Shown: positions 1 to 43,740 of the stretch, one piece after another
Numbering within the stretch: the first letter of the stretch is position 1
Layout of the letters: each line of letters begins with the position of its first letter
IMG/VR virus record: IMGVR_UViG_3300001848_000201
Coordinates: 1 to 43,740 of that record
Direction: 5' to 3' (one strand)
Origin: a virus
Length of the DNA stretch: 43,740 bases
Notes under the pieces: model-generated
What the model saw: the letters and a program-made list of their open reading frames with translations, nothing else
What the model was told of the DNA's origin: nothing
The model's database searches: none
Position numbers and translations under genes: made by a program

Positions 1-1655
1 GTTGAGTTCTGGGAGCCTCCTAAAAGGATAGCTCCTCCGTCCTTATTTATGAAGGAGTTGCCAGAGATGTTGATGTTTCTTGAACCAAAGATGCCGCCAT
101 AGGTATTATTGGCATTAACACCGTAAGACCATGTCGATCCATCATTGGACGGCCCAGAAATGCTAATTTGGTCTTTTGCGTACTCTGGGTCTGCCGTCCC
201 ATTCTGTCCTGAGCTTCTCGGAGTAATGCAGATATTACCAGAAATGGTACCATCGCAAAATCCATCAGCATCAATGTCTCCACCATTAGTGGACATCATT
301 GAATTGTCCGAGTAGGTTACACCTTTACATATACCTGAAGTGTCAAGGGCTGTTGCATTCTTGTTAGTGTACACCCTGGGGCTGTCTTGTGTTATAATCC
401 TTGCCCAGCGGGGTATTGGAATGTTGGTTGGTCCAATGTCTATGGTTCGATCTGGCGGTATATAGCCGGTCCTTCGCATAGAATTCCCGATGGCTGCTCC
501 GCCAACGACGCCACCAAAAAGAATGCAGTCTAATCCGTTATCAATAAAAGTGTTGCCAATAACCCTTAAATCATTGTGCAGAATATCAAAGTTATAAAGA
601 TGACTCCAGACACAGTTTCCATAATTCCCTCTAAACTCGCACCCCTGCACAAGTGTTCCGTAGGTCGTTGATAAATAGGCACCACCTCCAGCAATTCCGT
701 AGGTATTTAGGAAGATTCCACCATTCCAAGATCCGTAATTGCAGTCTGTATGATTCCAGTTACCAAAGATGGTCGGTCTGTTGTTTAGGAAATCGCACCC
801 GATGATCTTGGTGTTATAGATGTCATAAACGCCAGTATCGTAAACCCCACTATTGGTCCCCCCGGATGGCGTACCGTTGGTTGCGTCAATTAAGATGGAA
901 TACCCAGCAGCGTGCTGGAAGGTCATCTTGGCAAAAGTGGTGTTCTTTACTGGACCATGAACCCAAACAGACGTGTTTAGCGTCAGGAACGAGTGCATAG
1001 GGTCATTATTGAAGTCCCCTACGTGCGTGGCCTCGTTGTATCCACCTTTAGCCGCCGTGGTAGTTCCTCCGTCGATGCAGAAGTTATAGAAGGTTACATT
1101 GTCGCTCTTAACGTCAAAAAGACCCTTATAGGTAGCAAGCGTTCCTGTTAACTTAACTAGCGAACCAACCCCTTCTCCTACAAAACTGATCGGGACCGAG
1201 GAGTTAATTGTAACCGTAGACCCCATTTTATAGAACGACTTGCACGCCGGGATGTAGATCGTCCTTGCAATCGTAGATGTAGATGCCGCAGTAACCGCAG
1301 CGTTAAATGCTGCAGAGCAGTCCGTTGTGCCATCCCCCACTGCCCCGAAATCCAGAACAGAGATACTTTCTCCAATCTTTTCATTTAGTTGGCGATCCAT
1401 TGCTCCCAGGAAGTCAGTAGTAGGTGCGTACTGAACCCTGACTGTACTGGCCCCCCCTCCGCCTCCTCCACCCCTGTTTCCAGAGGTAGAGTTGATGATC
1501 TGCTGTACGGTGGTGTTAGTAGTAGTTCCTGTCTTAGAGGAGACCCTGGAGTACAGATCGTTAATGATCTGATTTAGGCGATACAGGTCAGGGTCGCCGA
1601 GGTCCGAAGAGAGGACCTTCATACGAGTATCTGGTTCTTGTGAATTAGTCTTCAT
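1..1655 (-). CDS. Tail spike, pectate-lyase-like beta-helix (C-terminus off the left edge)
   Basis: An open frame runs without a stop from ATG 1655 to the window edge, giving about 551 residues. The start lies two bases after the stop of the 2034-residue tail gene. The N-terminus (about residues 1-60) is helical and polar and probably attaches to the virion. A run of seven Gly follows, then a VLDFGAVGDGTTD signature near residue 100 that opens the right-handed beta-helix fold of Pectate_lyase_3-type phage spikes. The remainder has many short Asn/Gly/Thr strand-turn repeats, as expected for a beta-helix. Such spikes bind and often degrade host surface polysaccharide. The catalytic site cannot be judged from the part present. 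The glycine linker is encoded by a G-rich stretch with a 7-base homopolymer. Family confidence is high; enzyme specificity is unknown. Confidence 0.85.
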   Translation of the reverse strand, partial: MKTNSQEPDTRMKVLSSDLGDPDLYRLNQIINDLYSRVSSKTGTTTNTTVQQIINSTSGNRGGGGGGGASTVRVQYAPTTDFLGAMDRQLNEKIGESISVLDFGAVGDGTTDCSAAFNAAVTAASTSTIARTIYIPACKSFYKMGSTVTINSSVPISFVGEGVGSLVKLTGTLATYKGLFDVKSDNVTFYNFCIDGGTTTAAKGGYNEATHVGDFNNDPMHSFLTLNTSVWVHGPVKNTTFAKMTFQHAAGYSILIDATNGTPSGGTNSGVYDTGVYDIYNTKIIGCDFLNNRPTIFGNWNHTDCNYGSWNGGIFLNTYGIAGGGAYLSTTYGTLVQGCEFRGNYGNCVWSHLYNFDILHNDLRVIGNTFIDNGLDCILFGGVVGGAAIGNSMRRTGYIPPDRTIDIGPTNIPIPRWARIITQDSPRVYTNKNATALDTSGICKGVTYSDNSMMSTNGGDIDADGFCDGTISGNICITPRSSGQNGTADPEYAKDQISISGPSNDGSTWSYGVNANNTYGGIFGSRNINISGNSFINKDGGAILLGGSQNS

Positions 1656-1657
1656 GT

Positions 1658-4600
1658 CTAGACCTGTACAACTAGGTTCTCCCAAATAATAAACGAGTCA
1701 GCATCCTGCCTCTGATCCTTGGATAGGTTAATGTAGCACGTCCTAGAACAGTCTCTATAAAGCCGGAACTTCTTAGTCGGGTCATTGGCCGTTAAGACGA
1801 TTCTGTGCTTCTTGTCCTTATTCTTTACTCCGTTATAGACCGATGGGACATAGAACCGCTCAGTCTCCCTGGTTGGATGAACTGGCAGAACAGTGGAGTA
1901 GAAGAATGTTCCATCCTCCCGGTAGATGCTAACGGTGATAGTTCCGGCACACTTGTAGTCCACCCATAACTGCTTGATAATACTATACCCAACTGAACCG
2001 TACCCCTGGTTGTAGGTATCAAAGATGACAAAGTCACAGGCGTCCCTTACGAGATTCCACTCGGGCTGGCCGAATAACTGAGCCTTTCCTCCCGTCCCTG
2101 GGGTAAAGGTAAGCCTAAAGAGGTAGCCATTAATTTCGGTGGCATTGACAGGAGTCTCAAAGGTCTGACGAGTAGAGGTAGAGGTATTGACAGTCCAGGT
2201 CTGGACTTGTGTGCCATCGACCTCAAGGCCAACCGTACAGTCTACTCCACCTGTATCGATTTGGATACCTACTCCCCTAAAGATCTTGGCACAGGCACTA
2301 TTGGCGTTAGTCCACTCTGTAAACTTAGAAGTATCAGCCGGATAGGGGATAGTATTGCCAAATTTATACCCCCACATCTTGAAGTCAGGGCTCTGCGTCC
2401 CGGCCCCGTTTTGCCCTAGGGATCTAACCCTGACCATCTTGCAGACCGTCTCAGTCAATGGGAAGGTCTTCTGTCCCCTGCCGCCTGAGCTATTAGGCAA
2501 GGTAAGCGTCTGGGCGGCTAATGTCCTGGTATTTCCATCAATCCCAGTTAGGGTGTCAATAGCAACCTGGACGTTAGTGTCATTGGTGTCGTGACCTGTT
2601 TCAAACTCAATGGTGATCTCAGAGATCTTCTTGTCATAAGGGTGTCCTAGGTCATCCCAGTCGAAGGTATGATAAACTGCCCCTTTGTCTACTGGACGGA
2701 AGATTGCCTTGTACTCCCAGAGTTGGAATCTACCACCAGAGGGGATGGCCGTTGGATCGACCTGTAGGCGCATCATCTGGAAGGTAATCCCGGGGTTTAG
2801 AGTGATATTTACCGATCTCGTCGCCTGGGTGGAGGTGATATTTACCGTTTGTTTAAGGCTGCCATCACCCCAAATTTGCACAGGTACGGTCTGGCCATTG
2901 GTGTTAACATCGAACGTAATTTGCTCGGCGTACTTCGTGTAGTCATACCCAAAGTCAGTCCACTCCGTAGAAAGAACTGTTGGCTTGGGTAACTTTTCAT
3001 AGTCAAAGTGATAGTCAAATAACTGGAACTTTGCCCCAGTAGCGTTGACGTCCGTAGTGTTCGTGTTCAGCCTGATCAGCCTAGCCACTAAGTCAGGATT
3101 CATGGCAAAAGACTGCATCCGATTAGCGGCAGTGCCGTTAACGGTAACGGTCTGGAGGACAGAGTTATCCCCAACGATATCAACCCTTACGTTATTGCCT
3201 GCGGTATCGCAGTTGATATACAGTTGGTATAACCGTTTTTCATACTCATACCCCTGGTCGGAGTAGTCAGTAAAGTAGACCTTATCTTGGGGATACTTTA
3301 CGGTATTGCTAAACTCATACCCCCACATCTTAAAGCTATTACTCTGGGTCCCTCCGCCAGAGTTGCCTAAAGACCTGATTCTAATCATCTTACAGACTGT
3401 CTCCGTAAGAGGGAAGGTCTTCTTGCCACGGACTCCGCTAGTGTTCGGCAGGGTCAGTGTTTGTGCGGCCAGAGACGGGGTGTTTCCATCAATGCCACTA
3501 AGGGTATCTATAGCAAGCTGAATGGCGGTATCACCGCTATCGTGCCCGGTCTCGAACTCAATAGTTACTTCCGAGATTTTCTTGTCGTAGGGGTGACCCA
3601 GATCATCCCAGTCGAAGGTGTGCTTAACGGCCCCTTTGTCGGCCTGTACGAAGATGGGGGTGTAGTCCCATAGTTGGAAGCGACCACCTACAGGAATGGC
3701 CGTGGGGTCAATTTTCAGCCTCATGGTCTTGAACTGAATGGCCGGATTGAGGGTTATGTTGATGTTTCTGGTAGCGTGAGTGGTGTTGACATTGACAGTC
3801 TGATTCAGCGTTCCATCGCAGTACACCTGCACAGGAACAGTCTGCCCATTAGTGTTCACGTCGAAGGCAATTTGCTCTGCATCCTTGAGGTAATCGTACC
3901 CAAAATCACTCCAGGGAGTGGAGTAAATTGTAGGTTTTGGCAACTTCTCGTAGTCGAACCGATAGTCAAATAACTGGAATTTTGAGTTCGTGGCGTTGAC
4001 ATCAGAAGCGTTGGCGTTAAGCCTAATTAGCTTGGCAATCAGGTCAGGATTCAGGGGAATAGCCTGCATCCTGTTATCAGCCGTCCCGGTAACGGTGACG
4101 GTCTGTAAAATCCCGCCATCACCCCAGACATCTACTCGGACGTTCTGATTGTTAGTATCGCAGTTAATGTACAGCGCGTACAGGCGCTTCTCGTACTCAT
4201 AGCCCTCATCCTTGAAGTCAGTAAAGTAGACCTTGTCGGGAGGGTAGTTATCCTGTACGAACTTAAAGTCGAAAATCTCATAGACGGCACTTGCTACCTT
4301 CGGGCGCAGTCTGACCATCTTGGCAATGGTTCCGTCATTGATAGGCAGGGTAATCTTAGATCTTCCAGTTGCCGCAGGAAGCGTAAGTGTTTGAGTTGCT
4401 AGGGTTTGCGTACCTCCTGCTATCCCCGAGACGGTGTCCAAGAGGATGTCACAGGCCGTGGGGGTGCCGCTGATGCTATTGTCATACTCAATGGTTACCG
4501 TACTCAGGCGCTTATCATAGGGGTGCCCAAGGTCGCTCCAGTCGGTTACGCGGCCCTTGATGATGTCCTGTAGGGCGATGGTATTGAACGATAGACCATG

Positions 4601-7600
4601 GATAAAGTTGGCAGCCGTGGAGGTGCCATAGAACTCAAATTGTACAGCCCTTGCCTCTTTGCCAGCAGAGGTTAGGGGACTACCTGTCTGCTGAAGCGGC
4701 AGTGAGACTGTCTGGCGGCCCGTGGATCCAGGAGTGAAGTTAAAGACGTCAGTAGAGTCAGCCGTGGAGGAGTAGTCGTAGTAAAGCTGAGAAACGAAGG
4801 TGTTTGTAGTCTTCCCTGGGGTAGTCGAAGTAACGGCCCCTGAGGTAAACTCTACGCCAATGTCGGTAAATTTCTTCTTAACTAGCGCCGCTCCCATGTC
4901 ATAGCACTTGCTAATGACATCGTAGTAGATCGCATGAGCCCCGGTCCCGTCGCTGTAGGTGCCGACGTTATTGTAGTAGATCAGTCCAGCTACCGTCGTT
5001 CCGGTATAGGAAGACTTGGCGGCAATAATATCACCAGTGGCCTTATTGGAGGCTAGGCAGGTAACCGAAGTAGGATACAGTGTTACGCCGTTTCTAGTGG
5101 TAGACAGAGTGGCCGATGCGTCATAGACCTCATCCACGCTCCAGCGGTCAAATAAGATATTGTACCTAAATAGGTAAAACGCCGTAGTGGTAGTCCCTGG
5201 CTGCCAGAAATTGCCAGCAAAGTAGACCTCATTCCCTTTTTGAACTAGACTGACCAGGGCCGGATAGATCGAGGAAGACCCAGTGCCCGTGTAGTTTTGA
5301 TTCAGCGGAGTTACTCCATTAACGACTCTCTGATTGAAGACAAAGTCAATAGCTAAGCTAACCTTGCGGACAGAGCCGCCTGCCCAGGCATAAATACCAT
5401 CGTAGGACAGGAACCAGATTTCGTTATCGACGTAGGTCCAGGCATACTTCTGGACTAATCCGCGATTGGCAGGAGTCTTGAATGGACCAACCATGCGTCC
5501 ATTATCGAGCCTAACCGTGTAGATACCATGTTGGCACAGGGCTACAATTTCACCATTGAACTCCGCCAGCCCCATAATGGGGTTATCCGGGGTAGAAATT
5601 TGAACCACATGGGCATTTCCGGTCGATTCGTTGATAGTGGGCCATGCCTCAGGCTGCCCTGTCTTGGATCTCCAGAGCATGTGCGGAGCCTTGGCAACAC
5701 CTGCCATCCATAGGCAGTCCATGGCCGCCAAGACCTGATCACCAGCCAATCCAGCATTGGTGCTCCAAGAGACTTGCTCATTGGCGGCATGAACATAACT
5801 CAGGTAACAGTCAAAGGTGGTAGCGGTAATATTCCAGACTGTTACGATCTCCTGATTCTCTGAGCCACCAGCCGTGGAGGAGGATACACCATTCCCAATA
5901 ATTACCTGCGTCCCTGGGGTCAAAACCGTCGTTAGGTCAGAAACTCCAGAGACTGTAGGGGTGATAGTAATAGGGGTATTTCCAACGGCAGTTCCTGAGT
6001 TAATGGAGCCTACGTACTCTTTGCCGATAGAGACGGTTACCGGGGCATCATTGTCGAATTTGGCTTGTACCGCGTTAGTGATAGATAGGTCGTCAACGGT
6101 ATCAATAAAGAAATCATTATTAAGCGAAGTTCCGCTAATTCCTGGATTTGTAGCTAGCCCTACTCGCCTAAATGCTCCATCGGTAAAGGATCCACCCCTT
6201 CGGTAGATGGCTACCTGGGTTACTCCGGCGTTGGAGGAACAATTAGTGCTAAAGGTGCCATTGTCCGTACCAAAGAAGGTTACCCTAACTCCCTGATTCG
6301 ATACAGTTATTGCCTTATCGGCGTTCATTAGAGGGGAAGGATTGCTCTCTGCTCCGGTCTCTGGATCCCTATAAGTATAGACGTAGTCGTAGGGCTGTAA
6401 CTTGGGATCCGACCCGGAGTCTAGGCCGCCATGACCCCAGGCAAATAACTGACCGGCGTTAATCGTGAAACCAACCGAGGTATCGACCGGGGTAATTACA
6501 AGTTGTGCCGCTGTGACGTTGATCCAGGAGTTATTGCCAGATCCTACGCCGTTCTTGGTAAAGGCCGACTTAATGATGTCTTGCTCTAGCCAGTACGCTC
6601 CACTTGCCCCCAGAGCGCTGTCTAGGTTGATCATGTAACTGTAGTAGCCATTACTGCTGCCACAGAAAATCCTAAGCTCTACGCTCTGAATATTTGATGG
6701 GGTTCCGTTATAGAAAGAGACGTGAACAGTATCGTTAGAGTCATACCCGTTCTGATAGACGCCAGTTAGGCTAAAATCTGCCGTTCCCCCAGAATTAGGG
6801 AAAGGGTAGGCATAAACCAGTGCTGTTCCAACAGCAGGCACAGCCACATTGGCGCTCTCGGTGGTATAAGCTACTACGGTAGATCCTGCCGCAATAGACG
6901 GGGTTACGCCATGTCCACCTAGGTAGAAGATCGAGTTGTCTTGATCAATTCCGCCAACCGGACCCTGAAGCTGTCCTGCCGAGGTGGTTCCACCTGTTCC
7001 TACGGTAATGTACATCCCCTCTTGGATGCCATTGAGGTAAGACTTAGTTGGCACGCCCACAGTACCGACCTGCACTTGGTAATAGTCAGATAGAACCGAC
7101 TGAGTCGGGGTCGGAATAGCCGTAGAGGTGGTAGTGTTTACCCTAGTGTTGCTAGAGACCGTACCAAAGGTCTTAACCTGTGGCGCTGCAGGGGTAGCAA
7201 AGGCCGGTACAACCGGAGGCAGAATCCCAACCGTCCTAGCCACAGAGTAGGAGCCATTATCCCTTAAGACGCCCCTAAAGGTTCTACCCGCGTCCCCACC
7301 GCTACCATTAAAGTTGTATCCGGTAGCCATGTACGTAGTCCCGACATTGTTATACTGATCGGTAGCGTACTGGGTAATTCCAATTCTTCGCGCCTGGGCA
7401 CCTGATCCAGTTACTCCAATGCCACCCGTAGAGATGGTTGTAGAGGTCCCTGCTGGGGAGGTAGAGGGGGTATTTGAGACTGCTACTCGGCGGATGTTGC
7501 TGGATTCGCCAACATAGACGTTCGGCTTATAGGCATCAGTCGCTGTTACTGGGTTGGAAACAAAGAGAGAATCGACCCTAGCTGGACCCCAGGAGGTAAT

Positions 7601-7762
7601 GGAGATGTCGGTATAGCCGTAACGCGGGGAGAGGGCACCCTCTTGTTCAGAGACAGTGTTGAGAAGGTAGGCGTATTGCCCATCAGAGAGTTGGTTTAAG
7701 TCTAATTTTTGGACCATGCCCTTATTGGACATGGGTAGACGTGTAACCGTGGAATCCGCCAT
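1658..7762 (-). CDS. Giant tail protein (2034 aa) with C-terminal tandem repeats
   Basis: This is one of the two giant genes of the window. The first ~60 residues (LDLNQLSDGQYAYLLNTVSE, then GALSPRYGY) resemble the start of phage tail-hub or nozzle proteins that open with a beta-propeller; the stretch around residues 690-850 (WFLSYDGIYAWAGGSVRKVS) also reads like propeller blades. From about residue 1070 to the end, a domain of ~95-120 residues recurs about nine times, marked by cores such as DWDDLGHPYDKK, GYEYEKRLY and DFGYDYLK. A composite three-domain unit is present twice in nearly identical form. This suggests a long appendage built from jelly-roll-like modules, which is inference. It is followed immediately by the spike gene, so the two probably form one tail structure. 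The Shine-Dalgarno is weak (GGGA). A promoter and a hairpin lie upstream. Confidence 0.75.
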   Translation of the reverse strand: MADSTVTRLPMSNKGMVQKLDLNQLSDGQYAYLLNTVSEQEGALSPRYGYTDISITSWGPARVDSLFVSNPVTATDAYKPNVYVGESSNIRRVAVSNTPSTSPAGTSTTISTGGIGVTGSGAQARRIGITQYATDQYNNVGTTYMATGYNFNGSGGDAGRTFRGVLRDNGSYSVARTVGILPPVVPAFATPAAPQVKTFGTVSSNTRVNTTTSTAIPTPTQSVLSDYYQVQVGTVGVPTKSYLNGIQEGMYITVGTGGTTSAGQLQGPVGGIDQDNSIFYLGGHGVTPSIAAGSTVVAYTTESANVAVPAVGTALVYAYPFPNSGGTADFSLTGVYQNGYDSNDTVHVSFYNGTPSNIQSVELRIFCGSSNGYYSYMINLDSALGASGAYWLEQDIIKSAFTKNGVGSGNNSWINVTAAQLVITPVDTSVGFTINAGQLFAWGHGGLDSGSDPKLQPYDYVYTYRDPETGAESNPSPLMNADKAITVSNQGVRVTFFGTDNGTFSTNCSSNAGVTQVAIYRRGGSFTDGAFRRVGLATNPGISGTSLNNDFFIDTVDDLSITNAVQAKFDNDAPVTVSIGKEYVGSINSGTAVGNTPITITPTVSGVSDLTTVLTPGTQVIIGNGVSSSTAGGSENQEIVTVWNITATTFDCYLSYVHAANEQVSWSTNAGLAGDQVLAAMDCLWMAGVAKAPHMLWRSKTGQPEAWPTINESTGNAHVVQISTPDNPIMGLAEFNGEIVALCQHGIYTVRLDNGRMVGPFKTPANRGLVQKYAWTYVDNEIWFLSYDGIYAWAGGSVRKVSLAIDFVFNQRVVNGVTPLNQNYTGTGSSSIYPALVSLVQKGNEVYFAGNFWQPGTTTTAFYLFRYNILFDRWSVDEVYDASATLSTTRNGVTLYPTSVTCLASNKATGDIIAAKSSYTGTTVAGLIYYNNVGTYSDGTGAHAIYYDVISKCYDMGAALVKKKFTDIGVEFTSGAVTSTTPGKTTNTFVSQLYYDYSSTADSTDVFNFTPGSTGRQTVSLPLQQTGSPLTSAGKEARAVQFEFYGTSTAANFIHGLSFNTIALQDIIKGRVTDWSDLGHPYDKRLSTVTIEYDNSISGTPTACDILLDTVSGIAGGTQTLATQTLTLPAATGRSKITLPINDGTIAKMVRLRPKVASAVYEIFDFKFVQDNYPPDKVYFTDFKDEGYEYEKRLYALYINCDTNNQNVRVDVWGDGGILQTVTVTGTADNRMQAIPLNPDLIAKLIRLNANASDVNATNSKFQLFDYRFDYEKLPKPTIYSTPWSDFGYDYLKDAEQIAFDVNTNGQTVPVQVYCDGTLNQTVNVNTTHATRNINITLNPAIQFKTMRLKIDPTAIPVGGRFQLWDYTPIFVQADKGAVKHTFDWDDLGHPYDKKISEVTIEFETGHDSGDTAIQLAIDTLSGIDGNTPSLAAQTLTLPNTSGVRGKKTFPLTETVCKMIRIRSLGNSGGGTQSNSFKMWGYEFSNTVKYPQDKVYFTDYSDQGYEYEKRLYQLYINCDTAGNNVRVDIVGDNSVLQTVTVNGTAANRMQSFAMNPDLVARLIRLNTNTTDVNATGAKFQLFDYHFDYEKLPKPTVLSTEWTDFGYDYTKYAEQITFDVNTNGQTVPVQIWGDGSLKQTVNITSTQATRSVNITLNPGITFQMMRLQVDPTAIPSGGRFQLWEYKAIFRPVDKGAVYHTFDWDDLGHPYDKKISEITIEFETGHDTNDTNVQVAIDTLTGIDGNTRTLAAQTLTLPNSSGGRGQKTFPLTETVCKMVRVRSLGQNGAGTQSPDFKMWGYKFGNTIPYPADTSKFTEWTNANSACAKIFRGVGIQIDTGGVDCTVGLEVDGTQVQTWTVNTSTSTRQTFETPVNATEINGYLFRLTFTPGTGGKAQLFGQPEWNLVRDACDFVIFDTYNQGYGSVGYSIIKQLWVDYKCAGTITVSIYREDGTFFYSTVLPVHPTRETERFYVPSVYNGVKNKDKKHRIVLTANDPTKKFRLYRDCSRTCYINLSKDQRQDADSFIIWENLVVQV
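1960..4620 (-). repeat. Tandem protein-domain repeats inside the giant tail gene
   Basis: Cores of the repeat lie near 4545 (DWSDLGHPYDKR), 4220 (GYEYEKRLY), 3905 (DFGYDYLK), 3610 (DWDDLGHPYDKK), 3250 (GYEYEKRLY), 2950 (DFGYDYTK), 2660 (DWDDLGHPYDKK), 2320 and 2030 (degenerate). Three alternating domain types form a super-repeat of about 960 bases that is present at least twice. The last two copies are strongly diverged. Confidence 0.8.
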
Positions 7763-7800
7763 AATCCCATTTTATCAATGAGTTGCGGGTTATAGAAGGA

Positions 7801-7832
7801 ATAAAGCCTACCCCGTTAAGAGTAGGCTTTAT
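7801..7832 (-). terminator. Perfect 11-bp hairpin before the giant tail gene
   Basis: Bases 7801-7811 pair perfectly with 7822-7832 around a 10-base loop. On the minus strand the hairpin is followed by TTTATTCCTT-like sequence, a weak U-tract. It lies between the promoter at 7869-7897 and the tail gene start at 7762. It could be an attenuator, a leaky terminator or a 5' stabilising or processing hairpin. Confidence 0.5.
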
Positions 7833-7868
7833 ATAGCGGTCCAAACCTTACCTGTCTGCTATGATTTT

Positions 7869-7897
7869 AGTTTACTCCAGTACTGGACTAAAGTCAA
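7869..7897 (-). promoter_or_regulatory. Sigma70-like promoter with the palindrome filling its spacer
   Basis: On the minus strand there is a -35 TTGACT (7892-7897), a 17-base spacer and a -10 TAAACT (7869-7874). The spacer consists almost entirely of the palindromic site 7874-7889. A protein bound there would block RNA polymerase, so this looks like an operator-controlled promoter for the giant tail gene and spike. Confidence 0.6.
7874..7889. promoter_or_regulatory. Dispersed palindromic site, copy 1
   Basis: ACTCCAGTACTGGACT, intergenic, lying in the spacer of the promoter at 7869-7897. The wider flank is TTTACT on the left and AAAGTC on the right, matching the wider consensus in plus orientation. 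Confidence 0.75.
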
Positions 7898-8076
7898 CCC
7901 GCCTTGGGAAGAGGAGGAATTTCAATTACCTCGAAGTTAGACCATCCCTCCCTGGGATTACGCTTCTTTTTCAGTGAGTCAATTACCGCTCTTAGTCTGG
8001 CTTCCCCTGCTGGGTCGCGGCCTACAATCTCTAGGATTGCCTCGACAAGCTCGTCAAGTGACTCATCCTGGGTCAT
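7894..8076 (-). CDS. Small acidic protein of unknown function (60 aa)
   Basis: I do not recognise this gene. It is 60 residues, helical and acidic in the N-terminal half (DESLDELVEAILEIVG), with a Lys/Arg patch (LKKKRNPREG) and a Pro-rich end. Its ATG overlaps the stop of the 83-residue gene before it as TAATG, so translation is coupled. Its end reaches into the -35 element of the promoter that serves the giant tail gene. It belongs to the late structural operon. Confidence 0.65.
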   Translation of the reverse strand: MTQDESLDELVEAILEIVGRDPAGEARLRAVIDSLKKKRNPREGWSNFEVIEIPPLPKAG

Positions 8077-8327
8077 TAGCCAGTAGTTACGCCAAGAGTC
8101 CCAAGAGTCGAATCAAAGTAGATTCTTCCCCCACCCAGGGCTGCAGTAGCAGCCGCTCGGCTAGCATAAGAAGGGAAGGATGAGAAGAGAACGGCATTGA
8201 TAGGCGTAAGCGAGACCGTTCCAACACCACCTACGGTCTGGGCCGAGAGCGTGGGGCTATAAGCCGTGGAGACCTGGAGGTCCTCTAGGAAGATTTTACG
8301 CGGAGTGATTGTTACTGAGGATGGCAT
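8076..8327 (-). CDS. Small virion-region protein (83 aa)
   Basis: Unrecognised 83-residue protein, rich in Ser, Thr, Val and Ala and poor in charge, consistent with a small beta-rich virion component. It contains no Cys, membrane segment or catalytic motif. It sits nine bases after the 298-residue adaptor-like gene and overlaps the next gene by TAATG. The position between adaptor and tail genes suggests a structural role, by context only. Confidence 0.65.
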   Translation of the reverse strand: MPSSVTITPRKIFLEDLQVSTAYSPTLSAQTVGGVGTVSLTPINAVLFSSFPSYASRAAATAALGGGRIYFDSTLGTLGVTTG

Positions 8328-8336
8328 ATCTCTAAC

Positions 8337-9233
8337 TTATTGTACCACCTCAAGTAATGCCTCTCCAGTAACTGATCTTAGGAGACGGAAAAGCTCTTGC
8401 ATGCGGCTCTTGTAGTACTTTGCCAGTGCCATATTTTTCAGTTCACCGTCCATGGAATAAGCCCTAGCCAAGACTCCAAACTTCAGGTAAGGCCCAAAGC
8501 TAACCGGTAAGTCCTGAACATAGTCATCCAGGGAGTCAATAGCGCTCTCCTGGGTGTAGGTATCAAACTCTGTAAGATTTAAGGAAGAGTCAACGATGCT
8601 TGCCATGGTGCCGTACATCGGGGCCGTGAACTCGGTATAAACATCTCCGTAATTGCCGTCTTGGATGGTTCCGTACATATTGGCGGCATAGGCGATTTGG
8701 AAGGTATTTACCGCCGAGCACGAACTAAACGTCCCATAGAAGCCTGCACTATAGGTCGGGGTATATCCGATCCACTGAGGGGCCGGTCTAACCTCTACTG
8801 AGTCTTCTGGAAGCTCATCATCGCGCCACTCTTCAGGGGCCGAGGATGGCCAAGACTGCCATAAGTAGTCCCCATTGTCCCAGTAACTACCCGAGGATCG
8901 GAACAAGCTGGCGTCATCGCAGAGCATCCCAACGGTCTGATTGATGTAGTAGGGGTGTGTATAAACCCTTGTTCCTGTTGATGTTACAAGGTTTTGTAGC
9001 TTGATAAAGCAGTTTGACGCCTCAAGGATATCCCTGAGTGAGTCATTAAGAAACACTAGGAAGTCATCGTCAGACAGGGTTTCCCCTGTGAGGCCACCGG
9101 GCTCTAGGATAGAGTCGCAGACCTGATTATAGATATCCCGTACAGAGATTGGCATAGCAGGCTGTGCCGAAATCGACTCCTCTAGTTCGCCTCCGTAGGC
9201 TACTGTGCCGTAGGAGTAGTTCCCGTAGACCAT
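8337..9233 (-). CDS. Putative head-tail adaptor or tail connector protein (298 aa)
   Basis: 298 residues, starting at ATG 9233 with AGGAG just upstream. An N-terminal Tyr/Gly-rich segment (YGNYSYGTVAYGGE) precedes a helical stretch (ISVRDIYNQVCDSIL, DDFLVFLNDSLRDILEAS), the pattern of phage adaptor proteins whose N-terminal helices dock on the portal. A Tyr/Gly-rich middle contains repeated MYGT-type motifs, and a C-terminal helical part (residues ~235-298) ends in a basic amphipathic helix. It overlaps the preceding 75-residue gene by 34 bases. The role comes from the helix-beta-helix layout and the position between capsid and tail genes. Confidence 0.6.
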   Translation of the reverse strand: MVYGNYSYGTVAYGGELEESISAQPAMPISVRDIYNQVCDSILEPGGLTGETLSDDDFLVFLNDSLRDILEASNCFIKLQNLVTSTGTRVYTHPYYINQTVGMLCDDASLFRSSGSYWDNGDYLWQSWPSSAPEEWRDDELPEDSVEVRPAPQWIGYTPTYSAGFYGTFSSCSAVNTFQIAYAANMYGTIQDGNYGDVYTEFTAPMYGTMASIVDSSLNLTEFDTYTQESAIDSLDDYVQDLPVSFGPYLKFGVLARAYSMDGELKNMALAKYYKSRMQELFRLLRSVTGEALLEVVQ

Positions 9234-9427
9234 GGCTCCTTAGCTGAACTCCCATCCGGGTTCTTGAAGTGCGCCAGCAACCCGGAAATGCTCTGAATAA
9301 CTCCAATGGCCACGGTGACATAACCCTTTGCCTTGGGTGGCAGTGGTAGGTCATTGGCCATGTTGGCGAATTGTAGCGCCGTCGCTAGGCACTGAATCAT
9401 TGCGTTGACATTAAAGCTGAACTTCAT
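9200..9427 (-). CDS. Small hydrophobic protein (75 aa)
   Basis: 75 residues with two moderately hydrophobic stretches (VNAMIQCLATALQFANMAN near residues 6-25, and GYVTVAIGVIQSISGLLAHF near 35-54) and a polar, Pro/Thr-rich tail. It starts at ATG 9427 behind AGAGGATAAC and overlaps the downstream adaptor-like gene by 34 bases. It could be a membrane-interacting, holin-like or small virion protein; I cannot decide. Confidence 0.6.
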   Translation of the reverse strand: MKFSFNVNAMIQCLATALQFANMANDLPLPPKAKGYVTVAIGVIQSISGLLAHFKNPDGSSAKEPWSTGTTPTAQ

Positions 9428-9429
9428 TG

Positions 9430-10083
9430 TTATCCTCTTACTAAATTTTGTTCATCGAAGTAGTAGTTGGGCTGACTAAAGGTCTGCCAATACTTATCGA
9501 GTTTTGTTAAATTCTGCCAATTCTGGAAAAATGAGTACGACTGCGCCAACTGAGCCCCTTGCATTTTGCACTGAACGATATGGGCCGCATAATCACACAC
9601 CGCCGTAATCGACTCCTTGGGCATCTGTGTATCATCCGTACTAGCCGTCAACTTGGGGAATTCCGTAATCCCTGTAACGGTAATTGCTCCACCGCCAACT
9701 GAATCTGCTGGATGGATGGCAAACTTAGTAATCCCAATTGGAAACCACCTTGAGACCGGCTTTCCCGTGCTGGCGGTAGTGTCTCTCATTAACTCAGGTA
9801 GCAGCGAAATCCCCGAAGACAGGGACCCCTTCTCCAGGACCTCATCCATGAAGCAGACCCTAATGGGGAAGATAATCCCCTCAGGGACGTCATAGATGTG
9901 GCGTCCAGGCACGCTTCCGCCGGTAATGCGGTAGGTATCCTGAGACCAGCCGCAAATGAGATTACCGCACGAAATTGCTTCATTGATAGCCCAGGTTATC
10001 TCGGAGTCGGAGTACATTGAGGTGTTCCCCTCCAGCCGAGCGTAGACCAACGCCTTTAGGCTAGCAAGATCAATGTGAGCCAA
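9430..10083 (-). CDS. Putative head-tail adaptor protein (217 aa)
   Basis: 217 residues. The N-terminus (SLKALVYARLEGNTSMYSDSEI, then TWAINEAI) matches the helical opening of phage adaptor and gp11-like proteins, which form a ring under the portal. A beta-rich middle (residues ~50-145) and a C-terminal helical segment (ESITAVCDYAAHIVQCKMQG) complete the usual helix-beta-helix layout. The start is TTG 10083 behind AAGGAG; no ATG fits. It ends two bases before the next ATG. Family assignment is by layout and context. Confidence 0.65.
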   Translation of the reverse strand: MAHIDLASLKALVYARLEGNTSMYSDSEITWAINEAISCGNLICGWSQDTYRITGGSVPGRHIYDVPEGIIFPIRVCFMDEVLEKGSLSSGISLLPELMRDTTASTGKPVSRWFPIGITKFAIHPADSVGGGAITVTGITEFPKLTASTDDTQMPKESITAVCDYAAHIVQCKMQGAQLAQSYSFFQNWQNLTKLDKYWQTFSQPNYYFDEQNLVRG

Positions 10084-10085
10084 GA

Positions 10086-10313
10086 TTACTCCTTAAACAA
10101 CCCCGGCCTATCTCGATCACTCTTCATGTCGAAATTGCTCATACCCTTAGCCAAGTGATCCATGTACTGCCACCTTGCCTCATAAGCCATCATAGGCGGG
10201 TTGCTGGAGTCCTGACTGGGGGTATCGCGGGTTCTGGCCTGATTAAAAATCGGGTCAGAGACGCCAAGTTCCGGCGTTGCCATCTTACTTTTAAAATCTG
10301 AAAATTGACTCAT
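10086..10313 (-). CDS. Small polar protein of the head-tail region (75 aa)
   Basis: Unrecognised 75-residue, highly polar protein rich in Ser, Asp, Met and Lys, probably partly disordered (TRDTPSQDSSNPPMMAYEAR). The start at ATG 10313 follows GGAGAGAA. It lies between two adaptor-like genes in a tightly packed operon (8 bases after one, 2 bases before the other). Confidence 0.65.
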   Translation of the reverse strand: MSQFSDFKSKMATPELGVSDPIFNQARTRDTPSQDSSNPPMMAYEARWQYMDHLAKGMSNFDMKSDRDRPGLFKE

Positions 10314-10321
10314 TTCTCTCC

Positions 10322-11485
10322 TTACCAGTAGTTCCCATCAATAAACACCAAGTGGTCCTTAGCCCAATTAGCGCCACCGGCACCTAGGTTCATGCCATCG
10401 TTATGATAGGATGTCTGATTCCTTTCGTTGTCTGAAATAATCATTTGGTTAACCCCTTCTTCAAATTTCTGTTCGTAAAACTGTGCTAATTTCGGGTCGT
10501 AAAGTTGGTCATCGGGGCCTACCCGAACCATAGAGGCATCAGCCATGCACCCGTAGTACAGTACGCTTGGATCAATGAAGGGAGGGATTCTATCCCCCGC
10601 CGAGGTTAACTCCTGCTGCTGGGCGGCATAAGTCACCCGCAACTGCCTCTCTGTTGGACATCGAGGCCATAATTCCCATTGGTTATTGCCATTCTGGTTA
10701 ACCCCTTTATTTGCAAGTTTTTGCGGGTAACCAGTACTAGACCTTTGAGGATCAATGGCATTAATTCTTTCAATTGGTACATCCACCTCTAACGGAGGAA
10801 TGCCCTGAGCCTGATCCAAGACCGAGATAATCGCCTTAGCATCGGGGGAGATGGTGTAGAACATCTTCCAAATCTGGTAATCTAGCCCCGAAGCTGCACT
10901 TGCCAGCCATGGCATATCGACAATCAGGCTAGTAGACGAAACCACCGCCACTACGGTGAAGATCGGGTAGGTATTCCCTAATCTCAACTGCTGCCCACAC
11001 AGCGTACTAGAGGTCGCCGTACAAGAGGAGCTATGGGTGTACTGGAAGTTGGCCTTAAAAGACGTCGGCGTAATCTCCAAGACATTTACAATCTCAGGGG
11101 TTCCGCTAGCGTCCAGGTACAGGTAGGTATCGGTAGTAATCCCAGTCATGGATGCCGGAGTAACCAACTGTACCCCAGGGCGCTGTACGCCTGCAGGGAT
11201 GGTAGTATTTACGGCGCTAGTTGCCGACCATGAGGTTCCCGTACCTGTTACCGTAGTAGAGTTCTGGGTTAGGGCTACAGAACCGCCAGTGGTGTAGGCA
11301 GGGACGTAGAGGAGGGTTTCCTTGATTAGTCCAGACCAACGGGGCTGACGGTTAAGGATATCCGCAATTCGCGAATTGCAAAAATTCTGAACAAGGGTAG
11401 GAGCGATATTTGGCTTGGCAGCACGGACTCTGCCGACAATAACACCCAGGGTAGGGGCATTAAATGCTTGATTTACTAAAGCCAA
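10322..11485 (-). CDS. Virion connector or tail-base protein (387 aa)
   Basis: 387 residues. A helical N-terminus (residues 1-55, with NAPTLGVIVGRVRAAKPNIA) is followed by a beta-hairpin motif common in phage adaptor and tail proteins (GGSVALTQNSTTVTGTGTSW, about residues 66-86). A long beta domain and a C-terminal helical part with aromatic patches complete it. The start is TTG 11485 with AAGGAGG at ideal spacing. A minus-strand terminator-like hairpin and palindrome copy 2 lie between it and the upstream gene, so it may begin its own transcription unit. The structural role is well supported; exact position in the particle is inferred. Confidence 0.65.
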   Translation of the reverse strand: MALVNQAFNAPTLGVIVGRVRAAKPNIAPTLVQNFCNSRIADILNRQPRWSGLIKETLLYVPAYTTGGSVALTQNSTTVTGTGTSWSATSAVNTTIPAGVQRPGVQLVTPASMTGITTDTYLYLDASGTPEIVNVLEITPTSFKANFQYTHSSSCTATSSTLCGQQLRLGNTYPIFTVVAVVSSTSLIVDMPWLASAASGLDYQIWKMFYTISPDAKAIISVLDQAQGIPPLEVDVPIERINAIDPQRSSTGYPQKLANKGVNQNGNNQWELWPRCPTERQLRVTYAAQQQELTSAGDRIPPFIDPSVLYYGCMADASMVRVGPDDQLYDPKLAQFYEQKFEEGVNQMIISDNERNQTSYHNDGMNLGAGGANWAKDHLVFIDGNYW

Positions 11486-11504
11486 CTTTCCTCCTTAATA
11501 AAAA

Positions 11505-11533
11505 TAGGGAGCCTAGACACTCCAGACTCCCTA
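11505..11533 (-). terminator. Rho-independent terminator after the decoration-like genes
   Basis: On the minus strand a 7-bp stem (TAGGGAG paired with CTCCCTA) is followed directly by a T-rich run, TTTTTATT. It follows the end of the 152-residue gene and precedes the TTG-started 387-residue gene. Confidence 0.6.
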
Positions 11534-11538
11534 AATCT

Positions 11539-11554
11539 AGTCCAGTACTGGACT
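11539..11554. promoter_or_regulatory. Dispersed palindromic site, copy 2
   Basis: AGTCCAGTACTGGACT, the only fully symmetric 16-mer copy. It is intergenic, 15 bases past the stop of the 152-residue gene and directly upstream (minus strand) of the terminator hairpin. Confidence 0.75.
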
Positions 11555-11569
11555 TCTCACTCACAACTC

Positions 11570-12028
11570 TTAGATGCGATACCAGTTCGTGCTGACACTG
11601 TGGACCGAGCCAGAGGTATTGGTCGCCATGGTAGCAACACCAACAATAGCCGATCCGGTAGCCGCCACAAGAGTAACGGTGCCAGAAGAGGCATTGACGA
11701 ACCTAATGGCAGAGCCGTTATTAGCAGCAGCCGGAGCAGCCAGGGTTAAGTTATAACCACCAGAGCCAGTAATGCTGACAATATTAGCCGTCACGGGGAT
11801 GCTAGCAGCCGCCGAGTTAGCCACGACATTACTGACATTAGCCAACGGAGGCCCCGCGATCCACGTACCGGGAGAACCACCAGACGTACACACCCAGAAC
11901 AGCGGGTTGTTGAGCGCCGGGGAGTTGTTCTCCACTAAGTCCATTACGTTATAAGTGCCGGAACCGGGAGCACCGGAGTCGGCTTGCGCTTGACGAACGA
12001 GGTAATCCTCGCGAACATAGTTAGGCAT
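11570..12028 (-). CDS. Putative capsid decoration protein (152 aa)
   Basis: 152 residues. A short N-terminal segment (YVREDYLVRQAQADSG) is followed by a low-charge beta-rich domain full of Ala, Ser, Thr and Val, with the pattern NNGSAIRFVNASSGTVTLVA. It ends in NWYRI. The next gene towards the capsid gene has the same kind of domain and ends in CWYRF, so the two look paralogous. Their place directly after the major capsid gene suggests decoration or surface-fibre proteins. The fold is not verified. Confidence 0.6.
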   Translation of the reverse strand: MPNYVREDYLVRQAQADSGAPGSGTYNVMDLVENNSPALNNPLFWVCTSGGSPGTWIAGPPLANVSNVVANSAAASIPVTANIVSITGSGGYNLTLAAPAAANNGSAIRFVNASSGTVTLVAATGSAIVGVATMATNTSGSVHSVSTNWYRI

Positions 12029-12054
12029 GAGTTATCTCCTTCCTAATCTACGGC

Positions 12055-12405
12055 CTAGAATCGATACCAGCAGGTGTTCGTCGAATCGCTAACAAGAGTC
12101 GCGCAGGTGTTCTGAGCGATGGTACCAGAGGCACCCTTGATGACGTTGGTCGAATCAGCCGCCAAAGCAACGCTCTGGGCCGCCAAATTGATAACACGAA
12201 CGACCTCATTAGGGCCCGTACCGAGAGCCGTAGCGGTAACCGCAACCGGAGGCAGGGCGATAGTGGCCGCACCCGAAGCACTAACTACAATCACATCAGC
12301 GAAGGCAGTGGCACCGGGAATAAAGCCGAGAGTCGTAGTACCAGTAGCCGTGACGTAAGTCGGGCCACCTGCAGGGTTAGCCTGCAATACATGATTTCCT
12401 AGCAT
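12055..12405 (-). CDS. Putative capsid decoration protein (116 aa), paralogue
   Basis: 116 residues, low charge, Ala/Thr/Val-rich, with the pattern NEVVRVINLAAQSVALAADS and the ending TCWYRF. It is the first gene after the major capsid gene. A 10-bp hairpin separates the two. It lacks the ~30-residue N-terminal extension of the 152-residue paralogue. A decoration role is inferred from position and composition. Confidence 0.6.
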   Translation of the reverse strand: MLGNHVLQANPAGGPTYVTATGTTTLGFIPGATAFADVIVVSASGAATIALPPVAVTATALGTGPNEVVRVINLAAQSVALAADSTNVIKGASGTIAQNTCATLVSDSTNTCWYRF

Positions 12406-12437
12406 AGTTTAATTTCCTTTTCCTTGATCTTTTCTGT

Positions 12438-12463
12438 GGGCCGTGGACCTAAATCCACAGCCC
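12438..12463 (-). terminator. Hairpin downstream of the capsid gene
   Basis: Bases 12438-12447 pair with 12454-12463 (10 bp, one G-U) around a 6-base loop. On the minus strand it is followed by ACAGAAAAG, not by Ts, so it is probably an mRNA-stabilising or partial-termination hairpin protecting the 3' end of capsid mRNA rather than a strong terminator. Confidence 0.45.
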
Positions 12464-12478
12464 TATTCCCTTGTTAGA

Positions 12479-13534
12479 CTAAGCGAGAGCCGTGCCAGTC
12501 AGTTTAAAATGTGCCCTTGGGTTCGGGACTACGAGATTCCCAGCAAACACAAACTGACCGCTGACATCCAGCGTGTTCTGCGCTTCCTTGAAGCCAGTGA
12601 AACCGAACTGGAACTTCGGATCGCCGCTGACGTACAGTTCGAGGTAGTTGGTATTGAGACCAAAGATCGCACCGTTCGTCGAGCCGATGGCATCCATCAA
12701 GTACTTCGAGATCACGACATCAGCACCATTGAACTGGAAGCTCTCAATGCCAATCTTCGCCAAGTCGCTATCCGCACGCGCATAACGCTGATTCGGGACA
12801 GTCGAGTTCCAAATCTTGTTATAGGCGTTCTGGGTTGCAACCAGCAAATCCGGCTTGTCGGCACCGAACCACGAATAACCGAACGCGGTGTTCAAGTCAT
12901 TGAGGGTAAAGGTGCTCATCGCTCGGCTGGTATAGGAGTTAATGCCACCAACCTGCGAGTACGAGGTAACCGAACCGCTGGACGGGCCAGCCAAAATATC
13001 CGAGCGGGTAATTCCGCCAACCGCCGAGTACGACTTCGTCACATCGGTCGCAGTCGAGTAGGTCGAGTTGGAGTTACCATCATCCACCCACGCCACGAGT
13101 CCATCGAGAGACTTCGTGCTAGAGAGGGTACCGGAACCATCCTGGTAGATCGCCTGACCGAGAGTCTGCCCCATGGTCAGCGAAGCATTAGCCATCTTCG
13201 ACTCAACGAGCGAGAAGGCCGCCTCGGGGCCACGGTTAAGCACTGCGTCAGTACCAAGCAATGATACGTTAACGTAGCAGTACTTCATATTGACAGCGAA
13301 TGCCGTATCGGTCTGACGGTAACCAGTATCAAACTGATCGCCTCGACCAAAGAAGCCGGACGCCAGCGCAGCGTACATAATCGGACGCTGGATCTGGAGA
13401 CCGCCCTCGAAGTTGATCTTGTTCTTGCTCATCAAGCGGATAAACAACGGATCATTCTTAAAGATGACGTCAGTCGTCTTAGGAACGATGTTATTAACCG
13501 TGTAAGCGTTAATTTCTGCGTAGCTTAGAGCCAT
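12479..13534 (-). CDS. Major capsid protein, HK97-fold-like (351 aa)
   Basis: 351 residues, placed right after the scaffold-like gene. The N-terminal helix (ALSYAEINAYTVNNIVPKTT) is followed by an RPIMYAALASGFFGRGDQFD segment that could be the E-loop. Then come the helical spine (EAAFSLVESKMANASLTMGQ) and a P-domain-like middle (NAYNKIWNSTVPNQRYARAD). The C-terminal A-domain-like strands end in VVPNPRAHFKLTGTA. This order (N-arm, extended loop, long spine helix, beta sheets) is typical of phages whose P22/T7-like capsid proteins use a separate scaffold. A long ORF on the opposite strand is a codon shadow. Confidence 0.85.
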   Translation of the reverse strand: MALSYAEINAYTVNNIVPKTTDVIFKNDPLFIRLMSKNKINFEGGLQIQRPIMYAALASGFFGRGDQFDTGYRQTDTAFAVNMKYCYVNVSLLGTDAVLNRGPEAAFSLVESKMANASLTMGQTLGQAIYQDGSGTLSSTKSLDGLVAWVDDGNSNSTYSTATDVTKSYSAVGGITRSDILAGPSSGSVTSYSQVGGINSYTSRAMSTFTLNDLNTAFGYSWFGADKPDLLVATQNAYNKIWNSTVPNQRYARADSDLAKIGIESFQFNGADVVISKYLMDAIGSTNGAIFGLNTNYLELYVSGDPKFQFGFTGFKEAQNTLDVSGQFVFAGNLVVPNPRAHFKLTGTALA

Positions 13535-13572
13535 ATCTTTTCCTTTTCTTTGCTACTGGCTCCGGCCTTTAT

Positions 13573-14403
13573 TTAAGCCGTTGCGCCAGCCTTATCTTTT
13601 CTGTACTGCTCTGCCGCTAATCTCGCTGTAATGCCATCCCCTAGCGTGGCTTTCGCCATTGCCTCTGGATCGCCTACGTGCTTGACGCGGGATTCAAAGT
13701 GACCAACTCCTGGAGCCTCTTGATCGACCGGCAGTGTCAATCCTCTACCCCGGAATTCCTGCTCAACCTTATCCCTCTCCTCGGCACGGATTTTCTCAAG
13801 TTCCTTTTGATGCCTTTCTTCCGCGATCTTTCTTCGATCATCGGCTACGTATTTCTCGTAGGCTGCATCTAAGTCATTGGTTCCGTACTCTTGGAGCTTG
13901 CTAATAAAGTCGCGAGTCTTAAGCGGCTGCTTAAATTCGTGGATGTGATTGCCCTGAAGCTCGTTCAACACCGCACTAAAGTAAGCGGAGCCCTTAAAGC
14001 TCTCTCCAATTTCATTCTGCTTTTGCGTGAGCGTGCTTTCCAGGTCCGTCTTGCTGATAAACCCTTGCTCGGTCGCGAACTTCTTAATGTCATCAAAAGT
14101 CATATCCTGTCCTCTTTGTGCCTCTAATTCGTTAGCCCTATCGTTCCAGTATTTCTCGGCCTTGGGTCTATTCGCCTCAAGATCCCAGTTGTTACTGGCC
14201 CACTCTGTCCATGCCTCCGCAGTCGTCTTGTACTTCTGATACTCAGCCTCAGTTGCCCTTAGCTTGTCCAAATTACGGGAGTAGTCAGACTGCCTTAGCC
14301 ACCCATTCTTTAAGTCGGGATATCTACTTGACAGATCGCTTAAGGTCGCCCTATCGCTCTCGTCAACAGAATTCAAAATTTCATCGAAGCTATTCACTGC
14401 CAT
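13573..14403 (-). CDS. Capsid scaffolding protein (276 aa)
   Basis: 276 residues, rich in Glu, Lys, Arg and Gln, and almost entirely helical by composition (for example ERHQKELEKIRAEERDKVEQ near residues 195-215), with coiled-coil character. It is located just before the major capsid gene, the standard place for scaffolds. Its Lys/Arg-rich C-terminus (AEQYRKDKAGATA) fits capsid binding. Scaffold would guide procapsid assembly and then leave. There is no protease motif in or near it, so a maturation protease is not evident. Confidence 0.8.
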   Translation of the reverse strand: MAVNSFDEILNSVDESDRATLSDLSSRYPDLKNGWLRQSDYSRNLDKLRATEAEYQKYKTTAEAWTEWASNNWDLEANRPKAEKYWNDRANELEAQRGQDMTFDDIKKFATEQGFISKTDLESTLTQKQNEIGESFKGSAYFSAVLNELQGNHIHEFKQPLKTRDFISKLQEYGTNDLDAAYEKYVADDRRKIAEERHQKELEKIRAEERDKVEQEFRGRGLTLPVDQEAPGVGHFESRVKHVGDPEAMAKATLGDGITARLAAEQYRKDKAGATA

Positions 14404-14495
14404 TACTTCATCTCTTCTACCGCCCAGCTAAACCCTCCAATAACCTCCCCTAGGGGCCAGTCTTGGTTATTTGCCTGCCGTAGCCTTGACTAAAC
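14404..14495 (-). other. Short gap between two head genes
   Basis: 92 bases without a convincing gene. It contains a CCCCTAGGGG palindrome and, close to the scaffold start, a purine-rich AGAAGAGATGAAG that can serve as ribosome binding site. Confidence 0.4.
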
Positions 14496-14855
14496 TTACG
14501 CGCCCAAAGCCATGCCGCTAGGTCCACTTGCCTGCGCTTGGCCTTGAGGTGCCTCTTGTCCCTGAACTGGCTGATTCTGGCTATTGATCTCGTTCATCAA
14601 CATCGAGCCAGCCTCTGCCATCTTTTGGACAATGGGCATTAATTCCTTGTGCGTCTGACCGATTACCTTGGCAACCGTCATCAACTTCGCCGCAATGTCA
14701 TCCATCTGCGACTTAATAAAGTCATCGGGATTTGCTCCCGTAGCATCCTGGGGCTTATTCCCCAGCAATTGATCCGCCTGCGGACCATACGCCGACATGG
14801 GCGGCATCTGCTGCGCCATTACATCGGGCGAAATAGGAGGTCCTTGAGGGTTCAT
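14496..14855 (-). CDS. Gln/Met/Pro-rich head-region protein (119 aa)
   Basis: Unrecognised. Residues 1-45 are Pro/Gln/Met-rich and probably disordered. Residues ~46-90 form an amphipathic helix (DFIKSQMDDIAAKLMTVAKV), and the end is again low complexity (QGQEAPQGQAQASGPSG). A central coiled coil with flexible ends, next to the scaffold gene, suggests a minor head or assembly-related protein. This is by context only. Confidence 0.6.
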   Translation of the reverse strand: MNPQGPPISPDVMAQQMPPMSAYGPQADQLLGNKPQDATGANPDDFIKSQMDDIAAKLMTVAKVIGQTHKELMPIVQKMAEAGSMLMNEINSQNQPVQGQEAPQGQAQASGPSGMALGA

Positions 14856-14863
14856 TATTTACC

Positions 14864-15139
14864 TTAGTAGCCCTTAGAAGCCTGTACCGCTCGGTCACTC
14901 ATCGGGGTATCAACCTGCGACCAGCCCTTGCGCGGCGTTTTATCGAGCTTAATCTCCGTTCCCAGAGTCTGATACTTGCCATTGGGGGTATCGGCACCGT
15001 ACTTGTAGTCCGAGGGAGACGACTGGAGCTTAATCTCAGTGCCCATGGCCTGAACTGCGGGCTTTTTGTGAAAATCGGGAAGGACGTTGCGCGAATCCGT
15101 CTTCAGCGGCTCTTTGTTGCTAACTGACTGAATGTTCAT
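14864..15139 (-). CDS. Small basic head-region protein (91 aa)
   Basis: Unrecognised 91-residue protein containing two copies of a short repeat, MGTEIKLQSSPSDYKYG and LGTEIKLDKTPRKGWSQ, at about residues 32-48 and 58-74. It is the first minus-strand gene after the divergent region 15140-15256 and so may be first in a transcript that runs through scaffold and capsid. No known motif. Confidence 0.6.
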   Translation of the reverse strand: MNIQSVSNKEPLKTDSRNVLPDFHKKPAVQAMGTEIKLQSSPSDYKYGADTPNGKYQTLGTEIKLDKTPRKGWSQVDTPMSDRAVQASKGY

Positions 15140-15256
15140 AGTTTATCTGGGACACTGTCCTCTATCTTCATTTTATGGTTCTGCACCATGAAACTGGTAA
15201 TAAAATCTTTTGACACAACTACTTAGGCCATGAAAAGAAGGTAGAATTAGGTTTAG
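15140..15256. promoter_or_regulatory. Divergent intergenic region with a small palindrome
   Basis: This 117-base region separates the leftward head genes from the rightward endonuclease VII gene. It contains GGACACTGTCC (15150-15160), an 11-base palindrome-like site next to the leftward start. A TAAAAT hexamer could be a leftward -10. A TTGACA (plus strand, about 15211) lacks a well spaced -10. Promoter assignment is weak. Confidence 0.35.
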
Positions 15257-15607
15257 GTGCCGAAATACACTAAGCCACGGCGAATTCGAGTAACAAAAGA
15301 TCATAGAGAGGCTACTTATGCTTCTAAATATGGTCTTTCTGTAGCCGAGGTTGAGCATCTAAAGTCACTCCAGAACTACCAATGTGCAATCTGTAAGCGG
15401 GCCGTCCCGTTGGTTATTGATCACTGCCACCTAACCGGCCTACGGAGAGGACTCCTTTGTCGAAACTGTAACCTTGGGTTAGGACACTTTAGGGATAATC
15501 CGGCCTCCCTGGAGCGAGCCATGGAATACCTGAGTGTCAATTCAGGTATTCACAAGGCGGCAGAGGAGGCGATGGTTGACAGGGTAATGGAAGATTGGTA
15601 TGATTAG
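15257..15607 (+). CDS. Recombination endonuclease VII family nuclease (116 aa)
   Basis: 116 residues from GTG 15257. The Endonuclease_7 (His-Me finger) signature is complete: C43 and C46 (QCAIC), then IDHCHLTGLRRGLLCRNCN with D55-H56, H58, C68, C71 and N72. The Cys quartet holds zinc, and D-H...N correspond to the catalytic residues of T4 endonuclease VII, which resolves branched DNA before and during packaging. The N-terminus is basic (PKYTKPRRIRVTKDHR). With the next gene it forms a plus-strand island inside the leftward head module. It is shorter than T4 endonuclease VII (157 aa), as is common for small phage members. Confidence 0.9.
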   Translation: MPKYTKPRRIRVTKDHREATYASKYGLSVAEVEHLKSLQNYQCAICKRAVPLVIDHCHLTGLRRGLLCRNCNLGLGHFRDNPASLERAMEYLSVNSGIHKAAEEAMVDRVMEDWYD

Positions 15608-15751
15608 ATTTCCTGAACTGAGCAGCGGTCGCTCCAATGTCTCGGTCAGACCCAGATAGACGCAGTCGTGGTCTCTAGGTTGGTCAGGTAGCTGGCTGCT
15701 ATTGGAGTATTGCGGCAATAGGAACGATTTGTGAAATCCTGGGGCAGATTT
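15608..15751. other. Intergenic region in the plus-strand island
   Basis: About 140 bases without a credible gene. It contains an ATTGCGGCAAT palindrome and, on the plus strand, TTGCGG then 16 bases then TGAAAT, which is a poor promoter candidate for the DUF2493 gene. No clear terminator for the endonuclease gene. Confidence 0.3.
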
Positions 15752-15767
15752 AGTCCAGTACTGGAGT
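15752..15767. promoter_or_regulatory. Dispersed palindromic site, copy 3
   Basis: AGTCCAGTACTGGAGT, minus-oriented relative to the wider consensus. It ends five bases before ATG 15773, and its GGAG can act as the Shine-Dalgarno for that gene. A protein bound here would therefore also affect translation initiation sequence or early transcription. Confidence 0.75.
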
Positions 15768-15772
15768 GATTC

Positions 15773-16225
15773 ATGAAGCTAATTATTGCTGGCAGTAGAA
15801 CAGTGGCCCGTAGGCCAAATCTCCTGCTCAAGAAGTACCAACTTAATCCCTTTCTGGCCAGTGAAGATCTTGATAAGTACAACAAGCAACTAGCAGAAGT
15901 CTACGTACACATTGATAACCTTATGCCCGTTAACGTAATCAATGGTGATTTTAACCACATTCTCCCATCTGAGGTCGTTAGCGGAACAGCAGAGGGGGCC
16001 GATTTGGCCGGTGAGTCATGGGCTATGGACCGAGGGGTCAAGATCAAGCGATTCAAGCCTGACTGGTTTAACCTGGGCAAGCGTGCCGGTTATGAGCGAA
16101 ATAAGCAAATGGCAGAGTACGCCGATGAGGCTATTGTGTTCATAGAGAACAACTCAAAAGGTAGCGAGATAATGGTACGAGAAATGAAGAAGTTAGGAAA
16201 GCCGGTTAAGGTGGTTAGATTCTAG
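15773..16225 (+). CDS. DUF2493 / SLOG-like nucleotide-binding protein (150 aa)
   Basis: 150 residues. It starts MKLIIAGSRTV, has GTAEGADLAGESWA near residues 70-84 and PDWFNLGKRAGYERNKQM near 95-113. These three motifs mark the DUF2493 (YspA/YAcAr) branch of the SLOG superfamily of Rossmann-like nucleotide or nucleotide-derivative binding proteins. In phages and mobile elements such proteins are common but poorly characterised. Relative to short members it has an insert of ~35 residues between the first strand and the GTAEGAD loop. It converges with the portal gene, with six bases between the stops. Palindrome copy 3 directly precedes it, so regulation by the site-binding factor is plausible. 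Confidence 0.85.
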   Translation: MKLIIAGSRTVARRPNLLLKKYQLNPFLASEDLDKYNKQLAEVYVHIDNLMPVNVINGDFNHILPSEVVSGTAEGADLAGESWAMDRGVKIKRFKPDWFNLGKRAGYERNKQMAEYADEAIVFIENNSKGSEIMVREMKKLGKPVKVVRF

Positions 16226-16231
16226 TTGCCT

Positions 16232-18130
16232 CTAGCCAGTAGGCGCACTGGGACCATTCTTCTGATCGGCTGACCTAGGTGTCCTCATGGAGTTCTGAAT
16301 CTCCCCAGCGGCCTGCGCCTCTTGTGCAATTTCTCCCAAGATTTGCTGCGCCTGCTCCGCTGTCCTGCCGGTAGCCCTCATGTACTCCTGACGGCTAATT
16401 AGACCCCTGGATACCTCTTGTAACGCCATCATCTTCTTCTTGTCATGGGCACCTTGGTGCATAGATCCAGGCTCTACCTGGAAGGAGAATTGCTGCCAGT
16501 AAGAAGCCTGGACCTCTCGATTAATGCCGTCTGCGGTCTGTTCTGCTGGGTGCATTTTACCGGGGTCTAGGTCAAAGTCTTCCCAGGTAATTCCATCCGC
16601 GCCCAGGAGGCGAAGTCTCTGCTTGGCCGTGTAGAACTGGATGATATTAGACACCTTCTGCTGTCCACAGCGTTGCAGGAAGGTCTCAATGAGCCTCTCC
16701 TCGCGACGTAGTGGCGTCTGTAGGGCATCCTGCATCTGGTTTAAGGTGTCACCAGAAGGCATTTGATTCTTCGCCGACATTGCTGCCATGTCTACGATTC
16801 CAGACAACTTATCAAACTCTGGAAGAATTACGTTCTCGTAGACCTGCCCAACAAATGCAGGGACCTGCGGAACTTCACCATAGCGGATATCAGTATCAAG
16901 ATTGACGTTCGGCCTAGTCTGTAGACGGGCACCGGGAAGATCCGACAGGAACTCCTTCATGGCCGCCTCTGAGGCTACGCTACTCTTCCACATCAGGGTG
17001 GGATTTAGCGCCCTCTTGGCTAAGTCGAGTACGCCTGCAGGAATGTCATTAACGGCATCCTGGGGTGCCATTAGGCTACGATAGGTCGATAACCCATAGT
17101 AAGACCACGGCACGGGGTTAAGGCGAAGCTCCTCAAAGGGGTACATGCCATGCCAGTAAGGGCTAGGGCCATCATAAAGAAGTCTATTCCCGCCATAGAT
17201 AACTAGCCTCTTTCGGGGGTACAGGCGTTGTCCAGGCTTTACTTCATACCACCAGTTATGCAGCCCTTGAGGCAGGAACGGGTCTTTGACGATGATGTTT
17301 CTACGTGACTCATTGATCGACAGGTCATCAATGTAGTACTCTTCCAGCCTGATAGATCCATAGAGCTTACTGAAGTCGCCTACGATCTCGCTAGACGGCT
17401 TGCCACCAAGCATCTTCTTGAACCCTGGGCTCATTTGGCTCCAGGTGTACTCAGGAATGTGTAAGGGGCGAATAAATCGATCCTTATTACGATTCTCGGT
17501 AGATTTAGCCTGACTTTCTATGCCATCAGAGGCATAAGGGAACACCTTCTTAAAGTAAGGAATCGGCTTCCAGGCGCTATAGAGCACCGCCACTGAGTCC
17601 TGTAGGCTGGTCAGTGAGGGCTGGATCGGCATGACATTGTCCGGCCCTAGAGGGATGGATCTGCTTCGGCCTGGGGTAGATGCCCCTTCTCGGACAAAGC
17701 CAATGCCATGAAGCATTGCAATATCAACAACATCCGCTAAAATGTCTTGCTGGCCCTGACGGAAGTACTCAGCCTGCAGCACCTTCTGAATTACCTGAGC
17801 CTGATCCGCGAAGGCAGCCACATTGGAAGAAACATCCCCAATAGGCTTAGAGTCAGTCAGTAACGCCAGTCTCTGTCGTCGAGTAAGCTCAATCTTATTA
17901 AGCACATACCTACTCTTGTACTTGCGGCGGCGCTCGTCGAGTTGATTACCCTCAAGGTAGCGGATGTACTTTTCTACGTTATTGAACTCGGGGGAGTTTC
18001 GATAGGAAAGCTCGGCCTGTTCTCGTGTTTCTTCTCTCCAATTCGCCATTGCGCGAAGGTAGTTTAGGCGATATTCCGGCGTATCTTTACCGTTCGCTGC
18101 CAAGACTGGTGAATTAGCTGGTAGTTGCAC
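16232..18130 (-). CDS. Portal protein (632 aa)
   Basis: 632 residues, starting at GTG 18130, which overlaps the TAA of the preceding gene (TAAGTG). The N-terminal half has the helical and wing signature of podovirus-type portals (RYLEGNQLDERRRKYKSRYV, IELTRRQRLALLTDSKPIG). A middle with aromatic loops (NWWYEVKPGQRLYPRKRLVI) follows, and then a helical stem/crown region (residues ~340-560, NDIPAGVLDLAKRALNPTLM). The last ~60 residues are Gln/Glu/Ala-rich and helical (RTAEQAQQILGEIAQEAQAA). Portal forms the 12-mer vertex through which DNA is packaged. The location two genes after the large terminase fits. Confidence 0.85.
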   Translation of the reverse strand: MQLPANSPVLAANGKDTPEYRLNYLRAMANWREETREQAELSYRNSPEFNNVEKYIRYLEGNQLDERRRKYKSRYVLNKIELTRRQRLALLTDSKPIGDVSSNVAAFADQAQVIQKVLQAEYFRQGQQDILADVVDIAMLHGIGFVREGASTPGRSRSIPLGPDNVMPIQPSLTSLQDSVAVLYSAWKPIPYFKKVFPYASDGIESQAKSTENRNKDRFIRPLHIPEYTWSQMSPGFKKMLGGKPSSEIVGDFSKLYGSIRLEEYYIDDLSINESRRNIIVKDPFLPQGLHNWWYEVKPGQRLYPRKRLVIYGGNRLLYDGPSPYWHGMYPFEELRLNPVPWSYYGLSTYRSLMAPQDAVNDIPAGVLDLAKRALNPTLMWKSSVASEAAMKEFLSDLPGARLQTRPNVNLDTDIRYGEVPQVPAFVGQVYENVILPEFDKLSGIVDMAAMSAKNQMPSGDTLNQMQDALQTPLRREERLIETFLQRCGQQKVSNIIQFYTAKQRLRLLGADGITWEDFDLDPGKMHPAEQTADGINREVQASYWQQFSFQVEPGSMHQGAHDKKKMMALQEVSRGLISRQEYMRATGRTAEQAQQILGEIAQEAQAAGEIQNSMRTPRSADQKNGPSAPTG

Positions 18131-18505
18131 TTAGATCCAGGAGCCTTTCTGTCCCGTAGGTTCTGTCTTTGCTACTTGAGTCGGCTTATCATTTAAGTCA
18201 TTAGGATCACGGTACCCATGATCCTTGCAGAATGTCTTCTGCTGTTCCCTGGTCCGAATAAAGGTCTTCTGCGGCTGCCCCTTCTCGTCGGTCCAGTGGG
18301 CATAGTGCCCCTCATCATTCCTTCCGAAGTACTGTCCTAGGTCCTTAGCCCAACAAATCGACGGGGTGCTCCATGTCCTTGAGACCGAGATACCACAGCC
18401 AGGGCACTCAGGGTCGGGGCTATCCGAGGACCTTAAGAGGTACTCAAATAGTTCCCCTGAGCGACCACAGGACGAGTTTTCGCAGTACCCCTCGAAGATC
18501 GGCAT
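18131..18505 (-). CDS. FmdB-type zinc-ribbon protein (124 aa)
   Basis: 124 residues. MPIFEGYCENSSC followed by PECPGCG gives the FmdB-type zinc ribbon (C8, C13, C34, C37). The rest is polar, with a WSTPSICWAKDL stretch and a basic, disordered tail. It lies between portal and a 181-residue protein and overlaps the latter by one base. Phage FmdB-like proteins have no established role; a structural, packaging-associated or regulatory zinc protein is possible. A second FmdB-like gene sits at 33624-33887. Confidence 0.7.
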   Translation of the reverse strand: MPIFEGYCENSSCGRSGELFEYLLRSSDSPDPECPGCGISVSRTWSTPSICWAKDLGQYFGRNDEGHYAHWTDEKGQPQKTFIRTREQQKTFCKDHGYRDPNDLNDKPTQVAKTEPTGQKGSWI

Positions 18506-19050
18506 TAGGCCCCTACGGTCCTCTTCTTTAGGAGATTAACAACAGTAGTAGAGGTTAGGACGGGAGATCCAGTACTGGACTTCAGGTACTCGGCATCCTG
18601 GCCGCCAAAGGGCACCCAGGCGACGTCTGGATTCATGTTAAACATCCAGCCATTGGCATGGATATAATTCCAGCACTCGGTAACATAGTCCTCAACGGTT
18701 ACACCGCGCATCTTAGCGGCATCCTCAAAGGAGCCAATGAGCGCCGGATCAACCTCTAACTTAAAGACCTTACTACCCTTCTTGTTGCCAGCCGAGTCTT
18801 CCAGGGCAGTAATAATGTCCTTGGAGTCGCCGACTTTCTTACCCAGGGTCTTGCCCATGGTTGCTACATCTTCAGCGGTTAGCACAAAGCCTCCGTTGGC
18901 GTACTCGTGCAAGTAGTTCTCAACGCAGGTCTTAATGGTTTCTGTGGGATTTCCGTCAGCCTTAAAGGCTTCAGTTAGGGTGGAAAGATCGCGCTGGTCG
19001 AGTTCAAGACCCAAAGCAAGCACGGCTTTCCCGGATGGATTCTTAGCCAT
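18505..19050 (-). CDS. Unknown protein between terminase and portal (181 aa)
   Basis: Unrecognised 181-residue acidic/helical protein. Residues 1-60 and 85-135 look like two related helical halves (each has a long helix preceded by a hydrophobic strand: KAVLALGLELDQRDLSTLTE and KVFKLEVDPALIGSFEDAAK). Palindrome copy 4 lies inside the coding sequence near the C-terminus and encodes KSSTG. An extended -10 (TGCCATAAT) lies six bases before ATG 19050, which suggests its own, leaderless transcript after terminase. Confidence 0.6.
   Translation of the reverse strand: MAKNPSGKAVLALGLELDQRDLSTLTEAFKADGNPTETIKTCVENYLHEYANGGFVLTAEDVATMGKTLGKKVGDSKDIITALEDSAGNKKGSKVFKLEVDPALIGSFEDAAKMRGVTVEDYVTECWNYIHANGWMFNMNPDVAWVPFGGQDAEYLKSSTGSPVLTSTTVVNLLKKRTVGA
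18566..18581. promoter_or_regulatory. Dispersed palindromic site, copy 4 (inside a gene)
   Basis: GATCCAGTACTGGACT inside the 181-residue gene; the minus strand reads AAG TCC AGT ACT GGA (KSSTG). The core CCAGTACTGG (18569-18578) is intact. Confidence 0.7.
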
Positions 19051-19065
19051 AACTTAATTATGGCA
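19051..19065 (-). promoter_or_regulatory. Extended -10 next to start codon (leaderless candidate)
   Basis: The minus strand reads TGC-CATAAT (CATAAT at 19057-19062), then six bases, then ATG 19050. There is no Shine-Dalgarno and no good -35. Transcription would start at or next to the start codon. Confidence 0.4.
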
Positions 19066-19091
19066 TAACAATGTACTTTATTTACAACAGA

Positions 19092-21269
19092 TTAAAGAGA
19101 TTCGTAGGACGGTTCGTACCAATGAGAATCATTTTTACTGTAAACGTCCAGCATGTCTGGAGTGAACATAGAAGACTCCCTATAATCGGAGCTTGTATCC
19201 ATCTGAACTGACATGTTTCTGGTAGCCCTAATCATCATAGACTTGCAGAACGGACAGTTATCCATCATCCGAGGGTTGTCAGATCCCCACATCTTATGAC
19301 AGGCCGTACAGTCCATCCGATAGAGGCAAGTTGTCGGGTCTTTGTCGATCTTCTGGGGCACGATCCCAAGATTGTCCTCGTAGTCCCCGGCATGGGCCGT
19401 ATAGAGGGCAATCATAGCCGACATTAGGCAGTCATCATTAAATCCCTGTTCTGCCCCCGTAGATACCGAGTCAACCGCCTTAGTGAAGACCTTTATTTCG
19501 TCCAGGAGCAGCTTATCCCTAGCAATGAAGATCTCTTCCTTTAGCCATCGGTCTAACGTGATGATAATCTTAGGCTTAGACTTTTGATTAGTTACCCAGT
19601 GGAGGGTGCTATTGGTTGCTCTTTCTCGGTAGATGTTCGGATAATTCAAGACTTTGGCTAGGTGATCAGCCGTGGAATTACCCGGAGTGTTGTACTCAAT
19701 GGCTACCTGGGCCTCATTGTACCACTTAGCTAACTTGGCAATGAGATAGGCGAATTCCAATGGTTCTATGATGTTAGACCTAAGCGTGGCGCATTGATAA
19801 TCTCGTCCACCGCTCCTGCCGACTCTAATGACGGTGGCAACAGAGTAGTCTTTACCCTTTCCATAGCCGATATCGGCACCGATTTGGTACGACTCTCCAG
19901 TCCTGGGCTTTTCCCAGACTCTTATGTTCTGGATTTCTCCACCATGCCAAATTTTACAGCCATCTAGGTGGCACTTCCGGTCAAGGTCGTCCTCCCTGTA
20001 GCCATGGAAGAAGCCATGCTTATCCATAAACCCAGGTAGCGGAGGATTAGCCGTCTGGACCATGTACTCTAGGGCCTTGATAGATTGTTTTGAGAAGACC
20101 TGCTCACCCTCGGCGACGAAGGCTTCTTCTACGGTTAGGGCAAGCTCCTGGTCGATGTTCCTCTGGGCAGAGGAGTTTAGCCGCTCATTAACCATGAAGT
20201 AAATCTGTTCATCGGTTAAGGTGTACGGTCCCAGAGTGCCAATCTTACACGAGGGGCACTTTTCTCCATCTCGAACTCCAGTACTGGACTTCCTGTTGAC
20301 ATAGCGCAGGCACTTCTTATTGTCGCAGACGGTCCAGTTGGCATAGACCACCTCGCGCATCCGAAGGTCTTCTTTCTCCGGTCTCCAACCCTTCCTTGGA
20401 GCCATAACCCTAGTCTTTTCAAAGAAGTACGGCAAGAATACCGCCTCCCAGTCAGACTGTTCCGCTAGTGCCTCGCACTTGTTGTAGAAGGCATGACTAG
20501 GCGTACCTGCACCCTTGGCCGTGGACTCAAGGATGCCAATAGTAGAAGGCTGCCGCACTAGGGCATACTTGAGGTCTTGTTCCAGGCTCTCGGCTAGGTT
20601 ATCCCAGGCCGTGAACTCTGACCCATGGAAGGCATTGAGCTTGTAGCCCTGGCCTAGACCGCCCTTGCGAGAGGCCCATTGCACGGCAATGGAGGAGTTT
20701 AGTCCCATTCCGCCTTCCTTGGCTGGCTTGTCAAAGACGATTCCATCTTCCTTAAAGACAGAGGATTGCGGCTTTAGCCACCAGGGAAGCTGCCTATAGA
20801 GTGGGGAAAGGTAGGATGAAAATAGGTTCTGCGACTGGACTAAGTCTTCCGAGACGATCAGACCCTTCTTGTTGCGCTTAAAGACGCTATTCCAGAAGAC
20901 CATGGAGCAGCCAAACATCGACAACCCTAACTGCCTAGCCTTGATGGCGATGACTAACTGGGGCTTGCCACGGGCCTTCATGTCCTCCATTCGCTGGAGC
21001 AACAACTCCTGACCATCCCAGAGGCTCATTAACTGATCGTTGCCGTCTTTATCGGAGATACAGAAGTAGTTTCCTGCGGCGTATCTATAATCTTCTGAGC
21101 ACTTTAGTAGTTCACTCTCGATGATCTTGGCATCTGACGGGGAGAGTAGACCTAAGCGGCGAAGGCGTAGGTCATCTGGGTTCTTTGCGTCCTTGACTAG
21201 GAATTTATCGGAGTCAAAGTAGGCAATGATATCGGCTACTAGTTTATCTCTAGAGGAAAGGTCAATCAC
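19092..21269 (-). CDS. terL: Terminase large subunit (725 aa)
   Basis: 725 residues from GTG 21269 (TAGTG overlap with the previous gene). The ATPase motifs are visible: Walker A-like KARQLGLS (110-117), the catalytic region FHGSEFTAWD (214-223, E218) and coupling motif ESTAKG (248-253). RNase H-like nuclease residues are D466 and D474 (ADIGYGKGKDYS), E525 (VAIEYN) and the Asp pair in GFNDDCLMSA. Unusually there are two zinc-ribbon-like insertions: C315/C320/C338/C341 between ATPase and nuclease, and C654/C657/C672/C675 near the C-terminus. Palindrome copy 5 lies inside the first insertion. It powers DNA packaging and cuts the concatemer. Confidence 0.92.
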   Translation of the reverse strand: MIDLSSRDKLVADIIAYFDSDKFLVKDAKNPDDLRLRRLGLLSPSDAKIIESELLKCSEDYRYAAGNYFCISDKDGNDQLMSLWDGQELLLQRMEDMKARGKPQLVIAIKARQLGLSMFGCSMVFWNSVFKRNKKGLIVSEDLVQSQNLFSSYLSPLYRQLPWWLKPQSSVFKEDGIVFDKPAKEGGMGLNSSIAVQWASRKGGLGQGYKLNAFHGSEFTAWDNLAESLEQDLKYALVRQPSTIGILESTAKGAGTPSHAFYNKCEALAEQSDWEAVFLPYFFEKTRVMAPRKGWRPEKEDLRMREVVYANWTVCDNKKCLRYVNRKSSTGVRDGEKCPSCKIGTLGPYTLTDEQIYFMVNERLNSSAQRNIDQELALTVEEAFVAEGEQVFSKQSIKALEYMVQTANPPLPGFMDKHGFFHGYREDDLDRKCHLDGCKIWHGGEIQNIRVWEKPRTGESYQIGADIGYGKGKDYSVATVIRVGRSGGRDYQCATLRSNIIEPLEFAYLIAKLAKWYNEAQVAIEYNTPGNSTADHLAKVLNYPNIYRERATNSTLHWVTNQKSKPKIIITLDRWLKEEIFIARDKLLLDEIKVFTKAVDSVSTGAEQGFNDDCLMSAMIALYTAHAGDYEDNLGIVPQKIDKDPTTCLYRMDCTACHKMWGSDNPRMMDNCPFCKSMMIRATRNMSVQMDTSSDYRESSMFTPDMLDVYSKNDSHWYEPSYESL
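20275..20290. promoter_or_regulatory. Dispersed palindromic site, copy 5 (inside terL)
   Basis: ACTCCAGTACTGGACT inside the terminase gene, encoding K327-S-S-T-G331 in the loop of the first zinc ribbon. Confidence 0.7.
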
Positions 21270-21457
21270 TACTTAGATTTGCTAAGGTTCATGGTCCCTC
21301 CACCGGCTTTGCGTTGCTCACTAAGGGCGATGGCAATGGCTTGCTGGCGAGTCTTGACCCTAGGTCCATTCTTTGAGGTGGAGTGCAGGCTGCCCTCCTT
21401 GAATTCCTTGAGAACTTTGGCGATCTTGGCGCTATCGGCGCTACTTTGCATCTTCAA
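21269..21457 (-). CDS. Small basic phage protein, DUF6496-like (62 aa)
   Basis: 62 residues. It contains the pattern KVLKEFKEGSLHS, then VKTRQQAIAIALSEQRKAGG, which recurs in small phage and bacterial proteins annotated as DUF6496. Its function is unknown. It lies between the terminase small-subunit candidate (17-base overlap) and terL (3-base overlap), so it is translated with the packaging proteins. Strongly basic, so DNA contact is possible. Confidence 0.7.
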   Translation of the reverse strand: MKMQSSADSAKIAKVLKEFKEGSLHSTSKNGPRVKTRQQAIAIALSEQRKAGGGTMNLSKSK

Positions 21458-21854
21458 TTACCTCTACGTCTATGATAACAGGCTTACTATCTCTCTCTGC
21501 CTGCCTACGGAGAATGTCTTCCGGGGAGAAGTTTGTCCCGCCATTATTGATCGTCGTGCTACCGAAGTTCTGATTGATATTGATCCCCGCCGTATCTCGC
21601 AGCTTTAGAACATCTGCCGCCAATTCCATGATCTTGACACTGGGCATTACAATGTCACCATTAGCCATGGTATAGGGCTTCATCTGCTGCTTTAGGGAGG
21701 AGATGAATGATCCGTAAAGCTCAACGGCGTCTTCGCACAGGCGCTCTTGTGTCCACTTCTGTAGTTCCCCTGGCTTTGGCCCTTGAGGAGCTAGGGCGGT
21801 AGACTCGATTACGGCTAGTTCGGTTCCCTTGGCTTTAGACGGCCCTGGCATCAT
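21441..21854 (-). CDS. Candidate terminase small subunit (137 aa)
   Basis: 137 residues, upstream of terL with one small gene between. The middle is helical (QKWTQERLCEDAVELYGSFI, VKIMELAADVLKLRDTAG). An N-rich beta segment follows (INQNFGSTTINNGGTNFSPE), and the acidic C-terminus is IIDVEVIEDAK. The size, helical core and place match small terminases, which recognise the packaging site, but no helix-turn-helix is obvious. Other possibilities are any packaging accessory protein. Confidence 0.5.
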   Translation of the reverse strand: MMPGPSKAKGTELAVIESTALAPQGPKPGELQKWTQERLCEDAVELYGSFISSLKQQMKPYTMANGDIVMPSVKIMELAADVLKLRDTAGININQNFGSTTINNGGTNFSPEDILRRQAERDSKPVIIDVEVIEDAK

Positions 21855-22032
21855 TTAGCCCACTGGGAACAATCTTGGCGGCCTGAGACACTTGAGACAT
21901 GAATTTATCTCTGCTCTGGCGCAGTTTCCCAATGGCCTCTTGTTGCCGCTTATCCATTTCCAAGGTAACAACCTGGGTAACCTGGGGTTTTTCTATCTTC
22001 AAAATATCGCTAATCAATTCTCGCACGCGCAA
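21835..22032 (-). CDS. Small helical protein (65 aa)
   Basis: Unrecognised 65-residue protein with a basic helical middle (EMDKRQQEAIGKLRQSRDKF). Start TTG 22032 behind GGTGGGGA, or GTG 22026 two codons later. It overlaps the 87-residue gene by 23 bases and the terminase small-subunit candidate by 20 bases, so all three are tightly coupled. Confidence 0.55.
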   Translation of the reverse strand: MRVRELISDILKIEKPQVTQVVTLEMDKRQQEAIGKLRQSRDKFMSQVSQAAKIVPSGLNDARAV

Positions 22033-22273
22033 TCCCCACCTCTAGTCTCGCCAAGCATTCACTCATTTTATTGGCGGCTTCTTCCATCCCCATTGCTGAT
22101 TTGATGGCTTCCTTCATTAAGTCTTCTCGCTTTGTCCTTTCATCCTTTAGTTCTAGGTCTTTAGACTTAATTAGTCTCCATAGAACCACGATAGCAAATG
22201 ACTGGAAAAGCATCAAGATTCCAAATCCACCCAGCTTCAGCAGGGCCTGAATGTCTCCCGGTCCGATGGGCAC
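22010..22273 (-). CDS. Single-pass membrane protein with coiled coil (87 aa)
   Basis: 87 residues from GTG 22273. One membrane segment (GGFGILMLFQSFAIVVLWRL, about 15-34) is followed by a charged coiled coil (KSKDLELKDERTKREDLMKE). An N-terminal anchor plus periplasmic or cytoplasmic coiled coil is the layout of inner-membrane spanins and of some small holin-like phage proteins. It lies among other small membrane-type genes and next to the packaging block. Function unproven. Confidence 0.6.
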   Translation of the reverse strand: MPIGPGDIQALLKLGGFGILMLFQSFAIVVLWRLIKSKDLELKDERTKREDLMKEAIKSAMGMEEAANKMSECLARLEVGIARARID

Positions 22274-22285
22274 TATTCATCCCGC

Positions 22286-22633
22286 CTACTTGGACTTGAA
22301 TCCAGCTAAAGCAATCTGGATACCGGTCTGAATCGAAGACACCGGGATATGCGGCAGCAATTTCTGTACCCCAGTAGTGGCCGCAGCCAGTAGAGCCATT
22401 CCTCTGTGTTCTGCGGGTAGTGCCAAAAACTTCTCGGCCTCTGCTACTCCGTACTGTTTAAGAACAGCAGCAATTTCGTCATCGGCCTTATTGGGAGTAA
22501 GTTTGGCGATGTACTCGATTACCGGGATGGCAACATGGGCAACCGTCTCGATATCTTCCACGATCTTCTGCGCCTTTGGGCCGTCAACAAACGAGGTCAG
22601 CCATTTGAAACTGAAAAAATCCTTAATGCTCAT
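22286..22633 (-). CDS. Helical protein, possibly lysis or virion related (115 aa)
   Basis: 115 residues, mostly helical and mildly hydrophobic (VAHVAIPVIEYIAKLTP, then GMALLAAATTGVQKLLPHIP). No clear transmembrane segment. ATG 22633 has a strong GGAGG at eight bases. A TATACT hexamer about 40 bases upstream (minus strand) with TTGTAG 15 bases before it is a possible weak promoter. I do not recognise the family. Confidence 0.6.
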   Translation of the reverse strand: MSIKDFFSFKWLTSFVDGPKAQKIVEDIETVAHVAIPVIEYIAKLTPNKADDEIAAVLKQYGVAEAEKFLALPAEHRGMALLAAATTGVQKLLPHIPVSSIQTGIQIALAGFKSK

Positions 22634-22695
22634 AAATCCTCCGGGTCGTGCCCTACTTCTAGTATAGTCTCGAATCTTGTGCTACAATACTTTTT

Positions 22696-23304
22696 CTACA
22701 GGAAACCCTCACTGAAGCCAAAAGCAGGCGGCCCAGTGGGTCTGGGCGTATTGGCTACAACGGGGGTATTTCTAGCCTTGAAAAGCATCTCTACTACATC
22801 CTTTGCTTCCTTGATCTTGGCCTGTGGATCAAGTTCTGCCTCGGAACACGGGAAAAAAACCGGAATCTCTGCCGGGGTCTTGACATCAGGGCACTTAAAA
22901 TAGACCATTACCCCCTTCATGTTCTTTGGATCTGGCACCGCCGTCCCTCTGTAGTTCAGGGACAGAGTAGTTCCGGGAGGATTGGCCGTAAAGGTCCACG
23001 AGACATCGCTGAGAGCCTTTAGCATGTCTTCCGTCTCCCAGGGTGTCCTTTCTTCGCCCAACTCAGTGGCAAGCTCTAGGGGCTTGGTAATAGGCGGAGA
23101 AGGAGTCTTCTTGGTGATATCCTTGCGGGCTAGTAGTTCGGTCAAGGCTCCAGTGTCTACTGCCTGTGAAACTTCTTGATCCTGGAATGGAGCGGTATCG
23201 CACAGAAGGTCCAGATAGTCGATAATCAGGTCGGCGGTACTGGAGATGTCCAGCTTTCGTTCAGCAGCCCGTTTAAGGGCCTTGATAATGGCATTCTTAT
23301 TCAT
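22696..23304 (-). CDS. Unknown protein (202 aa)
   Basis: Unrecognised. The N-terminal ~50 residues are helical (IIKALKRAAERKLDISSTAD). A Pro-rich linker follows (KKTPSPPITKPLE), and a beta-rich middle (WTFTANPPGTTLSLNYRGTA, VMVYFKCPDVKTPAEIPVFF) may form a small domain. The C-terminus is Pro/Gly-rich. The start lies two bases after the stop of the preceding gene. Confidence 0.6.
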   Translation of the reverse strand: MNKNAIIKALKRAAERKLDISSTADLIIDYLDLLCDTAPFQDQEVSQAVDTGALTELLARKDITKKTPSPPITKPLELATELGEERTPWETEDMLKALSDVSWTFTANPPGTTLSLNYRGTAVPDPKNMKGVMVYFKCPDVKTPAEIPVFFPCSEAELDPQAKIKEAKDVVEMLFKARNTPVVANTPRPTGPPAFGFSEGFL

Positions 23305-23306
23305 GG

Positions 23307-23717
23307 CTACTTAATCCTTACCGGCCTAAGTGGAGACTTCTTGGGGGTCTTCTTGGCTACCTTCTTCTTTGTGGTGGTTGCCTTGGCCTTATTGGCCTTG
23401 GGTGTGCCTTGCTCTAACCTGGGCGCGACAAACAAATTGGATTGGTTATCCACTGCGATAGTCCCAATAGAGGTGGGCTTAAGTTCCTCCCCCGTGAGGC
23501 CAGTGACGGTTTCAGACACGTTTCCGAAACTCAATCGTTCCTCTTTCGCCTTGAGGTCGCGGCAGATGTCGCACTCGCAGCCATTTTCTGGCGGATTAGT
23601 GTATAGATTTAGCCATTCCAGTGATTCTTGGTCCAATTCCTGTTCCTTTTGTGCCGGATAGACCAAGAAGGCCAATTTCATCAGTCGTTCGTAAAGCCAA
23701 TATCTAAATCTGTTCAT
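23307..23717 (-). CDS. Unknown protein with a Cys cluster and basic tail (136 aa)
   Basis: Unrecognised. The first 20 residues are aromatic and basic (MNRFRYWLYERLMKLAFLVY) and could lie on a membrane. Residues ~43-55 contain CECDICRDL, a possible zinc site. The C-terminus (about 100-136) is strongly Lys/Ala/Thr-rich (KANKAKATTTKKKVAKKTPK), like a histone-type DNA-binding tail. Confidence 0.55.
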   Translation of the reverse strand: MNRFRYWLYERLMKLAFLVYPAQKEQELDQESLEWLNLYTNPPENGCECDICRDLKAKEERLSFGNVSETVTGLTGEELKPTSIGTIAVDNQSNLFVAPRLEQGTPKANKAKATTTKKKVAKKTPKKSPLRPVRIK

Positions 23718-23729
23718 TCTTTCCTCTTT

Positions 23730-24176
23730 CTATTCTGAAAATCCAATGCCACCACCACTCAGGCTGGCGGCAACCACCTCATTAGCGTACATCCCTGCCT
23801 TGTTCTTTGCTTCTTCTGGATCCATTCCCTGCTCCAGTAGGTCCCTGTAGTAGGTATCGAACAAGTCATAAGCCTGACGGTCGTCCCTTAGCCGTAATTC
23901 GCTCATCGGAGGGTCTTGATGGGGCTCCGGTGGTGTAAACATCACGTCTTTTAGTCCAGTAATGGACTGATTCAGGCCCTTGAGCGAAGCCAGCAGTGGA
24001 GAAAGGTCAACTTTTGCCTCAATAGCCCCCACTTCCTTGGCGGAAAGTTGCTCTACAGCCTCTTTTAGGGACGAAATAGCCGCAGTCATAGACCGGAACT
24101 GCTGAAATGCCCAGTAGACAGCCCAAAAGATCGGCGGGATAGCCATGCCAACGGGGATTAGGTAAAGATTTGTCAT
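23730..24176 (-). CDS. N-anchored coiled-coil protein (148 aa), spanin-like layout
   Basis: 148 residues with one N-terminal membrane segment (LYLIPVGMAIPPIFWAVYWA, residues 4-23), then helices (AAISSLKEAVEQLSAKEVGA), a Pro-rich turn and a C-terminal acidic helix with EEAKNKAGMYANEVV. It could be an inner-membrane spanin or another membrane-tethered phage protein. No outer-membrane partner was found. Palindrome copy 6 lies inside the gene and encodes QSITGL. Confidence 0.55.
   Translation of the reverse strand: MTNLYLIPVGMAIPPIFWAVYWAFQQFRSMTAAISSLKEAVEQLSAKEVGAIEAKVDLSPLLASLKGLNQSITGLKDVMFTPPEPHQDPPMSELRLRDDRQAYDLFDTYYRDLLEQGMDPEEAKNKAGMYANEVVAASLSGGGIGFSE
23953..23968. promoter_or_regulatory. 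Dispersed palindromic site, copy 6 (degenerate, inside a gene)
   Basis: AGTCCAGTAATGGACT, one change in the core. It is flanked by TTT on the left and GATTC on the right, as in copy 3. Encoded peptide on the minus strand is QSITGL. Confidence 0.6.
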
Positions 24177-24177
24177 T

Positions 24178-24489
24178 CTAGGACCTCTTCTCCGACACTG
24201 GGAAGTGAATAGTAGTCGCTACTATCATATCAAACGGACCACCTGGACACGGCTCAAGCCTCCCCTGAATTACGACAGCCTTGCCCTTGAGGAGGTGACG
24301 TCCAATGGTTCCAGGATTGATCATGGTAACCGTGTGAAGTTGTGGGGTTCTGGTCTTTTCCGGCCCACGGCCAGTCGTCTTGAAGGTTTTGATGGAGAAA
24401 TTACAGGCTTCTTTGCCGTCGTCCATTAGGAAAATGTCGGCAGAAGACTCGATTTGTCCAGAAAGAACTACTAGATTTAATGATTCCAT
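24178..24489 (-). CDS. Second SSB-like OB-fold protein (103 aa)
   Basis: 103 residues. The strands LNLVVLSGQIESSADIF, KEACNFSIKTFKTTGRGPEK, LHTVTMINPGTIGRHLLKGK and AVVIQGRLE follow the bacterial SSB OB-fold order (NxVxLxGxL, F.I, ..V....A..L.KG..V.V.G.L). It lacks the acidic C-terminal tip of the canonical SSB encoded nearby. It might bind single-stranded DNA in a specialised way or act as a PriB-like accessory. It follows the zinc-ribbon gene with no gap. Confidence 0.65.
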   Translation of the reverse strand: MESLNLVVLSGQIESSADIFLMDDGKEACNFSIKTFKTTGRGPEKTRTPQLHTVTMINPGTIGRHLLKGKAVVIQGRLEPCPGGPFDMIVATTIHFPVSEKRS

Positions 24490-24732
24490 CTATTCCTTAT
24501 TTGCCGGATATTTGAATTTAGTCCAGGCCCAATTTGTCATCGCTACGGGACACCTGCTAACAGTATCATAACACTCAGGACACTTTAGGTTATCCTCACT
24601 GGCGTACATTCTACCAGTCTTACAGTTCTGGCACAGAAGTCCTACAATGCGGCCATCCTGCTGGCACTGGTTAAATGACCGTACTTGATCCAGACTGAAC
24701 GGCGCATGGCATTCTGTTTCATTAATGCTCAT
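24490..24732 (-). CDS. Zinc-ribbon protein (80 aa)
   Basis: 80 residues from ATG 24732. A longer frame reaching 24792 would run through a strong terminator, so the shorter start is chosen. Cysteines form CQQD...LLCQNCKTGR and LKCPECYDTVSRCP, typical of a rubredoxin-like or DUF35-type zinc ribbon. Phage proteins like this often sit near SSB and may bind DNA or protein. An extended -10 lies eight bases upstream and there is no Shine-Dalgarno. Confidence 0.65.
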   Translation of the reverse strand: MSINETECHAPFSLDQVRSFNQCQQDGRIVGLLCQNCKTGRMYASEDNLKCPECYDTVSRCPVAMTNWAWTKFKYPANKE

Positions 24733-24749
24733 TAACCAATATAATAGCA
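24733..24749 (-). promoter_or_regulatory. Extended -10 promoter, leaderless candidate
   Basis: The minus strand reads TGC-TATTAT (TATTAT at 24741-24746), then eight bases to ATG 24732. It lies just after the terminator at 24753-24783, so a new transcript must start here. Confidence 0.5.
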
Positions 24750-24752
24750 AAT

Positions 24753-24783
24753 AAAAATGCCCTACGGATCGTCTCCGCAGGGC
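24753..24783 (-). terminator. Strong Rho-independent terminator
   Basis: On the minus strand GCCCTGCGGA (24774-24783) pairs with TCCGTAGGGC (24759-24768) with one mismatch and a five-base loop, followed by ATTTTTATTT. It ends the SSB transcript after the 68-residue gene. Confidence 0.85.
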
Positions 24784-24805
24784 TAAATCCATTATTTTGT
24801 TGATT

Positions 24806-25012
24806 TTATTTACTTAGTCGCTCTCCTGTCTTGTACATGTCAGACGAAATCCTACGTGCCAACTCCCTTCGGTCGGCCCTTGAGCCATTGACGCGCTCTG
24901 TAATATTACGAAAGGCTCTACGGCGCAACTCGGCCCTGACGACCTGCCTAGAGGATCCGGCAGGAAGGAGTTGCTCAGTGGACTGCAGATTAGCAGCAAA
25001 AGTTGAATCCAT
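24806..25012 (-). CDS. Small arginine-rich protein (68 aa)
   Basis: Unrecognised 68-residue protein, strongly basic in the middle (VVRAELRRRAFRNITERVNG, ADRRELARRI), probably helical and nucleic-acid binding. Its ATG overlaps the ssb stop (TAATG), so it is co-translated with SSB. It is the last gene before the terminator at 24753-24783. Confidence 0.6.
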   Translation of the reverse strand: MDSTFAANLQSTEQLLPAGSSRQVVRAELRRRAFRNITERVNGSRADRRELARRISSDMYKTGERLSK

Positions 25013-25389
25013 TAGAACGGTGCTCCATCATCATCGAAAGCTCCACCGCCACCGCTGCTATCCGAACCTCCCTTGCCTCCACAGAGGACAATGTTATCCA
25101 CAACCACCTCTGTTACGTACTTCTTTTCTCCATCCTTCTCGTATGATCGAGTGTTAAGTCTCCCGGTTACTAGAACTTGCGAACCCTTTGTCATATAGGT
25201 TGCAACCTTGTCTTTACCCCAGGCTACGCAGTTATTCCAGGAGGTATCGGTCTTCCATTCATCTCCCACCTTGTAGGAATTTTCAGTGGCAATGGAGAAC
25301 TTGGTTACTGATTTCCCATTGGCAGTGAAAGAGGTTTCTGCATCACGGCCTAGGCGGCCAAGCAGCGTTACTTGATTAAGTGTTTTCAT
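25012..25389 (-). CDS. ssb: Single-stranded DNA-binding protein (125 aa)
   Basis: 125 residues with the full OB-fold signature: LNQVTLLGRLGRDAE, VTKFSIATEN, TSWNNCVAWGKDKVATYMTK and GSQVLVTGRLNTRSYEKDGE. A Gly/Ser-rich linker ends in the acidic tip DDDGAPF, which in bacterial SSBs recruits replication and repair partners. It binds single-stranded DNA during phage replication. It is preceded by a small gene and dUTPase, so it belongs to a DNA metabolism cluster. Confidence 0.95.
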   Translation of the reverse strand: MKTLNQVTLLGRLGRDAETSFTANGKSVTKFSIATENSYKVGDEWKTDTSWNNCVAWGKDKVATYMTKGSQVLVTGRLNTRSYEKDGEKKYVTEVVVDNIVLCGGKGGSDSSGGGGAFDDDGAPF

Positions 25390-25555
25390 TCTTGTTTTCT
25401 TCCTGTTCTAGTCTTCTTTTGATGGCCCGAGCCTTGCGATCTTCCGTCTCGGACCAAGTTACGTCCCTTAGATGCGGGAACTTTTCATCAAGGAGCCTTA
25501 CCGACTCTGAGATGCTAATTGAAAGCTGGTCTTCTTTCGTTGGTCTAATCGGCAC
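25376..25555 (-). CDS. Small charged helical protein (59 aa)
   Basis: A 59-residue frame from GTG 25555, directly after the dUTPase TAA, to 25376, overlapping the ssb start by 14 bases. It is highly charged (KEDQLSISISESVRLLDEKF, DRKARAIKRRLEQEENK) and probably helical. It fills the otherwise empty gap between dut and ssb, and its overlaps and coupling support it being real. No family recognised. Confidence 0.6.
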   Translation of the reverse strand: MPIRPTKEDQLSISISESVRLLDEKFPHLRDVTWSETEDRKARAIKRRLEQEENKNENT

Positions 25556-26062
25556 TTATGCACCTGTGGACCCCATTCCGCCAGCACCTCTCTCAGTAGA
25601 CTCGTCAAGATCCTCAACTTCTTCGATCTTGAACGGATCCAGCTTACTGATTACCAGTTGGGCAATTCTGTCCCCTGCTCTTAGGCTAGTAGATGCACAA
25701 TTTGCCTCGTAGCGCGTACCATAGATCGATGGAGCAATCCCCGAGACAGAGCCAATGATAACCATAATCTCGCCACGGTAGCCTTGATCGATAGTTCCTG
25801 GGCTATTGACGATTGTTACTCCCTTAACGGCCAGTCCTGAGCGACAGCGTACCTGGGCTTCGTAGCCGGGAGGTAGTTCCATTGAGATTCCGGTATGGGC
25901 AATGATGGTAAAATCCTTCTTCTCGAACCACGTAGCCGTTAAGTCGAGTCCCGCGTCTCCGTCTTTGGCAAAAGTTGGGATAACGGCAGTTGGTTCAAGT
26001 TTCTTGAACTTTACTACAGGCTTACCAGGAGCCCTGTCCATTAGTTTCGGTGTTTCATTCAT
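25556..26062 (-). CDS. dut: dUTP diphosphatase, trimeric (168 aa)
   Basis: 168 residues with all five dUTPase motifs: DAGLDL (36-41), RSGLAVKG, GTIDQGYRGE, GDRIAQLV and the C-terminal ERGAGGMGSTG. It hydrolyses dUTP to dUMP, limiting uracil in phage DNA and supplying dTMP synthesis. The loop between motifs 3 and 4 (GSVSGIAPSIYGTRYEANCA) is longer than usual. Palindrome copy 7 lies directly upstream, within a few bases of the start codon, so expression may be controlled by it. Confidence 0.95.
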   Translation of the reverse strand: MNETPKLMDRAPGKPVVKFKKLEPTAVIPTFAKDGDAGLDLTATWFEKKDFTIIAHTGISMELPPGYEAQVRCRSGLAVKGVTIVNSPGTIDQGYRGEIMVIIGSVSGIAPSIYGTRYEANCASTSLRAGDRIAQLVISKLDPFKIEEVEDLDESTERGAGGMGSTGA

Positions 26063-26067
26063 AATTT

Positions 26068-26083
26068 AGTCCAGTGCTGGAGT
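26068..26083. promoter_or_regulatory. Dispersed palindromic site, copy 7
   Basis: AGTCCAGTGCTGGAGT, filling the 24-base gap between the stop of the 125-residue gene and the dut start. The flanks match the wider consensus on the minus strand (ATCACT on the upstream side, TAAAT downstream). Confidence 0.75.
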
Positions 26084-26086
26084 GAT

Positions 26087-26464
26087 TTAGGCCGTGGTTG
26101 GAGAATCGATTGCCTTGACTGCTTCCTCGAACTTTGCCAGGGCTTCTCCGTACCAGTCCTTGTAGAGTTGCGGGGTAATACCCTTAATCAACTCATCCAG
26201 AAGTTCCTTAAGGAAGCGGATCTCAGAGGACTCAAGATCAACCGACTTGGGTTCTCCGGCAATAGCCATCTTCTTGTCGAAGCCAACGGGCTGCTGGCAG
26301 ACAGGGCAGGAATCAACGTGCATTTCCTTAATCTCCGCCTCGGGGACGGCGATCTTATTATCGATCCCAATAGCCATCTTGATGTCCTTAGCAGAAAGGC
26401 CGGTCTTGGCCATCATGTTCTTACTAATGGCAATTCTCGCCATCTTTGTTAGTGTAATAGTCAT
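26087..26464 (-). CDS. Unknown protein with CxxC motif (125 aa)
   Basis: Unrecognised 125-residue protein. A single CPVCQQP motif lies near residue 53, and a C-terminal acidic helical region (SSEIRFLKELLDELIKGITP, ALAKFEEAVKAI) follows. ATG 26464 lacks a Shine-Dalgarno. The Met at 26443 is an alternative start and has TACACT seven bases upstream, like the start at 43121. It precedes dut in the same direction. Confidence 0.55.
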   Translation of the reverse strand: MTITLTKMARIAISKNMMAKTGLSAKDIKMAIGIDNKIAVPEAEIKEMHVDSCPVCQQPVGFDKKMAIAGEPKSVDLESSEIRFLKELLDELIKGITPQLYKDWYGEALAKFEEAVKAIDSPTTA

Positions 26465-26512
26465 TGAGTTAATTAAACCTAATGACAGTCTAGCACTACT
26501 GAAAGAAAATGT

Positions 26513-26884
26513 CTACTGCGGAGGAACGTCTGGCGCGACTGGAGGAGTAACTACCGTCTCTACCTTGAATAGACTCGTCTTAAGGGCTTCGGCGGCTGCC
26601 TTCTTCTCTTCAAGTAACTGATAGGCGGCAACTACGTCGGCAAAGAGCGGGGTCCTTGGGCCATAGGTTTTATTGATAGGATTGATAAGGCTTTCTTTTA
26701 AGTGCTTTATAATCATATCGATAAGACCGCTATACTTATCTCCTTGGTCGGCTACAAAGACCTCTCCCATGGCTACCTGGATGGCGGGGACCGTTACTGT
26801 GGTAGTGATGCCACGGAAAGGCATTTCGATGGTTAAAATTAGGACGTCTTTTTCGTCTTGTGCGGTAATTGGAGAGTTATCCAT
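26513..26884 (-). CDS. Unknown protein after the tail fibre (123 aa)
   Basis: Unrecognised 123-residue protein. A beta-rich N-terminus (KDVLILTIEMPFRGITTTVT) is followed by a helical middle (LIDMIIKHLKESLINPINKT, AYQLLEEKKAAAEALKTSLF) and a Pro/Val-rich tail. It starts at ATG 26884 behind AAGGAA, eight bases after the tail fibre stop. By position it might be a fibre chaperone or assembly protein; this is not shown by sequence. Confidence 0.55.
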   Translation of the reverse strand: MDNSPITAQDEKDVLILTIEMPFRGITTTVTVPAIQVAMGEVFVADQGDKYSGLIDMIIKHLKESLINPINKTYGPRTPLFADVVAAYQLLEEKKAAAEALKTSLFKVETVVTPPVAPDVPPQ

Positions 26885-26892
26885 TTTATTCC

Positions 26893-29800
26893 TTAGGCTG
26901 CTGCAATTGTAGTTACCGTGCCTCCAGATCCTCTATACTTCAGAGCACCAGATTCGACATAAAGCTGTCCCATGCTGGCCGGAGAAGAAGATGGCGCGGT
27001 CCCGTTAGCAATGCCTATAACGCCTACCGCAGAAGTACCGAAAGAAGAAACCCCTATTCCCACGTTACCGCTGTTAGCGAAACGGGCAATCTCTGTTCCG
27101 GCATTGTTTGATAATATTAGGTCTGGGGTAGCACTATTTGACGCTCCAAGGAAGAATTGCCCATTGGCCGCGTCGTTATATAATAATCCTAGGGCGTAGG
27201 TATCGCCACCAGAGGAGATATAGGTTCTTCCTCCGCGAACCTCTAGCTTGGATACCGTATTATGAAGGGCGGAGGTAGCTCCAATCAGTATTAGACTATT
27301 AGTCGTATCGACAGTGAAAATGCCAGTTCCTGCTGCATTCCTCAACTGGAACGCCGTAGTAGAATCTGTTACTGGCCGAAACCAAGTTGTCCCAGATCCA
27401 GCAGCTAAGCTGAAGGTGTTTGTATTTACGTGATTGCTGCCCGCCGTAACGCTGCTACCTGTGTAGTATGAAAATGTTCCGGATGATTCATTAAGCTCAA
27501 AAATTGCACCATAACCTGTGGCCCCTGCTGAATATGAACTGCCATATGTATTCCATGCCAATTGCCCGTACTGAGAAGAAATTCTCTGGAAGGATATTCC
27601 GACACCGACTGTGCCGTTGTTTGCTAAAGTCGCAACAGCGTTCGTGGAGTCGAAATTTGCAAAGGAGGTTCCCGCCGCGTTCTGGAACTGCCACGCCGTA
27701 GTAGAGTTGGTTACGGGTCTAATCCACGATGTCCCCGAACCAGTAGACAATTTCATTTGGGCCGTTCCTACAACAGATCCAACAGTCAGTCCAGTCCCTA
27801 GGTACAGGTCATTTTTTGAAGCAACTACGCCGCTTCCGGCCACTGTTCCAGTTAGGAATTGGTCCGCGCCAGCAGCAGCCGCAATACTAATCTCCTCCGC
27901 CGCTCGACCTACTGAAAATCCGATATAGTTAGCAGTGTTACCGCTCAACAGGCGCGCACCTGGGCTAAGTGAAACACTGTTTGCATTTATGTCTAGAAGT
28001 GCTCCAGGAGCGTTTGTCCCAATCCCAATTCTTCCGTTAGTTGAATCTACGTTGAAGATGTTTCCACCGGCAGCGGTTCGGAATTGCCATGCCGTGGTGG
28101 AGTTGCTCGATGGGGCGTAATAACTAGTTCCACTGGATACGACAGACAACAAAGTGTTTGCACTATTATCTTGTACGGAGAAGATCGACGTTGTGCTTTG
28201 CCCTGCTCCAGCCTTCACGATGCACTGCGTTACTCCTGTTGTGGCGGTCGCATCATAAACACGGAAAGTTCCGCTAGATCCACTCTTGGCTACATCCAAC
28301 CTGTAGTTCCCGTCTGTCGTAGACCCAGATACCAAATTCCCGGTGGCCATGAGGCGCATTTGCTCGGCGTTATTGGTGCCAAAGACGATTGGCTTGTTTG
28401 ACTCATTGCCGATAATTAATCCTTGATTAGACCCTCCTGAAATGTCTAGCAGAACCCAGTTTGCTACCGTGATACCGAAGGCCGTCCCGGTATACCCAGA
28501 GGAGTAGTTTGCCCATATCGCTTGGTTATTCGCGCCACTATCATTCTGGAGTATCAAACGGGCATTATCGCCCGTACCGCTGCCCGTGTTTTTGATTGTA
28601 AATTTCCTAGTGCCGGACGTTCCATATAGGCCTTGATCGCCGTTGACTGTGAGCTTATCAGGGAAACTTCCCGACCCGATTTGAAGGCCGCCAGCCATGT
28701 AACTGTTACCAGAAGCAAAATATGCAGCCCAGGAGTTGGTTAGTGTTACGTTAGATCCAGCCGTAGGCTTATCAGCAATATAGAAGGTTGCCGCATCGGT
28801 AAAAGTTACAGTAGAGGACGCCGCTATGGTTGGAATACCAATAGTATTCATCATTGCGGTCGCCACGGTTCCACTGCTTGACGTGTCGGTGTAAGTGGAC
28901 GCCACCACTCTAAGAGGGATACCCGCAGTGCCCCAAGCCGTCGCGGAAACGGCACCAGTAAGAGTAATTCTGTCTGAAGTGACGCTCGACAATGTCGGAG
29001 CAGTCCCGAATACGCTTACCCCCGTTCCAGTCTTGTCCGTCAACGCCGATGCTAGATTCGCGCTGGAAGGGGTAGCAAGGAAAGTTGCGACACCAGTTCC
29101 AAGCCCGCTAACTCCAGTAGAGATAGGCAGCCCAGTGCAATTAGTCAGAGTGCCGCTGGTTGGCGTGCCCAAGACCGGCGTAACCAGAGTAGGTGACGTA
29201 GCCAAGACCACCGACCCCGTGCCAGTAACGGCAGAGATCGTAGTTCCATTGATCTTAAAGGTATTGCCCGTGCCAGCTGTATCGTAGGTCTTATTGGTTA
29301 GGGTATCGGTGGTATCTCGACCAATGACCGTGTAGGAAGCATCCTGAAAGGTTAACGTTCTTGCGGCGGTAGGTGTACCATCAAGCTTAAAGCTAGTTGT
29401 CCCATAAGTGCCAGCCCCATAAAGGTACAAATTCCTAGCGGCCTTGGCAGCAGAACCGACATCTAGTCCGGTCTGGAAAAGAAGCGAAGCGTTGATGTTT
29501 ACCGAGACTAGGTTATCAAGAGCCTGACTAGCAGCCGCTCCACCAGTATTGGCTGCCCACTTCACGCCAGACGCCTGCGCCGAGTCGGCAGTTAGGATGT
29601 AATTATCCGTGCCTACTGCCAGCTTAGTAAGAGTCGTAGACCCGGTAGCGACCAGGATGTCACCTTTAGTAAAGGTAGACTGCCCAGTTCCGCCATAAGC
29701 CACCGTAATTACAGAACCATTCCAGGTTCCGGTAGCAATAGTGCCTACCGAGGTCAAAGAGGAGGCGGTTACTCCAGATCCAAGAGTAGATGAACTAAGT

Positions 29801-32028
29801 ACCGATGTCCCGCCGATTTGGTAGGATCCTGAGTTTAGGTTAAGGTTCCCGCCACTAGGGACAGTCAGTAGCGTGTTCCAGCCACCGCCATTGACCTGAT
29901 TATAGAGAATCAGATTTCCCGTGGGGTTGGCTGCTCCCTGCACTGGTTGGGTTTGGAGTGCAAAATCAACTTCCTGAGACGCCGCTGTGGCATTAGTCTT
30001 CCAGCCATAGCCCGTTAAGACCACCATGGGAGAGAACTGCTGGGCTCCCGCCGCTGCAGCGGTGGTGTTTTGTACGGTCCATCCAGCAGTCTGGGCAGTG
30101 CCAATTGACGTCGAGCTAACCGTACCGCTAGTCGTTAAGGTCGGACTAGTCCCAAGAACCACCAATCCAGAGCCGGTTACTCCGTTACTCAGGTCCGAAG
30201 CTGCCAATTGAGCCACAGAGATGTTAGCCCCGGTGGAGGTCTGCATCAGGACTCGACTCGTCCCGCCGGTGGCGCTTAGGTCTGCGTTTGTGCCGCCATA
30301 GGCCAAGCCAATCTTTGTGCCATTCCAGACACCTGTGGCAATCGTTCCCAGGGACGTCAGTGAGGAGTTAATCACTCCAGATCCAAGAGTGGTTGCCGTT
30401 AGGACATTAGCGCCATTAATCTGATAAGATCCACCAGTGGGCACACTGAGTACCCCGGAAGATGTTAGGGTCATTTGATTGACCCAGCCGCCACTATTAA
30501 CCTGAGAATCCCAGTACAACGTTCCACTGGGATTGGCTGCACCCTGAACCGGGACTAGATATTCCCTAAATTCAACAGCTTGCGAGGCTGCAGTAGCGTT
30601 TGTCTTCCATCCCTGCCCCTTGAAGTGAAGATTTGGAGACCATTGCTGCGCCCCTGCCGCCGCCGCCGTAGTGTTCTGTAGTACATAACCATCGGCGGTA
30701 GCCGCTCCAAGGCTGTTATTAGACAGAATCGCAGAGGTGGTTACCGTGGGGGTGGTTAGTGCTGGGCTAGTCGAGAAAACTAGGTTGGTAGAGGTGGTTC
30801 CCGTTGCCCCTGCGGCGGTATAGCCAGTTATGTTGTTAAAGGCACCAATCCCAGCCGTACCAGTCCCAATTCCACCACGATTGACGGCAAGAGTGCCTGT
30901 CCAGCCAAGAGTGAAGACATTTGAGGCAATCGAACCAGTGACGTTCGTGTCATTGACCACCGAGGTAGCCACCGAACTGGGCATATCAGCCGTAACTAGA
31001 GCACGGAACGAGGGGGCAGCAGCCGCTCCGGTAGTAGGCCCTGAGAAGACTACGTTAGCTGAGGCGGTAGATACCCCTGTTCCACCGTAAGTTACTGCAA
31101 CTACAGTGCCATTCCAGATTCCTGTAGTAATAGTCCCAATGGAGGCAAGGCTGGAGAGGGTGGCTACATCGGTCCTGACAAGTTGCCTGACGGCGGTGTC
31201 ATAGAAGTAGACCTGCCCGGTATCGCTCCTAAACCAAATATCCCCCGAGGCAGGGGAGGAAGGATTGGCAGTAACGGCCACTAGATTGAGTCCAGCAGTA
31301 GTGGCGCTAGTGGTAAAGGTCTGCTTTAGGCCGGATCCAAAGGTATTAGCCTGATCGTTATAGACCGTCCCCGAGTACTGGCGAGCCTTGGCTAGAGTGC
31401 CGGTCCATCCCAGGGTGAGGGCCTGGGCAGAGATCGATCCAGTGATGTTAGTGTCATTGGTTACCGACTGTACGACATTAGAGTTAAGTCGTGCCGCTGC
31501 TAGGGTCCCAGTCCATCCCAGGGTCATTACCCCAGAGACAACTGTACCAGTGACGTTAGTGTCGTTGACTACCGAAGTAACTACGCCAGCAGGCATGTCT
31601 GCGGCAACCAGTGCCCTGAAGGCCGCTACGGCGGCAGAGCCAGTCGTGGGTCCAGCTAGTACGGTGTTGGCGTTCTGCGGGGTAAGTAGAGGACCGATAT
31701 AGGTGTTGATGGTCTGGGGCAGTAGGGCGGTAACACCAGCCACAAACTTATAAACACGTCCAGTGATGTTATGGTCAGCCGCAGCCGTACTTTCCTGCGC
31801 TCTGGTAATAGTTAAAGTATCCCCAGAGACAGCAGTAACCCTAACTATTTCAACATATGGGTCATCAGATGGGTCGGCGTAGGTTGTATCGTTCCACCAG
31901 ACGGCATTGAACGGTGCCGTAGGCATCTTGGCCCCATCGCCAGTCTTGAGAACAATGGTCGTTGCCGAGGAACTGTATCCCTGAGAGACAGTAGCCTTGG
32001 CGAAATTTTTAGTGGCGTCTAAGGCCAA
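26893..32028 (-). CDS. Tail fibre protein (1711 aa)
   Basis: 1711 residues from TTG 32028, with GGGGAGGG at good spacing. The N-terminus (ALDATKNFAKATVSQGYSSS, then VWWNDTTYADPSDDPYVEIV) matches the virion-anchoring domain seen at the start of many phage fibres. The body consists of low-charge repeats such as VVNDTNVTG...LGWTGTLA and SLGTIATGVWNGT...AYGGTG. Later sections resemble trimeric fibre shafts (VLIGATSAL, RNAAGTGIFTVDTTNSL). The end (GQLYVESGALKYRGSGGTVT) is common in fibre C-termini. No S74 chaperone is evident. It is a receptor-binding or host-contact fibre. Repeats make it prone to recombination. Confidence 0.85.
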   Translation of the reverse strand: MALDATKNFAKATVSQGYSSSATTIVLKTGDGAKMPTAPFNAVWWNDTTYADPSDDPYVEIVRVTAVSGDTLTITRAQESTAAADHNITGRVYKFVAGVTALLPQTINTYIGPLLTPQNANTVLAGPTTGSAAVAAFRALVAADMPAGVVTSVVNDTNVTGTVVSGVMTLGWTGTLAAARLNSNVVQSVTNDTNITGSISAQALTLGWTGTLAKARQYSGTVYNDQANTFGSGLKQTFTTSATTAGLNLVAVTANPSSPASGDIWFRSDTGQVYFYDTAVRQLVRTDVATLSSLASIGTITTGIWNGTVVAVTYGGTGVSTASANVVFSGPTTGAAAAPSFRALVTADMPSSVATSVVNDTNVTGSIASNVFTLGWTGTLAVNRGGIGTGTAGIGAFNNITGYTAAGATGTTSTNLVFSTSPALTTPTVTTSAILSNNSLGAATADGYVLQNTTAAAAGAQQWSPNLHFKGQGWKTNATAASQAVEFREYLVPVQGAANPSGTLYWDSQVNSGGWVNQMTLTSSGVLSVPTGGSYQINGANVLTATTLGSGVINSSLTSLGTIATGVWNGTKIGLAYGGTNADLSATGGTSRVLMQTSTGANISVAQLAASDLSNGVTGSGLVVLGTSPTLTTSGTVSSTSIGTAQTAGWTVQNTTAAAAGAQQFSPMVVLTGYGWKTNATAASQEVDFALQTQPVQGAANPTGNLILYNQVNGGGWNTLLTVPSGGNLNLNSGSYQIGGTSVLSSSTLGSGVTASSLTSVGTIATGTWNGSVITVAYGGTGQSTFTKGDILVATGSTTLTKLAVGTDNYILTADSAQASGVKWAANTGGAAASQALDNLVSVNINASLLFQTGLDVGSAAKAARNLYLYGAGTYGTTSFKLDGTPTAARTLTFQDASYTVIGRDTTDTLTNKTYDTAGTGNTFKINGTTISAVTGTGSVVLATSPTLVTPVLGTPTSGTLTNCTGLPISTGVSGLGTGVATFLATPSSANLASALTDKTGTGVSVFGTAPTLSSVTSDRITLTGAVSATAWGTAGIPLRVVASTYTDTSSSGTVATAMMNTIGIPTIAASSTVTFTDAATFYIADKPTAGSNVTLTNSWAAYFASGNSYMAGGLQIGSGSFPDKLTVNGDQGLYGTSGTRKFTIKNTGSGTGDNARLILQNDSGANNQAIWANYSSGYTGTAFGITVANWVLLDISGGSNQGLIIGNESNKPIVFGTNNAEQMRLMATGNLVSGSTTDGNYRLDVAKSGSSGTFRVYDATATTGVTQCIVKAGAGQSTTSIFSVQDNSANTLLSVVSSGTSYYAPSSNSTTAWQFRTAAGGNIFNVDSTNGRIGIGTNAPGALLDINANSVSLSPGARLLSGNTANYIGFSVGRAAEEISIAAAAGADQFLTGTVAGSGVVASKNDLYLGTGLTVGSVVGTAQMKLSTGSGTSWIRPVTNSTTAWQFQNAAGTSFANFDSTNAVATLANNGTVGVGISFQRISSQYGQLAWNTYGSSYSAGATGYGAIFELNESSGTFSYYTGSSVTAGSNHVNTNTFSLAAGSGTTWFRPVTDSTTAFQLRNAAGTGIFTVDTTNSLILIGATSALHNTVSKLEVRGGRTYISSGGDTYALGLLYNDAANGQFFLGASNSATPDLILSNNAGTEIARFANSGNVGIGVSSFGTSAVGVIGIANGTAPSSSPASMGQLYVESGALKYRGSGGTVTTIAAA

Positions 32029-32045
32029 TTTACCCTCCCCTTAGG

Positions 32046-32408
32046 TTACTGGCCGCCCTTGACTAAGGCATAGACTAAGTGTCCACCTACATTAACCGCA
32101 GAACCTAGATTCATAACTAGATCCTTACCCGCTCCGCAGGCGAAGTGGAGACCATTAACAGAACAGTCACCGACATTACCGGTGCTTGTTCCCATGGTAA
32201 AAGGCCCAGAGATAGTGGCAGGGGTGCTGTCCTTGAAGGTGACTACTACGGTTCCGGCGGCTACAAGGACCATTCCGAGGACCACAATAAAGGATCCAGA
32301 TGTGCCGGAAATTAGAGTGGTATCCCCAGACGCGCTATTGGAGATGGCTAACGTTCCTACCTTATCGGCAGCGCCCCAAGGGGTCATTAAACTGGCTGTT
32401 GCAATCAA
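32046..32408 (-). CDS. Small beta-rich virion-like protein (120 aa)
   Basis: 120 residues, Gly/Thr/Val-rich with almost no charge (SFIVVLGMVLVAAGTVVVTF, GNVGDCSVNGLHFACGAGKD), typical of small beta-sandwich virion or fibre-associated proteins. The best start is TTG 32408; no ATG or GTG fits except an internal Met. Its leader contains a 13-bp hairpin that includes the purine-rich AGGAGAGG. It is followed by the tail fibre after 17 bases. Confidence 0.55.
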   Translation of the reverse strand: MIATASLMTPWGAADKVGTLAISNSASGDTTLISGTSGSFIVVLGMVLVAAGTVVVTFKDSTPATISGPFTMGTSTGNVGDCSVNGLHFACGAGKDLVMNLGSAVNVGGHLVYALVKGGQ

Positions 32409-32411
32409 AGT

Positions 32412-32454
32412 CTTACGGTCCTCTCCTACTATTTTTGCACAAGAGAACCGTAAG
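32412..32454 (-). promoter_or_regulatory. 13-bp leader hairpin that includes the ribosome binding site
   Basis: CTTACGGT (32412-32419) pairs with ACCGTAAG (32447-32454), and the helix continues inward through one G-U and CTCT/AGAG for about 13 bp with a 17-base loop. On the minus strand the purine run AGGAGAGG lies partly in the right arm, directly before TTG 32408. There is no U-tract after it, so a translation-control structure is more likely than a terminator. Confidence 0.55.
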
Positions 32455-32466
32455 TTACTCTAAAAA

Positions 32467-32625
32467 TTAGCCCTTAACTCTTTTCAGGTTAGGATTTGCA
32501 GCCTTGGCCGCTTTACCGGCGTTTCTAGTCGCACTGGCTAGGATTGCTCCTGCCGCCTTCTTTGAAACGCCTTCCTTGGCCTCAATTTTCTCCTGAACCT
32601 TCTTAAATCCTGGATGTTTTGCCAT
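32467..32625 (-). CDS. Small basic phage protein (52 aa)
   Basis: 52 residues from ATG 32625, chosen because AAAGGAGG lies eight bases upstream; a longer frame would run into the terminator. The sequence (AKHPGFKKVQEKIEAKEGVS, AGAILASATRNAGKAAKAAN) belongs to a recurrent family of small phage proteins of unknown function with the KHPGF...ILASATRNA pattern. It is strongly basic. It follows the amidase terminator and precedes the 120-residue gene. Confidence 0.75.
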   Translation of the reverse strand: MAKHPGFKKVQEKIEAKEGVSKKAAGAILASATRNAGKAAKAANPNLKRVKG

Positions 32626-32645
32626 TCTACCTCCTTTCTCTGATT

Positions 32646-32684
32646 CAAAAACAAAAGGCTGCACCGGTTATCCCAGGTACAGCC
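32646..32684 (-). terminator. Rho-independent terminator after the endolysin
   Basis: On the minus strand GGCTGTACC (32676-32684) pairs with GGTGCAGCC (32657-32665), 9 bp with one G-U, followed by TTTTGTTTTTG. Confidence 0.8.
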
Positions 32685-32721
32685 ATACCAACTAGGACCA
32701 CGCTCCTTTCCGGCGTTTAGC

Positions 32722-33360
32722 CTAAACTGCTAAAATTTCATCATACTCCAGTGCTGGACCTAAATCGTACTTGTCGGCTCGAAAATTCCCGTGATTGGAC
32801 ATTCCTTTCCACTTAGAGTAGTACGGCAAGTCAAACTCCAACCACTTATCCTTGGGTGGCATAACCATGGGTATGCCAAATTTATCACAGATCATCTTTA
32901 CCGCCTCAGGGATAGCCTTCTTTTGTGCCTCGGTAAAGGCTGCATAGTAGTCAAATCCACGGTAGGATTTCTGTACAAAACTCCCCTTATCGGACGCAGA
33001 ACAGTACCTTTGGGTAAAGTTCTTCGGCCAGCAGAGGAGATCATTCCCTATTTTTTTAAGGGGTCCAATATTTGCAATCTCTAGCCCGATGCTTCGCTTA
33101 TCGTGCTTATGGTTCCCTGAGTCGGATCCTGGGATCCCTAGGTGATACGACCACAACGATGGGTCATAAGTCTCATAGAGTGTTCCATCTAGGTCGAGAA
33201 TGTACGGGGTAGATACACCATTCTTTACGGCGTTCCAGCCAGAGATAGAGGAGGCTGCACCATAGCCAGAGGTAAAGTGTAGCACGAGTAGGTCTTTTGC
33301 TTGCTTCTCTGGAAAGAAGCATCCATCCTGGAGTCGATGTGTCGTCTGGTCTAACTTCAC
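32722..33360 (-). CDS. Endolysin, Amidase_2 N-acetylmuramoyl-L-alanine amidase (212 aa)
   Basis: 212 residues from GTG 33360, chosen because AAGGAGG lies just upstream; an upstream ATG at 33390 would include that site and a hairpin. Zinc and catalytic residues of the T7 lysozyme-like family are visible: H28 (VLHFTSG), H73 (SYHLG), E94 (IGLEIAN), H190 and D199 (SNHGNFRADKYDLGP). It cuts the amide bond between MurNAc and L-Ala in peptidoglycan. There is no signal peptide, so a holin must release it. Palindrome copy 8 lies inside the last codons. A strong terminator follows. Confidence 0.9.
   Translation of the reverse strand: MKLDQTTHRLQDGCFFPEKQAKDLLVLHFTSGYGAASSISGWNAVKNGVSTPYILDLDGTLYETYDPSLWSYHLGIPGSDSGNHKHDKRSIGLEIANIGPLKKIGNDLLCWPKNFTQRYCSASDKGSFVQKSYRGFDYYAAFTEAQKKAIPEAVKMICDKFGIPMVMPPKDKWLEFDLPYYSKWKGMSNHGNFRADKYDLGPALEYDEILAV
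32745..32760. promoter_or_regulatory. Dispersed palindromic site, copy 8 (end of the endolysin gene)
   Basis: ACTCCAGTGCTGGACC, one change in the core and one in the right arm. It encodes GPALEY at the amidase C-terminus, in a different codon phase from copies 4 and 5. Confidence 0.65.
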
Positions 33361-33378
33361 GTTGCCTCCTTGTAGGGG

Positions 33379-33404
33379 CCGGGGATCCATCCAAGAATCC
33401 CCGG
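33379..33404 (-). terminator. GC-rich hairpin before the endolysin
   Basis: CCGGGGAT (33379-33386) pairs with ATCCCCGG (33397-33404) around a 10-base loop. No U-tract follows on the minus strand. It lies between the upstream gene stop (33464) and the amidase Shine-Dalgarno. It may slow or process the transcript. Confidence 0.4.
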
Positions 33405-33463
33405 TTGTCGGGTAAGTTGGGAGACCTACTCCCTGGTTAACTCCATTATAGCAATAGACTTAA

Positions 33464-33673
33464 CTACTTTCCTAAGTTTTCAATGAAGGCACTACGGGAG
33501 AGCATCTCGGCGGCTGGCCTTAAGCCATTAGGGATAGGCATTGAGACCGCTCTGCCTGGGTAACAGCCCTTTCCAGACCAGAGGGTAACTGGACCAACCC
33601 TTGAGACAAAGTCTTCGAGAATCTTAATTACGTCTACTGGCAGGCTTACTTCCTGATGGGTAGTCATTGACAT
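33464..33673 (-). CDS. Small unknown protein (69 aa)
   Basis: Unrecognised. The start at ATG 33673 is preferred because GGAAAGGG lies seven bases upstream; ATG 33667 (two codons later) is also possible. It overlaps the end of the FmdB-like gene by 50 bases. Residues include VDVIKILEDFVSRVGPVTLW and a C-terminal RPAAEMLSRSAFIENLGK helix. No known motif. Confidence 0.5.
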   Translation of the reverse strand: MSMTTHQEVSLPVDVIKILEDFVSRVGPVTLWSGKGCYPGRAVSMPIPNGLRPAAEMLSRSAFIENLGK

Positions 33674-33887
33674 AAAATCCCTTTCCGTTAAACTTGATCG
33701 CAGGGGCATGAACCACCAGCTTAAGTGTCCGGTCTCCCGGCTCCTTTAATCCAAATCCAAGAGTCTCTTCGCCGAAGGTCTTTCCGCACTCTGGACACCA
33801 GTGGTCATCGGAGATGAAGCTGGTTATGGGCATCTTGACTTCTTCTCCATAGCCGCATCTTTCGCACTTATACTCGTAGGTAGGCAT
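33624..33887 (-). CDS. FmdB family zinc-ribbon protein (87 aa)
   Basis: 87 residues. MPTYEYKCERCGYGEEV, then HWCPECGKTF, gives the canonical FmdB zinc ribbon (C8, C11, C32, C35). The family pattern continues in IKFNGKGFYVNDYPSGSK. FmdB domains were named from formamidase regulators, but their role in phages is unknown. It is coupled to the upstream membrane gene by TAATG. A longer FmdB-like gene is at 18131-18505. Confidence 0.85.
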   Translation of the reverse strand: MPTYEYKCERCGYGEEVKMPITSFISDDHWCPECGKTFGEETLGFGLKEPGDRTLKLVVHAPAIKFNGKGFYVNDYPSGSKPASRRN

Positions 33888-34111
33888 TATTGAAAAATGT
33901 TATGATACAGATTAATAACTACTTCAACCAAGACCTGAAGCGGCCAGAACAGAGCCATCATAAACATGGCAAAGTTATCAGACCAATCAAAAGGAGCGGT
34001 CTCCCTGCCTGCTGCTGACCTAATCTGAACCCAATAGTGCCACTTGAAGATACCGTCAAAGTAGAACCAGACGGATATAACGAAGTAGGCGATGATTGAA
34101 AAGATTAACAT
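33887..34111 (-). CDS. Two-pass membrane protein, holin candidate (74 aa)
   Basis: 74 residues with two hydrophobic segments (LIFSIIAYFVISVWFYF, residues 2-18, and FAMFMMALFWPLQVLVEVVI, 47-66) separated by a polar loop. The small size, two membrane passes and position three genes before the amidase make it the best holin candidate here. There is no charged C-terminal tail as in many holins, so this stays tentative. Confidence 0.6.
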   Translation of the reverse strand: MLIFSIIAYFVISVWFYFDGIFKWHYWVQIRSAAGRETAPFDWSDNFAMFMMALFWPLQVLVEVVINLYHNIFQ

Positions 34112-34284
34112 TTATTAACCTGAGTATCGAAGCATTGACAGACGTGGCACGGCGGTTCGTAGGGAGTACACTCTTGGGCGGAGCAATCCTCAATTTCACA
34201 GATCCATTGCTGGCAGCGGTAGCACCAGCGAAGGGTCTTATTGGTTAGCTCGTCTCCTAGGGCACAGGCAAAGAGGTGTGTCAT
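34105..34284 (-). CDS. Cysteine-rich small protein (59 aa)
   Basis: 59 residues (34284 to 34105), with ten Cys at about 7, 21, 24, 29, 34, 39, 46, 49, 51 and 59. The CYRC and CHVCQC pairs suggest zinc or disulfide clusters. It overlaps the start of the membrane gene (7 bases) and, at its own start, the stop of the gene before (ATGA). No family recognised. Confidence 0.6.
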   Translation of the reverse strand: MTHLFACALGDELTNKTLRWCYRCQQWICEIEDCSAQECTPYEPPCHVCQCFDTQVNKC

Positions 34285-34445
34285 TTAGACTTGGTCCACT
34301 CGCAGAAGGCGGCATTGACGGCGGCGTCTCTCTTGCTTAGCCACTCATTTAGACATGTAGGGCATAGGTGCAAAACAACCCCGGAGGCCCTATAGGTCAG
34401 TAAGTCGCTCTTTTTATTGCACTTCTCGCAAGGCTGTTTAGTCAT
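34281..34445 (-). CDS. Small CxxC zinc-finger-like protein (54 aa)
   Basis: 54 residues from ATG 34445. CEKC near residue 6 and CPTC near 28 form a two-CxxC treble-clef or zinc-ribbon-like pattern, followed by a helical part (LNEWLSKRDAAVNAAFCEWT). Its TGA overlaps the next gene as ATGA. No family recognised. Confidence 0.6.
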   Translation of the reverse strand: MTKQPCEKCNKKSDLLTYRASGVVLHLCPTCLNEWLSKRDAAVNAAFCEWTKSK

Positions 34446-34446
34446 T

Positions 34447-34572
34447 CTAGAACAATCCTACTACAGATTTGACAATTAAGTAAACCAGCCACCAGGGAAT
34501 AATTACACACCCCAGTAGAAGTCCCACCGTCCACACCACCTGCGGCCCCTTGGGCGATCTTGTGGTCTTCAT
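34447..34572 (-). CDS. Single-pass membrane peptide (41 aa)
   Basis: 41 residues, basic N-terminus (MKTTRSPKGPQ) and one long hydrophobic segment (VGLLLGCVIIPWWLVYLIV, residues ~16-34). Its ATG overlaps the TGA of the preceding gene (ATGA), and its stop lies one base before the next start codon region, which support it being translated. It could contribute to membrane lesions, but this is open. Confidence 0.55.
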   Translation of the reverse strand: MKTTRSPKGPQVVWTVGLLLGCVIIPWWLVYLIVKSVVGLF

Positions 34573-34760
34573 TGGGGAGAGCACCTTGAACAGTTGCAGG
34601 TCATACAAATCACCTGAGCCCTAGAGGCAGCATCCTTGAATCCCCGAAAGAGGCACTCTCGGGGAACGCTTTCATCTTCTACCCAGTAGTGTCCTGGTAG
34701 GTCAAAGGGCGCTACTTGCTGCGGTGGTTGAGTTTCTTCCGGGACGGAGTTGTTGTCCAT
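34569..34760 (-). CDS. Small protein with C-terminal Cys cluster (63 aa)
   Basis: 63 residues. A Pro/Gln-rich start (PEETQPPQQVAPFDLPGHYW) precedes a Cys-rich end (CLFRGF, then CMTCNCSRC). It is two bases after the zincin-like gene and is coupled to the membrane peptide. No family recognised. Confidence 0.6.
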   Translation of the reverse strand: MDNNSVPEETQPPQQVAPFDLPGHYWVEDESVPRECLFRGFKDAASRAQVICMTCNCSRCSPQ

Positions 34761-34762
34761 AA

Positions 34763-35194
34763 TTAAGACTCTACCTTAATCTTGCTTAACTTGCAACCTC
34801 TATCCATTACATCAATAAAAGCCCGAGCCAATTGAACAACCACTCTCTCCTCGTGGGCGACCTGCTCTTTGCTCCACTCTCGCTCCGTATCGATAACCCC
34901 ATGCATCTCCGCCACTAGAATGTGACAGCACTCATGGACAAATACCTCTTCTAACTCGTTGTCGTTTAACTCAGAGCAGGCTTCGATATTGAAGCTAATG
35001 CTTGCCTCTAGGTACTGCCACTTAGAGGAGGTGCAGGCGGTTCTTTGCCACTCTTCATCATCCATAGCAGGGGGAGTATCGTCGTAACTATAACAGACCC
35101 TCCACTTCTGTAGTCCTAGGGGAACGTGCCACTTTCGGATTAAGGCCTCTAGTCGCTTAGTCGTGGCCTTGAAGTCTGCCTTGGATAGGGACAT
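34763..35194 (-). CDS. Zincin-like metallopeptidase domain protein (143 aa)
   Basis: 143 residues from ATG 35194, chosen because AGGAG lies six bases upstream. VFVHECCHILVAEM has the HExxH motif (H87, E88, H91), and a downstream AHEERVV (E115/E116) is a plausible third ligand. The N-terminus has GLQKWRVCYSYDD. The same layout, GLQ.W near residue 30, HExxH near 87-92 and a later xxEE, occurs in the gene at 42720-43121, so they are paralogues. SprT-like or ImmA/IrrE-like zincins are possible relatives; substrates are unknown. Its Cys pair within HECCH is unusual. Confidence 0.7.
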   Translation of the reverse strand: MSLSKADFKATTKRLEALIRKWHVPLGLQKWRVCYSYDDTPPAMDDEEWQRTACTSSKWQYLEASISFNIEACSELNDNELEEVFVHECCHILVAEMHGVIDTEREWSKEQVAHEERVVVQLARAFIDVMDRGCKLSKIKVES

Positions 35195-35275
35195 TAAAAC
35201 TCCTACACGAAGGGTAGCACGCCCCAAGATGGGCGGATTGTTATTTCTTAAGTTATTGAAAACAAAGAGTCTAAA

Positions 35276-35635
35276 TCACTCCAGGACTGGACTAAATTCT
35301 GCCGCTATTTCATCCAAGAGATCCACCTTGGTTGCCTCGGTAATGGCTCCGGTTAGGATCCTCTTGTCCTCGGGGTTAAGCTCCATGTGAGACTTGATTC
35401 TAATCCACTCTTCCATGAGGTCTCTATAGACTGGCCGTGGGGTAGTAATCTTTCTAGGTTTCTTGATTCTAGGGAGTCGATCTAGGCCGAGAGCCTTGGC
35501 GGCTTCTTTTCTGGCTTTGGTAGTGGCTTTCTTTCGCTCAAGGTGGAGTTTATTGTAGATCCTGATGCAGTCTTTGCATCTCCTGCGGACATGGGGATTA
35601 GGGTTGTCGCAGAGATACTTAGGCGTTTTAGCCAT
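35276..35635 (-). CDS. Basic unknown protein (119 aa)
   Basis: 119 residues. A Cys pair (CDNPNPHVRRRCKDC) at residues 9-23 and a long Lys/Arg-rich helix (LHLERKKATTKARKEAAKAL) suggest nucleic-acid binding. The end is acidic. It is the first leftward gene, diverging from the mini-gene array. An extended -10 (TGATATAAT) sits five bases before ATG 35635, so its mRNA should be leaderless. Palindrome copy 9 overlaps its last codons and stop. Confidence 0.6.
   Translation of the reverse strand: MAKTPKYLCDNPNPHVRRRCKDCIRIYNKLHLERKKATTKARKEAAKALGLDRLPRIKKPRKITTPRPVYRDLMEEWIRIKSHMELNPEDKRILTGAITEATKVDLLDEIAAEFSPVLE
35278..35293. promoter_or_regulatory. Dispersed palindromic site, copy 9 (gene end)
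   Basis: ACTCCAGGACTGGACT, one core change. It encodes FSPVLE-stop in the minus-strand gene. The left flank gives the full wider consensus (AAATC before ACTCC). Confidence 0.7.
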
Positions 35636-35649
35636 GCCTAATTATATCA
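35636..35649 (-). promoter_or_regulatory. Leftward extended -10 promoter, leaderless
   Basis: The minus strand reads TGA-TATAAT (TATAAT at 35641-35646), followed by five bases and ATG 35635. It overlaps the upstream flank of the rightward promoter, so the two compete. Confidence 0.6.
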
Positions 35650-35655
35650 TCCAAG

Positions 35656-35684
35656 TTGACAGGCCATCCGTCTAGCTATAAGAT
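35656..35684 (+). promoter_or_regulatory. Rightward sigma70 promoter of the mini-gene array
   Basis: -35 TTGACA (35656-35661), 17-base spacer, -10 TAAGAT (35679-35684). The start codon GTG 35692 is only seven bases after the -10, so the first message is leaderless. Confidence 0.8.
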
Positions 35685-35691
35685 TAGATTT

Positions 35692-35883
35692 GTGAAATCG
35701 CACTTGGTTCTCCCGGCTGGCCTTGTAGTTACTAGTAGGCACATGGCTATGCGGCTGTCTGCAACATCTTACAATCTACCAATTTCTTGCATCTCCACCT
35801 CCTGTAGTTATGCTTATGGTGGACAGTTATTTACACACTGGGCCAAGGCTATTATTGACTTCCCTGGGAGATTTGAGAGATAG
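35692..35883 (+). CDS. Mini-gene array, member 1 (63 aa)
   Basis: 63 residues from GTG 35692, chosen because the family starts MK; translation reads MKSHLVLPAGLVVTSRHMAM. Ser/Thr-rich middle with two Cys (SCISTSCSYAYGG) and a basic end (PGRFER). It lies seven bases after a consensus -10. One base separates its stop from the next start. No family outside this array recognised. Confidence 0.65.
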   Translation: MKSHLVLPAGLVVTSRHMAMRLSATSYNLPISCISTSCSYAYGGQLFTHWAKAIIDFPGRFER

Positions 35884-35884
35884 A

Positions 35885-36052
35885 ATGAAAGTCTATAACA
35901 TGGCAGGGCCGGAGAAGATGATATCAGACCGCTTTTGCTGGTATACAAGGATTAGCTCCATTGCAATGTGGACAGTTATGAGTCCATCGATAGTTAGTCT
36001 TGTTCCGCCTGATAAGAAGCTATGGAAGGAGCGGTTGTACCGATGGGGCTAA
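35885..36052 (+). CDS. Mini-gene array, member 2 (55 aa)
   Basis: 55 residues, starting MKVYNMAG. It ends LWKERLYRWG, a C-terminal motif shared with members 3 and 4. A GAGAG sequence upstream is a weak ribosome site. One base separates it from member 3. The shared start MKVYNM with member 3 points to a direct duplication. Confidence 0.65.
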   Translation: MKVYNMAGPEKMISDRFCWYTRISSIAMWTVMSPSIVSLVPPDKKLWKERLYRWG

Positions 36053-36053
36053 C

Positions 36054-36242
36054 ATGAAAGTTTATAACATGACCGGGATCGGCCCAAGCTGGACGAAATT
36101 GCTAAGTAAGGGATTGGTAATGTACACCTTCGAAAGTGCATCCTCGTCTTACTATTCCACTGCTGCATCAATTAAGCAATTCACAATAAAAAGTGATGAA
36201 TTGTGGAAAAATCGACTGTATCACTGGTTGCACGAGGTATGA
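36054..36242 (+). CDS. Mini-gene array, member 3 (62 aa)
   Basis: 62 residues, starting MKVYNMTGIGPSW. Ser/Thr/Tyr-rich centre (YTFESASSSYYSTAAS). The C-terminus LWKNRLYHWLHEV aligns with members 2 and 4. Its TGA is overlapped by the next ATG (ATGA). Confidence 0.65.
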   Translation: MKVYNMTGIGPSWTKLLSKGLVMYTFESASSSYYSTAASIKQFTIKSDELWKNRLYHWLHEV

Positions 36243-36421
36243 AAGCCTACCTAATGACCGTTATGAGCCATGAGCAGTCTGCCAAGTGGTTCAACCTATA
36301 CGCCAGAAAGAGCAGGGCCAGAGGGCGATGGCTTGCTCTGGCGGCCTCGCTGCTTTATTTGGTTATAGATAACAATGAGAGGCTATGGAAGAAAAGACTT
36401 TACCACTGGGATACCGACTAG
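36239..36421 (+). CDS. Mini-gene array, member 4 (60 aa)
   Basis: 60 residues, starting MKAYLMTVMSHEQS. Basic middle (ARKSRARGRW) then a hydrophobic patch (LALAASLLYLVI), the most hydrophobic stretch in the array but short. Ends LWKKRLYHWDTD, as in members 2 and 3. Confidence 0.65.
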   Translation: MKAYLMTVMSHEQSAKWFNLYARKSRARGRWLALAASLLYLVIDNNERLWKKRLYHWDTD

Positions 36422-36422
36422 G

Positions 36423-36632
36423 ATGAAAGTCTACATGGCTCTATTCCACGGCTATGAGCCGTCAACCCGAAGTGTAATGGTAACCGCAAGAGGCTTTCAT
36501 GAGGGTGTCTCTATGTTATCGAGAGCATACACAAACAATATTGGGCTACAGTCATGGGCGTACTGTCAACCTACTCGACAGCACGCCCATCACGTAGGAT
36601 CCATGAGAGTCTTCCCAAGGAGGGCATATTGA
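36423..36632 (+). CDS. Mini-gene array, member 5 (69 aa)
   Basis: 69 residues, starting MKVYMALFHGYEPSTRS. His/Arg-rich C-terminal third (RQHAHHVGSMRVFPRRAY). It ends inside the strong Shine-Dalgarno region of member 6; its TGA overlaps that gene's TTG. Confidence 0.6.
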   Translation: MKVYMALFHGYEPSTRSVMVTARGFHEGVSMLSRAYTNNIGLQSWAYCQPTRQHAHHVGSMRVFPRRAY

Positions 36633-36814
36633 AAGCCTGGATGTATTTACCGTGGATGAGAACAAGCGAAACTTGTTCAATGGATGGATTTCAAATAGAG
36701 TCTCATTGTATTACCGGCAAAGGATGGGCGAACGGGGCCTCTGTAAAGGTTATTCGAGACGGGCACAGGTTCTCGGCGGCGGAAGAGCAGGTGTACGCGG
36801 AGAGGGTGGGGTGA
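36629..36814 (+). CDS. Mini-gene array, member 6 (61 aa, TTG start)
   Basis: 61 residues from TTG 36629 (TTGA overlap). AAGGAGG at 36617-36623 is the best ribosome site in the array and fixes this start. Reads MKAWMYLPWMRTSE..., close to member 7 (MKIWMYCPVMDT). Ends AAEEQVYAERVG. Confidence 0.65.
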   Translation: MKAWMYLPWMRTSETCSMDGFQIESHCITGKGWANGASVKVIRDGHRFSAAEEQVYAERVG

Positions 36815-36816
36815 CT

Positions 36817-36978
36817 TTGAAGATCTGGATGTACTGCCCTGTAATGGATACCGCAAATAAGTGCTACAGGTACTGCACTTATTTGCGTCAGGTGTTCTTA
36901 GAAGACCCAGGATGGGACAGTAAGGCGGTATCATTCTGCCAAGCCGGTTGGTGGTTTAGATCTAGTAGATTCTTATGA
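36817..36978 (+). CDS. Mini-gene array, member 7 (53 aa, TTG start)
   Basis: 53 residues from TTG 36817, giving MKIWMYCPVMDTANKC. GTG 36811, two codons earlier, overlaps the previous stop (GTGA) and is an alternative. Five Cys and many aromatics (CYRYCTYL, AGWWFRSSRFL). Confidence 0.6.
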   Translation: MKIWMYCPVMDTANKCYRYCTYLRQVFLEDPGWDSKAVSFCQAGWWFRSSRFL

Positions 36979-37181
36979 AACCATACCTAATCGGACTAGT
37001 TAGTCCGCACTACCGCAAGGGAATACCGGGAGCGCATAAGAAATGGGTTACATCTGCCCATCAGTCAGGAATTGGAATAGAACTACTTAGCACTGTCTCT
37101 AGGCACGGCAGCAATGGGTCACTAGGTGCCTATTGCTGCTATACGTCCTTTAAAGGCAGGTTCCCGTACTACGTATTATGA
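36975..37181 (+). CDS. Mini-gene array, member 8 (68 aa)
   Basis: 68 residues, ATGA-coupled on both sides. Starts MKPYLIGLVSPHYRKG, like members 16-18 (MKPW/MKPY). C-terminal GAYCCYTSFKGRFPYYVL resembles the AS/CYR region of later members. Confidence 0.65.
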   Translation: MKPYLIGLVSPHYRKGIPGAHKKWVTSAHQSGIGIELLSTVSRHGSNGSLGAYCCYTSFKGRFPYYVL

Positions 37182-37351
37182 AACACTTCTTAATGTCGTC
37201 ATGCCATGTATGGGGCACTGGCCCTTGCGAAATTATGTCCTGGGTTTTAGCGCACAGGGTGGCTCCCAACGCAAGCTCTCTAACTAGTCCATTCGGAGCG
37301 GCTAGCTATGCCAGCCTAGAGTGGCAATGGTTGCCAAAGTTTGATGTCTAG
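37178..37351 (+). CDS. Mini-gene array, member 9 (57 aa)
   Basis: 57 residues, starting MKHFLMSSCHVWGTGPC. ATGA overlap with member 8. Contains ASYASLEWQW near the C-terminus, the YAS pattern of later members. It is the last gene of the first sub-block; 246 bases follow before member 10. Confidence 0.6.
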   Translation: MKHFLMSSCHVWGTGPCEIMSWVLAHRVAPNASSLTSPFGAASYASLEWQWLPKFDV

Positions 37352-37517
37352 GGTAGTATTGTAATTACCAATGAGAGCCTGTCTCGATAGACGTGAGATC
37401 GTATCTTTATTTCGGCCCAGTCAGAAGCAGCATAAGCAACGCTGCGATCCGGTGCTGCTCTCTTGAATGTTTACTCCTGTTTCTATTCCCTCCAGTAAAG
37501 ACAGGACGTGATTAAGG

Positions 37518-37546
37518 TTGACATGTAGATAATAACTGGCTATACT
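37518..37546 (+). promoter_or_regulatory. Sigma70 promoter of the second array block
   Basis: -35 TTGACA (37518-37523), 17-base spacer, -10 TATACT (37541-37546). The start of transcription is expected near 37553, about 20 bases before palindrome copy 10 and 45 bases before ATG 37598. Confidence 0.8.
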
Positions 37547-37573
37547 TCAGCTTATGGTTGGCACCTCAGAATC

Positions 37574-37589
37574 ACTCCAGTACTGGACT
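37574..37589. promoter_or_regulatory. Dispersed palindromic site, copy 10
   Basis: ACTCCAGTACTGGACT with the full wider flanks (AATC before, AATC after). It lies in the 5' leader of member 10, just downstream of a consensus promoter, a classic roadblock or operator position. Confidence 0.8.
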
Positions 37590-37597
37590 AATCTGTA

Positions 37598-37870
37598 ATG
37601 AAACACTGGATTACAGCATTACCGTTTGCTGGCCACAGGTACTGGTCAACGGGAGAGATTCCAGTATGGTGTGCCACTACCAAGGCGACGATCTATCTGT
37701 CTGGGAGCGTCACACAGCAAAGCAAGATACTTGTCTCAATGCAGAGTAAAGCTAGCATTTTGAATGGGTTATATGGATGCGTCTTGGCGTCTTACGCCAG
37801 AACAGACAGCATGGCATGGCACTATTACCCAAAGATTGGCTGGAGATCTAGCAAGGTAGGTGAATTTTGA
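37598..37870 (+). CDS. Mini-gene array, member 10 (90 aa)
   Basis: 90 residues, the longest member. Starts MKHWITALPFAGHRYW. Middle is Ser/Thr-rich (TTKATIYLSGSVTQQSKILV). ASYARTDSMAWHYY gives the recurrent AS-x motif. First gene of the second sub-block. There is no clear Shine-Dalgarno. TTGA overlap with the next gene. Confidence 0.65.
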   Translation: MKHWITALPFAGHRYWSTGEIPVWCATTKATIYLSGSVTQQSKILVSMQSKASILNGLYGCVLASYARTDSMAWHYYPKIGWRSSKVGEF

Positions 37871-38049
37871 GGCAGTGGCTTAGATCGATAACCTACAGAG
37901 ACTCTAAAATTGTGTATAGTTCTCTTGTTGATCTTCAATGGAGTTTCTTCAATTCATATTCTTCAGGCAATGGAATTGTGGCTGAGTTCGCCTCGTGCTA
38001 TAGGTCGGTTCCGGCAGGCCGTAGAGGGATGCACACTAGGGTCGTATGA
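37867..38049 (+). CDS. Mini-gene array, member 11 (60 aa, TTG start)
   Basis: 60 residues from TTG 37867 (TTGA overlap), reading MRQWLRSITYRDSKIV. This is the only member with Arg instead of Lys at position 2. C-terminal FASCYRSVPAGRRGMHTRVV aligns with member 12 (WASCYRDAIPWRSGMILRTK). Confidence 0.65.
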   Translation: MRQWLRSITYRDSKIVYSSLVDLQWSFFNSYSSGNGIVAEFASCYRSVPAGRRGMHTRVV

Positions 38050-38231
38050 AGAGTTACCTGCAGGGGCTAACCACCAGAGACTCTACCTATGCCAATTTAT
38101 GGACCATGGCACTAACCGCTAAGTCTATCTGGACATCAACTCAGTCAAGAGATGGTGTTCTAGTGGAGTGGGCCTCGTGCTATAGGGACGCCATCCCATG
38201 GAGATCTGGCATGATACTAAGGACAAAATGA
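38046..38231 (+). CDS. Mini-gene array, member 12 (61 aa)
   Basis: 61 residues, ATGA-coupled. Starts MKSYLQGLTTRDSTYAN; TTRD is shared with members 13 and 14. Ends WASCYRDAIPWRSGMILRTK, paralogous to member 11. Confidence 0.7.
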   Translation: MKSYLQGLTTRDSTYANLWTMALTAKSIWTSTQSRDGVLVEWASCYRDAIPWRSGMILRTK

Positions 38232-38458
38232 AGAACTTTCTCTACTGCTGGACTACCAGGGACGCAATTATTTCCCAAGCCATAGAGGGGAGGCTCTCCG
38301 TGGTGTACGACATGTTTACAAAGGTCGGCAAAATCCATGGAGTAGATACCCACATTGATACTTTGTCAACCTCCGCCGGTACCATTTGTTCATGCTACGC
38401 TTCAGGCTACACCCATCCGTATCACACTAAGGGAGGGATGCTACTCAGAAACCGATGA
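38228..38458 (+). CDS. Mini-gene array, member 13 (76 aa)
   Basis: 76 residues, ATGA-coupled. Starts MKNFLYCWTTRDAIISQ. CYASGYTHPYHTKGGMLLRNR at the end aligns with member 14 (CYASCW...VIMRNR). Confidence 0.7.
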   Translation: MKNFLYCWTTRDAIISQAIEGRLSVVYDMFTKVGKIHGVDTHIDTLSTSAGTICSCYASGYTHPYHTKGGMLLRNR

Positions 38459-38655
38459 AACACTACTACTGCTGGACGACCAGGGACGCATGCAATATAT
38501 CCACACATTTTCATTGGTCTAAAATCGGAAACCAAAATGGAGCCAATTACACAGTTGACCTGATATCAATGAGCGATTATTTTTTCGCCTGCTACGCCTC
38601 TTGCTGGAGCGCATTACCATGTCACCGTAGAGGCGTTATTATGAGGAACCGATGA
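38455..38655 (+). CDS. Mini-gene array, member 14 (66 aa)
   Basis: 66 residues, ATGA-coupled. Starts MKHYYCWTTRDACNIS. The first ~22 bases are nearly identical to the start of member 15 (MKHYYCWTL), evidence for a recent duplication. Ends CYASCWSALPCHRRGVIMRN. Confidence 0.7.
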   Translation: MKHYYCWTTRDACNISTHFHWSKIGNQNGANYTVDLISMSDYFFACYASCWSALPCHRRGVIMRNR

Positions 38656-38888
38656 AACACTACTACTGCTGGACACTCCCGCACTACATTAACTCCTTGG
38701 CGGTATACCAATGTCTGGCGTGTTATCCAATCGGCAACGAGAGGCATTATATCTTTAAGTCAAGTCCTGCTAAGTCAGCTAATGGAGTAGTTGCGACCTG
38801 CGCCTCGGCAGTGATTCGAGTCTTGGATAGATCAAAAGACGGATCATCCAGGCAGACATTTATAAGGACCTATAACAGATCAAAATGA
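38652..38888 (+). CDS. Mini-gene array, member 15 (78 aa)
   Basis: 78 residues, ATGA-coupled. Starts MKHYYCWTLPHYINS. After the shared start the sequence diverges at once from member 14; the C-terminal half (TCASAVIRVLDRSKDGSSRQ) has the AS motif and a basic tail. Confidence 0.7.
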   Translation: MKHYYCWTLPHYINSLAVYQCLACYPIGNERHYIFKSSPAKSANGVVATCASAVIRVLDRSKDGSSRQTFIRTYNRSK

Positions 38889-39106
38889 AACCCTGGATAT
38901 CGACAATTACCTACGTTAACTATAGGCACCTGTCAAACAGAGATGGGCCAATGAAGAACATAATGCCGTACATTACCAAGTCTGGAGGTAAAACGTGGAC
39001 AGGATCCGGGAGGTACTTAGTTTATGCATCGCTGTTTCCATTGGTTATGGATCCACTAAAAGACCCACACTGCTTTGTCGGTAGAGTCAGGATGTACACA
39101 AAATGA
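38885..39106 (+). CDS. Mini-gene array, member 16 (73 aa)
   Basis: 73 residues, ATGA-coupled. Starts MKPWISTITYVNYRHLSN. Contains a Gly-rich turn (KSGGKTWTGSG) and VYASLFPL, and ends GRVRMYTK. Members 17 and 18 have the same layout and ending, so this triplet is the best aligned part of the family. Confidence 0.75.
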   Translation: MKPWISTITYVNYRHLSNRDGPMKNIMPYITKSGGKTWTGSGRYLVYASLFPLVMDPLKDPHCFVGRVRMYTK

Positions 39107-39345
39107 AGCCATATCTGTCTACAATTAGCTACAACCACTACGAGCCATACTTTAAAATTAGGAACAGGGTAATGATTAGTAGAGATCCGTGGTGCGGGAA
39201 ATCAGGAGGAATAACCATTGGAGGATCAAAGAGGAACGTAGTGTTTGCCTCAATGCGTCATGGATTTGAGAACTGCGGACTACTAGATGTCTACTGTAAA
39301 AACGGCCCTGGATTTATCGGTAGGGTCAGGATGTACACAAAATGA
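39103..39345 (+). CDS. Mini-gene array, member 17 (80 aa)
   Basis: 80 residues. Starts MKPYLSTISYNHYEPY. SRDPWCGKSGGITIGG then VVFASMRHGF; ends GRVRMYTK. Relative to member 18 it carries a short insertion after FASM...F (ENCGL). The alternating hydrophobic pattern suggests a small all-beta protein. Confidence 0.75.
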   Translation: MKPYLSTISYNHYEPYFKIRNRVMISRDPWCGKSGGITIGGSKRNVVFASMRHGFENCGLLDVYCKNGPGFIGRVRMYTK

Positions 39346-39566
39346 AGCCCTGGATATCATCAATTAGTTACGTCCACTACCAGCCATATGTAAATATCAA
39401 GAACGGCCCAATGAGAAGTCGTGATCCGTGGTGCTGTACAACCGGAGGAAGAACCATGGGTGGTCACTATAGGCGAGTAGTGTATGCCTCAATGCTTCAT
39501 TGCTTTGATGTCTACTCCAGAGACGGAATTGGATTTATGGGGAGAGTTAGGATGTACACAAAATGA
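39342..39566 (+). CDS. Mini-gene array, member 18 (74 aa)
   Basis: 74 residues. Starts MKPWISSISYVHYQPYVN. SRDPWCCTTGGRTMGG and VVYASMLHCFDVYS align with member 17 (identical SRDPWC). Ends GRVRMYTK. Confidence 0.75.
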   Translation: MKPWISSISYVHYQPYVNIKNGPMRSRDPWCCTTGGRTMGGHYRRVVYASMLHCFDVYSRDGIGFMGRVRMYTK

Positions 39567-39799
39567 AACCATGGATAAGAAGCCTAAACATACCATCTCA
39601 GTTCATCTTTAATGGCTGTAGCATCTTCGCCATAACGGAGTCAGTTGACGGATCTAGAACACTAGAATCTACCCTAAGTAGGCAGTGCCGGGAGCCCGGT
39701 AAGCATCGTTGCTACATAGTTGCAAGTGATACGTTTAGTCCACTTCCTGCAAGGTCGATCATTAAAGCTCCAGTCAAGATGCCGGAACTGTACACATGA
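39563..39799 (+). CDS. Mini-gene array, member 19 (78 aa)
   Basis: 78 residues. Starts MKPWIRSLNIPSQF. The body differs from its neighbours, but YIVASDTFSPLPARS keeps the AS motif. Ends KMPELYT. ATGA overlap with the last member. Confidence 0.7.
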   Translation: MKPWIRSLNIPSQFIFNGCSIFAITESVDGSRTLESTLSRQCREPGKHRCYIVASDTFSPLPARSIIKAPVKMPELYT

Positions 39800-39963
39800 A
39801 GACTTGGATTTCTGGACTAACCATGGGAAGAATGATATCAAGCAAGAATCCAATGTTCCACTGGTCGTTTGAAATGAGGTGCAGATTTAACAACCGCATC
39901 ATCACCCACATGTTCCGCGAGTTCGGGGATAGGCGGCGCTTCTACTACCGACCCACAATTTAG
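39796..39963 (+). CDS. Mini-gene array, member 20 (55 aa)
   Basis: 55 residues, the last member. Starts MKTWISGLTMGRMISS. Arg/Phe-rich C-terminus (CRFNNRIITHMFREFGDRRR, FYYRPTI). It ends 37 bases before the 635-residue gene. Confidence 0.7.
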   Translation: MKTWISGLTMGRMISSKNPMFHWSFEMRCRFNNRIITHMFREFGDRRRFYYRPTI

Positions 39964-39986
39964 TTAGGCTTGAGCCACTAAATCCT

Positions 39987-39992
39987 TATAAT
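39987..39992 (+). promoter_or_regulatory. -10 hexamer next to the start of the 635-aa gene
   Basis: A perfect TATAAT, eight bases before ATG 40001; no good -35 at 16-18 bases. AGAGG also lies four to eight bases before the ATG. Either a leaderless promoter or coincidence in an AT-rich gap. Confidence 0.4.
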
Positions 39993-40000
39993 AGAGGTAG

Positions 40001-41908
40001 ATGGCTAGTTATCCTCCACAACCGCAAGGCCCTCCTCTAGCCTTCTATCTGGACCCCAACGGGGAATATAAGTCCTATCTCTCCCAAGTAACCCAATCAC
40101 CGCAACGTACCGCAGCAGCCACGCCTCCTGTCGTGGTCAACCGCAAGAACCAACCCCAGGGACTACAGTCCCAGAAGAACGAAGTAGCTACTCCGGCACC
40201 GGTTCCTGGGTTACAGGACGTAATTAATGGGATTCAGGCCGGTATGGCAATGTCGGCCAGCCCAGGATGGGGTACCGCTACCTCCCTGGCCTCTCTTTTG
40301 ACCAAGGAAGCGCCTACCGGAGAGGTTCTAGAGGGTGGAGCAGAGCGTAGATTCCCGAGTTATGACGTCCTAAGGGCCATGAGCCAGATAGCCAAGGATA
40401 AGCTATCTCCTGAGGTCTTGAACCAGCTAATTAATGCCCGTGATACGGTCTACCACGCTACAAAGCTACCTAACCTAGAGGGGATTGTCCGTGGGATGAG
40501 GCTCAAGGGGCCGGTCTCAGTTTCTAGGGTAGGGGCAATTAACCCCAAGGCTTCGGCTACTGGGACCGATGTTAGCCTAGTCTTACCGACGTCGGCTATT
40601 ACCGAGGCGGGTGGGGAACCGTTTGTCTATCCAGGGTACGGGAAGACGCAGCGCACTGGCTTCGATACGCCTGCGTATCTTGCAAAAATGAACCCAGACT
40701 TTGAGTTTGAGTATCAGACCAAGAATCCAGTACAGCTTAACCCCAATACCCTACAGAAGGTAGTCTTAAATCAACCCCACGTAGAAGCTGCGTTCGGTAC
40801 TCCGCAGATGATCGATGCCGCCAAGGTGCTCAGGGAAGATATCGGAAAGTCTCCACTAGCCGCCTGGACTAAAGACCTACTTACATCAGAAGCTGAGAAG
40901 TGGATGGATAATCCAATCACCTTCGATCACGTTAAGTCGTTCATTCAAAACGGATTAGATATTCCAGTTGAGAGGTCAATGTCGCTCCACGACATGATTA
41001 CCGATAGGGTTCGTCAAGGTAGTAAGATGTTTGATCCCTTCCTGGCCGATAGAGTTAAGCCAGCGGATCTGCCTTCAGTAGTACTTAACTCTAACGGCAT
41101 GGCTAAGGCAATTAGTGACCAGGATAGGCTAAGAACTTTTGTAAATGGACTGCCGGACGCCATTAGGGACGGAAGATTCAGCGGTCCTGTTGACTATTAC
41201 GCCATGGACGGCGGACCAATAGCAAGTTATTTCAAGATAGACCCAGGTCAGGCCGCCGAGGTGTTCAATAAGGCTGTCTATGGGAAGCCAATTTTTAAGT
41301 CAAAGGATCCCTACTCGTCCAGTTTTGAGCCAACCCTGGAAAACATGGCCCAGGCCATCCGCAGCAAGCTCGACCCAGAGTTCTTGCGCCAATTGCCGAG
41401 ATTACAGCCAGAAAACTTCACCCCAGGCATGCCTAAGGAGCGGCCAAACTTAGGAGAAATAAGGAGTTCTGCCAAGAAGTCGGCACAAGAACCAGGCAAC
41501 CTCAGCGGTGGATGGGAGGAACAGCCGATTCCTTCTACTGGACCAACTACTCAATCTGGATCATGGGTTGGATTAAAGCCAACACAGGAAATGCTAGACA
41601 ACGGAGCCATCATTGGTCTTCATCCAGAAGGTTCCGGGTATGGATCTCAGGTTGGAAATAACCTCTGGCCACTGTCTGCAATTTCTGCATCAGAAGGTAA
41701 AAAAGTAAACCAACTACTAAGCGGGAAAGTACATCAGTTCATCTCCGACATGATAGCTAATCCTGCCCAACTTGACGGCGATCACGTTCAACTTGGACAC
41801 TTCCAGAGCCTGCTGAAAAACTTCCTAGGTGGTGGCGATAAAACCAATCAAAATTACAAGGAAGCAAGAGATAAGCTATATGACAAACTTTGGGGACAGT
41901 CAAAATAG
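40001..41908 (+). CDS. Large protein with possible ART-like motif (635 aa)
   Basis: 635 residues. Residues 1-70 are Pro/Gln-rich and disordered. Around residues 146-180, DTVYHATKLPNLEGIVRGMR followed by KGPVSVSRV resembles the YH-x-T start and following S-x-S strand of ADP-ribosyltransferase-like domains in phage polyvalent proteins. A matching glutamate is not obvious, so the link is weak. Later parts are helical with several Pro-rich linkers; a C-terminal helical region contains HVQLGHFQSLLKNFLGGGDK. Multi-domain, soluble, no signal peptide. It could be an injected effector or internal virion protein. It follows the mini-gene array in the same direction. Confidence 0.55.
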   Translation: MASYPPQPQGPPLAFYLDPNGEYKSYLSQVTQSPQRTAAATPPVVVNRKNQPQGLQSQKNEVATPAPVPGLQDVINGIQAGMAMSASPGWGTATSLASLLTKEAPTGEVLEGGAERRFPSYDVLRAMSQIAKDKLSPEVLNQLINARDTVYHATKLPNLEGIVRGMRLKGPVSVSRVGAINPKASATGTDVSLVLPTSAITEAGGEPFVYPGYGKTQRTGFDTPAYLAKMNPDFEFEYQTKNPVQLNPNTLQKVVLNQPHVEAAFGTPQMIDAAKVLREDIGKSPLAAWTKDLLTSEAEKWMDNPITFDHVKSFIQNGLDIPVERSMSLHDMITDRVRQGSKMFDPFLADRVKPADLPSVVLNSNGMAKAISDQDRLRTFVNGLPDAIRDGRFSGPVDYYAMDGGPIASYFKIDPGQAAEVFNKAVYGKPIFKSKDPYSSSFEPTLENMAQAIRSKLDPEFLRQLPRLQPENFTPGMPKERPNLGEIRSSAKKSAQEPGNLSGGWEEQPIPSTGPTTQSGSWVGLKPTQEMLDNGAIIGLHPEGSGYGSQVGNNLWPLSAISASEGKKVNQLLSGKVHQFISDMIANPAQLDGDHVQLGHFQSLLKNFLGGGDKTNQNYKEARDKLYDKLWGQSK

Positions 41909-41930
41909 TTTTATTCACTACTGAATAATT

Positions 41931-41946
41931 ACTCCAGTACTGGACT
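41931..41946. promoter_or_regulatory. Dispersed palindromic site, copy 11
   Basis: ACTCCAGTACTGGACT in the gap between the 635-residue gene and the LpxH-like gene, flanked by AATT on the left and AATTT on the right. Confidence 0.75.
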
Positions 41947-41978
41947 AATTTCACAGTAACTCCACCTAAACATTCTCC

Positions 41979-41994
41979 TGCTACCCTAAGAGTA
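41979..41994 (+). promoter_or_regulatory. Weak extended -10 before the phosphoesterase gene
   Basis: TGC-TACCCT (TACCCT at 41982-41987) then seven bases to GTG 41995. The same TGCTACCCT string occurs on the minus strand upstream of the zincin gene at 35194. Weak by consensus. Confidence 0.3.
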
Positions 41995-42723
41995 GTGCCA
42001 CACTACCGTTCCCTCTTTATTAGCGATATCCACCTAAGCTTTAATGGCTCAAACCCAGACAAAGTACTTCGCCTACTAAAAGATAACTCGTTTGATTTCA
42101 TTTACTTAGTTGGAGATATAATCGATCTTTGGGCCATGAAGTCATCTCCTCACTGGCCAGAACCCGCAAATCAGGTCATCCGCCGCCTACTTAAGTTAGC
42201 CCATAATGGCACCAAGGTAGTCTACTTACCAGGGAACCATGATGACTTCCTTAGAACCGTCAGTCCCATTGACTTCGGGAATATAACCATTATAGACAGA
42301 GCCATTCATGTCTCAGCCAAGGGAGAGAAATACCTAGTTATCCACGGCGACCAGTTCGATTCCATTGTCTCAAAAATTAAGTGGCTGGCAGTCCTTGGGG
42401 CATGGATCTACGACCTGCTACTCTGGATCAATGGGCCAATAAACGCAGTCCGGCGACTCCTGGGAATTTCTTCCCACTTCTCCCTAGCCGCAGCCCTTAA
42501 GAAGAAGACTAAGGCGGCTACCTCGTTTATTAGCTCATTTGAGACTACCTTGGCTATGGCCGCAAAGGCCGCTGGGTGTAATGGCGTTATCTGTGGGCAT
42601 ATCCATACCCCAGAACACTCCGTTATCAATGGCATAACCTACCTAAATTGTGGTGATATGGTTGAGTCTATGTCATTCATTATAGAAGACTTCCACGGAA
42701 ATCTAGCCATTCAAAGATTTTAG
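41995..42723 (+). CDS. LpxH-like metallophosphoesterase (242 aa)
   Basis: 242 residues from GTG 41995. All calcineurin-like phosphoesterase motifs are present: D11-x-H13 (ISDIHLS), GDIIDLW (D41), GNHDD (N81, H82), IHGDQFD (H117, D119) and GHIHTPE (H202, H204). The helical insert (residues ~126-185) and NCGDMVES near the end fit UDP-2,3-diacylglucosamine pyrophosphatase-like enzymes such as LpxH, which make lipid X for lipid A. The motifs look catalytically intact. In a phage it might alter lipid A or UDP-sugar metabolism. It ends convergently with a zincin gene, stops overlapping by four bases. Confidence 0.85.
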   Translation: MPHYRSLFISDIHLSFNGSNPDKVLRLLKDNSFDFIYLVGDIIDLWAMKSSPHWPEPANQVIRRLLKLAHNGTKVVYLPGNHDDFLRTVSPIDFGNITIIDRAIHVSAKGEKYLVIHGDQFDSIVSKIKWLAVLGAWIYDLLLWINGPINAVRRLLGISSHFSLAAALKKKTKAATSFISSFETTLAMAAKAAGCNGVICGHIHTPEHSVINGITYLNCGDMVESMSFIIEDFHGNLAIQRF

Positions 42724-43121
42724 AAGGACGGCGCACTGGGCAAAAACCGCCGCAGGCCAACCAATCCAGTAGCTATTGACTCTACCATGTGCTCCTCAAA
42801 TGTCTCAGAATAGTCCGTACGGCCATCCATAAACCCAGCATGACAGTGCAGTAGCTCATGTACCAACGTCAACTCAGGGTCATAAGGCCAGTCAGTATCC
42901 AGTGTGGCATCATGGCTAACTCTATCAAGAATAAGTATCTTAGCTGCCTTCTTCGAGAAAGATACACTACAGGAGCCGAGTTTCCCTGGAAGTCGCGCCG
43001 CATTACACATCTCGGCCTTGATATCCCAATCCTGCAACCGTAATACCTTCTGCCATTCCCGTAAGCAGTACTCCAAGTCAGAAGAAGTCATTGATAGGTC
43101 AGTCTTGGTTAAGTCGGTCAT
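42720..43121 (-). CDS. Zincin-like metallopeptidase domain protein (133 aa)
   Basis: 133 residues. LTLVHELLHCHAGFMD carries HExxH (H88, E89, H92); ETFEEHMVESIATGL supplies a candidate third ligand (E109/E110). RLQDWDIKAEM matches the GLQKWRVCYS region of the gene at 34763-35194, so the two are diverged paralogues. The minus-strand promoter predicts that the message starts at the ATG. Substrate unknown; SprT-like or ImmA/IrrE-like families are possible relatives. Confidence 0.7.
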   Translation of the reverse strand: MTDLTKTDLSMTSSDLEYCLREWQKVLRLQDWDIKAEMCNAARLPGKLGSCSVSFSKKAAKILILDRVSHDATLDTDWPYDPELTLVHELLHCHAGFMDGRTDYSETFEEHMVESIATGLVGLRRFLPSAPSF

Positions 43122-43128
43122 CTAGCAC

Positions 43129-43157
43129 AGTGTACCACCAGTCCATCTTTTTATCAA
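43129..43157 (-). promoter_or_regulatory. Sigma70 promoter giving a leaderless message
   Basis: Minus strand -35 TTGATA (43152-43157), 17-base spacer, -10 TACACT (43129-43134), then seven bases to ATG 43121. This is the clearest leaderless start in the window besides the one at 35692. Confidence 0.7.
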
Positions 43158-43427
43158 CCTGGGCCGCCTCTAATAGACCAGAACCGATAGCTCCGTACCC
43201 ATCCCATAGACCGTAGCCTATAAGGGATAGAAACCTCGTCAACCGCCGCTAACTTCCGTGGATTTTGCCGCCCTCGCCGCTATCACCCATGGCTACTTAT
43301 CCCCCATATAGACCATAACCCCTACTGCCCAATAAACTATCTCCCTACTCCTCCAATCCCTACCACTAGCCTCTATGTTCTTTATTGTCTTTATGTCTTT
43401 CAAATAACTTACATAACTTACTGCATC

Positions 43428-43728
43428 TTACATAAGTGCATAATCCTATTTGTATACCTTACTGGTTCTCATGCCAATTATGTGCTTTATGTAAACATAT
43501 TTCTTTATGTGCTTTATGGTTTTACTGATTTGTCAGGTAGGCCGAGTAAGTTGTTGATTCTGCATGATTTTTTAATTTTTATTTTTCTACGCATGTTGGG
43601 GCTTGCCCTCTCCACCCCACCACCACTGAAGCCACCATACCCTCTCCGCCTAACTTTGGCCCTTCAGTTGCGCCATTATGTCGATACATAAAGACATGTA
43701 AGTACATAAGAGATAGCAGGTACATAAG
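43428..43728. repeat. Short iteron-like repeats TTATGTGCTTTATG and TACATAAG
   Basis: TTATGTGCTTTATG occurs at 43478-43491 and 43505-43518 (27 bases apart). TTACATAAG or TACATAAG occurs at 43428-43436, 43703-43710 and 43721-43728, with TACATAAAG at 43685-43693. ACATAAC and TTTATGTC are nearby variants. Confidence 0.6.
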
Positions 43729-43740
43729 ACGCACAAGATG

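What the first reader, a model, noticed from the sequence alone, without database searches (positions are those of the whole stretch)
35692..39963. Array of 20 translationally coupled, fast-diverging mini-proteins of unknown function
Seen: 20 consecutive frames of 53-90 codons, all but one starting MK-x and most MK-x-[WYF], joined almost everywhere by ATGA/TTGA overlaps. Patches of near-identity occur between neighbours, with shared C-terminal motifs (LWKxRLYxW; ASCYR; AS...GRVRMYTK), but overall identity is low. A family this large and this diverged, in one operon, points to a system in which diversity itself is useful: anti-defence proteins, toxin/antitoxin-like or competitor-targeting peptides, or a variable surface or effector repertoire. 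I know of no named family that fits. The two best sigma70 promoters of the window drive it, suggesting strong, probably early, expression.
Basis: partly seen in the sequence, partly recalled or inferred. Interest (0 to 1): 0.92.

Follow-up and report, generated by a model that had tools for sequence, protein, structure and literature searches.

The report
Phage arrays of coupled ORFan mini-genes
An uncultivated phage carries about 38 tiny, mostly basic proteins that match nothing known, in head-to-tail runs threaded seamlessly between its early and replication genes; they arose by tandem copying and diverge fast, and may be a fast-renewing toolkit against the host or a nursery of new genes.

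Summary
The array is real: 20 frames at 35692-39963, 14 of 19 junctions being exact 4-nt overlaps, with a 246-nt gap and a promoter-like site splitting it 9 + 11. Shuffled sequence never gave a coupled chain longer than 1, against 11 here. The window is part of an 86,007-base phage contig whose other half holds 18 more such genes: B (58614-59784), C (65718-66831), D (76590-77886). D sits between a DnaG zinc-ribbon gene and the Toprim primase core with ATGA joins at both ends; relatives have one unrelated 73-aa gene there and no such arrays. The 20 are not one demonstrable family: neighbours form tandem-duplicate subfamilies (A02-04, A11-12, A13-14, A16-18), and most share only an M-K-x-aromatic start. 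Third-position excess and pN<pS show modest selection on protein. No match in Pfam, PHROGs, NCBIfam, PADLOC, named phages or plasmids, nor IMG/VR beyond the parent contig. AlphaFold2 gave no confident fold. Best reading: a young, lineage-specific repertoire of early mini-proteins, grown by tandem duplication and translated by termination-reinitiation, probably from leaderless starts. The anti-host role is inferred, not shown; a near-neutral gene nursery is a serious rival.

The parts
35656..35684 (+). Promoter-like site TTGACA-17-TAAGAT; its -10 box ends 7 nt before the GTG of A01, which suggests a leaderless start
   Evidence: consensus match only
35692..35883 (+). mini-gene A01 (63 aa, GTG start)
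35885..36052 (+). mini-gene A02 (55 aa), subfamily A02-A04 (MKxYxM ... LWKxRLYxW)
36054..36242 (+). mini-gene A03 (62 aa), subfamily A02-A04
36239..36421 (+). mini-gene A04 (60 aa), subfamily A02-A04
36423..36632 (+). mini-gene A05 (69 aa)
36629..36814 (+). mini-gene A06 (61 aa, TTG start; the only A member with a strong Shine-Dalgarno sequence, AAGGAGG)
36817..36978 (+). mini-gene A07 (53 aa, TTG start), weakly like A06
36975..37181 (+). mini-gene A08 (68 aa)
37178..37351 (+). mini-gene A09 (57 aa)
37393..37515 (+). 40-codon frame MRSYLYFGP... in the gap, a possible extra or decayed member
   Evidence: motif only
37518..37546 (+). Promoter-like site TTGACA-17-TATACT (11/12); -10 box ends 7 nt before an ATG
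37554..37598 (+). 14-codon leader frame MVGTSESLQYWTNL whose TAA overlaps the ATG of A10 (TAATG); probable leaderless entry to the second half
   Evidence: inference
37598..37870 (+). mini-gene A10 (90 aa)
37867..38049 (+). mini-gene A11 (60 aa, TTG start, MRQW), subfamily with A12 (ASCYR)
38046..38231 (+). mini-gene A12 (61 aa)
38228..38458 (+). mini-gene A13 (76 aa), subfamily with A14
38455..38655 (+). mini-gene A14 (66 aa); a 31-nt repeat, 97% identical, spans the A13/A14 and A14/A15 junctions
38652..38888 (+). mini-gene A15 (78 aa)
38885..39106 (+). mini-gene A16 (73 aa), subfamily A16-A18 (GRVRMYTK end)
39103..39345 (+). mini-gene A17 (80 aa)
39342..39566 (+). mini-gene A18 (74 aa)
39563..39799 (+). 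mini-gene A19 (78 aa)
39796..39963 (+). mini-gene A20 (55 aa, pI 11.5)

Best explanation
The array is a young, lineage-specific set of real, translated mini-genes of a tailed phage. Shown: about 38 frames of 42-90 codons in four clusters, most joined by start-stop overlaps and mostly without Shine-Dalgarno sequences; closest similarity between neighbours; ends better conserved than middles; absence from syntenic relatives. Inferred: array A, at the divergent junction of the late (-) and early (+) halves, is transcribed early from promoters with leaderless starts, and ribosomes pass from frame to frame by termination-reinitiation, giving a mixture of small basic aromatic-rich proteins. New members arise by tandem duplication, perhaps helped by near-repeated junction sequence (the end of one gene plus ATGAAR-x-aromatic of the next). 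Most likely function: a host-takeover or counter-defence repertoire in which the conserved start and end are a common docking part and the variable middle meets changing host targets. This last step is a guess from position, size and diversity.
For: Frames and junctions. Further clusters on the parent contig with ATGA joins to ordinary genes: B01 overlaps the stop of a DUF2201/VWA gene; D runs from a DnaG zinc-ribbon gene to the Toprim primase core with ATGA at both ends. No Shine-Dalgarno match in 11 of 20 A members, a 4-nt match in 7, longer in 2. Termination-reinitiation at ATGA overlaps is established (PMC6728339: 13 of 14 tested pairs strictly coupled). Tandem duplication: neighbour scores 53.8 against 23.5 for other pairs, p=2e-10, and p=2e-6 with the first six residues removed. 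Ends conserved better than middles. Selection on protein: pN < pS in every pair tested on protein-guided alignments; differences 193/173/233 at codon positions 1/2/3 on DNA-guided alignments, p=0.009. Absent from relatives with 74-77% capsid identity. Small early proteins as host-takeover sets are known in SPO1 (PMC6873191), and clustered, fast-evolving early anti-defence genes in archaeal viruses (PMC11065993).
Against: No function, target, host or expression datum. Composition is close to random translation and the GC1 pattern is abnormal for this phage. No confident fold (pLDDT 43 and 60; alignments of only 8 and 3 sequences). Clusters B-D lie between replication genes, where a host-takeover set need not be. 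Leaderless starts rest on consensus promoters. A single population was seen.
Confidence: 0.4

Rival explanations
1. Gene nursery: duplicated ORF cassettes accumulate at coupled junctions because any in-frame ATG...TGA cassette passes ribosomes on to the next gene; the frames must stay open to avoid polarity on downstream genes, but most products do little.
For: Near-random residue composition and missing first-position G pattern; diverged middles; low AlphaFold confidence; cluster D lies inside the coupled primase region, where a cassette that broke coupling would hurt the primase core; absent in relatives.
Against: pN below pS in all pairs and third-position excess; the aromatic residue at position 4 is kept through W/Y/F codon changes, which suggests protein-level selection on the start; C-terminal motifs kept; array A feeds no coupled downstream gene, so openness there is not explained by polarity.
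Confidence: 0.3
2. Expression rheostat: the chain of coupled mini-frames sets the dose of downstream genes by loss of ribosomes at each junction; the peptides themselves do not matter.
For: Seamless ATGA joins into the primase core (D) and from the VWA gene (B).
Against: Array A ends in a stop at 39963, 37 nt before the next gene, which has its own SD-like and TATAAT-like sequence, so it feeds no coupled gene; protein motifs are conserved.
Confidence: 0.07
3. A set of toxin-antitoxin-like or competitor-targeting peptides.
For: Small, mostly basic, cysteine- and aromatic-rich products.
Against: No pairing of two unrelated genes, no evident transmembrane helix (highest 19-residue hydropathy 1.61), no match in Pfam, NCBIfam or PADLOC.
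Confidence: 0.08
4. Structured RNA array or a DNA repeat array (such as CRISPR or a diversity-generating retroelement) read by chance as frames.
For: Repeat-like junctions with variable interiors.
Against: No Rfam match up to E=1; RNA folding z-scores near zero (mean -0.19; 3 of 38 below -2); no reverse transcriptase in the parent contig; frames are kept throughout and the antisense strand has no such chain.
Confidence: 0.03

Closest known systems
SPO1 host-takeover module (26 mostly small early genes; PMC6873191)
   Same: Cluster of small genes at an early locus with promoter-like sites; phage-specific proteins
   Different: There the genes have ribosome-binding sites typical of highly expressed genes and are not described as a tandem-duplicate series; here coupling mostly without SD, tandem paralogues, four loci
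Early anti-defence genes of archaeal viruses such as SIRV2, including Acr paralogues (PMC11065993)
   Same: Many small, fast-evolving early genes clustered together, with paralogues
   Different: Archaeal viruses; genes mostly single, each with a shared regulatory sequence; no sequence relation detected in the libraries searched here
Operons coupled by ATGA overlaps (termination-reinitiation; PMC6728339)
   Same: Same junction type
   Different: Described for overlapping gene pairs; here runs of up to 11 mini-genes including tandem paralogues

Membership tests
Phage host-takeover module (functional class) | small genes in a cluster at an early locus | tested here: inconclusive
   20 genes of 53-90 codons at the start of the + strand half, at the divergent junction: cluster and size met; early timing only inferred from position
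Phage host-takeover module (functional class) | early, high expression | not testable with these tools
   only consensus promoter matches
Phage host-takeover module (functional class) | growth inhibition or host shut-off by the products | not testable with these tools
   needs expression in a laboratory strain
Anti-CRISPR / anti-defence genes | similarity to a known inhibitor family | tested here: not met
   no Pfam, PHROG or NCBIfam match for the members scanned; PADLOC covers defence proteins, so it is weak evidence about inhibitors
Anti-CRISPR / anti-defence genes | adjacent HTH regulator (Aca) | tested here: inconclusive
   left neighbours are a SprT-like gene and a 119-aa gene without Pfam match, right neighbour a 635-aa gene without match; no HTH model rang, not searched exhaustively
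Diversity-generating retroelement | reverse transcriptase with template repeat | tested here: not met
   no PF00078 match in the 86-kb contig
Type II toxin-antitoxin | two-gene pair with known toxin or antitoxin domain | tested here: not met
   long series of like genes; no Pfam or NCBIfam match
One homologous family of 20 | significant similarity between all members beyond the start | tested here: not met
   only within subfamilies; cross-cluster scores equal the shuffled mean once the start is removed; hhalign aligns only 6-10 columns between subfamilies

The most novel reading that the evidence does not exclude
A cassette system for making new genes: mini-frames bordered by a common start (ATGAAR-x-aromatic) and shared ends are duplicated, shuffled and inserted at coupled start-stop junctions in several operons of one phage, so that the phage keeps a self-renewing pool of dozens of translated, weakly constrained proteins from which effectors are drawn.
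Probability: 0.25. Interest if true: 0.85.

Novelty: new variant of a known kind. Interest (0 to 1): 0.62.

Why it matters
If the products matter, this is an unusually large and visibly young example of how phages create new small effectors, with duplicates at every stage of divergence side by side, and a ready set of about 38 candidates to test. If they do not, it is a clear case of translated new genes accumulating under coupling constraints, a process usually only inferred. Both make the origin of phage ORFan genes directly testable.

Tried and rejected
Family libraries: PHROGs (14 of the 20 A members and four of B-D), Pfam (8 A members and two of B-C), NCBIfam and PADLOC (5 A members and two others). 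PDB by profile: one chance match at E=0.91. Scans of IMG/VR with A18 and with the A02-04 alignment found only the parent contig; the A11-18 alignment was too diverged to use, and gave no match in the relatives. Named phages and plasmids: nothing above chance. Terminase search for closer relatives found only the parent contig; the 635-aa neighbour likewise. Host not identified: nearest named relatives by capsid, portal and terminase are below 30% identity. AlphaFold models too poor for a fold search. Structured RNA, CRISPR-like and retroelement readings rejected. Literature searches for tandem small paralogues in phages returned nothing fitting.

Full report
What was checked. Fourteen of 19 junctions are 4-nt overlaps, four are +1 or +2, and one is a 246-nt gap holding an 11/12 promoter-like match. 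A first-order Markov null of the same sequence never produced more than one M[KR]x[WYFL] frame in a coupled row, against a chain of 11. The antisense strand has no such chain.

Where it is. The window is a piece of IMG/VR contig 3300047400_000090 (86,007 bases; window = 39299-83038, reversed). Late genes (tail, capsid, portal, terminase, amidase endolysin) are on the - strand; the array opens the + strand half at the divergent junction; beyond the window follow recombination, primase, helicase and RNA-ligase genes. Coordinates above 43740 here continue the window's numbering onto that contig.

More of the same outside the window. B: six frames, 58614-59784, the first overlapping the stop of a DUF2201/VWA gene, the last overlapping the ERF recombinase start by 35 nt. 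C: 65718, 65873 and 66013, then, after an 87-aa gene, the pair 66443/66643 (MRFxYMFG). D: seven frames 76590-77886 between the DnaG zinc-ribbon gene and the Toprim primase core, with ATGA joins at both ends. In three syntenic relatives (capsid 74-77% identical, terminase about 61%) no mini-gene arrays of this kind exist. In the two relatives whose primase junction was read, the halves are separated by one unrelated 73-aa gene for which no convincing match was found in our phage; the third has the same spacing. The arrays are thus a gain in this lineage or a loss in the others; one lineage cannot tell which, but visible duplication favours recent growth.

One family or many. Smith-Waterman scores against shuffles, corrected for 630 pairs, support A16-A18, A13-A14, A11-A12, A02-A04 and C01-C02 even without the first six residues; adjacent pairs score far above others; cross-cluster pairs then score as shuffles do. 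Profile comparison between subfamilies aligns only 6-10 residues. The common start is M-[KR]-x-[WYF] in most A members and in B01, B02, B05 and D01-D05; the aromatic is kept through different codons (TGG 15, TAC 6, TAT 3, TTC 2, TTT 1), which suggests a protein-level rather than DNA-level constraint. Adjacent genes are 51% identical in the first 36 nt, 38% in the last 36 and 26% (random) in the middle in fixed registers; the middle value rises to 45% if the best of 61 offsets is taken, a generous measure, so part of the contrast reflects length differences.

Are they proteins. Protein-guided alignments give pN below pS in all pairs (A17/A18 dN/dS about 0.43; many others saturated). Because such alignments favour this result, DNA-guided alignments were used as a control: differences at positions 1/2/3 are 193/173/233 (p=0.009). 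Selection is therefore present but modest. Composition is odd: GC at codon positions 1-3 is 0.40/0.48/0.52 in array A, against first-position 0.50-0.58 in eight other genes; residues match a random translation except more W, Y, M and F and less E and Q. Products are mostly basic (pI mostly 9-10) without evident transmembrane helices.

Translation. Most members have no or only 4-nt Shine-Dalgarno matches. Two promoter-like sites place their -10 box exactly 7 nt before a start codon: GTG 35692 (A01) and ATG 37554, a 14-codon frame whose TAA overlaps A10. Leaderless entry followed by termination-reinitiation (PMC6728339) is the simplest reading; it is inference.

Relatives and function. No relative of any member queried was found in the collections searched, except the parent contig itself. 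AlphaFold2 gave mean pLDDT 43 and 60 with shallow alignments, which neither shows nor excludes a fold. The host-takeover or counter-defence reading rests on position, size, diversity and analogy (PMC6873191, PMC11065993); the gene-nursery rival explains the composition better and the conserved ends worse. I put them at 0.4 and 0.3.

Noticed in passing
parent contig, continued coordinates 75931-76593 and 77883-78503: DNA primase is split into a separate zinc-ribbon gene and a Toprim core gene, here and in the relatives, with variable small genes between them.
   Followed up: partly
L068 6174-6723 (IMGVR_UViG_3300033145_000316): Three coupled small paralogues (MKEFEKHW..., MKAFEEHW..., MKEFEKWY...) of an acidic type, unrelated to the present array: another small coupled tandem family in a phage contig.
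   Followed up: no
G006 about 6600-7610 and 93390-94170; G007 about 88500-91300: Relatives carry frames with long Gly-Tyr or Ala-Thr low-complexity repeats that are open in more than one frame.
   Followed up: no
window 34763-35227 (-): SprT-like metallopeptidase just below Pfam's cut-off (E=4e-5), next to the array; a DUF2201 metallopeptidase/VWA gene precedes cluster B.
   Followed up: no
window 37393-37515: 40-codon frame MRSYLYFGP... in the gap between the two halves of the array, with the same start motif; possibly a decayed or short member.
   Followed up: no
window 26893-32028 (-): 1711-aa repetitive tail-fibre-like gene.
   Followed up: no
L218, minus strand (Oxalobacteraceae CFBP 13730): Tandem frames MKPWVPACAGTT... 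with 4-nt overlaps, apparently an intergenic DNA repeat read as frames; a caution for pattern-based searches.
   Followed up: no
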